The position numbers and the translations under genes are program-made. This document shows positions 1-64,000 of a DNA stretch of 64,000 bases, piece by piece (position 1 is the stretch's first letter; each line of letters starts with the position of its first letter). This DNA is from Oceaniradius stylonematis (GTDB lineage: Bacteria; Pseudomonadota; Alphaproteobacteria; Rhizobiales; Rhizobiaceae): assembly GCF_003149475.2 (NCBI RefSeq), contig NZ_QFWV02000004.1, positions 107,633-171,632 of the forward strand, read 5' to 3'. The notes under the pieces are model-generated. The model saw nothing but the letters and a program-made list of their open reading frames with translations. It was not told the origin of the DNA and ran no database searches.

Positions 1-1073
1 TTCTTGGGATCAGCCCAAAGACAATTTTCTCAATCCGACATCGTCCTCAGAAGCATTATCGTTCCTTCCCTTTAAAAAAGAAGGACGGCTCCAAACGCGA
101 CATCGATACACCCCGGACCTACCTAAAAGTCATCCAGTGGTGGATTCTGGACAACATCCTGAACCAGGTTGAGTTCGCTGAGTACGTATTCGGATTTGTG
201 GCTGGACGAAGTGCTGTCCAAAACGCTGAGTACCACCTTGGCGCGAAGCACGTTCTCAACACTGATATTCGACAGTTTTTCCCGTCAATCACAATCGATC
301 AGGTGCAAGCAATCTTTAGGTCGTTCGGCTACCAGGACGACGTCACAAACATGCTATCAGAACTGTGTTGTCTCGACGGTCATGTGCCACAGGGCGCGCC
401 AACCAGTCCGGCTATCGCAAACCTCGTCTTGCAGGAGTTGGACATGGAGCTATCAGTCTTAGCCGAGAGGGCTGGTCACCGATATTCGCGATATGCTGAT
501 GACCTAACATTCAGCTCCCAGTCATGGATTGAAAGAGATTTCCTCAATTTGGTTGAGTCAGCAGTTCAAGTCGCAGGATTTGAATTGAAGCCTGAAAAGA
601 CCCGTTTTTCGGGCTCTGAAGGACGGATGGAAGTTACAGGGGTGGTGATTAACGAGAAGCCCCAACCTACACGGCTATGGCGAAAACGTGCGCGGGCAAC
701 GCTTCACAAACTAAGCCTACTGCCTCGGCTGACCAGGCGTGAACTGTCGTACCTTCAAGGCGTGGTCGGGATGGCGGGCCAGTTTCCCAAGAGCGCACAG
801 ATGCAGCAACTTTCAGAAAGTGCACGTTTAGTCATTGAGAAAAAGTCGGCGACTATTATCGGGGTGGGCACAAAGCCGACGCTTCCAAACGGCTTGACCT
901 TCAGGCAAGCGGAGGCCCTCGCCAGTCTTGCTCCACGGAGAACGAACATAGAGATCGCACTCCGACTTGGTGCCTCCGTGGCCGCCGTGAAGAAGAGGTT
1001 GCAGGAAGCCTATAAAAAAATTGGCGTCAATGATCGACAGGAAGCAATGATTTGGGCGACTAGGAACCTGTAG
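1..1073 (+). CDS. Retron-type reverse transcriptase with C-terminal LuxR-type HTH (5' end outside window)
   Basis: Retron RTs copy part of a structured RNA (msr-msd) into msDNA, usually as part of an anti-phage toxin system. The frame is open from base 3 to the window edge, so the start codon lies to the left; 356 residues are visible. In visible numbering: KKKDGSKRDI (25-34), the retron region-X signature NAEYH (74-78, consensus NAxxH), motif A with D88, motif B QGAPTSP (130-136), catalytic YADD (164-167), motif D GFELKPEKTRF (192-202) and the retron VTG triplet (211-213). A thumb-like helical part follows. Residues about 298-356 match a LuxR/GerE HTH: LT.R..E.L, TN.EIA, VKK, KIGV, R.EA. This fusion is not a standard retron RT layout known to me. 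Base composition is near 50% GC against about 67% downstream, which suggests horizontal transfer. No maturase or other group II intron domain is visible. No effector gene follows on the right. Confidence 0.93.
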   Translation, partial: LGISPKTIFSIRHRPQKHYRSFPLKKKDGSKRDIDTPRTYLKVIQWWILDNILNQVEFAEYVFGFVAGRSAVQNAEYHLGAKHVLNTDIRQFFPSITIDQVQAIFRSFGYQDDVTNMLSELCCLDGHVPQGAPTSPAIANLVLQELDMELSVLAERAGHRYSRYADDLTFSSQSWIERDFLNLVESAVQVAGFELKPEKTRFSGSEGRMEVTGVVINEKPQPTRLWRKRARATLHKLSLLPRLTRRELSYLQGVVGMAGQFPKSAQMQQLSESARLVIEKKSATIIGVGTKPTLPNGLTFRQAEALASLAPRRTNIEIALRLGASVAAVKKRLQEAYKKIGVNDRQEAMIWATRNL

Positions 1074-1207
1074 ACTCAATGTCCGCTTCATCGCCTCATG
1101 GTTCTTCGGCTTGTATGTGCAGCAAATGCCTGCTCTCCGCCCACTGCAGACCTTGACTATGTACCCCACCCCTTCCCCTCCACCCCATCCTGTGCCACCA
1201 GACTTGC

Positions 1208-2986
1208 ATGAGTGGGGACATCACCACCGACCAGATCTTTCTCTTCGGCCTGTTCGGCATCCTGTTCGCCATGCTGGTCTGGGGGCGGGTGCGCTACGAT
1301 CTGGTCGCGTTCGCCGCGCTCCTGATCGCCGTCCTGGCCGGCCATGTGGACCCGGACGCGGCCTTCGCCGGCTTCGGGCACCCGGCGGTGGTGATCATCG
1401 CGCTGGTGCTGATCGTCTCAAGGGGCCTCGTCAATTCCGGCGCGGTCGAACTGATCGCGCGCTTTGTCGTCGCGCCCGACCGGCCGCTGCCGGTCCATAT
1501 CTCGGTGATGGCGGTGGCCGGCGCGGCGCTGTCGGCGGTGATCAACAATGTCGCCGCGCTGGCGCTGTTGATGACGCTCGACATGGATGTGGCGAAGAAG
1601 GCCAGGCGCGCCGTGTCGCTGACCCTGATGCCGCTGTCGTTCGCGACCATCCTTGGCGGCATGATCACGCTGATCGGCACGCCGCCCAACATCGTCATCG
1701 CGCAATACAGGCAGGACGCGCTCGGCGCGCCGTTTTCCATGTTCGATTTCACGCCGGTCGGGCTGATCGTCTCGGTGGTGGGCATCGCGTTCGTCGCGCT
1801 GGCCGGCTGGCGGCTGATCCCGGCGCGCGACGGCAGCCAGCCGCTCGACGAGGATGCCGGGCTCTATGTCGCCGAGGCGCGGGCGCGCGAGGGGTCGCGG
1901 GCGATCGGGCGGATGGTGCGCGACCTTTACCCGGACGCCGCCGACAAGGACGTGCAGATCATCGGCCTGGTGCGGCGGGGCAAAAGGCTGCCCGGCTTTG
2001 CGCGCACCGAGGAAATCCGCAAGGGCGATTTCCTGGTGCTGGAGGGCGATCCCAAATCGATCGAGGCGTTCATGGGCACGGCGGAGCTCGATTTCGCCGG
2101 CTCGGAGAAGCATGGCGGCCTGCGCGGCGCCAATCTGACGCTGATCGAGGCGATCGTGCCGGACACGGCGCGCATCGTGAACCGTTCGGCGCTGGACGTG
2201 CGGCTGCTCTACCGCCACGGGGTGACGCTGCTGGGTGTTTCGCGCGGCGGCAAGCGCTTCCGGGACCGGGTGCGCAAGCTGGCGATCCGGCCCGGCGACG
2301 TGTTGCTGCTGCTCGGCCCGGACGACCGGATGGACCAGACCGCCCAGTGGCTCGGCGTCTATCCGCTGGCCGACCGCAAGACCGCGCTGATCCAGCGGCG
2401 CAAGGCGGCCGCGGCGATCGGCGCGTTCGGCATCGCCATCGCGCTGGCGGTGACGGGCATCACCACGCTGGCCATCGGGCTCAGCGCCTGCGTTGTCGCC
2501 TATATCGCCATGGGGCTTCTGGGCGGCGAGGATTTCTACGCGATGATCGAGTGGAAGGTGATCGTGCTGCTCGCCTCGCTCATTCCATTGTCGGCGGCGC
2601 TGGAAGCCTCGGGCGGCACGGAGCTGATCGCCAACGCCATTGTCGGCGGCACCAATGGCTGGCCGGCCTGGGCGATCCTTCTGGTCCTGATGGTCGTCAC
2701 CATGACGATGAGCGACTTTCTGAACAATGTGGCGACCGCGCTGATCGCCGCGCCGATCGGCGTGTCGGTGGCGGGCTCGCTGGGCGCCAATCCCGACCCG
2801 TTCCTGATGGGCGTTGCGGTGGCGGCCTCCTGCGCCTTTCTGACGCCGATCGGCCACAAGAACAACACCATCATCATGGGGCCGGGCGGCTACCAGTTCG
2901 GCGACTATTGGCGCATGGGGCTGGCGCTGGAGGTGATCGTCATCGCGGTGGCGGTGCCGGCGATTTTGTGGGTGTGGCCGTTGTAG
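1208..2986 (+). CDS. SLC13-family (DASS) permease with central TrkA-C domains
   Basis: A 592-residue inner-membrane carrier of the SLC13/DASS-like superfamily, which moves sulfate, dicarboxylates or other anions with cations. About five hydrophobic helices precede a soluble central region (residues about 210-395) that looks like two TrkA-C/RCK-C domains (R.GKRLPGF, L.L.GP), followed by six more helices. Helix-hairpin motifs SAVINNVAALALL and TLIGTPPNIVIA in the first half are mirrored by MSDFLNNVATALI and LTPIGHKNNTIIMGPGGY in the second, as expected of this fold. No Shine-Dalgarno sequence is obvious before the ATG. It is the first gene of normal composition after the retron segment. Substrate cannot be told from sequence. 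Confidence 0.88.
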   Translation: MSGDITTDQIFLFGLFGILFAMLVWGRVRYDLVAFAALLIAVLAGHVDPDAAFAGFGHPAVVIIALVLIVSRGLVNSGAVELIARFVVAPDRPLPVHISVMAVAGAALSAVINNVAALALLMTLDMDVAKKARRAVSLTLMPLSFATILGGMITLIGTPPNIVIAQYRQDALGAPFSMFDFTPVGLIVSVVGIAFVALAGWRLIPARDGSQPLDEDAGLYVAEARAREGSRAIGRMVRDLYPDAADKDVQIIGLVRRGKRLPGFARTEEIRKGDFLVLEGDPKSIEAFMGTAELDFAGSEKHGGLRGANLTLIEAIVPDTARIVNRSALDVRLLYRHGVTLLGVSRGGKRFRDRVRKLAIRPGDVLLLLGPDDRMDQTAQWLGVYPLADRKTALIQRRKAAAAIGAFGIAIALAVTGITTLAIGLSACVVAYIAMGLLGGEDFYAMIEWKVIVLLASLIPLSAALEASGGTELIANAIVGGTNGWPAWAILLVLMVVTMTMSDFLNNVATALIAAPIGVSVAGSLGANPDPFLMGVAVAASCAFLTPIGHKNNTIIMGPGGYQFGDYWRMGLALEVIVIAVAVPAILWVWPL

Positions 2987-3059
2987 GGAACGCCCCGTTT
3001 ACGGTAGGTGCACATCAAACAGGCACAATCGGCGATAACAGACAGAAGGGCCGATCATC

Positions 3060-4187
<1,128 letters not shown>

Positions 4188-4211
4188 GGCGATTTGCGGC
4201 TTAAACAAGGG

Positions 4212-4248
4212 AAGGCCGGCCGCGAGATGTTCGGGCCGGCCTTTCTTC
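4212..4248. terminator. Bidirectional rho-independent terminator
   Basis: A perfect 10-bp stem, AAGGCCGGCC (4212-4221) against GGCCGGCCTT (4234-4243), with a 12-nt loop and T-rich flank (TTTCTT). It lies between the convergent ketosynthase and BCCT genes and can serve both. Confidence 0.8.
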
Positions 4249-4264
4249 GTCGCTGCGTTCTCCG

Positions 4265-5902
4265 TCAGTCCCTGGGCTCGTCCATCAGGCCTTTGACGAT
4301 GGCAAAGCAGGCCAGAAGCAGGACGATGGTGAACGGAAAGCCGGTCGAGACCGCCATCGCCTGAAGCGCGCCCAAGCCCCCGCCGAGCAGCAGCGCGATC
4401 GCCACCAGCCCCTCGAAGGTGCACCAGAACACGCGCTGCGGCAGCGGCGCATCGACCTTGCCGCCGGCGGTGATCGTGTCGATCACCAGCGAGCCGGAGT
4501 CCGACGAGGTGACGAAGAAGACGATCACCAGGACGATCGCGACGAACGAGGTGATCGCGGCCAGCGGATATTGCGACAGCATGACGAACAGCTTGAAGTC
4601 CTGCCCCGCATCGGCAACGCCGGTGAACCCGTCATTGACGATCTGGTGGATGGCGGTGCCGCCGAACGCCGTCATCCAGAGCACGCAGACGGCGGACGGG
4701 ATCAGCAGCACGCAGATGATGAATTCGCGCACCGTGCGGCCGCGCGAGACGCGGGCGATGAACATGCCGACGAAAGGCGACCAGGAAATCCACCAGGCCC
4801 AGTAGAACGCCGTCCAGCCCTGGCTGAAATTGGCGTCCTCGCGGCCGAACGGCATCGACAGGGCCGGCAAGTCGGCCAGATAGACGCCCAGATTGGTGAA
4901 GAAGCCGGTGATGATCGCCAGCGTCGGGCCGACGATGATGACGAACGCCAGCAGCAGCATGGCCAGCACCATGTTGATCTCCGACAGGCGCTTGACGCCC
5001 GCATCGAGCCCGGCGACGACCGACATCAGGGCGATGGCGGTGATCGCCAGGATCAGGATCACCTGAAACGTGTCGGTGTTGGGAACGCCGTAAAGGTATT
5101 CGAGACCGGCGCTTGCCTGCGAGGCGCCGAAGCCGAGCGAGGTGGCAAGGCCGAACAGGGTGGCAAAGACGGCCAGCGTGTCGATGATGTGGCCGGTCCA
5201 GCCCCATACCCGGTCGCCGAAGATCGGGTAGAAGACCGAGCGGATCGTCAGCGGCAGGCCCTTGTTGTAGGAGAACAGCGCCAGCGACAGGGCGACGATC
5301 GCATAGATCGCCCAGGGGTGCAGGCCCCAATGGAAGATGGTGGCGGCCATGCCCAGATTGGCGGCCGCCTGTTCGTCGCCGGCCGCGCCGCCCAGCGGCG
5401 CCCAGTCGGTGCGAACGCCATTGTCCATCGCGGTTCCGCCGAGCGACGAGGTGAAGTGCGAGATCGGTTCGGAGACGCCGAAATACATCAGGCCGATGCC
5501 CATGCCGGCGGCGAACAGCATGGCGAACCAGCCCATATAGGTGTAGTCGGGCGTCGCGTCGCGGCCGCCAAGGCGCACCTTGCCGAGCGGGGTGACGATC
5601 AGCACCAGACACAGCAGCACGAAGACATTGGCTGCGGCCAGGAAGAACCAGTCCAGCGTCGAGGTCAGCCAGCCGCGCAGGCCGTTGAACAGCGGATCGA
5701 CCTGGTTCTGGAAGGCCAGCGTCAGCACGACGAAGGCGACCACAGACAGGCCCGAAATCATGAAGACCGGATTGTGGATGTCGAGCCCGAACGGGCCGAT
5801 CGAGGTCTCGATATTGTCCTGACCGACCTCATAGTCGGTCTCGATCAGATTGGCCGGCCCTTCGGGCTGCGGCAATCCGGTGGAGATTGTCTCGTCGCTC
5901 AT
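4265..5902 (-). CDS. BCCT-family betaine/carnitine/choline-type transporter
   Basis: A 545-residue inner-membrane secondary transporter for trimethylammonium compounds such as glycine betaine, carnitine or choline. About twelve hydrophobic segments start near residue 45. The BCCT hallmarks are present: GMGIGLMYFGVSEP near residues 135-150 and the tryptophan-rich WAWWISWSPFVGMFIARVSRGRT in the second half, the helix that forms the substrate-binding aromatic box. The N-terminal 40 residues are acidic and soluble. The universal stress gene lies 48 bp upstream on the same strand, so the two may be co-transcribed in an osmotic or general stress unit. Confidence 0.93.
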   Translation of the reverse strand: MSDETISTGLPQPEGPANLIETDYEVGQDNIETSIGPFGLDIHNPVFMISGLSVVAFVVLTLAFQNQVDPLFNGLRGWLTSTLDWFFLAAANVFVLLCLVLIVTPLGKVRLGGRDATPDYTYMGWFAMLFAAGMGIGLMYFGVSEPISHFTSSLGGTAMDNGVRTDWAPLGGAAGDEQAAANLGMAATIFHWGLHPWAIYAIVALSLALFSYNKGLPLTIRSVFYPIFGDRVWGWTGHIIDTLAVFATLFGLATSLGFGASQASAGLEYLYGVPNTDTFQVILILAITAIALMSVVAGLDAGVKRLSEINMVLAMLLLAFVIIVGPTLAIITGFFTNLGVYLADLPALSMPFGREDANFSQGWTAFYWAWWISWSPFVGMFIARVSRGRTVREFIICVLLIPSAVCVLWMTAFGGTAIHQIVNDGFTGVADAGQDFKLFVMLSQYPLAAITSFVAIVLVIVFFVTSSDSGSLVIDTITAGGKVDAPLPQRVFWCTFEGLVAIALLLGGGLGALQAMAVSTGFPFTIVLLLACFAIVKGLMDEPRD

Positions 5903-5950
5903 GGCGCTGTGCTCCCGTTTGTTGTGTCGTTGTCGCTTCGGCCCGGCGCG

Positions 5951-6373
5951 TCAGCGCACCAGGAACACCGAAGCCTTGGCCTGTTTGGCCATGGCGCCGC
6001 CATGGGACGGCCAGAGGTGCCAGAAATGGTCGGCGATGCCGGGCGCGTGCGTGGCCATGACGACCAGATCGGCGCCGATGTCCTCGACGGCCTTTAGCAG
6101 GCTCCGGTCGAGATCCGCCGCCGGGTCGTGGCTGACAACGGCATGGGTTGCGACACCGATCCCCTGCGCCTTGGCCTGCTCGGCGGCGAAGGCGTCGAGG
6201 TGGGCCCGGTATTCGTCGGGGTTGTGGCCGCCCGGTCCCGGCGTGGCTGCCGTTACGCCGATATAGGTCACCTGTGCGTCATGAAGCCTTGCCAGATCGG
6301 CGGCGACCCCGATGGCCTTTTGAAGTTTGTCACTGTGTGCCAGGTCCACCGGCACGGCGATTTTCTTGTACAC
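5951..6373 (-). CDS. Universal stress protein (UspA family)
   Basis: A 140-residue cytoplasmic UspA-fold protein. It begins MYKKIAVPVDLAHSD, the usual first strand and loop, and ends in a beta-strand (ASVFLVR). The middle segment IGADLVVMATHAPG is the conserved strand before the ATP loop; the expected G-2x-G-9x-G(S/T) nucleotide signature is poor (the sequence runs HAPGIADHFWHLWPSHGGA), so ATP binding is uncertain. The start is GTG with GGGAGG six bases upstream. It precedes the BCCT gene on the same strand. Confidence 0.88.
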   Translation of the reverse strand: MYKKIAVPVDLAHSDKLQKAIGVAADLARLHDAQVTYIGVTAATPGPGGHNPDEYRAHLDAFAAEQAKAQGIGVATHAVVSHDPAADLDRSLLKAVEDIGADLVVMATHAPGIADHFWHLWPSHGGAMAKQAKASVFLVR

Positions 6374-6685
6374 GATGCCCTCCCATTGTTGTGCGCCCGG
6401 CGCGCTCCCGGCACGCGGACATGTTGCTTTGATTGTGACCGTCTGCCGCAGGCAAGATCATTCCTGCTGCGCAATGGCGGGGCGCATTTGGGACAAATAC
6501 GGTCGGTTTTTGCGCGTGGCCCCGTTGGCGCGCGTCTGCCGCGCGCCGGCCGTCCGGACACGGCAACGGGTCACGGACGGTGCCCAAGGGCTAACGCGTT
6601 CATGGTTGGCGCGCAACCGCGCGCTGCCGAAAAATTGGGCAACGTTCCGGCTTGCGCAGAAATTCCAATGGCCTAAGCTGGCTCA
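6374..6685. other. 312-bp divergent intergenic region
   Basis: Lies between the usp and ATP-grasp genes, which point away from each other, so it must hold two promoters. I see no convincing -35/-10 pair, no RNA gene and no repeat. The small open frames across it have no homology that I recognise. Confidence 0.5.
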
Positions 6686-8119
6686 ATGTCGGAGGGCGCA
6701 GCGAAACATTTCGACGAGATGACCGGCCGGGGCGATGGCGTCCGTTCACCCTATTTCGCCTACCGGAGCTGGTTCGAGGCGGAAGACCCCGCCCGCCTCA
6801 AGCACAAGGCGGCCGAGGCCGAGACCTTCTTCCGGCGCATGGGGATCACCTTCAATGTCTATGGCGAGGCGGACGCGACCGAAAGGCTGATCCCGTTCGA
6901 CGTGGTGCCGCGCATCATTTCGGGCCGCGAATGGGCGCGGCTGTCCCGCGGCATCGAACAGCGCGTCACCGCCATCAACGCCTTTCTGCACGACATTTAT
7001 CACCGTCAGGAGATCCTGCGCGCCGGCCGCATCCCGGTGGAACTGATCGCCGGCAATGACGCCTTCCTGCCGCAGATGATCGGCGTCAAGCCGCCCGGCG
7101 GCGTCTACACCCATATCGTCGGCACGGATCTGGTGCGCACGGGCGAGAACGATTTCTACGTGCTGGAGGACAATGCGCGCACGCCGTCGGGCGTTTCCTA
7201 CATGCTGGAAAACCGCGAGACGATGCTGCACATGTTCCCCGAACTGTTCTCGTCGGTGGCGGTGCAGCCGGTCAGCACCTATCCGCGCAACCTGCGGCGT
7301 TCGCTCGCCGCCTGCGCGCCCGCCAACCGCGCCAACGGCACGCCGACGATCGCGGTGCTGACGCCGGGCATCCACAATTCGGCCTATTACGAGCATGCCT
7401 TTCTCGCCGACCAGATGGGCGCCGAACTTGTCGAAGGGCACGATCTGCGCGTCGTGGACGGGCGCGTGGCGATGCGTACGACGCGCGGCTACCAGCCGTT
7501 GGACGTGATCTACCGGCGCGTGGACGACGATTTCCTCGATCCGCTGAACTTCAACCCGTCCTCCATGCTCGGCGTACCGGGCATTCTGGATGTCTACCGG
7601 GCCGGCAACATCACGATCGCCAATGCGCCGGGCACGGGCATAGCCGACGACAAGGCGATCTATTCCTACATGCCCGAGATCGTCGAATTCTATACCGGCG
7701 AGAAGGCGATCCTGAAGAACGTGCCGACCTGGCGCTGTTCGGAAAAGGATGCGCTGGCCCATGTGCTCGACAATCTGGACAAGCTCGTCGTCAAGGAAGT
7801 GCACGGCTCGGGGGGCTACGGCATGCTGGTCGGGCCGGCGGCCTCGAAAAAGGAAATCGCCGCCTTCCGGAAGAAGCTGAAAGCGCGGCCCGGCAGCTAT
7901 ATCGCGCAGCCCACACTGTCGCTGTCGACCGTGCCGATCCTGACCAAGTCGGGACTGGCGCCGCGCCATGTCGATCTGCGGCCGTTCGTCCTGGTGTCGC
8001 CCAACGGCATCAAGATCACGCCCGGCGGACTGACGCGCGTTGCGCTCAAGAAGGGCTCGCTGGTGGTCAATTCGTCCCAGGGCGGCGGCACCAAGGACAC
8101 ATGGGTGCTCGATGAGTAG
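6686..8119 (+). CDS. Circularly permuted ATP-grasp type 2 protein (Anbu operon)
   Basis: A 477-residue protein of the circularly permuted ATP-grasp family (formerly DUF404/DUF407), predicted to form an amide or peptide bond with ATP. Typical segments are visible: YLEDNARTPSGVSYMLENR-like (YVLEDNARTPSGVSYML, residues about 156-172), RRVDDDFLDPLNF near the middle, the glycine-rich KEVHGSGGYGMLVGP (ATP loop) and a C-terminal SSQGGGTKDTWVL. It is the first gene of a four-gene unit with alpha-E, transglutaminase and Anbu genes. This set recurs in many proteobacteria and has been proposed to make and degrade a peptide tag or small peptide; the substrate is unknown. Confidence 0.92.
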   Translation: MSEGAAKHFDEMTGRGDGVRSPYFAYRSWFEAEDPARLKHKAAEAETFFRRMGITFNVYGEADATERLIPFDVVPRIISGREWARLSRGIEQRVTAINAFLHDIYHRQEILRAGRIPVELIAGNDAFLPQMIGVKPPGGVYTHIVGTDLVRTGENDFYVLEDNARTPSGVSYMLENRETMLHMFPELFSSVAVQPVSTYPRNLRRSLAACAPANRANGTPTIAVLTPGIHNSAYYEHAFLADQMGAELVEGHDLRVVDGRVAMRTTRGYQPLDVIYRRVDDDFLDPLNFNPSSMLGVPGILDVYRAGNITIANAPGTGIADDKAIYSYMPEIVEFYTGEKAILKNVPTWRCSEKDALAHVLDNLDKLVVKEVHGSGGYGMLVGPAASKKEIAAFRKKLKARPGSYIAQPTLSLSTVPILTKSGLAPRHVDLRPFVLVSPNGIKITPGGLTRVALKKGSLVVNSSQGGGTKDTWVLDE

Positions 8120-8248
8120 GGCGAGCGAGCGGGGTTTGCGGTACAAATGTGCGACGCAGCCTCGCCCTTCGGGGCTGCGGGCGCGCGATCACACTCCGTC
8201 AGGCGCAACCGGCCCTGAACCGGGCAAGCTCGCCGGAGGGCAGCGCTG

Positions 8249-9190
8249 ATGCTCGGAAAGACGGCAGGCGGCATATTCTGGATGTTCCGCTATCTGGAGC
8301 GGTCCGAAAACACCGCGCGGCTGGTCGATGCCGGTTTCCGCATTGCGCTGACCCGGTCGGCGACGGCCGAAAAGGAATGGGAATCGGTGGTCGCAACGGC
8401 GGGCGTGCGCGATGCCTACATCGAGCGGCACGGCCAGTTCGAGGCCTCCGCCGTCATCGATTTCCTGCTCCGCGACCGCACCAACTCCTCAAGCGTCCTT
8501 TCCGTCATCGCCGAGGCGCGCGACAATGGCCGGATGGTGCGCACGGCGCTCACCCGCGAGGTCTGGGAAGCGGTCAACGAATGCTGGATGACGCTCAACG
8601 AGACGTTGTCGCGGCCGGTGCGCGACCGCGACCTGCCGTCCGTGCTCGCCGCCATCCGCCAGCAGAGCGCGCTGGTGCGCGGCGCGCTGCACGGCACGAT
8701 GCTGCGCAACGAGATTTTCGACTTCGCGCGGCTGGGCACCTTTCTCGAGCGGGCCGACAACACCGCCCGCATCCTCGACGTCAAATATTACGTGCTGCTG
8801 CCGTCCCTGTCGCTGGTCGGATCGACCATCGACAATGTGCAGTGGGAGACGATCCTGCGCTCGGTTTCGGCCTACCAGTCCTACCGGTGGGTGACGCGCG
8901 GCGATCCCAATCCGCGCGACATCGCCCACTTCCTCATTCTCGACCGGCGGCTGCCGCGAAGCCTCGCCTTCTGCTATGCCAAGATCAACGACAATCTGGG
9001 CTATCTGGAAACCGACCATGGCCATCGTCCGCATTCGCACACGATGGCCGACTCCTGCTTCCATCGCTTCCGGAACCGCTCGATCGACGAAGTCCTCGAT
9101 GAGGGCCTGCACGAGTTCCTCAGCGGGTTCATCGCCGACAATCAGGCGCTCGGCGCGCAGATCGAACGCGATTACCGGTTTCATGAGTAA
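8249..9190 (+). CDS. Alpha-E domain protein (DUF403, Anbu operon)
   Basis: A 313-residue, almost wholly alpha-helical protein of the alpha-E (DUF403) family. The diagnostic N-terminus MLGKTAGGIFWMFRYLERSEN and the later FARLGTFLERADNTARILD are present, with conserved glutamates and arginines thought to line a catalytic or binding groove. In other genomes it is always next to the circularly permuted ATP-grasp protein and is thought to work with it. A 129-bp gap containing a small GC hairpin (8156-8178) separates it from the upstream gene; only three bases separate it from the transglutaminase gene. Confidence 0.92.
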   Translation: MLGKTAGGIFWMFRYLERSENTARLVDAGFRIALTRSATAEKEWESVVATAGVRDAYIERHGQFEASAVIDFLLRDRTNSSSVLSVIAEARDNGRMVRTALTREVWEAVNECWMTLNETLSRPVRDRDLPSVLAAIRQQSALVRGALHGTMLRNEIFDFARLGTFLERADNTARILDVKYYVLLPSLSLVGSTIDNVQWETILRSVSAYQSYRWVTRGDPNPRDIAHFLILDRRLPRSLAFCYAKINDNLGYLETDHGHRPHSHTMADSCFHRFRNRSIDEVLDEGLHEFLSGFIADNQALGAQIERDYRFHE

Positions 9191-9193
9191 GCC

Positions 9194-9997
9194 ATGCTGC
9201 TGACAATCTCACACACCACCCGCTACCAGTATGACCGGCCCGCCCGGCATGCCCTGCAGCAGGTGCGGCTGACGCCGAAGTCGCGCGCCGGCCAGTCGGT
9301 TCAGCAGTGGCAGACCGACATCACCGGCGGCAGCAAGCAGCTGTCCTATGACGACCAGCACAACAACCATGTCGAACTGATCAGTTTCGACCCGGACGCG
9401 ACCGAAGTGGTGATCCATTCGCACGGCACCGTGGAATCGACCAACGGCACGGGCATTGTCGGACCGCAGGGCGGGTTTGCGCCGCTGTGGTACTTCCGGC
9501 GGCAGACGGCGCTGACCAGGCCGGGCCCGGGCCTGCGCAAATTGATGCGCGATCTGGCGCAAGCGGGCGCGAGCGACGACGTGGCGAACATGCATGCGCT
9601 GATGAACGCCATCGAGGCGGCGGTGCGCTACGAGACCGGCGCCACGCATGCCGAAACCACCGCCGAAGAGGCGCTCGAAGCCGGCCATGGCGTGTGCCAG
9701 GATCATGCCCACATCTTCATCACGCTGGCGCGGATGCTCGGCTATCCGGCGCGCTATGTCTCGGGCTATCTGATGATGAACGACCGCGTCGAACAGGACG
9801 CGACCCACGCCTGGGCCGAGGCGCATATTGCCGGCCTTGGCTGGGTCGGCTTCGACGTCTCCAATGCGATTTCGCCGGACGAGCGCTACGTGCGGGTGGC
9901 GACGGGGCTCGACTATCGCGAGGCGGCGCCGATTTCGGGACTTCTTGTGGGCGCGGGAACCGAAGAGATGGCTGTCACGTTGCAGGTGCAGCAATGA
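9194..9997 (+). CDS. Transglutaminase-like cysteine protease (Anbu operon)
   Basis: A 267-residue protein with an N-terminal beta-rich domain (MLLTISHTTRYQYDRPA, typical of bacterial transglutaminase-like proteins) and a transglutaminase core. The catalytic Cys-His-Asp set is visible: GHGVCQDHAH (Cys), ATHAWAEAHI (His) and GWVGFDVSNA (Asp). Such proteins are usually peptidases or amidases rather than cross-linking enzymes. It lies three bases after the alpha-E gene and 34 before Anbu, so the three are translated from one message. Confidence 0.92.
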   Translation: MLLTISHTTRYQYDRPARHALQQVRLTPKSRAGQSVQQWQTDITGGSKQLSYDDQHNNHVELISFDPDATEVVIHSHGTVESTNGTGIVGPQGGFAPLWYFRRQTALTRPGPGLRKLMRDLAQAGASDDVANMHALMNAIEAAVRYETGATHAETTAEEALEAGHGVCQDHAHIFITLARMLGYPARYVSGYLMMNDRVEQDATHAWAEAHIAGLGWVGFDVSNAISPDERYVRVATGLDYREAAPISGLLVGAGTEEMAVTLQVQQ

Positions 9998-10031
9998 TCG
10001 CTGCGGCGGCAAGCGATTCGGAGAACCCCAC

Positions 10032-10772
10032 ATGACCTACTGCGTTGGCTTGACCCTGAACAAGGGGCTGGTCTTCATGTCCGACACGCGCACCAATGCG
10101 GGCGTCGACAACATCTCCGTCTTCAAGAAGATGTTCAACTGGCAGACGAAGGGCGACCGCGCCATCGTGATGATGACCGCCGGCAATCTCGCCACCACCC
10201 AAGCTGTCGTCAGCCTGCTGGACGAACGCTCCAAGGCGCCCGGCGACCGGCAGCCCACCATCCTTGAAGCGCCGTCCATGTTCCAGGTGGCGCGGATGGT
10301 CGCCGATACCTTGCGCGAAGTGGTGCAGAGCCATGCGCCTGCCGGCCAGAGCGCCGATGCGGCCTTCAACGCGACCATCATACTGGGCGGCCAGATCAAG
10401 GGATCCGACCCTCGCCTGTTCCTGATCTATCCGGAAGGCAATTTCGTCGAGGCGAGCGGCGACACGCCCTTCTTCCAGATCGGCGAGACCAAGTACGGCA
10501 AGCCGATCCTGGTGCGCGCCTACGATCCGGACATGAGCTTCGAGGATGCGGTCAAGCTGCTGCTGGTCTCGTTCGATTCCACCATCAAGGCGAACCTGTC
10601 GGTCGGCCTGCCGCTCGACTTCCAGATCTATGAGCGCGACGGTTTCGAACTGGGCGCCTGGGGGCGCATCGAACAGGGCGATGCCTATTACGCGACGATC
10701 TCCGAGGGCTGGAGCGAGGCGCTGCGCAGCGCCTTCCATTCGTTGCCGAACTTTTCGTTCGACGGTCGCTGA
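10032..10772 (+). CDS. Anbu, proteasome-type peptidase
   Basis: A 246-residue member of the Anbu family (ancestral beta subunit; COG3484), an Ntn-hydrolase related to HslV and the 20S proteasome. The start at 10032 is chosen because it gives MTYCVGL: removal of Met exposes Thr2 as the N-terminal nucleophile, the family hallmark. SDTRTNAGVD (Asp, residues about 17-26) and FKKMF (Lys, about 31-35) match the other active-site positions. An in-frame start exists upstream but would bury the Thr. Last gene of the four-gene unit; no ATPase partner such as HslU is present here. Confidence 0.93.
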   Translation: MTYCVGLTLNKGLVFMSDTRTNAGVDNISVFKKMFNWQTKGDRAIVMMTAGNLATTQAVVSLLDERSKAPGDRQPTILEAPSMFQVARMVADTLREVVQSHAPAGQSADAAFNATIILGGQIKGSDPRLFLIYPEGNFVEASGDTPFFQIGETKYGKPILVRAYDPDMSFEDAVKLLLVSFDSTIKANLSVGLPLDFQIYERDGFELGAWGRIEQGDAYYATISEGWSEALRSAFHSLPNFSFDGR

Positions 10773-10926
10773 ACTGGTCGCCAACCGGCGAAACCCGTTC
10801 ACCATTCGGTAACGGTTTGGCTTGTCTTGCGTCCGCCGTTGCGATTAACTCCGCCCACGTGGCCCGGCCCCCCGGATTGATGGGCGCCGCCGGGCGGACG
10901 GAGTTCAACAGGGAGTTTACTCAGTC

Positions 10927-12111
10927 ATGAAAAAAACGCTTCTCGCCGCAGCCAGCGTGCTGGCCCTGACGGCGGCCGCACAGGCCGAAGACGTCAAGAT
11001 GGGCATCATTCTTGGCTTTACCGGTCCGATCGAATCGCTGACGCCCGACATGGCCGCCGGCGCGGAAATGGCCATCAGCGAGGCCAACGAATCCGGCCAG
11101 TTCCTGGGCGGCATGACGATCGAGCCCGTGCGCGCCGATTCCACCTGCGTGGACGCCGCCGCCGCCACCGCCGCGGCCGAGCGTCTGATCACCTCCGACG
11201 GCGTCGTCTCGATCATGGGTGCCGACTGCTCGGGCGTGACCACCGCTGTCGCCAACAACGCAGCCATCCCCAACGGTGTGGTGATGATCTCGCCGTCGGC
11301 CACCTCGCCGGCGCTGACCACCATCGAGGACAACGGCCTGTTCTTCCGCACCGCGCCGTCCGATGCGCGCCAGGGCGAAGTGCTCGCCGAAGTCGTGATG
11401 GGCAATGGCGTCGAATCGATCGCCATCACCTACACCAACAACGACTATGGCAAGGGTCTTGCGGATTCCTTCCAGTCGGCGTTCGAGGCGATGGGCGGAA
11501 CGGTGACCATCACCGCGGCCCATGAAGACGGGCGCGGCGACTATTCGGCCGAAGTGGGCGCGCTGGCATCCGCCGGCGGCGACGCGCTTGCCGTGCTCGG
11601 CTATGTCGACCAGGGCGGCCGCGGCATCATGGAAGGCGCCATCGACACCGGCGCGTTCGAGACCTTCTATCTGGGCGACGGCATGATCGGCGATTCGCTG
11701 CTCGACCTGCCGGGGCTTGGCGACGTCACCACGATCGGCACCGCGCCGGGCGCCGAGGGCGATTTCGTCGACACGTTCAACGCCATGTTCGCCGAAGCCG
11801 TCGGCGACGGCTCGGGCCCGTACCGCGGCGAGAGCTATGACGCGGCCGCGCTGATGATCCTCGCCATGCAGAAGGCGGGCGAAGCCGACCGCGGCGCGAT
11901 CGCCGGCAACATCATGGATCTGGCCAACGCGCCGGGCGAACCGATCGGCCCGGGCGAACTGGGCAAGGCGCTCGAGATGGTCGCCGCGGGCACCGACATC
12001 GACTATGTCGGGGCCACCAATGTCGAGTTCACCGATGTGGGCGAAGCCGCAGGCACCTACCGTGTGCTGCAGGTGACCGACGGCGCCTGGGAGACCCTCG
12101 AGGTCAAGTGA
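10927..12111 (+). CDS. Branched-chain amino-acid-type ABC transporter substrate-binding protein (LivK-like)
   Basis: A 394-residue periplasmic type I binding protein. It has a clear Sec signal peptide (MKKTLLAAASVLALTAAAQA, cleavage about residue 20-21), then KMGIILGFTGPIESLTPDM, the usual first strand and ligand loop of the LivJ/LivK family. Other features are ADCSGVTTAVAN, the hinge-region YTNNDYGKGLADSF and GDGMIGDSLL. The permease and ATPase genes livGFHM lie about 3 kb away on the opposite strand and have no binding protein of their own, so this is the likely partner. Ligand is not predictable. Confidence 0.9.
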   Translation: MKKTLLAAASVLALTAAAQAEDVKMGIILGFTGPIESLTPDMAAGAEMAISEANESGQFLGGMTIEPVRADSTCVDAAAATAAAERLITSDGVVSIMGADCSGVTTAVANNAAIPNGVVMISPSATSPALTTIEDNGLFFRTAPSDARQGEVLAEVVMGNGVESIAITYTNNDYGKGLADSFQSAFEAMGGTVTITAAHEDGRGDYSAEVGALASAGGDALAVLGYVDQGGRGIMEGAIDTGAFETFYLGDGMIGDSLLDLPGLGDVTTIGTAPGAEGDFVDTFNAMFAEAVGDGSGPYRGESYDAAALMILAMQKAGEADRGAIAGNIMDLANAPGEPIGPGELGKALEMVAAGTDIDYVGATNVEFTDVGEAAGTYRVLQVTDGAWETLEVK

Positions 12112-12146
12112 CGCCAAGCGCCAGCGCCAACGGGCGCATCGAACGG

Positions 12147-12175
12147 AAAACCCCGGCCGGCGGCCGGGGTTTTTC
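12147..12175 (+). terminator. Rho-independent terminator of the livK-like gene
   Basis: Stem CCCCGGCC (12151-12158) against GGCCGGGG (12162-12169) with a 3-nt loop, extended by an A4/T4 flank and followed by a T-run. Strong and 36 bp after the stop codon. Confidence 0.9.
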
Positions 12176-12201
12176 TTTGCCTTCGGATGCTCCGCGGCCC
12201 G

Positions 12202-13080
12202 TCAGGACGGCTCACGGCGGATGAAGCTGTTGTAGACATATCCCTGCTGGCCCTCAAAGACCGCCGCGCACCAGTGCTCGCAGCCCTCTTCGGCGGCAAA
12301 GGCCGCATTGCCGGGAATGATCGCAAGGATGGCCGCGTCATTGTCGGGGCCCGCGCGCAGATTGACATGTTCACGCGCCCAGGCCGGCGGCAGATCAGCC
12401 GATGGAACCGGCTGGGCGGCGGCGGTTTCGGCCCGAGGCTGTGAAGCGCCCGCCGCCGGCTCGATCGCTTCCGTTCCGGTTTCCGGCGGCAGAACGAAGT
12501 TGGGGTCGCCTTGTGCGGCCAGCCGCTCTTCGATGGCGAGCACCTCGGCTTCGGTCGCCGCCACTTCGACGGGGCCGGACGGGGTCCCGGCGGGCAACGG
12601 CGCGCGGACGGGCGCCGCGCCGCCGGCAAAGGCGGCAAGGCCCGGATCGGGCCGGCCGGCGTCCGATGCGGGCGCGGCAATGCGCGGTGCGGTCTGCAAT
12701 GTGCCGGCTGTGCCGCCGAACCGTGCGGCCAGCGGCGCATCGACGGCGGGCGCCGACGGCGTTTCAACCGAAGCGGTGCCCGTTTCGGCGATGCGGTCAT
12801 CGGTCTGGATCGCCGTCTCGGTTGCGGCCGGTCGGGCAGGACGTTCGGCGGGGGCCGGCAAGGCCTCGGCAACGGGGACGGTCGCGGCATGCATGGTGCC
12901 GAGGTCGGGCTGGCGCGCAAGGCCCGCCGCGATGAGCATGGCGCCGGCGGCAAGACCGAGCCCGGCCAAACCGGTATAGAGCGCCGGCGGCGGCGGTGCC
13001 CAACTCTCGGTCACGACTGCGGCGCGGGCGCGATTGACGCGTGGCGGGTGGCCGCTCCAGTGGATCTTCGTTTGACGCAT
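12202..13080 (-). CDS. Membrane-anchored protein with C-terminal bacterial SH3 domain
   Basis: A 292-residue protein. The start at 13080 is preferred because GGGAG stands eight bases upstream; the longer open frame has none. After about 35 basic residues comes one hydrophobic helix (LYTGLAGLGLAAGAMLIAAGL). A long alanine/proline-rich linker of low complexity follows (residues about 60-220), then a bacterial SH3 domain at the end (EHVNLRAGPDNDAAILAIIP ... GYVYNSFI). Such proteins usually have the SH3 domain in the periplasm, where it may bind peptidoglycan peptides. Conserved tryptophan and cysteine pairs (CEHWC) are present. Function unknown. Confidence 0.82.
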   Translation of the reverse strand: MRQTKIHWSGHPPRVNRARAAVVTESWAPPPPALYTGLAGLGLAAGAMLIAAGLARQPDLGTMHAATVPVAEALPAPAERPARPAATETAIQTDDRIAETGTASVETPSAPAVDAPLAARFGGTAGTLQTAPRIAAPASDAGRPDPGLAAFAGGAAPVRAPLPAGTPSGPVEVAATEAEVLAIEERLAAQGDPNFVLPPETGTEAIEPAAGASQPRAETAAAQPVPSADLPPAWAREHVNLRAGPDNDAAILAIIPGNAAFAAEEGCEHWCAAVFEGQQGYVYNSFIRREPS

Positions 13081-13533
13081 AATCTTACTCCCATAGCCCG
13101 GCGAGCAGATGCTGGCGGCCAAATCGCGCGAAAGTTCGGCGCCGGGAGCATGCGCCGATCACGTTTCGTGTCAGTCAGACGCCAATGGGCAGCCGCGCCG
13201 GTCGTGCGGCGCAGCCGGAATGCGCGGGGCGGCGAGACCGCGCCTGTCTATTTCGACCAGCGGGCAAGCGAAACGCAGACCGCGACCGTGGTTCTGCCCG
13301 ACGGACGCCGTGCAGCGGTCACGTTCGATGATCCGGCCAAGGCCGCGATGGTCGCCGATCGGCGCCAGTCGGTCGAATAGCGGCCGCGGCGCGATCCCCC
13401 ATAGGCGGCCGAAGACGACCTCCCCCGGCTCCCTTTCGAGGCAAGCGCGACGCGGACCATGCCGGCCGAACGAACCGCCGCCCGCTGAACGGAAAAGATT
13501 CCATCGGGCCATCAAACGCTCTATCAGGCGGGC
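13081..13533. other. 453-bp region between SH3-protein and amidotransferase genes
   Basis: Separates two divergently read genes. It may hold one small gene (13150-13380, listed separately); otherwise I see no RNA gene, repeat or clear promoter. Confidence 0.4.
13150..13380 (+). CDS. Possible small hypothetical protein
   Basis: A 76-codon frame beginning MRRSRFVSVRR with GGGAG just before the ATG. The last half (YFDQRASETQTATVVLPDGRRAAVTFDDPAKAA) reads like a beta-stranded protein with reasonable residue use, while the first half is arginine-rich. It overlaps no better candidate. I recognise no family, and in DNA of this GC content such frames can arise by chance. Confidence 0.3.
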   Translation: MRRSRFVSVRRQWAAAPVVRRSRNARGGETAPVYFDQRASETQTATVVLPDGRRAAVTFDDPAKAAMVADRRQSVE

Positions 13534-14268
13534 ATGAAGCCGTTTCTCGTTCTGCAGCTGCGCCCGGAAACCGACGCCTCGGACGGCGAGTATGAGGCGC
13601 TGCTCGACAAGGGCGGGCTGGAGCGGAGCGAAACGCACCGCATCCGCCTCGACCGCGATCCGATTCCGGCCGATCTCAGTCTGGACGATTATGCCGGCGT
13701 CATCGTCGGCGGCGGGCCGGGCTGCGTCAGCGATCCCGAGGACACCAAGTCCGACATGGACAAGCGGATCGAGGATGCGATCTTCGGGCTGATGCCGGAG
13801 ATCACCGACCGGGACATACCCTATATGGGCTGCTGCTATGGCATCGGCATCCTCGCCGCGCATCTGGGCGCGCCCGTCGGCAAGGACCGTTATTCCGAGC
13901 CGATCAGCGCAGTCCAATGCCACGTCACCGAGCAGGGGCGGGCCGACGCGCTGCTCGCCGGGTTGCCGGACGATTTCCTCGCCTTTGTCGGCCACAAGGA
14001 GGCGGTGCAGGCGCTGCCCGAGGGCTGCGCCCATCTTCTGGCGTCGGAGACCTGCCCGTTCCAGATGATCCGCCACAAGGACAATGTCTATGCGACGCAA
14101 TTCCACCCCGAGGCCGATGGCGCGGTCTTCGAGCAGCGCATCCGCATCTACAAGGATCACGGCTATTTCGACCCGGCCGATGCCGACCGGCTGATCGCGG
14201 ACTGCCACGCACAGAGCGTCACGATGCCCGAACGGATCCTCAGGCGGTTCGTCGAACGCTACCGCTGA
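13534..14268 (+). CDS. Class I glutamine amidotransferase (GMP synthase-like)
   Basis: A 244-residue stand-alone class I glutamine amidotransferase, which hydrolyses glutamine (or a gamma-glutamyl compound) to release ammonia or glutamate. The triad is complete: nucleophile C101 in MGCCYGIG, H191 and E193 in QFHPEAD. The oxyanion strand VIVGGGPG precedes it. There is no fused synthetase domain, so it is not guaA itself; relatives act on gamma-glutamyl amines or as unassigned amidotransferases. It is monocistronic and convergent with the EamA gene, six bases away. Confidence 0.88.
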   Translation: MKPFLVLQLRPETDASDGEYEALLDKGGLERSETHRIRLDRDPIPADLSLDDYAGVIVGGGPGCVSDPEDTKSDMDKRIEDAIFGLMPEITDRDIPYMGCCYGIGILAAHLGAPVGKDRYSEPISAVQCHVTEQGRADALLAGLPDDFLAFVGHKEAVQALPEGCAHLLASETCPFQMIRHKDNVYATQFHPEADGAVFEQRIRIYKDHGYFDPADADRLIADCHAQSVTMPERILRRFVERYR

Positions 14269-14274
14269 ACTTGT

Positions 14275-15222
14275 TCACGCCGGCACGGGACGCTTGCGGG
14301 CATCGGCGAGGATCAGCCCGTAAATGCTCACCGCGACGATGGTGAAGGCGACGACCTGGTAGGCGGCCACCGGCTCGCCCAGAAAGGCGATGGCGAGCAC
14401 CATGGTGAGCGCAGGCCAGGGCACGGTGATCGAACTGGCGAGCGACACGTCGATCGTCCGCACGGCGTGGAACCAGAGGATCAGTTCGACATAGTAGACA
14501 AGGCCCATGACAAGCGCGAAGGCCTGGAACGGCAAATTGGCCAGATCGTCCAGCACGGTTCGCATGTCTGTCGTGGCCAGCACCACGATGCCGAGAAACA
14601 CGCTGGAGACCAGAACGCGGATGAAGGTGATCTGCGCCGGCGTGATCGGCGTGCGTCCCAGCATCTCCTTGATGATCACATGGGCGACGCTCCACAGAAA
14701 AGGCACGGAGAGCGCGAACAGGAACCAGACCGAAAAGCCGTCGATCCGCCAGGTTCCGCCGGTTGCCAGATAGAACAGCGCGATGACGAGAAGACCGGTC
14801 AGGCCAAGCTCGAACACCGACTTGCGGCGGCCGAGGAACAGCGTCTCCCACAGGATCGCGAACAGCGGATAGGAGACGATGGCGATGGCCGCGCTGACCG
14901 CGCCGGCCTTTTCGACGGCCAGAACATAGGCATAGGTGGACAGGCCGAAAATGATGCCGGTCGAGACGAGGACCGTCAGGGTTCGCCGCCTTGTCGCCGG
15001 ATCGACCGCGGCGTCGAAAATGCCCCTGTCCGGGGAAGCGATCCCGCGCAGCAGCAGCGGCAGCGAAAAGACCAGCTGCCAGACCGACAGGAAGAAGGCG
15101 AAGGACAGCGCGCCGAAACCGCCGGGCCGGCTGTTGGCGATGATCGGCATGACGCCCAGGATCACAAGGCAGATGCCGGCCAGCATGACGCCGGTCTTCG
15201 AACTGTTCGGTTGCGCGCGCAC
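14275..15222 (-). CDS. EamA/DMT-family transporter
   Basis: A 315-residue inner-membrane protein of the drug/metabolite transporter superfamily with about ten short helices in two EamA repeats (starting near MLAGICLVILGVMPI and again near PITPAQITFIRVLVSSVFL). The family exports amino acids, nucleosides or other small metabolites. A GTG start at 15222 is preferred because GGGG lies seven bases upstream and gives the usual length; the frame is open as far as 15282. Substrate unknown. Confidence 0.85.
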   Translation of the reverse strand: MRAQPNSSKTGVMLAGICLVILGVMPIIANSRPGGFGALSFAFFLSVWQLVFSLPLLLRGIASPDRGIFDAAVDPATRRRTLTVLVSTGIIFGLSTYAYVLAVEKAGAVSAAIAIVSYPLFAILWETLFLGRRKSVFELGLTGLLVIALFYLATGGTWRIDGFSVWFLFALSVPFLWSVAHVIIKEMLGRTPITPAQITFIRVLVSSVFLGIVVLATTDMRTVLDDLANLPFQAFALVMGLVYYVELILWFHAVRTIDVSLASSITVPWPALTMVLAIAFLGEPVAAYQVVAFTIVAVSIYGLILADARKRPVPA

Positions 15223-15336
15223 ACCAGACCCCCAAAGCGTGACGAAGGATCCGACATCGCATCGGCGAGGCGCTGGCCTCAAGGCGAAACTTGTCTCCGT
15301 GACAATCGCGGCCTCAGGCGGCGAAATGGGCCTGCA

Positions 15337-16785
15337 TCAGCTGTGCCGAACCTTTTCGGGCAGGATTCCCTTGGGCGAAAAGCGCAGGAAGAGGAGCAGC
15401 ACGAAGCCCATCACGAAAAGCCGGAACGGCGCGGCGATGTCCTGCAGATGCTGGTAGAGCGGCGTCGACGGGTCCATGTCGCGGGTGATCTGTTCGATGA
15501 TGAAGGCGCCGGCCGGTTCGGCCTGCACCCATGTGAACCAGATGACGAAGCCGCCCAGCACCGCGCCCAGATTGTTGCCCGAGCCGCCGACGATCACCAT
15601 CACCCAGATCAGGAAGGTGAAGCGCAGCGGATTGTAGGTGCCCGGCGTGAACTGGCCGTCGAGCGTCGTCATCATCGCGCCGGCGATGCCGATGATCGCC
15701 GAGCCCAGGATGAAGACCTGCAAATGGCGCCGCGTGACATCCTTGCCCATCGCGGCGGCCGCTTCCTCATTGTCGCGGATGGCGCGCATCATGCGGCCCC
15801 AGGGCGAATTGAGCGCGCGCACGCACAGCGCCAGAAGGATCAGCAGCACGACGGTAAAGAGCCCGGCATAGGCGATCTTCACGAAGTGGCCCGAGCCCTC
15901 GACGATGAATTGCCGCAGCGCATCCTCGCGCGCCGCCGCGTCGGTGATCGCGGCCAGCTGGCCGGCATGGACCCGTTCAACCAGATCGGCGAACCAGGGC
16001 TGCTGCTGCAATTCGATCTCGTAGGGCACCGGACGCGGCAGGCCGGTGACGTTCTTGACGCCGCGCACCAGCCAGTCCTCGTTCTTGAGAACCGAGACAA
16101 CGATTTCGGAGATGCCGAGCGTGGCGATGGCCAGATAGTCGGTCCTGAGACCCAGCGCGACCTTGCCGATGATCCAGGCAACGCCCGCGGCGACCACCCC
16201 GCCGGCGACCCAGGACAGGGTGATCGGCAGGCCGAGCCCGCCGATGAAGCCGGTGCGGGCGGGGTCGACCGCCTCCACCGCGCCGACCGCGGCGCCGAAG
16301 ACGGGGCGCAGGGCGATATAGCCGGCGACGACCGTCACGAAGATCAGGAAGGACCGGAAACGCCCGCGCGTCGCCGAGGCGATGAAGGTGACCGTGGCGA
16401 TGATCGCAACGACGATCAGGAACGACAGGGCCAGCCCGCGTCCTCCGGCGCCGAGCGCCTCCATGACGGGCGGGTGGGAGATGACGACGGCGGTGGCGCC
16501 GCCCAGCGCGGTAAAGCCCATCACGCCGGCATTGAACAGGCCGGCATAGCCCCATTGCAGGTTCAGCCCCATCGCCATGATCGCCGAGACCAGGCTCATG
16601 TTGAGGATGGTCAGCGCGACGGCGGGCGACTGGAACACGCCGGTGGCGATGAGGGCCAGACCCATGGCGGCAAAGGCCAGCGGCGCGCGCCAGGGCGACG
16701 CCTTGCGCTCGACGATCGCGTGGACCGGCTTGTCGGTATCGGCGGATGCGGCCTGTTCGGCGGTATCGACGGTCGTGTCGGTCAT
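15337..16785 (-). CDS. livM: Branched-chain amino-acid-type ABC transporter permease LivM
   Basis: A 482-residue inner-membrane permease, last gene of the livGFHM-type unit. It has about ten helices and the family motifs NLQWGYAGLFNAGVMGFTALGG (near residues 95-115) and the cytoplasmic ATPase-contact loop RAIRDNEEAAAAMGKDV (about 345-362). It is longer than E. coli LivM (425) through extra hydrophobic sequence and a soluble loop in the middle (about residues 225-290). The start overlaps the livH stop by four bases, so translation is coupled. Confidence 0.9.
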   Translation of the reverse strand: MTDTTVDTAEQAASADTDKPVHAIVERKASPWRAPLAFAAMGLALIATGVFQSPAVALTILNMSLVSAIMAMGLNLQWGYAGLFNAGVMGFTALGGATAVVISHPPVMEALGAGGRGLALSFLIVVAIIATVTFIASATRGRFRSFLIFVTVVAGYIALRPVFGAAVGAVEAVDPARTGFIGGLGLPITLSWVAGGVVAAGVAWIIGKVALGLRTDYLAIATLGISEIVVSVLKNEDWLVRGVKNVTGLPRPVPYEIELQQQPWFADLVERVHAGQLAAITDAAAREDALRQFIVEGSGHFVKIAYAGLFTVVLLILLALCVRALNSPWGRMMRAIRDNEEAAAAMGKDVTRRHLQVFILGSAIIGIAGAMMTTLDGQFTPGTYNPLRFTFLIWVMVIVGGSGNNLGAVLGGFVIWFTWVQAEPAGAFIIEQITRDMDPSTPLYQHLQDIAAPFRLFVMGFVLLLFLRFSPKGILPEKVRHS

Positions 16786-17807
16786 TTGATCACCGCCCCC
16801 CTGAAGATGCCGGTCGGCCGGATCAGCAAGACGACCACCAGAATGATGAACGAGACGGCGAATTTGTAGTCCGTGCCCAGAAACTGCAGCAGCCCCTCCG
16901 GCGCCCAGTTTTCAGGCACCAGATAGGTGACGAAGCGCTTGTAGGCATAGGTCATCATCACCTCGGAAAAGGCGACGATATAGCCGCCCACGACCGCGCC
17001 GATCGGCTGGCCGATGCCGCCCAGGATTGCCGCGGCGAAGATCGGCAGCAGGAGCTGGAAATAGGTGAACGGCTTGAAGCTCTTGTCCAGCCCGTAGAGC
17101 GCGCCGGCGATGGTGGCGAGCGCGGCGGCGATGATCCAGGTGATCAGCACGACGCGGTCGGGATTGATGCCCGACAGCAGCGCCAGATCCTCATTGTCCG
17201 AATAGGCGCGCATCGCCTTGCCTGTTCGCGAACGGCGCAAAAAGATGAAAAGCGCGGTCACCGTTACGATGGCGACGATGACGGTCAGCGCCTGGGTCGT
17301 CTGGATCGCCAGCCCCTCGTCGAGGCCGGTCATCTCGCGGAACTCGCGCGCCCGGATGATGAAGCGCTCGCCGTCGGTGAAGCGGCGATCATCGGTTCCC
17401 ATGATGAAGCGGACGATGGCCGACAGCATGAACATGACGCCGACCGAGGCGATGACGAGGACCACCGGCGCGGCGCGGCGCTTGCGGTAAAAGCCGAAAA
17501 CCGAGCGGTCGATCAGGATCGCGGCGACGGCGGTGACGAGGATCGCCGGCACCAGCGCGATCAGGGCGGTCGGGACCGGTCCGGCGGTGATGCCCTGCGC
17601 CTGCAGCCCCCACGTTATCAGGATGACCATCGTCGTGCCGAACGCCATCAGGTCGCCATGGGCGAAGTTGGCAAAGCGCAGAATGCCGAAGACCAGCGTC
17701 ACGCCGAGCGCGCCGAGCGCGAGCTGGCTGCCATAGGCGAGCGCCGGCACGAACACGAAGTTGGTCATCAGGACCAGGGCATTGAGAATGTCGGTCGCGT
17801 CCGGCAT
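16782..17807 (-). CDS. livH: Branched-chain amino-acid-type ABC transporter permease LivH
   Basis: A 341-residue permease with about eight helices. The start MPDATDILNALVLM at 17807 is chosen because it follows the livF stop by one base; a longer frame exists but begins inside livF. Family motifs are SQLALGALGVTLVFGILRFANFAHGDLMAFGT near the N-terminus and the ATPase-contact loop GKAMRAYSDNEDLALLSGI (about residues 185-205). Forms the translocation pore with LivM. Confidence 0.92.
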   Translation of the reverse strand: MPDATDILNALVLMTNFVFVPALAYGSQLALGALGVTLVFGILRFANFAHGDLMAFGTTMVILITWGLQAQGITAGPVPTALIALVPAILVTAVAAILIDRSVFGFYRKRRAAPVVLVIASVGVMFMLSAIVRFIMGTDDRRFTDGERFIIRAREFREMTGLDEGLAIQTTQALTVIVAIVTVTALFIFLRRSRTGKAMRAYSDNEDLALLSGINPDRVVLITWIIAAALATIAGALYGLDKSFKPFTYFQLLLPIFAAAILGGIGQPIGAVVGGYIVAFSEVMMTYAYKRFVTYLVPENWAPEGLLQFLGTDYKFAVSFIILVVVLLIRPTGIFRGAVIK

Positions 17808-17808
17808 G

Positions 17809-18510
17809 TCAGCCCCCCAGGAAGGATTTGCGCACTTCGGGATCGGCGAGCAGTTCCTCGCCCGTGCCCTCGCGCCAGTTGACGCCGCCGACCAGAACAT
17901 AGCCGCGGTCCGCGATCTCCAGCGCCTGGCGTGCATTCTGCTCCACCATCAGCACCGCAAGGCCGGTGTCGCGCACCTCGATGATCCGGTCGAACAGTTC
18001 GCCCATGACGATCGGCGAGACGCCGGCGGTCGGCTCGTCCAGCATCAAGACGGACGGCCGCGTCATCAGCGCGCGCCCGACGGCGACCTGCTGGCGCTGG
18101 CCGCCCGACAGTTCGCCCGCGTTCTGGCGCCGCTTTTCCTTCAGGATCGGGAACAGGTCATAGACCTGGGCCATGGTCTGCCGGATGTCGTCGCGGCGCA
18201 GATAGGCGCCCATTTCGAGGTTTTCCTCGACGCTCATGCCGGTGAAGACATTGCTGGTCTGCGGCACGAAGGCGATGCCCTCGCCGACCCGTGCCTGCGG
18301 CGTCAGCGCGGTGATGTCCTTGTCGCCCAGCCGCACATGGCCCTTGCGGATCGTCAGCATGCCGAGCATCGCCTTCATGGCGGTCGACTTACCGGCGCCA
18401 TTGGGTCCGACGATCACGGCGATCTCTCCCTTGTCTACACCGATCGTGCAGTCCTTGATGATGTCGGCGCCGCCATAGCCGCCCGTCATGCCCTGTCCGG
18501 TCAGATACAT
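17809..18510 (-). CDS. livF: Branched-chain amino-acid-type ABC transporter ATPase LivF
   Basis: A 233-residue ABC ATPase. Walker A is GPNGAGKS (near residue 40), the signature LSGGQRQQVAVGRALM, and Walker B VLMLDEPTAG; the LivF-type Q-loop region (FVPQTSNVFTGMSVEENLEMG) is intact. It overlaps livG by one base and livH follows after one base, which indicates strict translational coupling. Confidence 0.94.
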   Translation of the reverse strand: MYLTGQGMTGGYGGADIIKDCTIGVDKGEIAVIVGPNGAGKSTAMKAMLGMLTIRKGHVRLGDKDITALTPQARVGEGIAFVPQTSNVFTGMSVEENLEMGAYLRRDDIRQTMAQVYDLFPILKEKRRQNAGELSGGQRQQVAVGRALMTRPSVLMLDEPTAGVSPIVMGELFDRIIEVRDTGLAVLMVEQNARQALEIADRGYVLVGGVNWREGTGEELLADPEVRKSFLGG

Positions 18511-19316
18511 CAGGCGCCTTCCCCGGCCTGTTCGGCGTGTTTCCTGCGCGGCGCGTTCTTCAGGCCGCGACCGAGATAGGCCTCGATCACCTGTTCGTTG
18601 TTGCGCACCTCGTCTGCGGTTCCGCGCGCCAGAACCGAACCCTCGGCCATCACGATCACCGGGTCGCAGAGCCGGCCGATGAAATCCATGTCATGCTCGA
18701 TCATGCAGAACGTGTAGCCGCGCTCGCGGTTGAGCCGGACGATGGCATCGCCGATCTCGTTCAAAAGCGTGCGGTTGACGCCGGCGCCGACCTCGTCGAG
18801 CAGCACGACCTTGGCATCGACCATCATGGTACGGCCCAGTTCGACCAGCTTTTTCTGGCCGCCCGAGAGATTGCCCGCCAGTTCCTGTGTCAGATGGGTC
18901 AGGTTGAGGAAGTCGATCACCTCCATCGCCCGCTCGCGGATCGCCTTTTCCTGCTGGCGCACCTCGCCATAGGAGAACCAGGCGCTCAGCAGGCTTTCGC
19001 CGGCCTGGTCGCCGGGCACCATCATCAGGTTCTCGAGCACGGTGAGCGTCGAGAATTCATGGGCGATCTGGAAGGTGCGAAGCAGACCCTTGGCGAACAG
19101 TTCGTGCGGCGGCAGGCCGGTCACATCCTCGCCGTCGAGCCGGATCGTGCCGCTTGTGGGCGCAATGTTGCCGGCGATGATGTTGAACAGCGTCGTCTTG
19201 CCGGCGCCGTTCGGACCGATCAGCCCGGTGATCGACCCCTTGGCGATGTTCAGCGAGGCATCCTGCACCGCGTGCACGCCGCCGAACTGCTTGGAAACGG
19301 ATTCAACTGTGATCAT
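18510..19316 (-). CDS. livG: Branched-chain amino-acid-type ABC transporter ATPase LivG
   Basis: A 268-residue ABC ATPase, first gene of the unit. Walker A is GPNGAGKT, the signature is LSGGQKKLVELGRTMM and Walker B VVLLDEVGAG: the residues after the Walker B glutamate are VGAG where most LivG proteins have PxAG, but the catalytic glutamate is kept. An extended C-terminal helix (EVIEAYLG) is typical of LivG. The ATG at 19316 gives a standard N-terminus (MITVESVSKQFGG); a TTG at 19331 is an alternative. The 24-bp dyad at 19345-19368 lies just upstream. Confidence 0.92.
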   Translation of the reverse strand: MITVESVSKQFGGVHAVQDASLNIAKGSITGLIGPNGAGKTTLFNIIAGNIAPTSGTIRLDGEDVTGLPPHELFAKGLLRTFQIAHEFSTLTVLENLMMVPGDQAGESLLSAWFSYGEVRQQEKAIRERAMEVIDFLNLTHLTQELAGNLSGGQKKLVELGRTMMVDAKVVLLDEVGAGVNRTLLNEIGDAIVRLNRERGYTFCMIEHDMDFIGRLCDPVIVMAEGSVLARGTADEVRNNEQVIEAYLGRGLKNAPRRKHAEQAGEGA

Positions 19317-19344
19317 GCGGCGCTGCGTCAAGCCCTATTGTGCC

Positions 19345-19368
19345 AATTGTCCTCATTTGCGGACAATT
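19345..19368 (-). promoter_or_regulatory. Perfect dyad upstream of livG, probable operator
   Basis: AATTGTCC (19345-19352) and GGACAATT (19361-19368) form a perfect 8-bp inverted repeat with an 8-nt spacer. Read toward livG, its outer half supplies TTGTCC, which is followed after 18 bases by CACAAT (each matches four of six consensus bases), so the dyad would cover the -35 and spacer. It is therefore a likely repressor site for the livGFHM genes; the regulator is not in the window as far as I can tell. Confidence 0.5.
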
Positions 19369-19425
19369 CGCGCGCTTGTGCAATGGCTGAATGGGTGCGT
19401 CAAGCGGTTCCGGACACCGCGATCG

Positions 19426-20052
19426 TCAGCTTTCCGGACCGGTCCGGGCCGCCAGCGCCTCTTCGGCGGCGATCGCGCGCGCGTAGGCGGGCCGCGCCAG
19501 AACGCGCTCGAAATAGGCGGCGACCGGTTCGCTGCCGATCGGAAACTTGGCATACATCGCCCAGCGTCCGCAGTGGCCCAGGATCACGTCGACACAGGTG
19601 AAGCGGTCGCCCATCGCATAGTCGTTGTCGCCGAGGCGCCGGTGCAAGGTCTTGAGTTCACGCGCAAATTCCGCCGCGAGCCATGGGCCGACATCGAGCC
19701 TCATCTCCTTTGGAAGAAGCACGCGATGCTTGATCTTGGTCCACATCACGGCCTCGAACTCGGCCAGCGCGAAGAACAGCCAGCTTTCCATCTGCGCCCG
19801 TTCGCGCGCGTCGCGCGGCCCGAAACCGGCATCGCCATGCTTGTCGGCGAGATAGAGGCAGATCGCGGCGCTGTCGGTCAGGACGAAACCGTCGTCCACA
19901 AGCACAGGGCCCTTGTTGGACGGCGACAGGCCGACAAGGTCTCGCGTGCCGAGCCGGGCATGGACCAGTTCATAGGGCTCGCCGAGCTCTTCGAGCATCC
20001 AGGTCACCCGTGTCATGCGCGAGATCGGCGAACCGTGGACGCGGTAGCTCAT
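19426..20052 (-). CDS. Glutathione S-transferase family protein
   Basis: A 208-residue cytosolic GST-fold protein. The N-terminal thioredoxin-like domain shows the cis-proline segment NKGPVLVDDGFVLTDSAAICLYL (Pro in GPVLV, then the glutathione-binding D-S pair). The C-terminal helical domain contains YAMGDRFTCVDVILGHC, close to the usual N-capping FT.AD motif. The N-terminal GSPISRMTRV carries serines where tau/phi-like or beta GSTs have the activating residue. Its start overlaps the proC stop by four bases. Substrate unknown. Confidence 0.88.
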   Translation of the reverse strand: MSYRVHGSPISRMTRVTWMLEELGEPYELVHARLGTRDLVGLSPSNKGPVLVDDGFVLTDSAAICLYLADKHGDAGFGPRDARERAQMESWLFFALAEFEAVMWTKIKHRVLLPKEMRLDVGPWLAAEFARELKTLHRRLGDNDYAMGDRFTCVDVILGHCGRWAMYAKFPIGSEPVAAYFERVLARPAYARAIAAEEALAARTGPES

Positions 20053-20864
20053 CGGCCGAGCTCCACGGCGCGATCGCGCGCGGCTGTGACCGCCTCCCCG
20101 ATCAGCGCGGCCAGCCCGCCCGGACGCATCAGAACGTCGAGCGCGGCCGCCGTGGTGCCGTTGGGACTGGTGACCTGTTCGCGCAGCGTGCCCGGATCGT
20201 CGGCGCTTTCGCGCGCATAGGCGGCGGCGCCGAAGACCGTCTGCATCGCCAGCCGGCCGGCGATCTCGTCCGGCAGCCCGACGGCGCGGCCGGCCTCGCT
20301 GAGCGCCTCGATCAGGTGAAACACATAGGCCGGACCCGACCCCGAAACGGCGGTGACCGCATCCATCAGCGCCTCGTCAGCGATCTCGGTCACCTCGCCG
20401 CTCGCCGCCATCAATTGCCGCACGGCCGCCAGTTGCCGGTCGGTGACGGACGGGTTGGCGCACATCACCATCGCGCCGTGGCCGACCGCGGCGGGCGTGT
20501 TGGGCATGACGCGCACGACCGGCGCGCCGGGGGCGAGCGCATGTTCGAGCCGGTCGATCCGCACGCCGGCGGCGACCGAGACGAAAATGGTGTCGCGGCC
20601 GGGCTGGGCGTAGCGGCCGTAATCGGCAAGCACGTCGCCGATCACCTGCGGCTTGACCGCGACGATGACGATGGCCGGCGCAAGCGCGGCGGGCAGCGAG
20701 GCGGCGGTGGAATGCACATTGACGCCCTGGTCCTCGGCGCGCAGCCGCAGCGTGTCGAGCGGTTCCACCACATGGACATTGCCCGGCGGCAGCGTTCCGG
20801 TCCCGATCCAGCCGCGCAGCATGGCAAAGCCCATATTGCCGCATCCGACCAGAACGACGCTCAT
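20049..20864 (-). CDS. proC: Pyrroline-5-carboxylate reductase
   Basis: A 271-residue enzyme that catalyses the last step of proline synthesis, reducing pyrroline-5-carboxylate with NAD(P)H. The N-terminal Rossmann motif VVLVGCGNMGFAMLRGW is intact, and the C-terminal signature region GSGPAYVFHLIEALSEAGRAVGLP with TSPNGTTAAAL matches the family. Start 20864 is chosen to place the Rossmann strand at the N-terminus; a longer frame adds sixteen unrelated residues. Coupled to the GST gene by a 4-bp overlap. Confidence 0.93.
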   Translation of the reverse strand: MSVVLVGCGNMGFAMLRGWIGTGTLPPGNVHVVEPLDTLRLRAEDQGVNVHSTAASLPAALAPAIVIVAVKPQVIGDVLADYGRYAQPGRDTIFVSVAAGVRIDRLEHALAPGAPVVRVMPNTPAAVGHGAMVMCANPSVTDRQLAAVRQLMAASGEVTEIADEALMDAVTAVSGSGPAYVFHLIEALSEAGRAVGLPDEIAGRLAMQTVFGAAAYARESADDPGTLREQVTSPNGTTAAALDVLMRPGGLAALIGEAVTAARDRAVELGR

Positions 20865-20966
20865 GTCCCTTGCAAGCACCCGGCATTCTCCCCTGTCGGT
20901 TCCGGCGCGCAAACCTGCAATGGCCCGCCGCCCATGGCAAGCCTTCAGAGCGGGATCGGGGCCCGA

Positions 20967-22289
20967 TCAGGCGCGCAGCGGCAGCCGGGCGCTCAGGCGC
21001 AGGCCGGCCAGCGCGATCACCATGGTCAGCCAGATCGGATCGGCGCGGCGGAAGAAGAAGCTTTCGAGCGCGGAGACCAGAACGGCGAAGACGATGATCA
21101 TGAAGAACAGGTCGGCCAGCGCACCGTCGCGCGACTGTGCTCCGGCGCGCACATAGTCCGCCGCCGGTGCCAGAACGGTGAGCCAGACGGTGAGGAGCAG
21201 ACCCGGCACACCGAGAAACAGCAGGATGTCGATGAAACCGTTGTGGCCGTGGACGATGCCGCGCGGGTCCCATGACCGGTCGAAGGGCTGTTCCGTCGAT
21301 CGCAGAAAATCGTTGCCCCAGAAACCGTCCAGGCCGAACCCGGTCCAGGGCCTGGCGAAAAGATAGTCGCCGGCGAAATCCCAGATCGCGGTGCGGCCGG
21401 TGAAGGTCGTTGTCTCGTGAAAGCTGCGCAGGACCGCGTCGAAGGCCGGAACGAACACCGAGCCCACGGTCAGCGCATGAGCGGCAGCGATAGACGCGAT
21501 CGCCGCGATGGCGCCGATCAAGCGCAGGCCGAAAAGCCCGGGCAACAGGACCAGCGCCATGGTGACCGGCGCCACCGCCAGCGCGGTCTTGGAGCCGGCA
21601 TTGTAGGCAAAGAAGAAGGCAAGCACCGCGATCAGGCCGCCCGACAGCCATTGCCGGCGGCGCATCAGGAAGATGCCGCCGAAGCCGACCATGACCATGA
21701 CCGGACCGGCGATGTTCTTGTGGGTGAAGACGCCGCGCCAGAGCCCGGCATGCTGGGCCTCGAGGTCGGCCGCCTGATGCATGGCGGCGCCCGGATCGAG
21801 CACGAGACCGGCGTAGCAAAGGGCAAGAAGCGCGAGCGAGACGGTCTTGAGCACGGTTTCGAAATCGCCGCGCGTTGCCGGCAGCAGCGGCAGGGCCGAG
21901 GCCATGCCGAGCGCGATCAGCGTAAAGGCGACCGAGCGCCATGCGCCCGCCACGTCCGTGGTGAAGGCGGATGCAGCGACGATGGCGGCCATGATCAGCC
22001 AGGGCACCGAGACAAAGCGCGCCAGAACGCGCCGGTCGACGAATGACAGGATGGCCGCCAGCGTCAGCGCGGCCATCGCCGAATAGCCGAGCTGGTTGAT
22101 CAGCCGTCCCTGGTCGAAAAGGCTCGCTTCGTTGCGTCCGAACAGTCTGCCGGCGGCGAACGGGTCGAGCGAGATCCAGATCAGCGCGAGGACGGCCGTC
22201 GCCAGGACAAGCCGCAGCGCGCCCGCGGTGACGCGGACGGGGCCGTGAAGGCCGTCAGTCCGTGGGGTTGCGATACTGCTCATTGGCAT
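20967..22289 (-). CDS. O-antigen ligase / Wzy-type polymerase-like membrane protein
   Basis: A 440-residue inner-membrane protein with about eleven helices and the Wzy_C (O-antigen ligase) domain. The large periplasmic loop contains RTAIWDFAGDYLFARPWTGFGLDGFW and, after it, HGHNGFIDILLFLGVPGL, the conserved H-x-HN motif of WaaL/Wzy proteins. It either polymerises repeat units or ligates polysaccharide to a carrier. It overlaps the 3' end of the GT2 gene by about 35 bp, so both are in one message. Start could also be 22283. Confidence 0.85.
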   Translation of the reverse strand: MPMSSIATPRTDGLHGPVRVTAGALRLVLATAVLALIWISLDPFAAGRLFGRNEASLFDQGRLINQLGYSAMAALTLAAILSFVDRRVLARFVSVPWLIMAAIVAASAFTTDVAGAWRSVAFTLIALGMASALPLLPATRGDFETVLKTVSLALLALCYAGLVLDPGAAMHQAADLEAQHAGLWRGVFTHKNIAGPVMVMVGFGGIFLMRRRQWLSGGLIAVLAFFFAYNAGSKTALAVAPVTMALVLLPGLFGLRLIGAIAAIASIAAAHALTVGSVFVPAFDAVLRSFHETTTFTGRTAIWDFAGDYLFARPWTGFGLDGFWGNDFLRSTEQPFDRSWDPRGIVHGHNGFIDILLFLGVPGLLLTVWLTVLAPAADYVRAGAQSRDGALADLFFMIIVFAVLVSALESFFFRRADPIWLTMVIALAGLRLSARLPLRA

Positions 22290-23247
22290 GGCCGAACTCG
22301 GATTGTATCCGGCCCAGCGCGATGTGCACCGGATAGAGCGCGTTGAGCACCGACCGGTTGCGCGCATAGCTCAGCGCGGCGCGCAGCGGCGACGCGCCGG
22401 CCAGCGCCAGGCTGTGGGCGATCGTCTTCGACCAGCCCAGCGGCTTGGACGCGTTCCGGCGATGGGCGATGCGTGCAGACAGCTGGCCGTTGCGCAGCGA
22501 TCGCTTCTGGATCCAGTCCCATGTGACGCGGCTTTCGGGGATGGTCTCGTAGACCGGCGCTTCCTGGCACCAGCCGGTCTGGAAACCGGCGTCGCGCGCG
22601 CGGCGCAGAAAGTCCGCGTCGCCGCCGCCGGTGAAGTTGAACTGCAGGTCCATGAAGGGCTGGGGCTGGGTCCGCAGCACGTCGTTGCGGATCAGGAGAT
22701 TGCCCGAGGAGAAGATGATCTTGACCGGGCCGGTCTCGCCATAGTGCGGCGTGAAGACCGGATGGGTCTTCCACTTCTCCTCCGGATTGCCCTCGAAGAC
22801 CGGCCATTGCGGGCCGCCGACCAGCGCGCAATCATACCGTTCGGATGTGGCGCACAGATTTTCGATCCAGTGCGGATCGGCGATCTCGTCATCGTCGATC
22901 ACGCAGACATATTTGAGGTTGGGAAACTGTGTGAAGGCGGTGAACCAGCCGGCATTGTAGGCATGGCAATTGCCGCGGTCGTGGGCGACGATCAAGAGCC
23001 CCTGATAGGTGCCGTCCTCGAATTTCGGCGCCGCGACCGTCGCGCCCTCGCGCTTTTCGGCCTCGTTTTCCATGACGACGACCGCAAAGCGCCGTCCGGT
23101 CTCCTGCGCGGCGATGCTGTCGAGCGTGCGGATCAGATGTTCGGGGCGCCGGAAGGTCGGTATGGTGACCGCCACTTCGACGGCGTCCATGTCGAGGCCG
23201 GGGGAACGGGCGACATGCGAGATGTTGTTGGTAAGACTCTGGTTCAT
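22255..23247 (-). CDS. Family 2 glycosyltransferase
   Basis: A 330-residue cytoplasmic GT-A glycosyltransferase. The N-terminal strand EVAVTIPTFRRPEHLIRTLDSI and the metal-binding CVIDDDEIADPHW (extended DxD) are typical of family 2. The later segment FNFTGGGDADFLRRARDAG supplies the acceptor-site ED-like acidic residues. The start at 23247 is preferred because AAAGGAG lies upstream; the frame is open to 23292. It belongs to the polysaccharide block and reads away from the group 1 glycosyltransferase gene. Confidence 0.88.
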   Translation of the reverse strand: MNQSLTNNISHVARSPGLDMDAVEVAVTIPTFRRPEHLIRTLDSIAAQETGRRFAVVVMENEAEKREGATVAAPKFEDGTYQGLLIVAHDRGNCHAYNAGWFTAFTQFPNLKYVCVIDDDEIADPHWIENLCATSERYDCALVGGPQWPVFEGNPEEKWKTHPVFTPHYGETGPVKIIFSSGNLLIRNDVLRTQPQPFMDLQFNFTGGGDADFLRRARDAGFQTGWCQEAPVYETIPESRVTWDWIQKRSLRNGQLSARIAHRRNASKPLGWSKTIAHSLALAGASPLRAALSYARNRSVLNALYPVHIALGRIQSEFGHANEQYRNPTD

Positions 23248-23397
23248 CGACCCGTCTGCTCCTTTGACCGACCCGCCCGCTTTGCCCTGCATAGATCACG
23301 AAAGGCGTTAAGGATGGGTTTCATGGATGCTGCCGTTAAGGCCGCTTTCAGACCTGCGGACGCATAAGGGCCGTGTTTGCAACCGGGTCGGATTTCG

Positions 23398-24573
23398 ATG
23401 CACTTGGTATTCGCCTCTTCCCTTGTCCCGTGCGGCGCGCCCGAAAGCGGGTTCGAAATCGCCAACGCAGCCATCGTCGACGGCCTCGAGCGTGCCGGGG
23501 CGACGGTCAGCCACATCGGATTTCAATGGCCGGGCAGCAGTCTCAATGCGCCGGAACGGACCAGGAGCCTTGGCGAACTCGACGTCAAGACCGACAATGC
23601 CTCGACCCGCCAGAAACTGGCCTGGCTCGCCAGGGCGATGGCCGGCGGGCTGCCGTTCGCCTCGGCCAAGCTGCGCGTGCTTGGCGATGCGGCGTTTCGC
23701 GCCGCGCTGGACGAGATCGGGCCCTTTGACGCCGTCGTCATCAACGGCGTCGGCCTTGCCGGCGCTTTCGAAAAAGCGCTCACGGACCAGCCCTATCTTT
23801 ATGTCGCGCACAATGTCGAACACCAAAGCGCGGCCGAAGCCGCCCGGCAGGCCAGCAGCCCGGTCGAACGGTTCATGTATCGCCGCGAGGCACGTCATCT
23901 GCGTGCGCTGGAAGAACGGCTCGTCGCCGGCGCGCGCCATGTCTGGACGCTGACGCAGGAGGACCGCGCAACCTTCGGGCTCGAAGGGTCGGAGCGCGCT
24001 TCGGTGCTGCCACTCGTCACGCCCCTTTCGGCGACGGCCATCCCCGCCGGCCAGCGGGTGCCCGCCTTCGATGCCGGCATGATCGGCACCTGGACATGGA
24101 CACCCAACCGGATCGGGCTTGAATGGTTCCTGCAGGAGGTGATGCCGCATCTGCCCGAGCAGGTGACGATCGCCATCGCCGGGGCGCTGCCGGCCGGGTT
24201 CCCACAACGCGACAAGCGCGTGACATTCCTTGGCCGGGTGGTCGATGCCAAGCAGTTCATACGCCAATGCCGGATCGTGACGCTGACCGCCCGCGCGGGC
24301 ACCGGCGTCCAGCTCAAGACGATCGAAGCGTTCGAGATGGGGCTGCCGGCCGTCGCGACGCCTTCCTCGCTGCGCGGCATCGCCGACGTGCCGGCGAATG
24401 TGCGCATCGCCGACACGGGGCGTGAATTCGGCAAGCTTCTGGCCGAGCAGATCGTCGGTCACCGCACCGGATCGGTGACCGATCTGGATGCGACCGCGTT
24501 CCGCGCCTCGCAGATCGCCGGCATGGACGCAGCAATCGCACAGGCTCTGAGCGCATTTCGGGCGGGCCATTAA
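23398..24573 (+). CDS. Group 1 glycosyltransferase (GT4-like)
   Basis: A 391-residue GT-B fold enzyme with two Rossmann-like halves. The first starts MHLVFASSLVPCGAPESGFE; the second holds TWTPNRIGLEWFLQEVMP, VTFLGRVVDAKQFIRQC and the nucleotide-sugar-binding GTGVQLKTIEAFEMGLPAVATPSSLRG, whose glutamate-containing loop is the group 1 signature. YVAHNVEHQS is a typical active-site strand in the first half. Divergent from the GT2 gene across a 150-bp gap that probably holds promoters for both arms of the polysaccharide locus. Confidence 0.87.
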   Translation: MHLVFASSLVPCGAPESGFEIANAAIVDGLERAGATVSHIGFQWPGSSLNAPERTRSLGELDVKTDNASTRQKLAWLARAMAGGLPFASAKLRVLGDAAFRAALDEIGPFDAVVINGVGLAGAFEKALTDQPYLYVAHNVEHQSAAEAARQASSPVERFMYRREARHLRALEERLVAGARHVWTLTQEDRATFGLEGSERASVLPLVTPLSATAIPAGQRVPAFDAGMIGTWTWTPNRIGLEWFLQEVMPHLPEQVTIAIAGALPAGFPQRDKRVTFLGRVVDAKQFIRQCRIVTLTARAGTGVQLKTIEAFEMGLPAVATPSSLRGIADVPANVRIADTGREFGKLLAEQIVGHRTGSVTDLDATAFRASQIAGMDAAIAQALSAFRAGH

Positions 24574-24639
24574 CGCAAACACAAGGCCGGAACGCTAGGA
24601 TTGCCGCATTGCCGATGATCAGACCATAGCAGACTGGCC

Positions 24640-25419
24640 ATGACCGACATTGCCGCGACCCATTTTGACGAGCCTGCCGGCCAGCGTGACATTTTGGGCG
24701 TTGCGGTGGCCGATCTCACCGAAAAAGGCGCGCTGGACATGGTCCATGCCGCCATCGATCGCAAGACCTATCGCCCGATCGCCTTCCTGAACGCCAACAA
24801 CGCCAATATCGGGGTCGATGACGCGGCGTTTCGCGCCGTCCTCTCGCGGTTCACCGTGCTGTCGGACGGCGTCGGCGTCGATGTCGCCGCCAAGATGCTT
24901 TATGGCACGGCGTTCCGCGCCAATCTCAACGGCACCGATTTCGTGCCTGCCCTGTTCCGTTCGGCCAGGCGGCCGATGAAGGTCGGGCTTTTCGGCGCAC
25001 GCCCCGGCGTCGCCGAACTGGCGGCCGGCCATTTCGGCACGGTCGATCCGCGGCACGATTACCGCGCGCTGGCCGATGGCTTCGTCGATGCGGCCGGCGA
25101 GGCCGCGCTTCTCGACACGCTGACGCAATGGAAGCCCGACATCCTTCTGGTCGCGCTCGGTGTGCCCCGGCAGGAAAAATGGATCGTCGAGCGGCTGACG
25201 CCGGATCATTGTACCGTTCCGATCGCCGTCGGCGCGCTGTTCGACCTGAGCACCGGCGAGGTGCCGCGTGCGCCGCTCTTGCTGCGGCGGGCGCGCAGCG
25301 AATGGGTCTACCGGCTGTGGCGGGAACCGCGCCGCCTCTGGCGCCGCTACATCGTCGGAAATCCGGTCTTTCTGGCCCGGGTTCTGCGCCAGCGGCTGAA
25401 GGGGAGCCACCAGCCATGA
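24640..25419 (+). CDS. WecG/TagA/CpsF-family glycosyltransferase
   Basis: A 259-residue member of GT family 26, which transfers N-acetylmannosamine-type or related sugars to a lipid-linked acceptor at the cytoplasmic face of the membrane. Family motifs are AFLNANNANI (with the catalytic N-A-N region), LSDGVGVDVAAKML (catalytic Asp), GARPGVAELA and LLVALGVPRQEKWI. The C-terminus is basic and hydrophobic, consistent with membrane association. It overlaps the next gene by four bases (ATGA). Confidence 0.92.
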   Translation: MTDIAATHFDEPAGQRDILGVAVADLTEKGALDMVHAAIDRKTYRPIAFLNANNANIGVDDAAFRAVLSRFTVLSDGVGVDVAAKMLYGTAFRANLNGTDFVPALFRSARRPMKVGLFGARPGVAELAAGHFGTVDPRHDYRALADGFVDAAGEAALLDTLTQWKPDILLVALGVPRQEKWIVERLTPDHCTVPIAVGALFDLSTGEVPRAPLLLRRARSEWVYRLWREPRRLWRRYIVGNPVFLARVLRQRLKGSHQP

Positions 25420-26306
25420 CCGCCAGGACGAACGCCATCGTCACGCCGTCCCATGCGCCTGACTTCGAGCGCTGCGCGATCCTGTGCGAGAGCATCGACC
25501 GTTATGTCACCGGCTATTCGATGCATTATCTTCTGGTCGACACGATCGACGCGCCGCTGTTCCGCAGGCTCGAAGGCCCGCGCCGGCGCATCATCACCGA
25601 GACCGAATTGCTGCCCTGGTGGCTCCGGCGCGTTCCAAGTCCCTTGTCGCCGGGCGGCCGGCGCGTCTGGATCGGCCCGCGCACGCTGCCGCTTGTCGGC
25701 TGGCACGTCCAGCAGATCAAGCGCATCGCCATAGCCGGGCTGATCGACGATGACGGCCTGCTCTATTGCGATTCCGACACCGCCTTCGTGCGCCCCTACG
25801 ATCTCGCCGACATGTGGGTCGGCGACGCGATGCGCTTTTACCGTCACGACCATGGCGCGCGGGAGGTCCGCGCGGGCGACCATATGGACTGGGTCGCCCA
25901 TGCCGCCGACGCGCTCGGCATCGAGAAGTCTCTCCGTCAGGACCATGACTATGTCGGCCAGTTCACCGCCTGGAAGCGCAGCACAATTCTGGGCATGTGC
26001 GCGCGGATGGAGCAGGTGCACGGCCGTCACTGGGTCGCGGTGATCGGCCGCAAGCGCAAATTCTCCGAATGCATGCTCTACGGCGCCTATGTCGATGGCG
26101 TTCTGGGCGGTGCGGGCCACCACGCGGTCGACCGGCTGACATGCGAAGTGCGCTGGTTCGACCCGGCACCGAGCGATGCCGAACTCGACGCCATGATCGC
26201 CGGCCTCAAGCCGGGCCAGGTCGGCATCGGCGTCCAGTCGTTCGTGGACATGGCGCCCGAGCGCTTCCGCGCCGCGGTGCTGGGCCGGCGGGCAGCAGCG
26301 GCCTGA
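25416..26306 (+). CDS. DUF6492-like protein, probable glycosyltransferase
   Basis: A 296-residue soluble protein that resembles the DUF6492 family of proteins found in polysaccharide clusters. It has a GT-A look: VTPSHAPDFERCAILCESI at the N-terminus, then DDDGLLYCDSDTAFVRPYD, with a DxD motif (DSD, near residue 115), preceded by a tract that handles the nucleotide sugar in related folds. The start overlaps the WecG stop (ATGA), so the two are translationally coupled. The family has no established activity; transferase function is inferred from fold and neighbours. Confidence 0.75.
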   Translation: MTARTNAIVTPSHAPDFERCAILCESIDRYVTGYSMHYLLVDTIDAPLFRRLEGPRRRIITETELLPWWLRRVPSPLSPGGRRVWIGPRTLPLVGWHVQQIKRIAIAGLIDDDGLLYCDSDTAFVRPYDLADMWVGDAMRFYRHDHGAREVRAGDHMDWVAHAADALGIEKSLRQDHDYVGQFTAWKRSTILGMCARMEQVHGRHWVAVIGRKRKFSECMLYGAYVDGVLGGAGHHAVDRLTCEVRWFDPAPSDAELDAMIAGLKPGQVGIGVQSFVDMAPERFRAAVLGRRAAAA

Positions 26307-26312
26307 CCGGCT

Positions 26313-27608
26313 TCAGACGCGGATGGCGGGCTGCGCCAGGGCGCGGTAGGTCACGGCGAACGACACCGCGTAGAGCGCGGCGAAAACCCCGTTGAGCCAG
26401 ACCAGCCATTGGCCGCCGGCCCAATCGTGCGACAGAAGCAGCACCATCAGGGCCGCCTTGAGCGTGCCGACCAGCGCATAGAGCACAAGGCGTGTCACCG
26501 TCTGGCCGCGCCCGTACAGAAGCTCGGCCTGATATTCGATCAGGTTGCGCAGCGCCGGTACGAACAGGACAGCGATGACGAGCGGCGCGGCCTGGGCGAC
26601 ATTGTCGCCCAATATGTCCGGCTTTACGGCGAAGACGGCGGCGATCGCCAGAAGGCCCAAGGTCGAGAGCAAGAAGATACCCGCTTCGAAAAGGGCACGC
26701 ATGGGCACGCTTTCGAGCAGTTGCGGGCGGCGCATCAGGCGCTGGGTGAGCAGCGTGGAAAAGGTGCGCACCGGCATCGCCGTCAGATCGACCAGCCGCA
26801 TCACGATCGCATAGAGCCCGGCGAGGGCCGGCCCGCCCAGGGCGAGGACGATCAGCTTGTCGAGTTCGTTCTGGAGATAGAACAGGATTTCCGCGCCGCT
26901 GACCGAAAGCGCGTCGCGGATGCGCCGCCCGAACAGGCGCAGCGGCAGGCGCAAACGCAGCCGGGGATAGAAGACGGCCACGGCAACCAGCGCCATCAGC
27001 GCCTGGGTGACGATGTAGATCTGCGCCCAGACCATCAGATCGGGCGCGGGCGACAGCGCCAGGGCAAGGGCTGCGGCGGCCTTGGCCGAAAAGCCGAACA
27101 CGATGACGATCGATGCGCGGCCGAACCGTTCCAGCCCCTTGTTGACGATGATCACCACTTCCAGCGTCCGCCAGAACAGCACTTCCGTGCCGACGATCAT
27201 CGCAAAGGCGGCCAGCGGCATCGCCCCGGCAAAAAGCGCCCCATGGACGCCGAGCCCGATCGCCGCGACCAGCGGCAATGACAGCAGCAACGCGGCGATG
27301 TAGCCGCCCGTATAGGCGCCGATCAGATGCGGCTTGACGGTCGCCACCCGGTAAAGCGGCGACACGAAGCCGAAGCCCGCCAGCCGCGACAGCACGATGC
27401 CGACCGACGAGGCGGTTGCGAACAGGCCGAACTCGGCGATCGTCAGCGTGTTGGCGACGAGATAGAAATAGAAAAGCTGGATGAAGACCCGCGCGCCGTC
27501 GCCGGAGAAGGCGCGCGCATATTTGCCCGCAAGCTGGGCTGCGGTCTCCGGTCCCCCATGCGCCATGACCGGGGGCGCGCTTTGTGCGATGGCCTGTTTC
27601 ACGGGCAC
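26313..27608 (-). CDS. Polysaccharide flippase (Wzx/MATE-like)
   Basis: A 431-residue polytopic membrane protein with about twelve helices, matching the polysaccharide-flippase fold (oligosaccharide flippase, MVF superfamily). The N-terminal half has FYFYLVANTLTIAEFGLFATASSVG, the usual Wzx helix 1-2 region, and the middle has LQNELDKLIVLALGGPALAGLYAI, a conserved mid-protein motif (Q-x-x-D-K). Predicted to flip lipid-linked repeat units. Convergent with the DUF6492 gene (six bases) and divergent from the Wzz-like gene. Confidence 0.88.
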   Translation of the reverse strand: MPVKQAIAQSAPPVMAHGGPETAAQLAGKYARAFSGDGARVFIQLFYFYLVANTLTIAEFGLFATASSVGIVLSRLAGFGFVSPLYRVATVKPHLIGAYTGGYIAALLLSLPLVAAIGLGVHGALFAGAMPLAAFAMIVGTEVLFWRTLEVVIIVNKGLERFGRASIVIVFGFSAKAAAALALALSPAPDLMVWAQIYIVTQALMALVAVAVFYPRLRLRLPLRLFGRRIRDALSVSGAEILFYLQNELDKLIVLALGGPALAGLYAIVMRLVDLTAMPVRTFSTLLTQRLMRRPQLLESVPMRALFEAGIFLLSTLGLLAIAAVFAVKPDILGDNVAQAAPLVIAVLFVPALRNLIEYQAELLYGRGQTVTRLVLYALVGTLKAALMVLLLSHDWAGGQWLVWLNGVFAALYAVSFAVTYRALAQPAIRV

Positions 27609-27789
27609 CAGCCTTGCAGAAAACCTTTAAGATCGGGTTGTGTGGCGGGGATCGGAACCCGACCGAACTGCCGTTGCGGAAAGCGGGCGCCGACCACGAA
27701 AATTAACCTTTTGTTTCCCATGGCTCTTTAGCCTGCGTTTACCAATTCGGCCGGAATGGGCTGGCCGAGTTTTTCGTCATGCGGGCACC

Positions 27790-30024
27790 ATGTTCGATCC
27801 TCCCTCCACCGGCGCAAGGCGATCGCTCTTGATGCGCGCCCGCGCGGACGCGGCCGAACCGGCCGAACGCGCACGGGAACAGGACAACGCCCGGACATTC
27901 CGTACGGCCCGCGCCCGCCGTGCCGCGCAAAGGCCGAACCCGCTGCTTTCGGCGCTGGCGGGCGAGCCGGAAAAGACGTCCCCGGACGCCGAGCCCGCCA
28001 CAGAACATGGCGGCCGGCCGATTTCCGCCGACGACCGGCGAACGCGTCCGGCGAGGGCGACGGCCGCGACAGACGATCCGCGGCGCCAACCCGCCATGCC
28101 GCAGCCGCAGACCGGCCAACCCATGGATGGCGCCTTGATCGACCCGATCGCGATGATCGCGACGATCTGGCGCTGGCGCTTCATCATCGCCGGCCTGACG
28201 CTTGCCGGCGCGGTGCTGGGCGTTCTGGTCGCCCTTGGCACACCGCAGCGCTACACCGCCTATTCGGAAGTGCTGATCGATCCGCGCGAGGTGCAGCTTG
28301 TCGGCCGCGACCTGGAGCGCGAGTTTCTGGCCAATGAAGCCGCCTTGGCCATCGTCGACAGCCGGCTGTCGCTGGTCTGGTCGCGCCCGGTGCTCGAGCG
28401 GGTGATCGAGACCACCAACCTCGATCAGGACCCCGAGTTCAATGGCGAAGCCGGCGGCGGTGTCGGATTGCGGGACGGCATCGGGGTGATCCTGTCGCTG
28501 TTCGGCGGCGAGACGCCGGTGGAGACCAGCAACCGCGAAACGCTGGAGAATCTGCGCGACGCGATCAGCATCAACCGTTCGACGCGGACCTTCGTCATCA
28601 ATATCGGTGTGGAGGCCCGGTCGGCGCAAAAGGCCGCGATGCTGGCCAACGAGGTCACGCTTGCCTTCGTCGAGGAACAGGGTTCGATCAGCTCGGACAA
28701 GGCGCGCGACGCCAACGAGGCACTGACCGGCCGGCTGGACGAATTGCAGTCCAAGGTCGAGGCAGCCGAACGGCGCATTGAGCAGTACCGGCTCGAAAAC
28801 GGGCTGATGACGACCCAGGGCCGGCTTCTGAGCGAGGACGAACTGGCGACCGCCAGCGCGCAACTCGCCGAAGCCCGCGCGCTGACGATCCGTGCGCGCA
28901 CCAAGGCCGAACAGGCCAGCGAGATCAGCGTCGACGCGGCCATTTCCGGATCGGTGCCGGCGGACCTGATCACCTCGTCGCTGGAGACATTCCGCGCGCA
29001 GCATGCCGCGCTGCGCCAGAGCGCGGCGCAGTTGCAAAACCAGCTCGGCCCGCGCCATCCGCGCCTTGAAGCGGCCAATGCGGCGATCGAAGCAGCGCGC
29101 CAGGACATAGCCGGCGAACTGCAGCGCATCGTGCAAGGCGCGCAATCGGAACTGCGCCGCACCGTGCAGACAGAGCAGGAACTGGCCGCCCAGGTCGCCC
29201 GCGCCAAGGCGCAAGTGAGCGAGCAGACCGATGCGCTGGTGACGCTGCGCGATCTGCAGGCCGAGGCCGAAGCGGCGCGCGCGATCTACAATGGCGCGCT
29301 GCTGCGCGCCCGCGAGACCGGCGAGATCGGCGCGCTCGGCACCGTCAACGCCGCCGTGCTCGCCGAAGCCGAACCGCCGCGCAGCGCCTCGTCCATGTCG
29401 CGCAAGACGATCGCCGTCGCCTTTACCGTCGGTCTTTTCCTCCTCGGCCTCGGCCTTGCCGCCGCAGCGGGCCTGCGCAAGGCGCTGCGCCTCGACGCGT
29501 TGACCGTTGCCGATGGCAGCGCCCCCGACCCCGGTCCCGACGCCCCCGCCCCCACTCGCAACCGCACCAAGGACACGAGCACCATGTATCCCGGCTATCC
29601 CCATGCGGCCTATGCGCCGCAGCCCGCCGCTGCCCAGCCCCAACCGGCCGCACATGCCGGCGCTCCCGGCTGGCCGCAGCAGCCGCCCGTGCCGCAAGCC
29701 TATCCGCCGGCCGCCTGGCCGCCTGCACCGCAGCCTTGGCCGACGCACGACCCTTATGCGCAGCAGCCGGGGGCATGGCAGCATCCGGCCATGCCACCGA
29801 TGCCGGCACCGCAGCCACCGCATCCCGCCGTCTGGTGGCAGGCGGGATATCCCGCACCCGCTGCACCTCAGCCGGCCGCCGCACCGGCTCAGCCCGCACC
29901 TCCACAGACCGCGCCCTCGCGCGATGCCGAGGAAATGGCCGAACTGCGCAGGTCGATCGGCGAAATCCGCGATGTCGTCGAGGAACTGGCCGCGCGGCGC
30001 GGCAATGTGCGCCGTTTCGGCTAG
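27790..30024 (+). CDS. Wzz/GumC-like polysaccharide co-polymerase with Pro/Gln-rich tail
   Basis: A 744-residue chain-length regulator. About 110 disordered, charged residues precede IAMIATIWRWRFIIAGLTLAGAVLGVL, the first Wzz helix. The periplasmic part (about residues 145-530) has the Wzz beta-strand motif YTAYSEVLIDPREVQL and long coiled coils. A second helix (TIAVAFTVGLFLLGLGLAAAAG) follows near 540. There is no Walker A, so no fused tyrosine kinase. Instead the cytoplasmic tail (about 590-700) is rich in Pro, Gln, Ala, Tyr and Trp, and ends in a short coiled coil (EEMAELRRSIGEIRDVVEEL). The start is not marked by a good ribosome site. Confidence 0.85.
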   Translation: MFDPPSTGARRSLLMRARADAAEPAERAREQDNARTFRTARARRAAQRPNPLLSALAGEPEKTSPDAEPATEHGGRPISADDRRTRPARATAATDDPRRQPAMPQPQTGQPMDGALIDPIAMIATIWRWRFIIAGLTLAGAVLGVLVALGTPQRYTAYSEVLIDPREVQLVGRDLEREFLANEAALAIVDSRLSLVWSRPVLERVIETTNLDQDPEFNGEAGGGVGLRDGIGVILSLFGGETPVETSNRETLENLRDAISINRSTRTFVINIGVEARSAQKAAMLANEVTLAFVEEQGSISSDKARDANEALTGRLDELQSKVEAAERRIEQYRLENGLMTTQGRLLSEDELATASAQLAEARALTIRARTKAEQASEISVDAAISGSVPADLITSSLETFRAQHAALRQSAAQLQNQLGPRHPRLEAANAAIEAARQDIAGELQRIVQGAQSELRRTVQTEQELAAQVARAKAQVSEQTDALVTLRDLQAEAEAARAIYNGALLRARETGEIGALGTVNAAVLAEAEPPRSASSMSRKTIAVAFTVGLFLLGLGLAAAAGLRKALRLDALTVADGSAPDPGPDAPAPTRNRTKDTSTMYPGYPHAAYAPQPAAAQPQPAAHAGAPGWPQQPPVPQAYPPAAWPPAPQPWPTHDPYAQQPGAWQHPAMPPMPAPQPPHPAVWWQAGYPAPAAPQPAAAPAQPAPPQTAPSRDAEEMAELRRSIGEIRDVVEELAARRGNVRRFG

Positions 30025-30066
30025 AGCCTGCTCGCCGCCTTTCCAAAAACGCCACCTTAGGGCGTG

Positions 30067-30096
30067 AAAATGGTGTCGCTCGCGGCACCGTTTTTG
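30067..30096 (+). terminator. Probable rho-independent terminator after the Wzz-like gene
   Basis: A-tract, then GGTGTC (30072-30077) paired with GGCACC (30084-30089) allowing one mismatch, followed by G and five T. The stem is short, so it may be weak. It lies in the 105-bp gap before folD. Confidence 0.45.
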
Positions 30097-30129
30097 CTTT
30101 ATGCCGGTCGAACAGCACGGGGGTTGGAC

Positions 30130-31029
30130 ATGGCACAGATCATCGACGGCAAGGCGGTCGCGGCGGAAGTCACCGAAGGGGTCAAGACGGCAGCCGAGAT
30201 GCTGAAGGCGCAGACAGGCATGCAGCCGGGTCTGGCCGTCGTCATCGTCGGCGAAGACCCGGCCTCCAAGGTCTATGTCGCAAACAAGGGCCGCACCGCG
30301 CGGGCCTGCGGCTTCCTGTCGGTCGAGCACGCGCTGCCGGACGACACCGGCCAGGAAGCGCTGATGGGGCTGATCGACGAACTGAACGGCGATCCGGCCA
30401 TCCACGGCGTCCTGGTGCAATTGCCGCTGCCCGGCCATATCGACGAGGGTGCGGTCATCCAGGCGATCGCGCCGGACAAGGATGTCGATGGCTTCCATTT
30501 CACCAATGTGGGCAAGCTGGGCACGGGCGTGACCGACAGCGCCTTCGTGCCGTGCACGCCGGCGGGCTCGATGCTGCTGATCGAAAGTGTGCTCGGCAAG
30601 GATCTGTCGGGCAAGAACGCGGTCGTCGTCGGCCGCTCCAACATTGTCGGCAAGCCGATGTTCAACCTGCTTCTGGCCGCCAACGCCACGGTGACCGTTG
30701 CCCATTCGCGCACAAAGGACCTGCCCGGCCTGTGCCGCACCGCCGACATACTGGTCGCCGCCGTCGGCCGGCCGCAGATGATCAAGGGCAACTGGGTCAA
30801 GCCGGGGGCGACGGTGATCGATGTCGGCATCAACCGCATCGCCGCGCCCGAAAAGGGCGAGGGCAAGACGCGGCTCGTCGGCGATGTCGATTTCGATGAC
30901 GCCGCCGAAGCCGCAGGCGCCATCACCCCGGTTCCCGGCGGTGTCGGGCCGATGACGATCGCCATGCTGATGGTCAACACCATCGTTGCGGCATACCGGT
31001 CGGCGGGACGCACGCCGCCCGTTTTCTGA
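30130..31029 (+). CDS. folD: Bifunctional methylene-THF dehydrogenase/methenyl-THF cyclohydrolase FolD
   Basis: A 299-residue cytosolic enzyme that interconverts methylene-, methenyl- and 10-formyl-tetrahydrofolate. Substrate-site signature: [16 protein letters not shown] with the catalytic tyrosine and lysine (YVANK, residues about 50-54), then VLVQLPLP. The NADP motif [15 protein letters not shown] and C-terminal [15 protein letters not shown] are the other classical FolD signatures. The start at 30130 gives the standard MAQIIDGK N-terminus; the frame is open 66 bases further up. Single-gene unit. Confidence 0.96.
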
Positions 31030-31049
31030 CGCGCCGGCCGGGCACCGTT

Positions 31050-31068
31050 CGGGGCTTGCGCGGCCCCG
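31050..31068 (+). terminator. Weak candidate terminator after folD
   Basis: CGGGGC (31050-31055) paired with GCCCCG (31063-31068), 7-nt loop, followed only by GCTTT. The short T-tract makes this uncertain. Confidence 0.3.
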
Positions 31069-31121
31069 GCTTTGGCGTCAGTGTCCCGGGCCGTCCAACA
31101 TATGTGACAGCAAGACCAGTC

Positions 31122-32081
31122 ATGACGTCCGACGTTCCATCGCGGCATTTCGCCTTCATTCTCGCCGAGGAATTCTCCATGTTCTGCGTGTCGGCGGTGA
31201 TCGACGTGCTGCGCACGGCCAACCTGGTGTCGGGCACCGGCTATTATCGCTGGTCGACGGTGTCGCACGATGGCGAGCCGGTGCGCGCGTCGAACGGGCT
31301 GACGCTGAAACCGGCCCATTCGGTCGACACGCTCGAGCCTGCCGACCTGACATTCGTCGTCGCTTCGATGACCCTCGATTTTCCGGGCAGGCAGAAGATC
31401 GTCAACGCGCTGCGCACGCTGGGACGGCGCGGGGCAAGCCTCGGAGCCCTTTCGGTGGGCAGCCACATTCTCGCCCAGGCCGGGCAGCTCGAGGGCCATC
31501 GCTGTACGATCCACTGGGAGAACCGCGCCGGCTTCCGCGAGGCGTTCCCGCACATCGAATGCACATCGAACGTCTACGAGATCGACCGGAAGCGGTACAC
31601 GGCGGCGGGCGGCACGACCGGCATCGACCTGATGCTGGAGATCGTGCGCGCCGATTTCGGTGCCGAGATCACCAACAAGGTGGCCAACAACTTCCAGTAT
31701 GAGCGAATCCGCAGCCATGAGGACCGCCAGCGTGTCGGCCGCGAGCCTGACCTGACGGGCAAGTCGGAAAAGCTGCGGCGGCTGACCGAACTGATGGCCG
31801 ACAATCTGGAGGAGCCGCTGTCGGCTGGGGTTCTGGCGCAATCGGTGGAGCTTTCGGTGCGGCAGGTGGAACGGCTGTTCCTCAAGCATCTCGAATCGAC
31901 GCCCGGGCGCTACTACATGACGCTGCGCCTTGAACGCGCCCGGCAGCTGCTGCGCCAGACCAACATCCCGATTCTGGAAGTGGCGCTGTCGACGGGCTTT
32001 ACGTCGCACTCCTATTTCGCGCAGAGTTACCGCATGCAGTTCGGCCGGGCGCCGAGCGATGAAAGGCGCAAGAGTTTTTGA
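31122..32081 (+). CDS. GlxA-family AraC-type transcriptional regulator
   Basis: A 319-residue two-domain regulator. Residues about 10-180 form a DJ-1/PfpI-like (GATase1-like) sensor domain (HFAFILAEEFSMFCVSAVIDVLR, then LGALSVGSHILAQAGQLEGHRCTIHW, the usual GlxA-type segment). Residues about 215-315 are an AraC HTH (LSAGVLAQSVELSVRQVERLFLKHL, then NIPILEVALSTGFTSHSYFAQSYRMQFG). Members control glycine betaine/carnitine or arginine-type catabolism; the ligand here is unknown. The stop lies immediately before the RimK-associated gene, so they may be co-transcribed. Confidence 0.9.
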   Translation: MTSDVPSRHFAFILAEEFSMFCVSAVIDVLRTANLVSGTGYYRWSTVSHDGEPVRASNGLTLKPAHSVDTLEPADLTFVVASMTLDFPGRQKIVNALRTLGRRGASLGALSVGSHILAQAGQLEGHRCTIHWENRAGFREAFPHIECTSNVYEIDRKRYTAAGGTTGIDLMLEIVRADFGAEITNKVANNFQYERIRSHEDRQRVGREPDLTGKSEKLRRLTELMADNLEEPLSAGVLAQSVELSVRQVERLFLKHLESTPGRYYMTLRLERARQLLRQTNIPILEVALSTGFTSHSYFAQSYRMQFGRAPSDERRKSF

Positions 32082-32086
32082 CCACC

Positions 32087-32599
32087 ATGGACCACAAGCC
32101 CAAGGCGGGCGTGGCGCGGCACGATCTGATCGCGCACGGGTTTCAGATCATCGGCTGGCGGGAAAAGCTGGCGCTGCCCGATCTGGGCGTCGATCGCATT
32201 CGCGCCAAGATCGATACCGGTGCGCTGACATCGGCGCTGCATGTCGACAATCTGGAGTTCTTCGCGCGCAATGACCGAAGCTGGGTGCGTTTTCATCCAC
32301 CCGGCGCCAACGGTGCGCCGACGCCGGAGCCGGCCGAGGCGCGGATGCGCGAGTTCCGGGAGGTCAAGTCGAGCAGCGGCCAGGTGGAGCGGCGGTGCGT
32401 GATCGCCACGCGCTTCGTCATCGGCGCGGAGACGTTTCGCGCCGAGGTGACGCTGACCGACCGCACCGACATGGTCTACAACATGCTGGTGGGGCGCAGC
32501 GCCATGCGGATCGGCCGCCTGATCGTCGATCCGACCCGGTCCTGGATGGCAGGCAATCCCGCCTGGCCCGATCCGCCGACCGACAGGGAAACGCCATGA
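32087..32599 (+). CDS. RimK-associated retropepsin-like protease (RimK/LysX zinc-protease family)
   Basis: A 170-residue protein of the ATP-dependent zinc protease / RimB family, a retropepsin-like fold found next to RimK. The active-site-like motif [13 protein letters not shown] (D-T-G) is present near residue 40, and the second flap-side segment [20 protein letters not shown] near 150. RimB-type proteins trim the glutamate tails that RimK adds to ribosomal protein S6. ATG at 32087 is used; a TTG at 32078 would overlap the previous stop. It overlaps rimK by four bases. Confidence 0.88.
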
Positions 32600-33519
32600 A
32601 AATCGTCATGCTCGCGCGCAATCCGGACCTTTACTCGCACCAGCGGATCAAGACGGTCGCCGAGGCGCGGGGGCACACGCTCGACATCGTCAACACGCTG
32701 CACTGCTACATGAACATCACCTCGCGGCGGCCTTCGGTCTACTACAATGGCGAGAAGATGACGGGCTACGACGCGGTCATTCCGCGCATCGGCGCCTCGA
32801 TCACCTTCTACGGCATGGCGGTGCTGCGCCAGTTCGAGATGATGGGCGTCTATCCGCTGAACGAATCGGTCGCCATCGGCCGCTCACGCGACAAGCTGCG
32901 CTCGATGCAGTTGCTGGCTCGGGACGGTGTCGGCCTGCCGGTGACGGCCTTTGCCTACGATCCCAAACGTGCCGAGGATATCGTGCGCATGACGAGCGGA
33001 CCGCCGACTGTGGTCAAGCTTCTCGAAGGAACGCAGGGAATCGGCGTCGTGCTCGCCGAGACCATGCAGTCGGCCAAGTCGGTCATCGAAGCGTTCCGCG
33101 GCGCCAAGGTGCACATCATGGCCCAGGAGTTCATCAAGGAAGCCGGCGGCACCGACATCCGCGCCTTCGTCGTCGGCGGCAAGGTGGTGGCGACGATGAA
33201 ACGGACCGGCAAGGCGGGCGAATTTCGCTCGAACCTGCACCGCGGCGGCATGGCCGAGGCGATCCGGATCACGCCGATCGAGCGGGCGACGGCCGTTCAG
33301 GCCGCCAAGACCATGGGCCTGGATGTGTGCGGTGTCGACATGCTGCGCTCGAGCCACGGGCCCGTGGTGATGGAGGTCAATTCCTCGCCCGGTCTGGAAG
33401 GCGTGGAAAAGGCGACCGGCAAGGATGTCGCCGGCAAGATCATCGACCTGCTGGAAGCCAATGTGGAACGCGCGCAGGCGACGCGGCGCGGCAAGACCAA
33501 GACGCGCGGCCGCGGCTGA
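32596..33519 (+). CDS. rimK: RimK-family alpha-L-glutamate ligase
   Basis: A 307-residue ATP-grasp ligase. RimK adds glutamates to the C-terminus of ribosomal protein S6 and can also make free poly-alpha-glutamate. The N-terminus [18 protein letters not shown], the phosphate-binding [43 protein letters not shown] and the metal-binding VCGVDMLR...[14 protein letters not shown] are all family hallmarks. Translation is coupled to the protease gene (ATGA). The basic C-terminal tail ([12 protein letters not shown]) is typical of some alphaproteobacterial forms. Confidence 0.95.
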
Positions 33520-33598
33520 ACGCGGGCGCGGTGCGGTGTGCTGCCGCAGCGACGGCCGGGCGCTTGCGCACGCGCAGGTTTCGCGTCAAACAATGCCC

Positions 33599-33991
33599 AT
33601 GAACCGCTTGGCTCCCGGCAGACACGACGGTGCCCGCGCCGTCCTCGTGCGGCTGGCGCTGATCGCCGCGCTGGCGATGGCTGCGTTCGCGCATCGGCCT
33701 GCCGCCGCGACACCGACAGGCATGAGCGCTCTGGAGATGGCGCACTATGTGCTCCCGGACGGCTCGATGCCGGTCCGGTGCCTGCCTGAAGACGACGGCG
33801 GCATCTCGGGCAGCCTGTGCGAATTCTGCCTGATCGCGGGCGGAGCGGCGGTGCCGGGACCCGGCAACTGCCTTCCGGCCATGCGGCTGCGGGCGGAGAC
33901 CGGCTCGCCTCTTGTCACCCGCACCGGACCGCCGATCGCAGCGGCGCATCTGGAAACGGCGCCGGTGCGCGGTCCGCCGCCCGCCGGCTGA
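33599..33991 (+). CDS. Small exported CxxC protein upstream of a copper chaperone
   Basis: A 130-residue protein, not recognised by family. A basic N-terminus and one hydrophobic stretch (VLVRLALIAALAMAAFA) ending in HRPAAA look like a signal peptide. The mature part carries a CxxC pair (LCEFCLIAGG), a further cysteine at either side (PVRCLP, GNCLP) and a low-complexity C-terminus. The PCuAC gene follows within 80 bp on the same strand, so a role in copper handling is possible, similar in position to small DUF2946-type proteins. That is inferred from context only. Confidence 0.5.
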   Translation: MNRLAPGRHDGARAVLVRLALIAALAMAAFAHRPAAATPTGMSALEMAHYVLPDGSMPVRCLPEDDGGISGSLCEFCLIAGGAAVPGPGNCLPAMRLRAETGSPLVTRTGPPIAAAHLETAPVRGPPPAG

Positions 33992-34069
33992 CACGCGACA
34001 TCTGCCAAATCCCGATCCCTTTGCCAGTGCCGCCCCACGGTGGCCCGCACACAAACCATGAGACATCCC

Positions 34070-34567
34070 ATGAACAAGTTCATTCTGACCGCCGCCGCCA
34101 CCGTCCTGGCGGGCGCATCCGCCTTCGCCCATGAAGAACACAAGGCCGGCGATCTCGTCATCGACCATCCGGTGGCACGCGCCACGCCCGCCAACGCGCC
34201 CGTTTCGGGCGGCTACATGACCATCCGCAACACCGGCGAGGAGGCCGACCGGCTGATGGCCGGCGCCGCCGACTTCGCCGGCAAGGTGGAAATCCACGAA
34301 ATGGTGATGGATGGCGACGTGATGAAGATGCGCGAGATCGAGGGCGGCGTTGAAATTCCCGCCGGCGGCGAAGTGGTGCTCAAGCCCGGCGGACTGCACG
34401 TGATGTTCATGCAGCTCGACCAGCAGCTCGAAGAAGGCGCCAAACTGCCGGCGACGCTGACCTTCGAAAAGGCCGGCGACGTGACCGTCACATTCAATGT
34501 CGAGAGCCTGGAACAGATCCGCGAACATCTGGGCGGCGGCATGGAGCACGGCTCCATGGACCAGTAG
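34070..34567 (+). CDS. Periplasmic copper chaperone PCuAC
   Basis: A 165-residue exported protein (signal peptide MNKFILTAAATVLAGASAFA) of the PCuAC/DUF461 family, which carries Cu(I) to cytochrome oxidase in the periplasm. The ligand pattern is visible: H76, M87, H110 and M112, with the extended core VSGGYMTIRNTGEEADRL. The C-terminal 35 residues are an extra His/Met-poor helix (VESLEQIREHLGGGMEHGSMDQ) ending in a short HGSM. The start at 34070 is chosen for the signal peptide. Confidence 0.9.
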   Translation: MNKFILTAAATVLAGASAFAHEEHKAGDLVIDHPVARATPANAPVSGGYMTIRNTGEEADRLMAGAADFAGKVEIHEMVMDGDVMKMREIEGGVEIPAGGEVVLKPGGLHVMFMQLDQQLEEGAKLPATLTFEKAGDVTVTFNVESLEQIREHLGGGMEHGSMDQ

Positions 34568-34603
34568 GGCCGTCCCAACCGACCGGACGGTGCGCGGCGG
34601 GGC

Positions 34604-35236
34604 CTATTCCGCCGCCGCCGCCATGGCCTGACGCTTTTCGTCCATCGCCTGGCGGATAATCTGGAAGGCCGAGGTCAGGAACAGGCCCGCCATGATCGCC
34701 GCGACGATCAGGTCCGGCCAGCCGGTCGCCGTGCCCCAGACGCCGAGTGCGGCGATCATCACCGCGACATTGCCGATCGCATCGTTGCGCGAACACAGCC
34801 AGACCGAGCGTACATTGGCATCGCCATCCTTGTAAGCGACGAGCAAGAGCACGCTGGTCACGTTGGCGGCAAGCGCCAGAAAGCCGATCACGCCCATGAC
34901 CGGCGCCGACGGCACGCCGGCAATGAAGACGGCGTGGAATGTCGAGCCGAACACCCAGACGCCCATCGCCAGCAGGCTGACGCCCTTGAAAAGCGCGGCA
35001 TTGGCGCGCACCGACAGCGACGAGCCGATCACCGCCAGCGAAATGCCGTAGGTCAGCGCATCGCCGAAGAAATCCAGCGCATCGGCCTTGAGCGCCTGCG
35101 AACCGGCCCAGTGGCCAGCGGCCATTTCGACGGCGAACATCGTCGCGTTGATGGCGATGACAGCCCACAAGCGGCGCTTGTAGTCCGCGGACATGCCGTC
35201 AAATGTCGTTTCGTGATGGCCGCAACCCGCACCCAT
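34604..35236 (-). CDS. Short CDF-family divalent-cation exporter
   Basis: A 210-residue, six-helix membrane protein of the cation-diffusion-facilitator type, exporting Zn2+, Cd2+ or related ions. The first metal site is in helix 2 (LKADALDFFGDALTYG, with the HxxxD-like D-x-x-x-D pattern) and the second in SRNDAIGNVAVM, with Asn/Asp in place of the usual His/Asp. The C-terminal cytoplasmic domain of most CDF proteins is absent. The N-terminus MGAGCGHHE looks metal-binding. The divergent merR-type gene and operator control it. Confidence 0.87.
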   Translation of the reverse strand: MGAGCGHHETTFDGMSADYKRRLWAVIAINATMFAVEMAAGHWAGSQALKADALDFFGDALTYGISLAVIGSSLSVRANAALFKGVSLLAMGVWVFGSTFHAVFIAGVPSAPVMGVIGFLALAANVTSVLLLVAYKDGDANVRSVWLCSRNDAIGNVAVMIAALGVWGTATGWPDLIVAAIMAGLFLTSAFQIIRQAMDEKRQAMAAAAE

Positions 35237-35265
35237 GACCGTCTCCTTGATGTATGGACATCATC

Positions 35266-35296
35266 AACCTAATCTCTCTAGCGGCTATAGGTTCAA
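35266..35296 (-). promoter_or_regulatory. MerR-type promoter/operator for the CDF gene
   Basis: Read on the minus strand: -35 TTGAAC (35291-35296) and -10 TAGGTT (35266-35271), with a 19-bp spacer, the overlong spacing that MerR regulators correct. The spacer carries the dyad CTATAG (35285-35290) / CTAGAG (35276-35281) around a CGG centre, similar to known MerR-family metal operators. It lies 30 bp from the CDF start and just upstream of the merR gene, so the regulator may also control itself. Confidence 0.7.
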
Positions 35297-35308
35297 GAGG
35301 GTATTTCG

Positions 35309-35722
35309 ATGTTCTCGATCGGCGATCTGTCGCGGCGCACCGGCGTCAAGGTGCCGACGATCCGCTATTACGAGCAGATGGGGCTGATCGCGGCGGCGGG
35401 GCGGACCGAGGGCAACCAGCGGCGCTACGACCGGGACGGGCTCGAACGATTGTCATTCATCCGGCACGCGCGCGATCTGGGCCTGTCCATCGAAGCCATC
35501 CGCGAGCTTGCCGAGCTTTCGGCCCATCCCGAAGAACCCTGCGCGGACGCGCATCGGATCGCCCGCGAGCACCGGGCGGAAATTCACGCCAGGATCGAGC
35601 GTTTGAGACGCCTTGAGGCGGAGCTCGGCCGCATCGAACAGATGTGCGATGCGGACCGGGTCGGCGAGTGCCGGATCATCGAGGCGCTGGCCGATCACGG
35701 CCTGTGTTCCGGAGAACACTGA
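35309..35722 (+). CDS. MerR-family metal-responsive regulator
   Basis: A 137-residue MerR-type activator. Residues 1-70 are the winged HTH (SRRTGVKVPTIRYYEQMGLI ... GNQRRYDRDGLERLSFI), and the rest is the dimerisation helix and metal-binding loop. Possible ligands are C78, C113, C121, C133 and H137, in the spacing of ZntR/CadR-type sensors of divalent ions rather than copper sensors. AGAGG precedes the start. Divergent from and adjacent to the CDF exporter gene and its operator. Confidence 0.92.
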   Translation: MFSIGDLSRRTGVKVPTIRYYEQMGLIAAAGRTEGNQRRYDRDGLERLSFIRHARDLGLSIEAIRELAELSAHPEEPCADAHRIAREHRAEIHARIERLRRLEAELGRIEQMCDADRVGECRIIEALADHGLCSGEH

Positions 35723-35770
35723 CGGTCCGCCAGGACCGCCGAGGTCCCGGGTCTCTTCGGGAGGCGTGCC

Positions 35771-36475
35771 TTATGCGGCGCGGCTGGCCATGATCGACTT
35801 GGGCAGGCCGGCGACCCGCTCCATGGCGATATCCGCATCGGGGAACAGATTGGCCATGTCATGGCGCGTCAGGAGCTTGACCTCTTCGACGATCGACCGT
35901 GCCTTGCGATAGTCGGGCTCGCGGTCGTAAAAGCCGAGCCTGCGCATCTGCAAAAGATGCGTGCGCCAGCGGGCCGGCAGCCACTGATAGCCCGGCACCC
36001 GGAAATGCGGCTCGAGCGGAAACCAGAAATTGGGCGTCTGGACGAAATAGCGCGGCGCCAGGCGGCGCACATTGTCGGCAAACTGGCCGATCCGGTCCCA
36101 TCCGCCGACATGTTCGATGACCGAGTTGGAGTGAACCAGATCGAAGGCGTTTGCCTTGTAGCTGTGCGTGTCGCAGGCGTCGCCGGCATGGGCCTCGAAC
36201 AGGCCCGTATCCCTGACCGGCACCAAGTCGCTCTCGAGATTGACCAGGTGAATCCTGACGCGCCCGCGATGGCGCGCCAGAAACTCGGCGCCGACGGTCC
36301 AGTAGATCTCGCGCCCGCCCAGATCGATGATGTCGATCGCCTTGCGGTTGTCGAGCGCCTGCTCGATCAGCGCCTCGACCCGGGCAAAACGGGCGCGGCG
36401 GAAACGGCTCTCAATGGATTCCGGGTTGGAATAGGGGTCGGCGATGGTCTCGGCGGCAAGGGTCTGGCTGGTCAT
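35771..36475 (-). CDS. Class I SAM-dependent methyltransferase
   Basis: A 234-residue cytoplasmic methyltransferase of the class I fold. The SAM-binding strand is DIIDLGGREIYWT, in which the glycine-rich loop is G-G-R, the acidic end of strand 2 is HLVNLESD and motif IV FDLVHSNSVIEHVGG closes the site. The C-terminal half (FVQTPNFWFPLEPHF) resembles methyltransferases acting on sugars or small metabolites near glycosyltransferases. No neighbour suggests a substrate. Separated by a 215-bp divergent gap from the DUF4399 gene. Confidence 0.85.
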   Translation of the reverse strand: MTSQTLAAETIADPYSNPESIESRFRRARFARVEALIEQALDNRKAIDIIDLGGREIYWTVGAEFLARHRGRVRIHLVNLESDLVPVRDTGLFEAHAGDACDTHSYKANAFDLVHSNSVIEHVGGWDRIGQFADNVRRLAPRYFVQTPNFWFPLEPHFRVPGYQWLPARWRTHLLQMRRLGFYDREPDYRKARSIVEEVKLLTRHDMANLFPDADIAMERVAGLPKSIMASRAA

Positions 36476-36690
36476 CGGTTATCACTTCTCGAAAATGCGT
36501 GCGTGCCGAGCCGGCCAGCCCGACGCCAATGGCCGCCTGTATGCACGCGGAGAAACCGATTGTGAAACAAGACCTTCAGTTTGGGTTAACAATCCTGTCC
36601 CGCAAAGGCGCACCGGTCGCAACGATCACGATCGATTGCCCTTGGGTGAGCCTGCGCTAACTCCTCTTCTTCTAAGTGGAGGAAATCGAC

Positions 36691-37119
36691 ATGCACAAGA
36701 CGTTGGCCGCAACGGCGGCGCTTTTCACATTGCTTTCAACCGCCGCGCTGGGGCAGGGGACGCCGTCGGCGGACGGAGCGGAGGTTTACATCGTCAATCT
36801 GGACGACGGCGCCGCCGTGCAGAGCCCGGTCAGGATCGTGTTCGGCATGCGCGGCATGGGCGTCGCGCCGGCGGGCATCGAGATGGAGGGCACCGGCCAT
36901 CACCACCTGTTCGTCAACCGGGCGCCGTTTGGCGACGCGGATGCCGCCGGCAACATTCCGGCCGATGACAATCACATCCATTTCGGCGGCGGTCAGACCG
37001 AAGTGACGCTTGAGCTGCCCGCGGGCGAGCACACGCTGCAGCTCGTCACCGGCGATCACAATCACATTCCGCACGACCGGCCGGTTGTTTCGGAGACGAT
37101 CACGATCACCGTTGAGTAA
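36691..37119 (+). CDS. DUF4399 periplasmic protein
   Basis: A 142-residue exported protein with a Sec signal peptide (MHKTLAATAALFTLLSTAALGQ). The mature domain matches DUF4399: VYIVNLDDGAAVQSPVRIVFGMRGMGVAPAG, a GTGHHHLFVNR histidine run and a second HIHFGGGQTEVTLELPAGEHTLQLV, then GDHNHIPHD. The many histidines suggest metal binding, but no function is established. GGAGG stands six bases before the start, which fixes 36691 over the earlier in-frame ATG. Convergent with edd, eight bases away. Confidence 0.88.
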   Translation: MHKTLAATAALFTLLSTAALGQGTPSADGAEVYIVNLDDGAAVQSPVRIVFGMRGMGVAPAGIEMEGTGHHHLFVNRAPFGDADAAGNIPADDNHIHFGGGQTEVTLELPAGEHTLQLVTGDHNHIPHDRPVVSETITITVE

Positions 37120-37127
37120 GCCAAGAC

Positions 37128-39038
<1,911 letters not shown>

Positions 39039-39083
39039 GGCGTGATCTCCGGATCGGGCATTCGGGTCCAGTGCGGGCGCCGC

Positions 39084-39803
39084 TCATGGCGCCCAGAAGA
39101 CATGGACCGGCGTTGCGGTCTGGTGCAGCACCGCGCGAACGGGCATGGCATCGACATCGGTGCCGCCGAGCGCGGTTTCAAGCGTCGTGCGCTTCTCGGC
39201 ACCCTCGATGTGCAGGGCGACGAAACGGGCATCGAGGATCGGGGGAAGCGTCAGCGTCAGACGCGGCTCGCCCGCGCCTTCAGCAAAGATGGGCAGCACC
39301 TTGTCGTCACCCTCCGGGTCGAGCGCCTCGGCAAGACGGTCGCCGCCGGGAAAGAAGGACGCGGTGTGGCCGTCCGTGCCCATGCCGAGGATGCACGCGT
39401 CGAGCCGGTGGCCGTCCTGCTCGAAGGCGGCCTGCGACAGGCGCGCGCATTCGGCGGGCGTGTGGCCATCGACGACATAGGGCACGAAGCGCGCCTCAGC
39501 GGCGCGGTTCTGCATCAGATGACGCCGCACCAGCCCGGCATTGGCCCGCTCATGGTCCGGCGGCACCAGCCGCTCGTCGACCAGCAGCACCATGACCGAA
39601 GACCAGTCGAGCCCGGCCTTGGACAGAACCTCGAAGAAGCGCTTGGGCGTCGAGCCGCCCGAGACGGCCAGCGAGGCGTGTCCGCGCGTCGCGATCCCGC
39701 CGGCAAGCTTGGCCGAGACACCGGCGGCCAGCGCCTCGGCGAGCTGGTCGCGCGTGGCATAGTCGTGCCGGTGAAGCCCGGCCGGCGCGTCAGTCGCTCT
39801 CAT
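39084..39803 (-). CDS. pgl: 6-phosphogluconolactonase
   Basis: A 239-residue DevB-type lactonase that hydrolyses 6-phosphogluconolactone. Family motifs are LAVSGGSTPKRFFEVL (sugar-phosphate loop), VLLVDERLVPPDHERAN and the active-site ILGMGTDGHTASFFPGGDRL with catalytic histidine. The start overlaps the zwf stop by 14 bases, so translation is coupled, and edd follows after 45 bases. Confidence 0.95.
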   Translation of the reverse strand: MRATDAPAGLHRHDYATRDQLAEALAAGVSAKLAGGIATRGHASLAVSGGSTPKRFFEVLSKAGLDWSSVMVLLVDERLVPPDHERANAGLVRRHLMQNRAAEARFVPYVVDGHTPAECARLSQAAFEQDGHRLDACILGMGTDGHTASFFPGGDRLAEALDPEGDDKVLPIFAEGAGEPRLTLTLPPILDARFVALHIEGAEKRTTLETALGGTDVDAMPVRAVLHQTATPVHVFWAP

Positions 39804-41262
39804 GCCAGGTCCGTCCGTCGCGCTCGATCAGCGCGATCGAGGCCGACGGTCCCCATGTTCCGGCCGTATAGCGCTGGCATTGCTGGCCGGTCTCTTCCCA
39901 TGCCGACAGGATCGGATCGATCCAGCGCCAGGCGGCCTCGACCTCGTCGCGGCGCATGAACAGGGTCTGGTTGCCGCGGATCACGTCCATGATCAGCCGT
40001 TCATAGGCGTCGGGATTGCGCACGTTGAAGGCGGACGCGAAACTCATGTCGAGCGGGACGTGGCGCAGCCGCATGCCGCCGGGGCCCGGATCCTTGATCA
40101 TGATCCACTGCTTGACGCCCTCGTCCGGCTGCAGGCGGATGACCAGATTGTTGGCCGACATCCGCCCGCCGGCCTGACCGAAGATCGAGTGCGGCACCGG
40201 CTTGAAGGCGATGACGATCTCCGACACGCGCGTCGTCATGCGCTTGCCCGTGCGCAGGTAGAAGGGCACACCGGCCCAGCGCCAATTGCCGATCTCGGCC
40301 TTCAATGCCACGAAGGTTTCGGTGTTGCTTTCGCCGCCTTCAAGCTCTTCCAGATAGCCCTTGACTGGACCGCCGGCCGAAGCGCCCGCCCCGTACTGGC
40401 CGCGCACGGTGAGCTTTTCGACATTGTGCTCGCCGACCGGCTCGAGCGCGCGCAGAACCTTGAGCTTTTCGTCGCGGACGGCATTGGCATCCATCGAGGA
40501 GGGCGGTTCCATGGCGACGAGACACAGAAGCTGCAGAAGATGGTTCTGCACCATGTCGCGCAGCGCGCCGGCCTTGTCGTAATAGCCGGCGCGGCCCTCG
40601 AGGCCGACCGATTCTGCCACCGTGATCTGGACATGGTCGATATGGGCCGAGTTCCACAAAGGCTCGTAGAGCGCGTTGGCGAAGCGCAGCGCCATCAGGT
40701 TCTGCACCGTCTCCTTGCCCAGATAATGGTCGATGCGGAAGATCTGGTATTCGTCGAACACCTCGCCCAGCGTGTCGTTGAGCGCGGTGGCCGATTTGAG
40801 ATCCCGACCGATCGGCTTTTCGACGATGATGCGGGTTTCGGGCGTGATCAGCCCGCTGTCGCGCAGACGCGTGGCGATGTCGCCGAACAGGGACGGACCG
40901 ACGGCGAGATAGCAGGCGCGCTTCTTGCCCGTATCGGTCCCGAGCGTCTTGGCCAGCGCGTCCCAGCCGCGCTCGGACTTCACATCGACCGAGACGTAAT
41001 CGAGCTTGGCGAGAAACTTCTCGACCTCGTCGTCGTCGAGTTCATCCTTGACGTGGGTCTTGAGCGCGGTCAGCGCGAAGTCCCGGTATTCATTGGGCGA
41101 CAGGTCCGATCGCGAGGCACCGACAATGCGCGTCGGCTCGGTCATCTGACCGTCCTTCTGGCGATGATAGAGCGCCGGCAGGAGCTTGCGTTCGGCGAGG
41201 TCGCCGGTGCCGCCGAAGATGATGCAGTCAAACGGATCGACGGGAATGATCTGGCTCGACAT
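39790..41262 (-). CDS. zwf: Glucose-6-phosphate 1-dehydrogenase
   Basis: A 490-residue enzyme oxidising glucose-6-phosphate to the lactone with NAD(P)+. The coenzyme motif FGGTGDLAERKLLPALY and the active-site peptide FRIDHYLGKETVQN (catalytic His) are intact. ATG at 41262 is the standard start (MSSQIIPVDPFD); the frame is open 210 bases further with no matching sequence. First gene of the zwf-pgl-edd unit, divergent from the aldehyde dehydrogenase gene. Confidence 0.96.
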   Translation of the reverse strand: MSSQIIPVDPFDCIIFGGTGDLAERKLLPALYHRQKDGQMTEPTRIVGASRSDLSPNEYRDFALTALKTHVKDELDDDEVEKFLAKLDYVSVDVKSERGWDALAKTLGTDTGKKRACYLAVGPSLFGDIATRLRDSGLITPETRIIVEKPIGRDLKSATALNDTLGEVFDEYQIFRIDHYLGKETVQNLMALRFANALYEPLWNSAHIDHVQITVAESVGLEGRAGYYDKAGALRDMVQNHLLQLLCLVAMEPPSSMDANAVRDEKLKVLRALEPVGEHNVEKLTVRGQYGAGASAGGPVKGYLEELEGGESNTETFVALKAEIGNWRWAGVPFYLRTGKRMTTRVSEIVIAFKPVPHSIFGQAGGRMSANNLVIRLQPDEGVKQWIMIKDPGPGGMRLRHVPLDMSFASAFNVRNPDAYERLIMDVIRGNQTLFMRRDEVEAAWRWIDPILSAWEETGQQCQRYTAGTWGPSASIALIERDGRTWHESD

Positions 41263-41302
41263 CGGGAGTATCCGGTGATTGGGCGTGATGCCGCCACCAT
41301 AA

Positions 41303-41318
41303 TCTAATCGATTTAAGA
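41303..41318. promoter_or_regulatory. AT-rich palindrome in the zwf/aldehyde dehydrogenase divergent region
   Basis: An AATCGATT palindrome (41306-41313) in an otherwise GC-rich gap, about 45 bp from the zwf start. A central CG flanked by AA and TT is the pattern of LacI-family operators, one group of which controls sugar-acid metabolism elsewhere. No regulator gene is adjacent. Confidence 0.3.
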
Positions 41319-41393
41319 ATGCCAGCGCCCAGATTGACGCAACCGGGAAAATCATCGAACGTTCATGTGCCGCGGCGGCCAAGGGAGGTGGAC

Positions 41394-42881
41394 ATGCTGA
41401 CAAAACCGGATTCCGATCTCGCGCGCCGCGCCGGCGAAGGCGCCCCTGGGCACAATGTCTTAGGCGGCGCATTGGCAGCGGCCCGGTCCGGTGCCGTGCT
41501 GGAGGTCACGTCTCCCTCGGATGGCATCGGCTTTGCCAAGATCGCCCGGTCTGACGCCGCCGATGTGGATGCGGCGGTGGCCGCCGCGCGCGCCGCCTTC
41601 GAGGCCGGTCCCTGGGCGAAGATGGCCGCTGCCGAGCGGGGACGGCTTCTGACGCGGCTCGGCGACCGGATCGCCGATCATGCCGGCGAACTGGCGGCGC
41701 TTGAAAGCCGCGACACGGGCAAGCCGCTGCGGCAGGGCATTGCCGATGTGACCGCCACGCTGCGCTATTTCGAATATTATGGCGGCGCGGCCGACAAGGT
41801 GCATGGCGAGCAGATCCCGTTTCTGGACGGCTACACGGCGCTGACCCTGCGCGAGCCGCATGGCGTCGTCGCCGGGATCATCCCGTGGAACTATCCGCTG
41901 CAGATTCTGGCGCGCGTCGCCGGCGCGGCGCTGGCAATGGGCAACACGCTGGTGATCAAGCCGGCCGAGGATGCCTCGCTGACGGCCATCCGCGTCGCTG
42001 AACTGGCGCTGGAGGCCGGATTTCCCGATGGGGTCTTCAACGTGGTCACCGGACTTGGCTCGGAAGCCGGTGCGGCGCTGTCGGCGCATGCCGACGTCGA
42101 TTATGTCACCTTCACCGGCTCCCCGGCGACCGGAACGGCGATCCAGACGGCCGCCGCCGAAAACAATCGCGGCGTGACGATGGAGCTTGGCGGCAAGTCG
42201 CCGCAGATCGTCTTTGCCGATGCGGACATCGAGGCGGCGCTGCCGGTGCTCGTCAATGCGATCATCCAGAATGGCGGGCAGACCTGCTCGGCCGGCAGCC
42301 GCATCCTGATCGAGCGCCCGGTCTATGACACGGTGGCGTCGGAACTTGCCGCGCGCTTTGCGGCCCTGACCGCCGAGCCGCACTGGGCCGATGGCGATCT
42401 GGGCCCGCTGATCAATGCCAAGCAGGCCGAACGGGTCGCCCGGTTCGTCGCCAACGCCAAGGCGGCGGGGACCGATGTTCTGGCCGAGGGATCGATTGCC
42501 GCCGACGCGCCGAAGGGCGGTCACTATCAGGCGCCGGTCCTGTTCGGCGCGGTCGAGCCCGACAGCGCGCTTGCCCGGGAGGAAGTGTTCGGGCCGGTCC
42601 TGTCGCTGTTCGTCTTCGACGGCGAGGAGGAGGCGGTGCGTCTGGCCAACGGGACGGATTATGGCCTTGTCGCCGGCGTCTGGACGAAAGACGGCGGGCG
42701 CCAGCACCGGATGGCCAAGCGTGTCCGGGCCGGCCAGGTCTTCGTCAACGGCTATGGCGCCGGCGGCGGCATCGAATTGCCGTTCGGCGGCTTCAAGAGA
42801 TCCGGCCATGGCCGCGAAAAGGGTTTCGAGGCGCTGCGCGACATGAGCGCCACCAAGACCGTCATCTTCAATCACGGATAG
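41394..42881 (+). CDS. NAD(P)-dependent aldehyde dehydrogenase
   Basis: A 495-residue aldehyde dehydrogenase superfamily enzyme. The cofactor and transition-state motif GIIPWNYPLQILARVAGAAL, the general-base region MELGGKSPQIVF with catalytic glutamate, and the nucleophile segment NGGQTCSAGSRI (catalytic cysteine) are all present, as is the EEVFGPVLSLF hinge. A strong AGGGAGGTGG precedes ATG 41394, which fixes the start; the frame is open upstream. Betaine- or hydroxymuconic-type aldehydes are possible substrates. The SDR gene follows after seven bases, so the two probably oxidise successive alcohol and aldehyde intermediates. Confidence 0.93.
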   Translation: MLTKPDSDLARRAGEGAPGHNVLGGALAAARSGAVLEVTSPSDGIGFAKIARSDAADVDAAVAAARAAFEAGPWAKMAAAERGRLLTRLGDRIADHAGELAALESRDTGKPLRQGIADVTATLRYFEYYGGAADKVHGEQIPFLDGYTALTLREPHGVVAGIIPWNYPLQILARVAGAALAMGNTLVIKPAEDASLTAIRVAELALEAGFPDGVFNVVTGLGSEAGAALSAHADVDYVTFTGSPATGTAIQTAAAENNRGVTMELGGKSPQIVFADADIEAALPVLVNAIIQNGGQTCSAGSRILIERPVYDTVASELAARFAALTAEPHWADGDLGPLINAKQAERVARFVANAKAAGTDVLAEGSIAADAPKGGHYQAPVLFGAVEPDSALAREEVFGPVLSLFVFDGEEEAVRLANGTDYGLVAGVWTKDGGRQHRMAKRVRAGQVFVNGYGAGGGIELPFGGFKRSGHGREKGFEALRDMSATKTVIFNHG

Positions 42882-42888
42882 GATCATC

Positions 42889-43638
42889 ATGGGCAGACTG
42901 GACGGCAAGGCCGCCATCATCACCGGCGGGGCCGGCGGATTCGGCGAAGGCATGACGCGGCGCTTCATCGAAGAGGGCGCGCGCGTCCTGATCGCCGACA
43001 TGAATGCCAAGCGCGCCGAAACGCTCGCCGCCGAACTGGGCGAGGCGGCGGTGCCTCAGACGGTCGATGTGTCGCTGGGCAGCGACATAGAGCGGATGGT
43101 GCGAACGGCGCACGATGCGTTCGGCCGCGTCGACATCATGATCAACAATGCCGGCTACAGCCACCGCAACGGCGACCTTCTGGACGTTGACGAGCACGAT
43201 TTCGACCTGATCTTCGCTGTCAACATGAAGGCGATCTATCATGCGACGCGCGCGGTCGTGCCGATCATGGAGGGCCAGGGCGGCGGCGTCATCATCACGA
43301 CCGCGTCGACAGCGGGCCTCAGGCCGCGGCCGGGCCTGACATGGTACAACGCATCCAAGGGCTGGGCGATCACGGCGACCAAATCCATGGCCGTGGAACT
43401 GGCGCCGAAAAACATCCGCGTCAATTGCCTGGCGCCGGTGGCCGGCGAGACCGGCATGCTGGCGACCTTCATGGGCACCGACACGCCGGAGATGCGCGAC
43501 AAGTTCAAGTCGGTCATCCCGCTCGGGCGGTTTTCGACACCCGCCGACATCGCCAATGCGGCGCTCTATCTGGCCTCCGACGAAGCCGCCTTCATCACCG
43601 GCGTCGCGCTGGAGGTGGATGGCGGGCGCTGCGTATGA
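42889..43638 (+). CDS. Short-chain dehydrogenase/reductase
   Basis: A 249-residue classical SDR. Rossmann motif TGGAGGFGEG (12-21), NNAG (86-89) and the catalytic S140-Y153-K157 set (YNASK) are intact, and D37 ends the second strand, which favours NAD+ over NADP+. The C-terminus ITGVALEVDGGRCV is the family ending. Coupled to the aldehyde dehydrogenase gene; substrate unknown. Confidence 0.93.
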   Translation: MGRLDGKAAIITGGAGGFGEGMTRRFIEEGARVLIADMNAKRAETLAAELGEAAVPQTVDVSLGSDIERMVRTAHDAFGRVDIMINNAGYSHRNGDLLDVDEHDFDLIFAVNMKAIYHATRAVVPIMEGQGGGVIITTASTAGLRPRPGLTWYNASKGWAITATKSMAVELAPKNIRVNCLAPVAGETGMLATFMGTDTPEMRDKFKSVIPLGRFSTPADIANAALYLASDEAAFITGVALEVDGGRCV

Positions 43639-43742
43639 CGGTATCGTAAGCCAATCGCCGCCTTGTTGCCCGATTTGCGCCGCGCCCGCGCCATCTGACC
43701 GAGCTACCGCTTCTGGCGCAATGCATGGAGCGAGGTCGGGTG

Positions 43743-44150
43743 ATGAAGGAACTGGTGGTGGTGCTGACGCTGATGGGCTGCGACGATGCGGGCGCCCATT
43801 GCGACTACATCGATACGCCCGACGGGCGCTGGTCGACGATTGCCGCGTGCCAGCAGGCCGGCGAGGCGCTGCTGACCCGCATCGAGGCCGACTATCCGTC
43901 GACGGCGGCGCAATGCGAGGCGCTCGACGCGGGCACGATCGCGGTTGCAAGCGACATGGTTCCCGCCGAGCGCCCGCTCAGCGACATCACCGATGAGGCG
44001 ACGGTGACCGTCTCGCCGCCCACGCGGCGCGGCATGGTGCGCCGCTGGGTCACGGTGCGGGTTCAGACCGTCGCCGACAAGCCCGCGCGCATCGCCGGGT
44101 TTGTCGGCGACACAGCCGACCGCGTCACGGCGCTGCTGCCGGCCTGGTAG
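43743..44150 (+). CDS. Conserved hypothetical protein
   Basis: A 135-residue protein that I do not recognise. The N-terminus MKELVVVLTLMGCDDAGAHCDYIDTPDGRW looks like a short strand followed by a cysteine-containing loop, and AAQCEALDAGTI carries a third cysteine. The last third (RRWVTVRVQTVADKPARIAGFV) is basic and amphipathic. No signal peptide is evident, although the first 14 residues are hydrophobic. Start chosen at the codon with the best purine-rich context. Confidence 0.5.
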   Translation: MKELVVVLTLMGCDDAGAHCDYIDTPDGRWSTIAACQQAGEALLTRIEADYPSTAAQCEALDAGTIAVASDMVPAERPLSDITDEATVTVSPPTRRGMVRRWVTVRVQTVADKPARIAGFVGDTADRVTALLPAW

Positions 44151-44153
44151 GCG

Positions 44154-44510
44154 TCACGCCTCGCCGCGCTTGCCGCCGACGACGGCCTGCACGGTGTAGG
44201 CGAGAAAGGTCAGACCGACCGCGCCGGCAAGGCCGATCATGATCAGCGCGATCACGTCGATCGGCCCGCCGACATCGCCCAGCCCCGAACGGGTGATGAC
44301 GAAGACGAACCAGATCGCGGCGATGGCCCCGATCGGCGCCAGCAGTTCGGCGCGCAGGAACCAGCGGCTGCGCAGCGAACGGTCGCGCACGATGACATAG
44401 ACAAAGGCGGCGGTGACCAGGGCGGCGATGACGACGAGCCCCCAGAAGAGGCCCCGGCCGAACATTTCCTCGAGCACGGCGATCAGCGTTCCAAACGTCA
44501 GTTCTTCCAT
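44154..44510 (-). CDS. Three- to four-helix membrane protein beside the sulfide dehydrogenase gene
   Basis: A 118-residue membrane protein with helices near residues 17-40, 52-72 and 85-110, possibly of the DUF5368 type (family name from memory, not verified). An arginine-rich turn (VRDRSLRSRWFLRAEL) separates the first two helices. It lies 12 bp after the flavoprotein gene on the same strand and so may be part of its membrane complex or electron route, which is inferred from position. Confidence 0.65.
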   Translation of the reverse strand: MEELTFGTLIAVLEEMFGRGLFWGLVVIAALVTAAFVYVIVRDRSLRSRWFLRAELLAPIGAIAAIWFVFVITRSGLGDVGGPIDVIALIMIGLAGAVGLTFLAYTVQAVVGGKRGEA

Positions 44511-44522
44511 GATTCTTCCTCC

Positions 44523-45824
44523 TCAAGCCCGGCCGCGCAACATGGCGTTGTAAGTCGCCTTCAGCGCGATTTCCTTCATCAGCCACGAGACCCACAATTC
44601 CTCGAGCGGCGCGATCACGCCGGGGAAGGACGGCACCAGATTGTTCTTGTAGTCGAACTCGATCAGCATCGCCCGGCCGACGCGGGTGATCAGCGGACAG
44701 GACGTATAGCCATTGTAGGTCTCGGTGCCCTCCTGACCGGCGATCTGCGCGACGAGCTGGTCCTCGACAACGGGTACCTGCCATTTGGCCGATGCCGCCG
44801 TCTTGCCCTTGGGCACGCCGGCCACGTCGCCGGCGGCGAACACGTCCGGGTAGCGATTGTGACGCAGCGTGTACTGGTCCACCTCGACATAGCCCTGGCC
44901 GACCCACTTGTCGGCCCATGGCAGCGGCGAGTTGCGGATCACGTCCGGCGCGCTCATTGGCGGGATGACGTTGGTGAAATCGAACGGGATTTCCCGGTCG
45001 CCTTCCGGCGTTGCGAAGGTGGCCACCTTGCGGCCCGGATCGATCGCCTTCATCACATGCTCATAGCGTGTGTCGAAGCCGCGCTCGCCATAGAGCATGC
45101 GCACCTTCTCGTTGACGATCGGCACGCCGAACAGCGATTTTGAGTGTGCGGCGTAGATGATCTCGGTCTTGCCGCGGTTGCCTTTCCGCCGTGCGTAGTC
45201 GTCGGTCAGGAAGGTGTATTTGAGCGGCGCGCCGGCGCATTTCATCTCGGTGGCCGGACGGCTGAACAGGCCCACGCCGCCCTCGTCGGTGAACCGGTCC
45301 ATCTCGCGCCATGTGGCTTCGGCCGCTTCGGGGCTCGCATAGACCGAGCCGATGCCGTCCTTGCCGATCAGACCGACATCCATGCCCTCGATCTGGTCGT
45401 AGTTGAGCTTCAGCCCCGCCGCGACGACGAGATAGTCATAGCTGACCTGCGTGCCGCTGTCGGTCGTCACCGTCTTCGCCTCGGGATCGATCTCGGCGGC
45501 GCCCTCCTCGATCCAGTTGACCGCGCGCGGCAGCCAGTCGCTGGTGCTGCTGACCGAATAGCCGGCCGGTTTCAGACCCGATGCGATCAGCGTGAAGCCG
45601 GGCTGGTAGAGATGGCGCTTGCGCGCGTCGATGATGGTGATCTCGGCGCCGTCGAGCCGAGCGGCCAGCCGGTTGGCGAGCGATGAGCCGGCCGCACCGG
45701 CGCCGATGATGACGATCTTGGCCGACGTCGCCACGCGTTGCGCATGCGCCGGACGCGCGGCCCCCAGCGCTGTCGCGCCGAGCGCGGCCGCCAGAAAGGC
45801 GCGCCTGTCGAGCTCAAAAGACAT
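44523..45824 (-). CDS. FAD-dependent oxidoreductase, sulfide:quinone reductase / flavocytochrome c-like
   Basis: A 433-residue exported flavoprotein. The N-terminus DRRAFLAAALGATALGAARPAHA is a Tat-type signal with twin arginines. Then follow AKIVIIGAGAAGSSLANRL (FAD Rossmann), YDYLVVAAGL and the C-terminal FAD motif RYPDVFAAGDVAGVPKGKTAAS. C-x-x-positions that may form the redox-active disulfide are EMKCAGAPLK and YTSCPLITR. It oxidises sulfide and passes electrons to quinone or a cytochrome. GGGAG precedes the start. A candidate FNR box and promoter lie upstream (45853-45901). A membrane-protein gene follows after 12 bp. Confidence 0.85.
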   Translation of the reverse strand: MSFELDRRAFLAAALGATALGAARPAHAQRVATSAKIVIIGAGAAGSSLANRLAARLDGAEITIIDARKRHLYQPGFTLIASGLKPAGYSVSSTSDWLPRAVNWIEEGAAEIDPEAKTVTTDSGTQVSYDYLVVAAGLKLNYDQIEGMDVGLIGKDGIGSVYASPEAAEATWREMDRFTDEGGVGLFSRPATEMKCAGAPLKYTFLTDDYARRKGNRGKTEIIYAAHSKSLFGVPIVNEKVRMLYGERGFDTRYEHVMKAIDPGRKVATFATPEGDREIPFDFTNVIPPMSAPDVIRNSPLPWADKWVGQGYVEVDQYTLRHNRYPDVFAAGDVAGVPKGKTAASAKWQVPVVEDQLVAQIAGQEGTETYNGYTSCPLITRVGRAMLIEFDYKNNLVPSFPGVIAPLEELWVSWLMKEIALKATYNAMLRGRA

Positions 45825-45852
45825 GTGGAATCTCCCGATGGTCATAAACAAT

Positions 45853-45901
45853 CGGGCGGATCGTAACGCCGCCGGACGCCCGGCGGCATGATCTATATCA
45901 A
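45853..45901 (-). promoter_or_regulatory. FNR/FixK-type box with class II spacing upstream of the sulfide dehydrogenase gene
   Basis: On the minus strand TTGAT-ATAG-ATCAT (45888-45901) matches nine of ten conserved bases of the FNR/FixK site. TACGAT at 45860-45865 would be the -10; placing the start at 45853 puts the centre of the box at exactly -41.5, the class II activation distance. The transcript would have a 28-base leader before the ATG. This suggests oxygen-responsive control of the gene. Confidence 0.55.
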
Positions 45902-45906
45902 TTTTT

Positions 45907-45918
45907 TCTTATATAAGA
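45907..45918 (-). promoter_or_regulatory. Second palindrome upstream of the FNR box
   Basis: TCTTATATAAGA is a perfect 12-bp palindrome, six T/A bases from the FNR box. It could be a second operator, for example for an ArsR-type sulfur regulator, but no regulator gene is in view and AT-rich palindromes arise easily. Confidence 0.3.
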
Positions 45919-45940
45919 GACGACATCTATGCGGACCGGA

Positions 45941-46717
45941 TCACTTCGAGCCGCCAACGATGTTGCGCCAGTTGCGCATCGAGATCAGGTGGCAGTAGAT
46001 CAGCGCCAGCGCGCCGTTCTTGCGCAGCGACAGGAAGGTCTCATCGTCCAGTTGCGCCAGCTTCTCCTCGTCCACCACCTGGAAGCCGGTGATCCGGCGC
46101 TTGGTCTCGTCGGGCAGCGTCACATCGGCATTGCGGTCGACCAGAAGGCCGGTCCCGGCGATGGCGGCCAGGAGCTTGTCGGTCTCCAGAAGCTGGTTGT
46201 GATACGTCTGGCAGAAACTCATCGCGTTCTGCGCCGCTTCGCTCGGCTTTCCGTCCTCGAACAGCCGGTCGCCCTTTTTTGAATCGAACCAGCGGCTCTT
46301 GAGATCGGCGGCAAGCGTCAGCCTGTCCTGCGCCTTGTCCTCGACAAGGATGAACGGATAGCGCCTGACATAGGCCGGGATGTAGCTGCCCGAACGCCAT
46401 TTGCCGCTCTTTTCGACAAACCGGTTCTCGCCGGCCGAGTGGCCGGTGATCACATGCGCGGCGCGGCGCCCGTCCTGTTCGCTGAAGACGAGCGGATAGT
46501 GCAGCGCCGCTTCCGGAAACTCGGCGGCCGCGACAATGATGGCGTTCATCTGAGATGCGCCATTGAAGCGGTTGGCCGGGGTGAAGCGCAAATCGCCGTG
46601 CAGCCCGGCCGACAGGACCGCCACGGTCTCGTACATGGCCGGAAGGCCGCCGCTTTCGGCTCCGTTCGCATCCTTGCCGGCAGCGGTTCTTTCCTCGGTT
46701 TTCGTCTCGGTCATCAC
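45941..46717 (-). CDS. SapC family protein
   Basis: A 258-residue cytoplasmic protein matching the SapC family, first seen in a Campylobacter S-layer operon. The family core is recognisable: AIIVAAAEFPEAALHYPLVF, the tract AYVRRYPFILVED and the middle tract SFCQTYHNQLLETDKLLAAIA. The C-terminus ends in a short helix (ALIYCHLISMRNWRNI). Its role in alphaproteobacteria is unknown. It lies 18 bp after the IalB-like gene on the same strand. Confidence 0.85.
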   Translation of the reverse strand: MMTETKTEERTAAGKDANGAESGGLPAMYETVAVLSAGLHGDLRFTPANRFNGASQMNAIIVAAAEFPEAALHYPLVFSEQDGRRAAHVITGHSAGENRFVEKSGKWRSGSYIPAYVRRYPFILVEDKAQDRLTLAADLKSRWFDSKKGDRLFEDGKPSEAAQNAMSFCQTYHNQLLETDKLLAAIAGTGLLVDRNADVTLPDETKRRITGFQVVDEEKLAQLDDETFLSLRKNGALALIYCHLISMRNWRNIVGGSK

Positions 46718-46735
46718 GTCCCCGTTCAGTGCGGA

Positions 46736-47302
46736 TTACTGGCTGCGCGCGGCCAGCGTTGCGAGCGCTTCGGTGAGCCCGTCGGTCGACACGCCGATCG
46801 CGAGCGTCTGGCCGCTGGCAACGGGATAGCGGATCGCCGGGGTTTCGGCGCCGATAAGAAGCTGCGCAATGTCGTCGCCGCTCTCGAACTGGACAAAGCA
46901 GAAACCGCTCGTGCAGCGCGTTATGCGGCCCGACAGCAATGCCGTGTCGCCATCGGCCAGTTCCGGTGCGCTGCCGAACGACACGTCGGCGATGACGCGC
47001 ATGGCAACGACCGTCGCTCCGTCCTCGGGATTGCGGCCGAAGGCGAGACGCGCGATTTCGGCGCGGTTGTTGGTGCTCGAATAAACCTGCACGGCCTCGC
47101 ATACGCGGCGCGGTGCATCCTGCGGGCCGTCATCGTCGGCGGGCGTCACGGCAAGCGTGCAATCGACACTCCAGTCGCCAAACGATTCGGACGAGCGGCT
47201 TGGCGTCGGCGAAGCGTCCTGGGCCGTCGCCGGCGCTGTGGCTGCCATCATCCCCGCAACGCAAACCGCGGCGCCCAAAGCCGTCAGATTTCGAACAAGC
47301 AT
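46736..47302 (-). CDS. Invasion-associated locus B-like periplasmic protein
   Basis: A 188-residue exported protein with a signal peptide (MLVRNLTALGAAVCVAGMMAATAPATA). The mature domain matches IalB: ESFGDWSVDC, CEAVQVYSS, a paired cysteine segment ITRCTSGFCFVQFESG and hydrophobic strands. The Bartonella homologue is linked to erythrocyte invasion, but the family is general in Hyphomicrobiales. AAGGGGAAAG upstream fixes the start at 47302 rather than the longer frame. Confidence 0.87.
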   Translation of the reverse strand: MLVRNLTALGAAVCVAGMMAATAPATAQDASPTPSRSSESFGDWSVDCTLAVTPADDDGPQDAPRRVCEAVQVYSSTNNRAEIARLAFGRNPEDGATVVAMRVIADVSFGSAPELADGDTALLSGRITRCTSGFCFVQFESGDDIAQLLIGAETPAIRYPVASGQTLAIGVSTDGLTEALATLAARSQ

Positions 47303-47427
47303 TTCTTTCCCCTTGTCTTTCCGGCCGGCGCGACTGCCTTGCCGGCCAGTATGTTTCATGCCCTGACTATCCGATGGACAAGGGGTTGGCCAGTGATCAG
47401 CGCCGGTTCATCTTCCCCGCATCATGC

Positions 47428-47459
47428 AAAAAGGCCGGACGCATGCATCGCGCCCGGCC
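47428..47459 (-). terminator. Rho-independent terminator at the end of the cox-type unit
   Basis: On the minus strand GGCCGG (47454-47459) pairs with CCGGCC (47433-47438) around a 15-nt loop, followed by five T. It lies 43 bp after the coxM-like stop codon. Confidence 0.75.
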
Positions 47460-47501
47460 ATTCCTTGGCCCATTACCGCAATTGGGGTATGCCGACGCCC
47501 G

Positions 47502-48299
47502 TCAGCCGGCGGCCGCCACGGCGCGCTTGGCCATCACCTTGATCAGGTGGGCGCGATAGTCGGCCGAGGCGTGGATGTCGCTCATCAGCCCGTCGGCGGA
47601 CACCGCCACCGCGTCCACGGCATCGGGCGACCAGTTCGTGCCGAGCGCCTGTTCGAGACCGTCATGACGGAAGACGCCGTCCTCGCCCGCCCCGGTGACG
47701 GCGACGCGCGCGCCATCGCCGGTCTTGGCGACAAAAACACCGACCATGGCGTAGCGCGAGGCCGGGTTTCGGAACTTGGCGTAAGCCGCCTTGCCGGGTG
47801 CACTGACGTTGATCGCGGTGATGATCTCGCCATCCTCAAGCGCTGTCGTGAACATGCCGGTGAAGAATTCGTCGGCTGCGATCTCGCGATTGTTGGTGAC
47901 GATGGTCGCGCCCAGAGCCAGAAGGCCCGCCGGATAATCGGCGGCGGGATCGTTGTTGGCGATCGATCCGCCGATGGTGCCCATGTGGCGCACCGCCGGA
48001 TCGCCGATCCCTGCGGCGAGCGCCGCCAGAGCCGGGCACACCGAACCCACCTCGTTGCTGCCGGCCACGGCCGCATGGGTGGCCGCCGCGCCGATGGTGA
48101 CGGTGTCGCCGCGCACGGCGATGTCGGTCATGCCGCCAATGCCGCGAATGTCGATGACATCGGACGGTGCGGCCAGGTGCTGCTTCATGGTCGGCAGAAG
48201 CGTCTGGCCGCCGGCGAGGATCTTGGCCTCATCGGCGCCGCCAATGGCGGCAACCGCATCCTCGATGCTGGCCGGCTTGTGATAGTTGACTGCATACAT
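47502..48299 (-). CDS. Molybdenum hydroxylase FAD-binding subunit (CoxM-like)
   Basis: A 265-residue FAD-binding medium subunit of the xanthine dehydrogenase/CO dehydrogenase family; it takes electrons from the 2Fe-2S subunit. Two FAD-pyrophosphate motifs are visible: AKILAGGQTLLPTMKQ (residues about 29-44) and TIGGSIANNDPAADYP (about 111-126). Downstream the AEEFF-like segment ADEFFTGMFTTAL precedes the C-terminal CoxM cluster. Follows coxL after 13 bp as the last gene of the unit. Confidence 0.93.
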   Translation of the reverse strand: MYAVNYHKPASIEDAVAAIGGADEAKILAGGQTLLPTMKQHLAAPSDVIDIRGIGGMTDIAVRGDTVTIGAAATHAAVAGSNEVGSVCPALAALAAGIGDPAVRHMGTIGGSIANNDPAADYPAGLLALGATIVTNNREIAADEFFTGMFTTALEDGEIITAINVSAPGKAAYAKFRNPASRYAMVGVFVAKTGDGARVAVTGAGEDGVFRHDGLEQALGTNWSPDAVDAVAVSADGLMSDIHASADYRAHLIKVMAKRAVAAAG

Positions 48300-48312
48300 C
48301 GATCGATCCTCC

Positions 48313-50673
48313 CTATTCGGCCGCCTGCGGCAGGCCGACTTCCTGAATGGCGGCCCACACCTTTTGCGGGGTGGCCGGCATCGTCAGATTGTTGTTGCCG
48401 ATCGCGTCGGTGATCGCGTTGATGACGGCCGGCGGCGAGCCGATCGCTCCGGCTTCGCCGCAGCCCTTGACACCGAGCGGGTTGGACGGGGCGACCGTCG
48501 TCGAATGTTCGAGCACATAGGAGGGCACATCGTCGGCGCGCGGCATGCAATAATCCATGTAGGAGCCGGTGATGAGCTGGCCGTCCTCGTCATAGACGAC
48601 GTTTTCCAGAAGCGCCTGTCCGATGCCCTGGGTGACGCCGCCATGCACCTGGCCCTCGACGATCATCGGGTTGATCACCGTGCCGAAATCGTCGGCGGCG
48701 GTGAACTGCACGATCTCGACGACACCGGTCTCGGGATCCACTTCCACCTCGCAGATGTAGGTGCCCGACGGGAAGGTGAAGTTGGTCGGATCGTAGAAGG
48801 CGCCTTCCTTGAGGCCCGGCTCCATGCCGTCGGGCAGATTGTGCGCGGTGTAGGCGGCAAGGCCCACCTCGTGCCATGCCATCTTCTTGTCGGTGCCGGC
48901 GACCTTGACCTCGCCATCCTCGATGACGATGTCGTCCTCGCTGGCCTCCAGCGTGTGCGCGGCGATCTTCTTGACCTTGGCCTCGACCTTGTCCATCGCC
49001 TTGACGATGGCGTTCATGCCGACCGCGCCCGAGCGCGAGCCGTAGGTGCCCATGCCCATCTGCACCTTGTCGGTGTCGCCATGGACGATGGTGATGTTGT
49101 CCATCGGCAGTCCGAACCGGTCCGACACCACTTGCGCGAAAGTCGTCTCATGGCCCTGGCCGTGGGCATGGGAGCCGGTCAGGATTTCGATCGTGCCGAC
49201 CGGGTTGACGCGCACCTCGGCCGATTCCCAGAGGCCGACGCCGGCGCCGAGCGAGCCGACCGCCTTGGAGGGCGCGATGCCGCAGGCTTCGATGTAGCAC
49301 GAATAGCCGATGCCGCGCAGCTTGCCGCGCGAGGCGGCCTCGGCCTTGCGCGCCGCAAAGCCGGCCACATCGGCTGCCGCCTGGCCCTTTTCGAGCAGCG
49401 CGTGGAAGTCGCCGGAATCGTAGGTCATGATCACCGGCGTCTGGTGCGGGAACTCGGTGATGAAGTTGCGGCGGCGCAGTTCGGCCGGGTCCATGCCCAT
49501 CTCGCGCGCGGCGGTCTCCATCAGCCGTTCCATCACAAAGGTCGCCTCCGGGCGGCCGGCGCCGCGATAGGCATCGACCGGAACGGTGTTGGTGTGCACC
49601 GCTTTGACGTCGCAATAGACGTTGGTGATGTCGTACTGGCCGGACAGAAGCGTGCCGTACAGATAGGTCGGCGTGGCGGTCGCAAACAAAGACGCGTAGG
49701 CGCCGATATTGGCCACCGTGTTGACCTTCAGCCCGACGATCTTGCCGTCGGCGTCAAAACCCATGCGGGCCTTGGTGACGTGATCGCGCGCATGGGCGTC
49801 GGTCATGAAGGCTTCGGAACGGTCCGACGTCCACTTGACCGAACGGCCGGTCTTCATCGACGCCCACAGGCAGGTGATCTCCTCGGGATAGATGTAGATT
49901 TTCGAGCCGAAGCCGCCGCCGACGTCGGGCGCGATGACACGCAGCTTGTGCTCGGGCGCGACATTGTAGAAGGCCGACAAGACCAGCCGCGCCACATGCG
50001 GGTTCTGGCTGGTGGTGTAGAGCGTGTAGTGATCGTCGATGTCGTTGTAGACGGCGATCGCCGAGCGGGGCTCGATGGCGTTCGGCGCCAGCCGGTTGTT
50101 TACGATATCGAGCTCGGTGATGTGCGCGGCGCCGGCGAGGCCCGCATCGGCGGCGGCCTCGTCGCCGATCTCCCAGTCGAAGATCAGATTGCCGGGGACG
50201 TTGTCGTGCAGGAGCGGTGCGCCGTCCTCGAGCGCCCTGGTGGCAGCGGCGACGGCGGGCAGTTCCTCATAATCGACCTCGACCGCCTCGGCGGCAAGGC
50301 GCGCCAGCGCCTGGCTTTCGGCGATGACGATGGCGACGGGTTCGCCGACATGGCGCACGCGGGCTGTCGCCATCGGGTTCCACGCACCGACATTCATCGG
50401 GTTGCCGTCCTTGGAATGGATCGCCCAGCCGGTGATGATATCGCCGATGCCGTCTTCCTTGAGTTCCGGCCCGGTGTGCACGGCGATCACGCCCTCCATG
50501 GCAAGCGCGGCGGTCGCATCGATGCCCCTGATCTCGGCATGGGCGTGCGGGCTGCGCACGAACGCGCCATAGGCCTGGTTTTCCATGCGGATATCGTCGG
50601 TATATTTGCCCCGACCCGTGATGAACCGCTTGTCCTCCTTGCGCTTGACCGCAGCGCCGATGCCTTCGCTCAT
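48313..50673 (-). CDS. Molybdenum hydroxylase large subunit, form II CO dehydrogenase-like (CoxL-like)
   Basis: A 786-residue molybdopterin cytosine dinucleotide subunit. The diagnostic active-site loop is AYRGAGR (residues 368-374), the form II signature; the form I motif AYxCSFR, with the copper-binding cysteine of true CO dehydrogenase, is absent. [13 protein letters not shown] (about 247-259) and the catalytic glutamate E740 in [12 protein letters not shown] are intact. Form II proteins oxidise various small organic substrates; CO oxidation is doubtful. coxS precedes it and coxM follows. Confidence 0.93.
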
Positions 50674-50727
50674 ATGCTCGTTCCTCCCAAATGCCTCATG
50701 ATGCCGCCCGGATGATCCTCCGCATGC

Positions 50728-51198
50728 TCACATGCTGGCGGCCGCGTCTTTGATCGACCGGACGATGTTGTGATAGCCGGTGCAGCGGCAGATATTGCCC
50801 TCCAGCTCGTGCCGGATCGCGTCGTCGGTCAGCTCCTTGCCCTCGGCCTTGTAGCGGTTGATCATGTCGATGCCGCTCATGATCATGCCCGGCGTGCAGA
50901 AGCCGCATTGCAGCCCGTGATTTTCGTTGAAGGCCACCTGCATGGGGTGCAGTTCGCCATTGGCGAGCCCCTCGACCGTGGTCACCTCGGCACCGTCCAG
51001 CGAGGCGGCCAGCACGGTGCACGACTTGACCGCCTTGCCGTCCACATGGACGACGCACGCGCCGCACTGGCTGGTGTCGCAGCCGACATGGGTGCCGGTC
51101 AGCCGCAAATGCTCGCGCAGGAAATCGCTCAGCAGCGTCTCGCCCGGCACATCGCCGCTGGCGGCCTTGCCGTTCACGGTCATCGTCACACTGGTCAT
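50728..51198 (-). CDS. Molybdenum hydroxylase 2Fe-2S subunit (CoxS-like)
   Basis: A 156-residue small subunit with two [2Fe-2S] clusters. The N-terminal ferredoxin-type site is [21 protein letters not shown] and the C-terminal helical site is CGFCTPGM with CRCTGY. The pair passes electrons from the molybdenum centre to FAD. GAGGAGG just before ATG 51198 fixes the start. Lies 54 bp before coxL. Confidence 0.95.
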
Positions 51199-51265
51199 CC
51201 ATTCCTCCTCTTTTCCGGTGTCGCGCCCGTCCGGGCCACCGGCATGGTGATGCACGCGGGTCCGG

Positions 51266-51757
51266 TCAGGCCTTTTCGGCCGTCTCTGCGTCCCCGGCGA
51301 CTTCGTCCCGGGCGTCCTTGCCGCCCAAATGATCGTGGAAGTTCTCGAAGAACTTGTCGGCCAGCTTCTTGGCGGTCGAATTGATCAGCCGGCTGCCGAG
51401 GCGGGCCAGCTTGCCGCCAACGGTTGCCTGCGCCTCATAGGTCAGCAGCGTGTGACCGTCGCCATCGGTCAGCCGCACGTCGGCGCCGCCCTTGGCAAAG
51501 CCCGCAACGCCGCCCTTGCCTTCGCCCTGAATGGTGTAGCTTTCCTCGACGATGATGTTGACCAGTTCGACCTCGCCGGCGAACTTCGCCTTCACGGGGC
51601 CGATCTTCTGGACGACCTTGGCGGTCATGGTCGTGTCGGAGGTCATCTCCAGCTCTTCACAGCCGGGAATGCATGCGCGCAGCACGTCGGGATCGTTCAG
51701 TGCCTGCCAGACAGCCGCCCGCGGGGCGGCAATCTGGTATTCACCCGTCATGTCCAT
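51266..51757 (-). CDS. CoxG-like SRPBCC protein
   Basis: A 163-residue SRPBCC/START-fold protein of the CO dehydrogenase subunit G family, thought to anchor the enzyme to the membrane rather than to catalyse. It begins [36 protein letters not shown], the family N-terminus, and the middle contains [17 protein letters not shown]. The C-terminus is charged and alanine-rich. GGAGGAGC stands just before the start. Lies between coxE and coxS. Confidence 0.9.
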
Positions 51758-51865
51758 GACGCTCCTCCGGTGAATGCTTGTCGTTGTTGTCCTTCGATGA
51801 TGGCGCGGCCCAATTTGGAATGCAACTCATTCTAATGTCGCGGATTGCGCTTTTTCGATGCGGTC

Positions 51866-53086
51866 TCACGCGGCGCGCATATCCTGCCGGCCTTCGGTCA
51901 GTGCGCGCGTCAGATCGGCCAGGCTGTCGAGCGAATGGCAGGCATGGAACCGGTCGACATGGGGCATCATCGCGCGGATGCCGCCGGCGAGCGGCGCGAA
52001 CCCGTCATAGCGCAGGAGCGGGTTCAGCCAGATGAGCTGCCGGCACGACAGGTGCAGCCGCTCCATCTGGGCCGAGAGCAGGTCGGCGTCGCCGCGCTCC
52101 AGCCCGTCGGTGATCAAAAGAACCACGGCGCCCTGGCCGAGCACGCGGCGCGACCATTGCCGGTTGAACGTCTCGATCGCCACGCCGATGCGCGTGCCGC
52201 CCTCCCAGTCCGTCGCATCGTGACCGACCGCCGCCAGCGCCCGGTCGGGGTCTTTGAGGTGAAGCGCGCGGGTGATGTTGGTCAGATGCGTGCCGAAGGT
52301 GAAGGCGTGGACATGGCGCCAGTCGCGCACCCGCGCCCAGGTCAGCGCGTGCAGGAAATGCATCATCATCCGCGAATAGGTGCTCATCGATCCGGAAATG
52401 TCGCACAGGGCGACAAGGTCCGGCGGCCGCTCGCGCGGTACGATGGTGACGACCCGCTCGATCTCGCCGGCGCGGCGCAGCGACCCGCGCATGGTGGCGC
52501 GGAAATCGGGCCGGGTTCCGACCGGCGAACGGCGCGCGCGCCGCGTGCGAACCGGGCGGACGGGCAGGCGCATCGCCTCGATGGCGCGCGCGGCGCGCGC
52601 CAGCTCGGTGGCGCTCATCTGCTCGAAATCCATCGCCCGCAGCGTCTCGGTTTCCGACCAGGACAGTTGCGCGTCGATCTCGACCTCGGTGCGCACCGGC
52701 GCGTCGGCAGACGCCTTGGGCGCATCGCCCAACGCCTCGGAGGCGCGCCGTTCGGCGGCCTTTTTCTTCTTCTCCTCGGTCTCGCCCCGGATCATCGGCG
52801 ACAGAAGGCGGATCATCTTTTCGAGATATTCGGGATCGCGCCAGAACATGGTGAACACCTGGTGGAAGACGTCCAGATGCTCGGCGCGGGTGATCAACGT
52901 CGCGCGCAGCAAATGGTAGAAATCGTCGCGCCGTGAAAAGCCGGCGACCGCCGCCGCGCGCACCGCATCGCGGACCTGGCTGGTGCCGACCGGCACGCCG
53001 GCCTTGCGCAGGGCGCGGGCGAAATGAACGATATTGTCGGCCAGACGGCCCTTGGCGGGCTTTTCGGCGGCGGGCGCCCCGGCCAT
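51866..53086 (-). CDS. CoxE-like VWA-domain protein
   Basis: A 406-residue cytoplasmic protein of the CoxE/VWA-containing family. The von Willebrand A domain in the second half keeps a MIDAS-like core: LVALCDISGSMSTYSRMM (D-x-S-x-S), GGTRIG, and VVLLITDGLERGD. The first half is helical and includes a very basic segment (RRARRSPVGTRP). With CoxD it forms an AAA+/VWA pair that in Oligotropha inserts sulfur and copper into the CO dehydrogenase active site. Overlaps coxD by one base. Confidence 0.92.
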   Translation of the reverse strand: MAGAPAAEKPAKGRLADNIVHFARALRKAGVPVGTSQVRDAVRAAAVAGFSRRDDFYHLLRATLITRAEHLDVFHQVFTMFWRDPEYLEKMIRLLSPMIRGETEEKKKKAAERRASEALGDAPKASADAPVRTEVEIDAQLSWSETETLRAMDFEQMSATELARAARAIEAMRLPVRPVRTRRARRSPVGTRPDFRATMRGSLRRAGEIERVVTIVPRERPPDLVALCDISGSMSTYSRMMMHFLHALTWARVRDWRHVHAFTFGTHLTNITRALHLKDPDRALAAVGHDATDWEGGTRIGVAIETFNRQWSRRVLGQGAVVLLITDGLERGDADLLSAQMERLHLSCRQLIWLNPLLRYDGFAPLAGGIRAMMPHVDRFHACHSLDSLADLTRALTEGRQDMRAA

Positions 53087-54027
53087 CAGCTGCCGGTGTC
53101 GGCGAGCTTCGCCCGCGCCTCGTCGAGAATGCGCGTGACCTCGGAGCCGGCCATGCGGGCAATGTCGTCCTGATATTTGAGGATCGCCCCGAGCGTGTCG
53201 GAAATCACCTCGGGCGACAGCGCGACCGTGTCAAGCGCGACAAGGCACTTGGCCCAGTCGATGGTCTCGGCAACGCCGGGGTTCTTGAACAGGTCCGCCC
53301 CGCGCAGACCCTGGACGAAGGCGACGATCTCCGCCGAAAGGGTTTCGGTCGCTTCGGGCACGCGGGCGCGCAGGATGTCCATCTCGCGCTCGAAGTCCGG
53401 ATAATCGACCCAGTGATAAAGGCAGCGGCGCTTGAGCGCGTCATGGACCTCGCGCGTCCGGTTGGAGGTCAGGATCACCAGCGGCGGCTCGTCCGCGCGG
53501 ATCGTGCCAAGTTCCGGGATCGTCACCTGATAGTCCGACAGGGCTTCGAGCAGGAACGCCTCGAACGGTTCGTCCGTGCGGTCGACCTCGTCGATCAGCA
53601 GGACGGGCGGGCCCTCGGCGTGCGGCTCCATCGCTTCCAGAAGCGGCCGGCGGATCAGGAAGTCGCCGGTGAACAGCTCCTGCTGCAACAGGTCGCGGTC
53701 GGCGTTGCCGGCGGCCTCGGCGGTTCGGATGGCGACCATCTGGGCCGTGAAGTTCCACTCATAGATCGCCGACGCGGCATCGAGACCCTCATAGCATTGC
53801 AGGCGGATCAGCCGGCGGCCGAGGCCGGAGGCGAGCGCCTTGGCGATCTCGGTCTTGCCGACGCCGGCCTCGCCTTCAAGAAAGAGCGGCTTGTCGAGCG
53901 TCATCGACAGGAAGGCGACGGTGGCAAGGCCGCGCCCGCAGACATAGTTCTCGCCGGCAAGAAGGGCGATCGTCTCGTCGATCGAGACCGGCGCGGGCGT
54001 GGCGGTCGTGTTGGCGGCATCCATCAT
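53086..54027 (-). CDS. CoxD-like MoxR-type AAA+ ATPase
   Basis: A 313-residue AAA+ ATPase of the MoxR group. Walker A is GEAGVGKTEIAKAL, Walker B VLLIDEVDR and the sensor-1 region VILTSNRTREV, and the arginine-bearing LKRRCLYHWVDYP is a MoxR hallmark. It is the likely partner of CoxE in building the molybdenum active site. Start 54027 (or 54024) is taken from the MM pair; the frame continues upstream without similarity. First gene of the unit, divergent from the xdhC-like gene 97 bp away. Confidence 0.93.
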   Translation of the reverse strand: MMDAANTTATPAPVSIDETIALLAGENYVCGRGLATVAFLSMTLDKPLFLEGEAGVGKTEIAKALASGLGRRLIRLQCYEGLDAASAIYEWNFTAQMVAIRTAEAAGNADRDLLQQELFTGDFLIRRPLLEAMEPHAEGPPVLLIDEVDRTDEPFEAFLLEALSDYQVTIPELGTIRADEPPLVILTSNRTREVHDALKRRCLYHWVDYPDFEREMDILRARVPEATETLSAEIVAFVQGLRGADLFKNPGVAETIDWAKCLVALDTVALSPEVISDTLGAILKYQDDIARMAGSEVTRILDEARAKLADTGS

Positions 54028-54124
54028 GACCACAAGAGTTAGCGGGCATGCCGGCGCCTGTCCATTGCGCCAAGGGCGCAAACGCCTTGCCGCCCGATGG
54101 CAAAGCGATACAATCGCCAGCATC

Positions 54125-55075
54125 ATGCTGACACGCGCACAAACCGTCCCGCCGCTCGATTTCGGGCCCAACCGCGCGCCGCTGGCCGCACTGGCGACGG
54201 CGCAAGAGGACGGCGTTCTGGCGGTCATCACCCGCACCGAAGGCCCCTCCTACCGCCCGGTCGGCGCGGTGATGGCGTTCCTGGCGGACGACATGCGTAT
54301 CGGCACGCTGTCGTCGGGCTGCATCGAATCCGATCTGGCGCTCCATGCCGCCGAAACGCTCGACACCGGGACGCCCAAGACCGTGCTCTACGGACGCGGT
54401 TCGCCCTATATCGACATCCAGCTTCCCTGCGGCGGCGGGCTTGAAATCCTGCTGGTGCCGCGGCCCGACAAGGAGGCGCTCGCGAGAATGATCGAAACGC
54501 TCGACGCGCGCCGGCCCGCAACGCTCGTCATCGACCGCCAGACCGGGCAGATCGAAGAGCAAGAGGATGCGATTGCGTCCGAGAAGGGCCGGTTCGCGAT
54601 CACGTTCGAGCCCGAACTGCAGTTCTTCATCTTCGGCAAGGGGCCCGAAGCCAGCACATTCGCCGGACTGGTCCAGTCCGCAGGCTATCCCAACCTTTTG
54701 CTGTCGCCCGACGAGGAAACGCTCGAAGCGGGCCGCGCGGCGGGGTGCGCCACGCATCATCTGGTCTCCAAGGGCGTGCCATCGGGGGTCGCTCCGGACG
54801 GCTGGTCGTCGGTGGTCCTGTTCTTTCACGATCACGACTGGGAACCGCCGATCCTTGAGAGCGCGCTCGAAACCGATGCGTTCTATATCGGCGCGCAGGG
54901 CAGCAAGCGGGCGCGCGATGCGCGCCTGGCCGAACTCGAGGCGATGGGCGTTGCGGCGGAGGCACGCGAGCGCCTGCACGGGCCGATCGGGCTGGTGCCT
55001 TCGGCGCGCGATGCGCGCACGCTCGCCGTCTCGGTTCTCGCCGAGGTGCTGGCCGTCGCCAAAGCCGCCGCATGA
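54125..55075 (+). CDS. XdhC/CoxF-type molybdenum cofactor insertion chaperone
   Basis: A 316-residue XdhC-family protein. These bind molybdopterin cofactor, have it sulfurated and hand it to the hydroxylase. Domains: N-terminal segment with EGPSYRPVGAVMAFLADDMRIGTLSSGCIESDL (the XdhC motif, with the conserved cysteine in SSGC), the PCGGGLEILLVP segment, and the C-terminal Rossmann-like FIFGKGPEASTFAGLV and YIGAQGSKRARDARLAEL. Divergent from the cox unit, overlapping the mobA-like gene by four bases, and clearly its accessory. Confidence 0.93.
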   Translation: MLTRAQTVPPLDFGPNRAPLAALATAQEDGVLAVITRTEGPSYRPVGAVMAFLADDMRIGTLSSGCIESDLALHAAETLDTGTPKTVLYGRGSPYIDIQLPCGGGLEILLVPRPDKEALARMIETLDARRPATLVIDRQTGQIEEQEDAIASEKGRFAITFEPELQFFIFGKGPEASTFAGLVQSAGYPNLLLSPDEETLEAGRAAGCATHHLVSKGVPSGVAPDGWSSVVLFFHDHDWEPPILESALETDAFYIGAQGSKRARDARLAELEAMGVAAEARERLHGPIGLVPSARDARTLAVSVLAEVLAVAKAAA

Positions 55076-55644
55076 GCCGATGCGGCCTTGTCCTGGCGGC
55101 CGGGCGGTCGGCGCGGTTCGGCACCGAAAACAAGCTCCTGGCATCGTTCCGGGGCAGGCCGCTGGGCGCCCATGCGGCGGAAACCATGGCTGCCGTTCCG
55201 CTCGATCACCGGCTGGTCGTGGTCGCCGACCCTGCGGTCGCCGCGCTGTTCGAGGATTTCGACGTGCTGACGATCCAAGGGCCCGACGCACCGCAATCGG
55301 CGAGCCTGGCGCTCGGCGCCCGGCACGCCATGCAACTGGGCGCGACACGGCTGCTCGTCGCGCTGGCGGACATGCCGCTGGTGAACGCCGCACTGATGGG
55401 CGCGGTGCTGAACCGCTGCACCGATGACAGCCCATCGGCGGCGACCGACGGCACGCGCGCCATGCCGCCCGCCTGTTTCGGCGGCACACGGATCGACGCG
55501 CTCACGAAACTGTCGGGCGATCGCGGCGCGGCCTTGCTGCTTGCGGACCTGCCGCCCGACCGTCTTGTCGCGGCTCCGCCGGGCATGCTGGCCGATGTCG
55601 ATACCGTCGCCGACCTTGACCGGATGCGTGCCGGGACGGATTGA
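55072..55644 (+). CDS. MobA-like NTP transferase (molybdopterin cytidylyltransferase type)
   Basis: A 190-residue MobA/MocA-like nucleotidyltransferase. The N-terminus GLVLAAGRSARFG...NKLLASFRG carries the nucleotide-binding LAAGxSxRxG loop and the lysine, and ALADMPLV holds the metal-binding aspartate. Members that accompany hydroxylase operons turn molybdopterin into its cytosine dinucleotide form. It overlaps the xdhC-like gene by four bases (ATGA), and both probably mature the neighbouring hydroxylase. Confidence 0.9.
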   Translation: MSRCGLVLAAGRSARFGTENKLLASFRGRPLGAHAAETMAAVPLDHRLVVVADPAVAALFEDFDVLTIQGPDAPQSASLALGARHAMQLGATRLLVALADMPLVNAALMGAVLNRCTDDSPSAATDGTRAMPPACFGGTRIDALTKLSGDRGAALLLADLPPDRLVAAPPGMLADVDTVADLDRMRAGTD

Positions 55645-55663
55645 AGCGCCGGACCGCGCGGCA

Positions 55664-56110
55664 TCAGTGGGCGGCGAACAGGGCCTCGGCGTCCACCTTG
55701 CCGCCCCTTGGGCGGGTGTCGAGGCCGCGGAGGGCGGCCCCGTGGCGGCGGGCGACCGCATCGGCGGCGATCCGAACATCCTCGATCGCTTCGGCGAGCC
55801 GGCCGTGGAACCGCGGATCGGATGCGCCCATGGGCGCGATGTCGGAAAAGCGCAGGCGCCGGGGCAATGCGATACCGGCGGCTTGAAGGGCCGCGATCAG
55901 TCCATCGGCCAGAGCCGCGCGGCTTTGCGCGCCGCGCTGGAAATCGGTGACGTGAACATCGCCGCCCAGCGGCCGCTTGACCCGGACCCAGAACATCGGA
56001 TCGCGCGCGCAGGCAACCTTGATGGCAAACTCGTCCACCGAGACCGCGTGCGAGAGGGTCGCTGCGCGGTCCTGCCGCGCCCGATCCAGGCTGATGATGT
56101 TCCCCGCCAT
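55664..56110 (-). CDS. Hypothetical protein
   Basis: A 148-residue soluble protein that I do not recognise. It begins MAGNIISLDRARQDRAATL at 56110, which gives a sensible N-terminus; the longer frame adds a stretch with no recognisable features. It has a beta-stranded start (FAIKVACARDPMFWVRVKRP) followed by helices and a C-terminal DVRIAADAVARRHGAALRGL. No signal peptide and no cysteine pattern. Convergent with the mobA-like gene and adjacent to tRNA-Phe, which offers no functional hint. Confidence 0.5.
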   Translation of the reverse strand: MAGNIISLDRARQDRAATLSHAVSVDEFAIKVACARDPMFWVRVKRPLGGDVHVTDFQRGAQSRAALADGLIAALQAAGIALPRRLRFSDIAPMGASDPRFHGRLAEAIEDVRIAADAVARRHGAALRGLDTRPRGGKVDAEALFAAH

Positions 56111-56265
56111 GCGAACCGTCCCGATGCCCACTGCCGGTCTTACAGTGCCGGCTCTGGCGACGGCGCTCAAGCTTATGGTTGACAAATGGTTAACGCGCCG
56201 GCGGCAAGCACGGCACGATCGCAGCCCGTTACGGACTTCGGGACGGTTCCTGACTGGTGAAGAAA

Positions 56266-56340
56266 TGGTGCCCGGGGGCGGATTTGAACCACCGACACGC
56301 GGATTTTCAATCCGCTGCTCTACCCCTGAGCTACCCGGGC
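56266..56340 (-). tRNA. tRNA-Phe (GAA)
   Basis: A 75-nt cloverleaf including encoded CCA. Acceptor GCCCGGG pairs with CCCGGGC followed by A-CCA, the D arm is GCTC...GAGC, the anticodon stem GCGGA/TCCGC closes the loop TTGAAAA with anticodon GAA, and the T arm carries TTCAAATC. The D-loop is one base shorter than in E. coli tRNA-Phe. Confidence 0.97.
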
Positions 56341-56524
56341 ACGGGCGTTCGCGATCACAGGATCGGCCGGGCCGGAGGCCCGCTCAGAACGCGCGGGTTA
56401 TAGCACCAAATACGATGCTGTCCAGACGAGCCCAACCGCTTTTTTGCCGGCCGCCGGCGTTGGGGAATTGTTGATCGGTTTGCCGCACACTGGCGCCACG
56501 ATAGGCCAATCAGGCGGGCGGATC

Positions 56525-57589
56525 ATGGCGGGACAGACCGACGACACCAAACAGGACGGCTTTGGCTGGGGCATCTGGGCGACCGGCGCCATTGCGGCGC
56601 AGTTCGCCGCCGATCTCGACCATGTGCCGGGCGCGCGCCGCGCAGCGGTGTGCTCGCGGTCGATGGAGACCGCGCAGGCCTTTTCAGCCAAGCACGGGTT
56701 CGCATCGGCGCATGCCGATCCGGACGCGTTTCTCGCCGATCCGGCGGTCGATGCGGTCTATATCGCCTCGCCCCATACCGAACATTGCGCGCAGGCGCTT
56801 CGGGCCATCGCGGCGGGCAAGCCGGTGTTGATCGAAAAGCCGGTGGCGATGACTTCGGTCGAGGCGCGCACCATCGAGGACGCCGCGCGCAATGCCGGCG
56901 TGTTCGCCATGGAGGCGCTTTGGACGCGGTTCCTGCCGGCCGTGCAGCGCGCCAAGGCGCTGATCGACGATGGCGCGATCGGCACCGTGCGCCGTGCCGA
57001 AGCCAGCCTCTTGTTCCACCGCCCGTTCGATCCGGAGCACCGCCTGTTCGATCCGGCGCGCGGCGGTGGGGTGCTGCACGATCTGGGCGTCTATCCGCTG
57101 TCGCTGGCGGCGTTTCTTTTGGGGCCACTCGCGCTTGAGCGGGGACGCTGGCAGGCCGCGCCGACCGGCGTCGACCGGGCGGCGGAGGTGGCGCTGACCT
57201 GCGGCAGCGTGCCGTTCACCGCCAAGGTCGGTTTCGTGGAGGACCCGGCCGCGGAGGGGCGCAACGATTTCATCGTTTATGGCGAGACGGGCACGCTGCG
57301 GATCGACCGGCATTTTCTGTCGGGGCCGTCGCTGACGCTGTGGGACAGGCCGCTCGAGACCACGCCGGACCCGCGCGGATGGGGCGAGAAGCTGGCGCGG
57401 CGTTTGCCCATGCCCGGCCGTACGGTCATGGATTTCGCCCGTCCCTCGCGCGGGCTGAACTTCCAGGCCGCCGCCGTGCAGGCGGCCATCGCCCGCGGTG
57501 AGACCGCCCATCCGGCGATGCCGCTGTCCGACAGCGCGGCAGTGCTTGCAATCATCGAACAGGTGCTGGCCGCCCCGCCGGAGAACTGA
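56525..57589 (+). CDS. Gfo/Idh/MocA family oxidoreductase
   Basis: A 354-residue NAD(P)-dependent sugar- or polyol-oxidoreductase. The N-terminal Rossmann region is WGIWATGAIAAQFAADL, then YIASPHTEHCAQALRAIAAGKPVLIEKPVAMT, in which the catalytic EKP lysine motif is intact, followed by MEALWTRFLPAV. The C-terminal beta-sheet domain carries GGGVLHDLGVYPLSLAAFLLG, the usual D-x-G-x-Y/H motif. The purine-rich GGCGGGCGG fixes the start at 56525. Substrate unknown. Confidence 0.9.
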   Translation: MAGQTDDTKQDGFGWGIWATGAIAAQFAADLDHVPGARRAAVCSRSMETAQAFSAKHGFASAHADPDAFLADPAVDAVYIASPHTEHCAQALRAIAAGKPVLIEKPVAMTSVEARTIEDAARNAGVFAMEALWTRFLPAVQRAKALIDDGAIGTVRRAEASLLFHRPFDPEHRLFDPARGGGVLHDLGVYPLSLAAFLLGPLALERGRWQAAPTGVDRAAEVALTCGSVPFTAKVGFVEDPAAEGRNDFIVYGETGTLRIDRHFLSGPSLTLWDRPLETTPDPRGWGEKLARRLPMPGRTVMDFARPSRGLNFQAAAVQAAIARGETAHPAMPLSDSAAVLAIIEQVLAAPPEN

Positions 57590-57594
57590 TCGCG

Positions 57595-57996
57595 TCAGGT
57601 CCGGTCGGGTGCGCCCTCGAATTCCTCCACGATGCCCATGAAGCGGCGCATGAACTCTTCCATATAGCCAAGACCGCGCTCGAACTCCTCGGGATCGGGC
57701 AGGCCGTCGCGCTCGATCGCCGATCCGGCGCCGGAATTGAGCCGCCGCTCAAGTACCGCGACCCGCGCTTCGAGAGCGTCCAGCGCATCGAAGAAGGCGG
57801 CGCGCTCGTCGGCGCCCAGCCGGCACACCACCTCGTCGCCTTCCAGCGCGCAGACCGACATCTCGCCGGTCTCGGTGTCCATGCGCACGAAACCGTCCTC
57901 GGTCGGTTCCATCACATAGCGGCCCGCGTCGGCGGCCACCGGGCCCGCCATGACGGTCAGGGCGGCAAGGCTGCCGCCGATGATCATTGCTCTCAT
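57595..57996 (-). CDS. Small exported hypothetical protein
   Basis: A 133-residue protein with a signal peptide (MRAMIIGGSLAALTVMAGPVAA). The mature part begins GRYVMEPTEDGFVRMDTETGEMSVC, a repeated beta-motif ending in a C...EVVCRL pair that may form a disulfide. A coiled-coil-like helix follows (DALDALEARVAVLERRL). A strong AAGGAGG stands seven bases before the start. The same design occurs in other alphaproteobacteria, but I recall no assigned function. Confidence 0.75.
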   Translation of the reverse strand: MRAMIIGGSLAALTVMAGPVAADAGRYVMEPTEDGFVRMDTETGEMSVCALEGDEVVCRLGADERAAFFDALDALEARVAVLERRLNSGAGSAIERDGLPDPEEFERGLGYMEEFMRRFMGIVEEFEGAPDRT

Positions 57997-58147
57997 CTGT
58001 TCCTCCTTGGCCGGTGCGCGGCCGGCATGTCCCTTTGCCGCTTTGTTTCCCACGACATTGCGCGGAATTTGTGATGGCCGGTGGACAAGGCGCGGCGGAA
58101 CGCAAGCCGGTCTTCCGCCGGCACGGCGACCGGTCTAAAGGGTCGGC

Positions 58148-58495
58148 ATGGGCACGCTCATCTACAAGATCGCGACGCGGGCGCAATGGGCCAAAGCCGA
58201 GGCCGATGGTGTCTTTGCCGGCGCGCCGATCGATCTGGCGGACGGCTACATTCATTTCTCGACCGCCGACCAGGCGCGGGAGACCGCCGCCAAGCACTTT
58301 GCCGGGCAAAACGATCTCCTTCTGGTCGCGGTGCGCGCCGAAGCGCTGGGCGCGGCTCTCAGACATGACGTCTCGCGCGGCGGGGCGCTGTTTCCGCATC
58401 TTTACGCGCCGCTCGACCTGACCCATGTCGCCTGGGTGCGACCGCTGCCGTTGGGCGATGACGGCGCGCACATCTTCCCGCAAATGGACGCGTGA
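58148..58495 (+). CDS. DUF952 domain protein
   Basis: A 115-residue DUF952 protein (MGTLIYKIATRAQWAKAEADGVFAGAP, DGYIHFSTADQARETAAKHFAG, HLYAPLDL). The conserved histidine-serine segment HFS and arginine-like positions resemble ADP-ribosyltransferase folds, and members have been placed in glyoxalase- or ART-like groups without proof. Its stop overlaps the pyrD start (TGATG), an arrangement common in Hyphomicrobiales. Confidence 0.88.
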   Translation: MGTLIYKIATRAQWAKAEADGVFAGAPIDLADGYIHFSTADQARETAAKHFAGQNDLLLVAVRAEALGAALRHDVSRGGALFPHLYAPLDLTHVAWVRPLPLGDDGAHIFPQMDA

Positions 58496-59589
58496 TGCGC
58501 GATCGCCTGACCGATCGGCTCGGGCGCTGGCTGATGTTCCGCTTCGACCCGGAGACGGCGCACGGGCTGGCGATCAAGGGGCTGAAGTCGGGATCGCTGC
58601 CCGCACGCCCCGCCGATGCCGATCCGCGTTTGGCCGTTGCGATGGCGGGCGTCGCCTTTCCCAATCCGCTCGGCGTCGCCGCCGGGTTCGACAAGAATGC
58701 CGAGGTGCCCGACGCGCTTCTCAGGCTCGGTTTCGGCTTTACCGAGATCGGCACGGTGACGCCGCGCGCCCAGCCGGGCAACTCCAAACCGCGCATCTTC
58801 CGGCTGACCGGGGACCGCGCCGTCATCAACCGGCTGGGCTTCAACAATGACGGTCACGGCGCGGCCTGGCACCGGCTCGATGCGCGGCACGACACGGGGA
58901 TCGTCGGCGTCAATATCGGCGCCAACAAGGATACCGACGACAAGGCCGCCGACTATGTGGCCGGGCTCGAGCGGTTCTATGCGCTCGCCGCCTATTTCAC
59001 GGTCAACATCTCCTCGCCCAACACGCCGGGACTGCGCGATCTGCAGACGCGCGGCGCGCTAGCCGATCTTCTGGCGCGCGTCGGCGAAGCGCGCATGAGG
59101 CAGATCGAGGAGACGGGCCGGCGCGTGCCGGTCCTTTTGAAGATCGCACCGGACATCACCGAGGCCGATCTCGACGACATCGTCGCCGAGGTGCTCGACA
59201 AGGCGATCGACGGGATGATCGTCTCCAACACGACCCTGTCGCGGGCCGGGATTTCCGACGATCCGGGCGAGGCGGGCGGGTTGTCCGGCGCGCCCCTGTT
59301 CGAGCGCTCGACCATCGTGCTGGCCAAAGCGCGCCAGCGCGCCGGGCCGGATCTCGCCCTGATCGGCGTGGGCGGTGTCGACAGCGCGGAAACGGCGCTC
59401 GCCAAGATCGAGGCGGGCGCCGATCTGGTGCAGCTCTATACGGGCATGATCTATCGCGGTCCGACGATCGCCGGGCGCATCTGCGCAGGCCTTTCGGACG
59501 CACTCGACGCGCGCGGCGCCGACCGGATCGGCGATCTGCGCGATCTCAAGGTCGAGGACTGGGCGTCGAAACCGATCCCGCCGCAATAG
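58495..59589 (+). CDS. pyrD: Dihydroorotate dehydrogenase (quinone), class 2
   Basis: A 364-residue membrane-associated FMN enzyme of pyrimidine synthesis. The N-terminal helices (MRDRLTDRLGRWLMFRFDPETAHGLAIKGL) are the quinone-entry domain that marks class 2. FMN and substrate motifs: GVAAGFDKNAEV, EIGTVTPRAQPGN, RLGFNNDG and NISSPNTPGLRDLQ with catalytic serine, then IGVGGVDSAETALAKIEAGADLVQLYTG. A GTG three bases upstream is an alternative start. Coupled to DUF952, convergent with the MATE gene. Confidence 0.95.
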   Translation: MRDRLTDRLGRWLMFRFDPETAHGLAIKGLKSGSLPARPADADPRLAVAMAGVAFPNPLGVAAGFDKNAEVPDALLRLGFGFTEIGTVTPRAQPGNSKPRIFRLTGDRAVINRLGFNNDGHGAAWHRLDARHDTGIVGVNIGANKDTDDKAADYVAGLERFYALAAYFTVNISSPNTPGLRDLQTRGALADLLARVGEARMRQIEETGRRVPVLLKIAPDITEADLDDIVAEVLDKAIDGMIVSNTTLSRAGISDDPGEAGGLSGAPLFERSTIVLAKARQRAGPDLALIGVGGVDSAETALAKIEAGADLVQLYTGMIYRGPTIAGRICAGLSDALDARGADRIGDLRDLKVEDWASKPIPPQ

Positions 59590-59591
59590 GT

Positions 59592-60944
59592 TCAGCCGAA
59601 GACGCGCCGCGCGCGCGACGGCAGGATCGCCAGCAGCGTCAACCCGCGCAGGCCCAGAAACAGGTTGAGCGCGAACCACAGACCGTGATTGCCGAAGACC
59701 GGCGTCAGCCCGTAGCCGGCGGCGATGAAGACGGCCAGCGACAGCAGCATCATGTTGCGCATGTCGACCGACCATGTCGCGCCGATATAGACGCCGTCCA
59801 TCTGGAAGGCGAGGACGCCGGCGATGGCGGTAAAGGCCGCCCAGACAAGGAAGATGCGCGCCTCGGCCCGCACCTCTTGGGCCGTGGTCATGATCTCGAT
59901 GAACCAGTTGCCGGCCACCAGCACGACCAGCGTCGTGAAGCCGGCCAGCACGAACCCCCAAAACGCCGTCAGCCGGACAGCGCGCCAGAACGGCTTCGGA
60001 TGGCGGCCGCCGACGGCGCGCCCGACCAGCTGTTCGGCGGCAACGGCGAAACCGTCCAGATAGTAGCCGGCGATGAAGAAGAAATTCATCAGGATGGCGT
60101 TGGCCGCCAGCGTGACCGCGCCGAACTGCGCGCCGATGCGCGTGAACAGCGCGAAACTGGCGACCAGGGCGAAGGAGCGGATCATGATGTCGCGGTTGAG
60201 GACGATCAGCGCGAGGAAGGACGGCCGGTCGAGGATGCGCGCCCGGGACGGGGCATGGCGCCTGTCGAAGCCGCGCCACAGCCAGACGAGGGCGCCGATG
60301 GCGACGACACTTTCGCCGATGACGGTCGCCCAGGCGACGCCGGCAACGTTCCATTCCAGCCAGAGGCCGAGCGCGATCGACAGGACGATGTTGATGCCGT
60401 TGATCAGCGACTGAACGATCAGCGCCGCGACGGCCCGCGCCTGTCCCAGCAGCAGGCCAAGGACCGCATAGTTGACCAAAGTGAACGGCGCGGCGAGGAA
60501 GCGGATCGTCACATAGGTGCGCGTTGCCTCGGCCACTGCATCGCCCGGCGCCATGAACCACAGGCCGACGTCGCGGATGACCGGCGCGAGCGGCAGCAGA
60601 AGCAGCCCGCCGACGAGTGCGATCAGCACCGCGCGCCAGAAGACGGCCTGCTGCTCGGTTGCGTCGCCGCGCCCGACCGCCTGGGCGACGAGACCGGTCG
60701 TGCCCATGCGCAGAAAATTGAACATGATGAAGACGACATCGAACAGGATGGCGCCGATCGCCAGGCCGCCGATGAGCGCTGCGTCGCCGAACTGGCCGAC
60801 CACCGCCGTGTCGACAATGCCGAGCAGTGGCGTCGTCAGATAGGCGAGCGTCATCGGCACGGCGATGGCGAACACCATGCGATTTGTGACCTCGAATTCC
60901 GAGGCGTCTTTGCTCCGGGCCGGATCAAGTGCGGACATTGCCAT
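59592..60944 (-). CDS. MATE-family efflux transporter (DinF-like)
   Basis: A 450-residue, twelve-helix exporter of the MATE family. It begins with helix 1 (AIAVPMTLAYLTTPLLGIVDTAVVGQFGD, the conserved P-D pair in the first helix) and has a second related segment in the C-terminal half (ANAILMNFFFIAGYYLDGFAVAAEQLVG). AGGG lies upstream of the start; 60938 is a second possible ATG. DinF-type members export toxic organic compounds. Convergent with pyrD with a two-base gap; divergent from the HDAC-like gene. Confidence 0.92.
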   Translation of the reverse strand: MAMSALDPARSKDASEFEVTNRMVFAIAVPMTLAYLTTPLLGIVDTAVVGQFGDAALIGGLAIGAILFDVVFIMFNFLRMGTTGLVAQAVGRGDATEQQAVFWRAVLIALVGGLLLLPLAPVIRDVGLWFMAPGDAVAEATRTYVTIRFLAAPFTLVNYAVLGLLLGQARAVAALIVQSLINGINIVLSIALGLWLEWNVAGVAWATVIGESVVAIGALVWLWRGFDRRHAPSRARILDRPSFLALIVLNRDIMIRSFALVASFALFTRIGAQFGAVTLAANAILMNFFFIAGYYLDGFAVAAEQLVGRAVGGRHPKPFWRAVRLTAFWGFVLAGFTTLVVLVAGNWFIEIMTTAQEVRAEARIFLVWAAFTAIAGVLAFQMDGVYIGATWSVDMRNMMLLSLAVFIAAGYGLTPVFGNHGLWFALNLFLGLRGLTLLAILPSRARRVFG

Positions 60945-61044
60945 GCCCTGCCCGATGGGATGCTGCCGGACAAGCCGACAATTGTATCGGTGACAAGGCT
61001 GCCGACAGTTTGACTTCGGCCATGCGATGCTTACCTGCGGAACA

Positions 61045-61989
61045 ATGCCGCTGCCGATCCTGCACAATCCCGCCTATGACGCGCTGTTCGATCCCGAGCA
61101 CCGGTTTCCGATGGGCAAATATGCGCGTCTGGCCGAAGTGCTCATCGAGGACGGGCTGGCCGCGCCCGGCACCTTCATCGTGCCCGCGCCGGCGCCGCGC
61201 GACTGGGTCAAGCTGGCCCATGACGACACTTACGTGGATCAGGTCTATGCGTTCGACGTGCCGCGCGCGATCGAACGCGAGATCGGTTTCGAGGTGACGA
61301 AACGCACCTCGCTGCGCGCGCAATGCGCAACGACCGGCACGGTACTGGCCGCGCGGTTGGCGCTGGAACACGGCATTGCCTGCAACACGGCGGGCGGCAG
61401 CCATCATGCCCGCCATGCCCAGGGCGCCGGCTTCTGCACGTTCAACGATGTCGCGGTTGCCGCGCGGCTGCTGCTTGCCGACGGCGAGATTTCCAGCGCG
61501 CTGGTGCTCGATCTCGACGTTCACCAGGGCGACGGCACGGCGGAGATCTTCGCCGCCGACGCACGCGTCTTCACCGCATCGATCCATGCCGAGAAAAACT
61601 ATCCGGTGCGCAAGAAGGCCTCCGACTTCGACCTCGGCCTGCCGGACGGAGTCGGCGATTCAGCCTATCTCAAAACGCTGGCGCTGGTGCTCGAGGAACT
61701 GCGGGTCCGTGCTCCGTCACCCGATATCGTCTTCTACAATGCCGGCGTCGACGTGCATGGCGAGGACCGGCTGGGCCGGCTGGCGCTGACGAACCATGGC
61801 ATCGAGCGGCGCGAACGGATGGTGATCAGCCATTTCCGCATGCGCGGCATTCCCGTATGTGGCGTGATCGGCGGCGGCTATTCGCGCGATGTCGACGCGC
61901 TGGCACGCCGGCATGCGCTGCTGCACCATGTCGCCGACGAGTTTTCGTTCAGCGTTCCGACCGGTAGCTCAAAAGCCGCGCGAGGATAA
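61045..61989 (+). CDS. Histone deacetylase-like hydrolase
   Basis: A 314-residue zinc amidohydrolase of the HDAC/AcuC/AphA superfamily. Active-site features are TAGGSHHARHAQGAGFCTFND (His-His pair and CxF-ND), the zinc ligands in LDLDVHQGDGT (Asp and His; Q replaces the second His) and GVDVHGEDRLG, plus the catalytic tyrosine loop GGGYSRD. Bacterial members remove acetyl groups from acetylpolyamines or proteins such as acetyl-CoA synthetase. Start 61045 is used; 61027 is possible. Its 3' end overlaps the DUF6460-like gene by 41 bp. Confidence 0.9.
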   Translation: MPLPILHNPAYDALFDPEHRFPMGKYARLAEVLIEDGLAAPGTFIVPAPAPRDWVKLAHDDTYVDQVYAFDVPRAIEREIGFEVTKRTSLRAQCATTGTVLAARLALEHGIACNTAGGSHHARHAQGAGFCTFNDVAVAARLLLADGEISSALVLDLDVHQGDGTAEIFAADARVFTASIHAEKNYPVRKKASDFDLGLPDGVGDSAYLKTLALVLEELRVRAPSPDIVFYNAGVDVHGEDRLGRLALTNHGIERRERMVISHFRMRGIPVCGVIGGGYSRDVDALARRHALLHHVADEFSFSVPTGSSKAARG

Positions 61990-62215
61990 AGAGCGGAATG
62001 ACGATGCTGGCGCCGAGGATCAGCCAGTCGCCGAAACGGCCGAGCGCCGCCCAGCCGCTTTGCCACAGATTGACGGCGAAGTCGCGCAGGCCCCACCAGA
62101 TGTCGAGCGGCGCGAGGCCGAAGACATTCATCACCGCGCCGACCAGAAACGACACCACCACCAGCTTGATGACCGTTCGACCGACCGTGTCGCCAAGGAC
62201 CTGACGTGTGTTCAT
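61949..62215 (-). CDS. Small DUF6460-like membrane protein
   Basis: An 88-residue protein with two hydrophobic helices (TVIKLVVVSFLVGAVMNVFGL and WLILGASIVIPLFILARLL) and aromatic residues between them (LDIWWGLRDF). It resembles the DUF6460 group of small rhizobial membrane proteins. Function unknown. Its last 41 bp overlap the 3' end of the opposite-strand HDAC-like gene. Confidence 0.75.
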   Translation of the reverse strand: MNTRQVLGDTVGRTVIKLVVVSFLVGAVMNVFGLAPLDIWWGLRDFAVNLWQSGWAALGRFGDWLILGASIVIPLFILARLLSYRSER

Positions 62216-62276
62216 GCGCCCGTGCTCCGTTGTTCGAGAGCGGACCTAAGCGGCAAATGCGGCAACCGCAAGGGCG

Positions 62277-64000
62277 TCAGTCGAGCATCGCTTCAAGCGT
62301 TTCGAGCCGGTCGGCCTCGAAGGGCGGCTTGTCCCATCTGAGGCGCGAGATGCGCGGAAAACGCATGGCGACGCCGGATTTGTGGCGTGTCGAGCGGTTC
62401 AACCCCTCGAATGCGACTTCCAGCACCAGCCCGTGATCGGGCTCGGCGCGCACCGACCGCACCGGGCCGAAACGCTCAACCGTGTTGTCGCGCACGAACT
62501 TGTCGATCTGTTTGAGTTCCTCGTCGGTGAAGCCGAAATAGGCCTTGCCGACCGGCACGAGCGCGGGGTCGTCGGCTTCGCCGGTCCAGACGCCGAACGT
62601 ATAGTCGGAATAAAAGCTCGACCGCTTGCCGTGGCCGCGCTGCGCATACATCAGCACCGCATCGATCAGGAAAGGATCGCGCTTGAACTTGAACCATGGC
62701 CCCTTGGGCCGGCCAGGGACGTAGATGCTGTCCCGGCGCTTGAGCATCAATCCCTCGATGATCGGGGCCGGCGGCGCGTTGCGCTTTGCCGCGACCTCCT
62801 CCCAGATCTTGAACGGCACGAGCGGCGACAGGTCGAACCGGTCGGCCGGCAACGTCGCGACAAAGGCTTCAAGCCGGGCGCGGCGGGTCTCGAACGGCAG
62901 CGGCCGCAAATCGTCCCCGCCCTCCTGCAGGAGATCGTAAGCGCGCACGAAGGCCGGGAATTTCGCCTGCTGTTTGGCCGAGACGGTCTTTCGGTTGAGG
63001 CGCTGCTGGAGATCGCCGAACGTGCCGGGGCGGATCGCGCCATCCTCGAAATGGCCGACCAGCAGTTCGCCGTCGATCGAGCCTTCGAAATCCATCGCGG
63101 CAAGAAGATCGGGAAAAGAGCGGGAAATGTCGTCGCCGGTGCGCGAATAGATGCGCGCGACGCCCTTTTCGGCGGTCGCCTGCACGCGGATGCCGTCCCA
63201 TTTCCATTCGGCGCAATAGTCGGCCGGATCGTAGCGGGCGAGGTCTTCGGTATCGGCCGGGTTGGCCAACATGACGGGCCGGAACGGCGCGGCGGCGGCG
63301 CTTTCGGGCTTGGGTCCGGTGCCGTCGAGCCATGCGAACAGGTTCGTATAGGGGATGGCGAGCCCGTGCCAGAGTTCCTCGATCTCGGTGACGTCCTTAC
63401 CGCCGAAATCGGCCAGCGCCTGCTTGACCAGCCTCGACGAAACGCCGATGCGCATGCCGCCGGTGATCAGCTTCAACAGCGCGTAACGGCCGGGCGGATC
63501 GAGCGCGTCGAGCCAGCGCTCGACCAGCCGCGGCCCGTCCGAGCGGGAGGAGATTTGGAGGGTTTCGACGATGGTGGCGAGGGGGAGGTCCGCATTCTTC
63601 ACCTCCCCCTTGAGGGGAGGTCGGTGAGGATCGCGCAAGTGAGCCGAACCGGGTGGGGGTTCTTCACCATCGCTTACCCCCACCCCGACGCTGCGCATCG
63701 ACCCTCCCCTCAAGGGGGAGGGTGACGGGCGCTCTTCCTCAGCCGGCCAGATCAGGGACACCGTCTCGGCCAGGTCGCCGACGAAATCGTAGGAATAGCC
63801 GAACAGGACCGGATCGACCCGCGCCTCGACCAGCGCGCGGATCATCGCCGGCTTGACCGAGGGAATGTCGAGATCGCGGGTGATGGCGGCGATCGCATAG
63901 CCGCGATCGGGATCGGGGGTCGCGGCTATGTAATCGACGATCAGCCGGAGCTTGGCGTTGCGCGATGGCGTGAGAACAAGGGCGTCGAGGAGGGCGGCGA
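62277..64000 (-). CDS. ATP-dependent DNA ligase, DNA-damage-associated type (5' end outside window)
   Basis: At least 573 residues visible; the start codon is a few bases beyond the window because the first visible codons (AALLDALVLTPSRNAKLRL) match the family N-terminus. The catalytic lysine is in EWKWDGIRV (motif KxDG), and the adenylation-site and OB-fold segments DGELLVG, SRTGDDISRSF, EGLMLKRRDS and GPWFKFKRD follow in the usual order. The family (TIGR04120-like, linked to cisplatin resistance) normally sits with an exonuclease and a DEXH helicase, which would be to the right. Visible residues about 88-130, just after SLIWP, are a frame-preserving insertion encoded by the palindromic repeat at 63598-63724; family length without it is about 530. 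Confidence 0.94.
   Translation of the reverse strand, partial: AALLDALVLTPSRNAKLRLIVDYIAATPDPDRGYAIAAITRDLDIPSVKPAMIRALVEARVDPVLFGYSYDFVGDLAETVSLIWPAEEERPSPSPLRGGSMRSVGVGVSDGEEPPPGSAHLRDPHRPPLKGEVKNADLPLATIVETLQISSRSDGPRLVERWLDALDPPGRYALLKLITGGMRIGVSSRLVKQALADFGGKDVTEIEELWHGLAIPYTNLFAWLDGTGPKPESAAAAPFRPVMLANPADTEDLARYDPADYCAEWKWDGIRVQATAEKGVARIYSRTGDDISRSFPDLLAAMDFEGSIDGELLVGHFEDGAIRPGTFGDLQQRLNRKTVSAKQQAKFPAFVRAYDLLQEGGDDLRPLPFETRRARLEAFVATLPADRFDLSPLVPFKIWEEVAAKRNAPPAPIIEGLMLKRRDSIYVPGRPKGPWFKFKRDPFLIDAVLMYAQRGHGKRSSFYSDYTFGVWTGEADDPALVPVGKAYFGFTDEELKQIDKFVRDNTVERFGPVRSVRAEPDHGLVLEVAFEGLNRSTRHKSGVAMRFPRISRLRWDKPPFEADRLETLEAMLD
63598..63724. repeat. 127-bp palindromic repeat element inside the DNA ligase gene
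   Basis: The ends are 23-bp inverted repeats: TTCACCTCCCCCTTGAGGGG (63598-63617, then AGG) and the reverse complement of 63702-63724, differing at two positions. Each end is itself palindromic around CCCCTTGAGGGG. Between them is a smaller GGTGGGGGTT / CCCCCACC inverted pair. It resembles the palindromic mosaic elements found in rhizobial genomes. The ligase frame runs through it without a stop. Confidence 0.85.

Follow-up and report, generated by a model that had tools for sequence, protein, structure and literature searches.

The window analysed here, a stretch of 64,000 nucleotides from Oceaniradius stylonematis, ends within a gene for an ATP-dependent DNA ligase. The minus-strand open frame of this gene (62277-63998) scored 802.7 bits with TIGR04120 over the whole length, against an equivalog cut-off of 400 (E 1.8e-241). 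It runs without a stop through a palindromic element located between the ligase WP motif and the helix starting LPLATIV. The frame and the TIGR04120 match thereby confirmed the first-pass annotation in placing the element inside the ligase frame; the earlier estimate of about 42 added residues also agrees with our figure of about 43. The features of the locus are as follows:

62277..63998, minus strand: ATP-dependent DNA ligase, cisplatin-damage-response type (open frame and TIGR04120), truncated by the right end of the window
63598..63724, no strand: palindromic element of the alpha family, ~127 bp, in frame in the ligase (sequence, genome repeats, fold)
63602..63620, plus strand: outer arm CCTCCCCCTTGAGGGGAGG, a near-palindrome by itself (sequence)
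63703..63721, plus strand: outer arm CCTCCCCTCAAGGGGGAGG, exact reverse complement of the arm at 63602-63620 (sequence)
63648..63686, no strand: inner inverted repeat CCGGGTGGGGGT ... ACCCCCACCCC flanking the hairpin loop, approximate limits (sequence, fold, conserved in 35 alpha copies)
63600..63722, minus strand: coding part for the low-confidence insert SPSPLRGGSMRSVGVGVSDGEEPPPGSAHLRDPHRPPLKGEV, residues about 93-133 of the window protein (frame, structure model)

The 127-bp element lies where it had first been placed, at 63598-63724. Its perfect terminal inverted repeat is 19 bp long (63602-63620 / 63703-63721); the arms extend to the 23 bp originally assigned to them only if a bulge of one base is allowed (TCACC-TCCCC vs TCACCCTCCCC). 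The calculated fold of the element strand had an energy of -44.2 kcal/mol, compared with -25.8 kcal/mol in shuffled sequences (z = -6.0). Since each arm is near-palindromic and an inner inverted repeat surrounds the loop, the element consists of two inverted half-units, and alpha thus has the REPIN-type layout of two inverted REP-like units, a spacer and a long hairpin. Among the consensus hairpin pairs, 2 of 27 covary, a low number that is explained by arms that scarcely vary. A known RNA family was rejected as the identity of the element, as the best Rfam match reached 24.4 bits, below the gathering threshold of 94.

An AlphaFold2 model of the ligase, built on a 40-sequence alignment, had a mean pLDDT of 86 and matched archaeal and human DNA ligases. 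Residues 93-133 formed the sole long segment with pLDDT below 50, located between helices 76-83 and 140-149. The insert had been placed just after the first domain boundary; according to the model it most likely forms a disordered loop between these helices, within the helical N-terminal region. The proposal that a repeat element supplies coding sequence was supported; the open frame indicates that the insert is probably translated, and SVGVGVSDGEEPPPGSAHLR is an example of a predicted tryptic peptide from it.

We then compared 107 ligase loci, taken from the family as well as from named genomes within the order and outside it, with Brucella, Aminobacter and Mesorhizobium among the nearest named relatives. 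In 99 of the 107 orthologues the linker between ..WP and the next helix measured 24-39 nt (8-13 residues), as the first reading had stated for ligase homologues, compared with about 153 nt in the window. The remaining linkers were 72-81 nt long in three loci and 132-276 nt in five. By inspection, all five long linkers contained palindromic inserts: beta-like in genome G024 and in two Jiella, delta-like in G091, and a single hairpin in Prosthecomicrobium. Within the genus, an independently assembled sister species had the same ligase insert in the same place with 116 of 120 bases identical (97%). The presence of this insert in an independent assembly, with four differences, excludes the assembly error that had been named as a possible refutation, and the chance that the insert is an assembly or sequencing artefact is practically nil.

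The alpha family is dispersed throughout the genome of the window (G000), with 28 matches at about 20 places and a best non-self E value of 6e-15; these and the other copy counts are similarity-search matches rather than a full census. Based on open frames with coding-type base composition, four alpha copies in this genome are wholly intragenic and the other ~17 are intergenic. The search for further copies in genes that had been recommended thus identified three hosts besides the ligase: the PcrA/UvrD helicase, where the insert lies immediately ahead of NICCVGDDDQ, glycyl-tRNA synthetase beta (GlyS, TIGR00211) and cobaltochelatase CobN (TIGR02257). Four other species of the genus (G001-G004) added 12 intragenic alpha copies, including copies at two sites of a hydantoinase/oxoprolinase gene. 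All 16 intragenic copies, at eight sites, kept the frame, with a chance of ~1.5e-4 if each site is treated as a free one-in-three choice of length.

Intragenic alpha copies, at 120-135 nt, were shorter than intergenic ones, at 135-160 nt (Mann-Whitney p = 5e-5 by site; L001-L023, L191-L213), which may reflect either selection for short inserts or a subfamily. As a general rule the shortness of genic copies fails for beta, for which copies of ~160 nt are in frame in CobN. An adaptation of the element to coding was likewise rejected, with no clear sign of it in the number of open frames, which was 2.8 of 6 per genic copy, 2.5 per intergenic copy and 2.3 in shuffled sequence. The possibility that copies classed as intergenic split a single gene was also discarded, given that the same-strand gene pairs checked were not halves of one gene. 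At one place adjoining cobalamin genes (L003 in G000, L042 in G004), the inner part of alpha appeared to be inverted relative to its flanks between the two species, a product that, judging from the sequence, recombination between the inverted arms of alpha could give.

The ligase linker itself is filled differently across the genus. Alpha occupies it in two species, G000 and G004, while G003 has beta and G001 has delta. The G002 insert is a hybrid, with a left half of the epsilon family, a fifth type, and a delta-like right half. Beta and delta are multicopy in their own genomes (52 matches for beta in G003 and 56 for delta in G001, by similarity search), and the beta insert in the G003 ligase shares 91% and 88% identity with beta copies at other places in the genus. 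The alpha, beta and delta ligase inserts resemble one another no more than shuffled sequence does. An equally long but unrelated insert in orthologues had been given as grounds for refuting the initial interpretation, and three sister species literally carry one. Yet their inserts belong to other palindromic repeat families, so that the interpretation is extended rather than overturned. Outside the linker, a delta-like element was located directly upstream of the ligase just past the right end of the window (G000:C18:171647-171801, L001), and a beta element directly upstream of the ligase gene in G004 (G004:C12:51518-51643).

The same comparison bears on whether the inserts at one site might be a single insert diverged beyond recognition, a possibility that has been raised for Rickettsia RPE-4/6/7 (PMC3767692) and with which the C-run and G-run arms common to all families are in agreement. 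However, the alpha, beta and delta inserts closely resemble multicopy elements from other places in the genomes, but not the inserts at the same position in other species, and the ligase core is 82-90% identical among the species, far too similar for total divergence of an insert. For alpha, beta and delta in the ligase, these sequences contradict a common origin, which we regard as very improbable overall.

Other sites in the genus were occupied in a similarly varied manner. GlyS site 1 was empty in G000, G002 and G004, with alpha in G003 and gamma in G001; GlyS site 2 held alpha, beta or gamma depending on the species, and G002 had a short stretch there; and GlyS site 3 was empty in G000 and G002 and carried alpha in G001, G003 and G004. 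CobN site 1 carried beta in four species, with a further beta at the C-terminus in G004, while CobN site 2 was empty in G002 and G003, held alpha in G000 and G004, and held a gamma-like unit plus beta in G001. UvrD of G000 and G002 carried alpha. In G004 and G001 alpha was accompanied by a gamma-like unit, and the G001 alpha had decayed; the insert of G003 was a different one. UvrB had a beta or half-beta insert ahead of the GVTGSGKT motif in all five species. DNA repair genes (ligase, UvrD, UvrB) were prominent among the in-frame carriers genus-wide.

By our own classification, ~20 site-by-family events fell on 9 sites, with three of the genes included because they carry an element, compared with an average of 18.6 clusters, and never fewer than 14, under uniform placement (20,000 trials), in a test that takes targeting and tolerance together. 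A stronger reading is that these few linkers are true exchange sites, where unrelated families are repeatedly targeted to, or replace one another at, identical codons in genes for repair and translation, more than tolerance would produce and without a Y1 transposase, possibly through target structure or recombination between the C/G-rich arms. We consider this doubtful.

The age of the inserts was assessed against a tree made from parts of three genes, ((G001,G004),(G000,(G002,G003))), in which the first split had 100% support. Alpha in ligase, UvrD and CobN is common to both sides of this split at 92-97% identity, compared with 81-91% in the coding flanks of 300 bases. Set against their host genes between species, the alpha inserts were 96.7% identical in the ligase (host gene 82-87%, P 3e-5), 95.9% in CobN (81-87%) and 92-98% in UvrD (88-92%). 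Between G000 and G004 the alpha inserts differ by 3-6%, while fourfold sites in ligase and UvrD differ by 22-29%. Such low divergence would suggest either constraint on the inserts or recent exchange. In the intergenic region between ligA and recN (L006, L194, L196), non-element DNA beside an alpha copy showed no differences over 42 bases and was almost unchanged beyond them, and the genes adjoining this region are only 85-90% identical in the three species. As intergenic DNA beside one alpha copy is equally conserved, the low insert divergence is no proof of constraint, and sequence constraint was set aside as suggested by the low divergence but matched by this one control.

A selected role for the insert, for example as a DNA-level hairpin or a useful loop of the ligase, would draw on the same excess of similarity over the host genes, as well as on the recurrence of repair genes as targets both here and in Di Nocera et al. 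(PMC3733652). It is difficult to reconcile with the unrelated sequences at the same place in sister species, the absence of any insert in most of the order, the two of four ligase insert differences that alter an amino acid, and the equally conserved intergenic control. Hence, we judge a selected role improbable.

Taken together, these data very probably reflect a non-autonomous palindromic repeat that inserted in a tolerant linker of the ligase, where such linkers are refilled by different families. The element would be MITE-like or REP-dimer-like, and would have entered the ligase coding sequence at a flexible helix-to-helix linker. With its open frame and a linker tolerant of length, the insert would have survived and would be read as a disordered loop, presumably without a selected function. 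Several unrelated palindromic families (alpha, beta, gamma, delta and epsilon) would have spread in the genus, and purifying selection would purge their insertions everywhere but between genes and in a small number of tolerant linkers, so that the same linkers in ligase, GlyS, CobN and UvrD would be refilled repeatedly. This repeated occupation would probably involve some exchange of half-elements, as in the G002 hybrid and the apparent L003/L042 inversion. An enzyme acting in trans would have provided mobility. RAYT mobilisation was rejected, as the Y1 transposase (PF01797; RAYT or IS200/IS605 type) was absent from G000-G004, while five control genomes scored. Duplicated target bases, for which inspection of the insertion boundary had been advised, were not visible at CobN site 2 or GlyS sites 1 and 3; the junctions there carry extra bases of unclear origin.

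In a rival scenario, one ancient linker insert was swapped for other families by recombination, without fresh insertion, either between similar C/G-rich arms or through gene transfer of the linker region. Alpha is present in the ligases of both G000 and G004, which the deepest split of the tree separates; under this tree it would be ancestral there, so that three lineages would have replaced it. In that case, recombination accounts for the swaps no less well than new insertions do. The epsilon/delta hybrid in G002 also points to exchange, and the apparent inversion of the inner alpha part between G000 and G004 is in line with it. However, the clean empty sites at GlyS 1, GlyS 3 and CobN 2, filled in other species, require some independent insertions, and the gamma-like units beside alpha or beta in UvrD and CobN of G001 represent additions rather than replacements. 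We regard exchange as the sole process as possible but rather unlikely. Different families at the same sites, together with the clean empty sites, favour recurrent insertion at a small number of permissive linkers rather than a single old insert that has diverged.

REPINs and BIMEs, which are moved by RAYT (Y1) transposases, resemble alpha in having two inverted REP-like half-units as a long hairpin in many dispersed copies. Unlike in REPIN/RAYT systems, a Y1_Tnp gene was found in none of the five genomes, which raises the question of what moves REP-dimer-like elements without a Y1 transposase. The Caulobacter CIR and Brucella Bru-RS elements are also ~100-bp palindromic repeats of Alphaproteobacteria, as described in PMC2229807 and PMC2267715, with CIR given as intergenic. 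In contrast to CIR, GANTC methylation sites were present in 0 of 35 alpha copies.

Rickettsia (PMC2229807, PMC3767692) and Wolbachia (PMC4224334) provide known examples of coding palindromes, where palindromes of 100-150 bp lie in frame in conserved and essential genes, some being intergenic, and the encoded peptides occupy solvent-exposed places. Alpha likewise occurs between genes and in frame in conserved genes, so that the kinship in spirit with Rickettsia palindromic elements (RPEs) claimed by the first-pass annotation is upheld as a likeness of architecture only. Members of different RPE groups occupy nearly the same position in some orthologues (Ogata et al. 2000, via PMC2229807 and PMC3767692); PMC3767692 leaves open whether different palindromes at one orthologous place represent hotspots or a single diverged insert. 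Unlike the RPE cases, the present host is outside the Rickettsiales, the same-site families are clearly unrelated and multicopy, and empty sites remain in the genus. The presence of unrelated multicopy alpha, beta and delta at filled and empty sites within one genus argues for repeated occupation, and the contribution here is a dense within-genus record of empty, filled and differently filled sites.

Intragenic coding palindromes as such are already known, often in repair genes. Di Nocera et al. 2013 described GTAG/CGTC REPs as intragenic units and dimers in many bacteria, with uvrA/uvrB, UvrD/Rep helicase, DNA ligase and tRNA synthetases as notable host genes; copies were often beside the 3' ends of convergent genes, and in one case different REPs lay at about the same recB site in Xanthomonas (PMC3733652). 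A GTAG or CGTC tag was present in the terminal 26 nt of 0 of 35 alpha copies, and alpha is therefore not a member of those REP families. The present elements are also longer (120-160 bp), and different families at the same site are frequent here. Relative to the open-access literature, what is new are the families, the clade outside the Rickettsiales, the absence of Y1 in five genomes, and how strongly different families recur at the same sites. The genus thus offers a natural map of permissive insertion points in ligase, PcrA/UvrD, UvrB, GlyS beta and CobN. The target classes agree strikingly with those of the GTAG/CGTC REPs (PMC3733652), and provide comparative material on the question why genes for repair and tRNA synthetases are hit repeatedly, as they are by these unrelated REPs.
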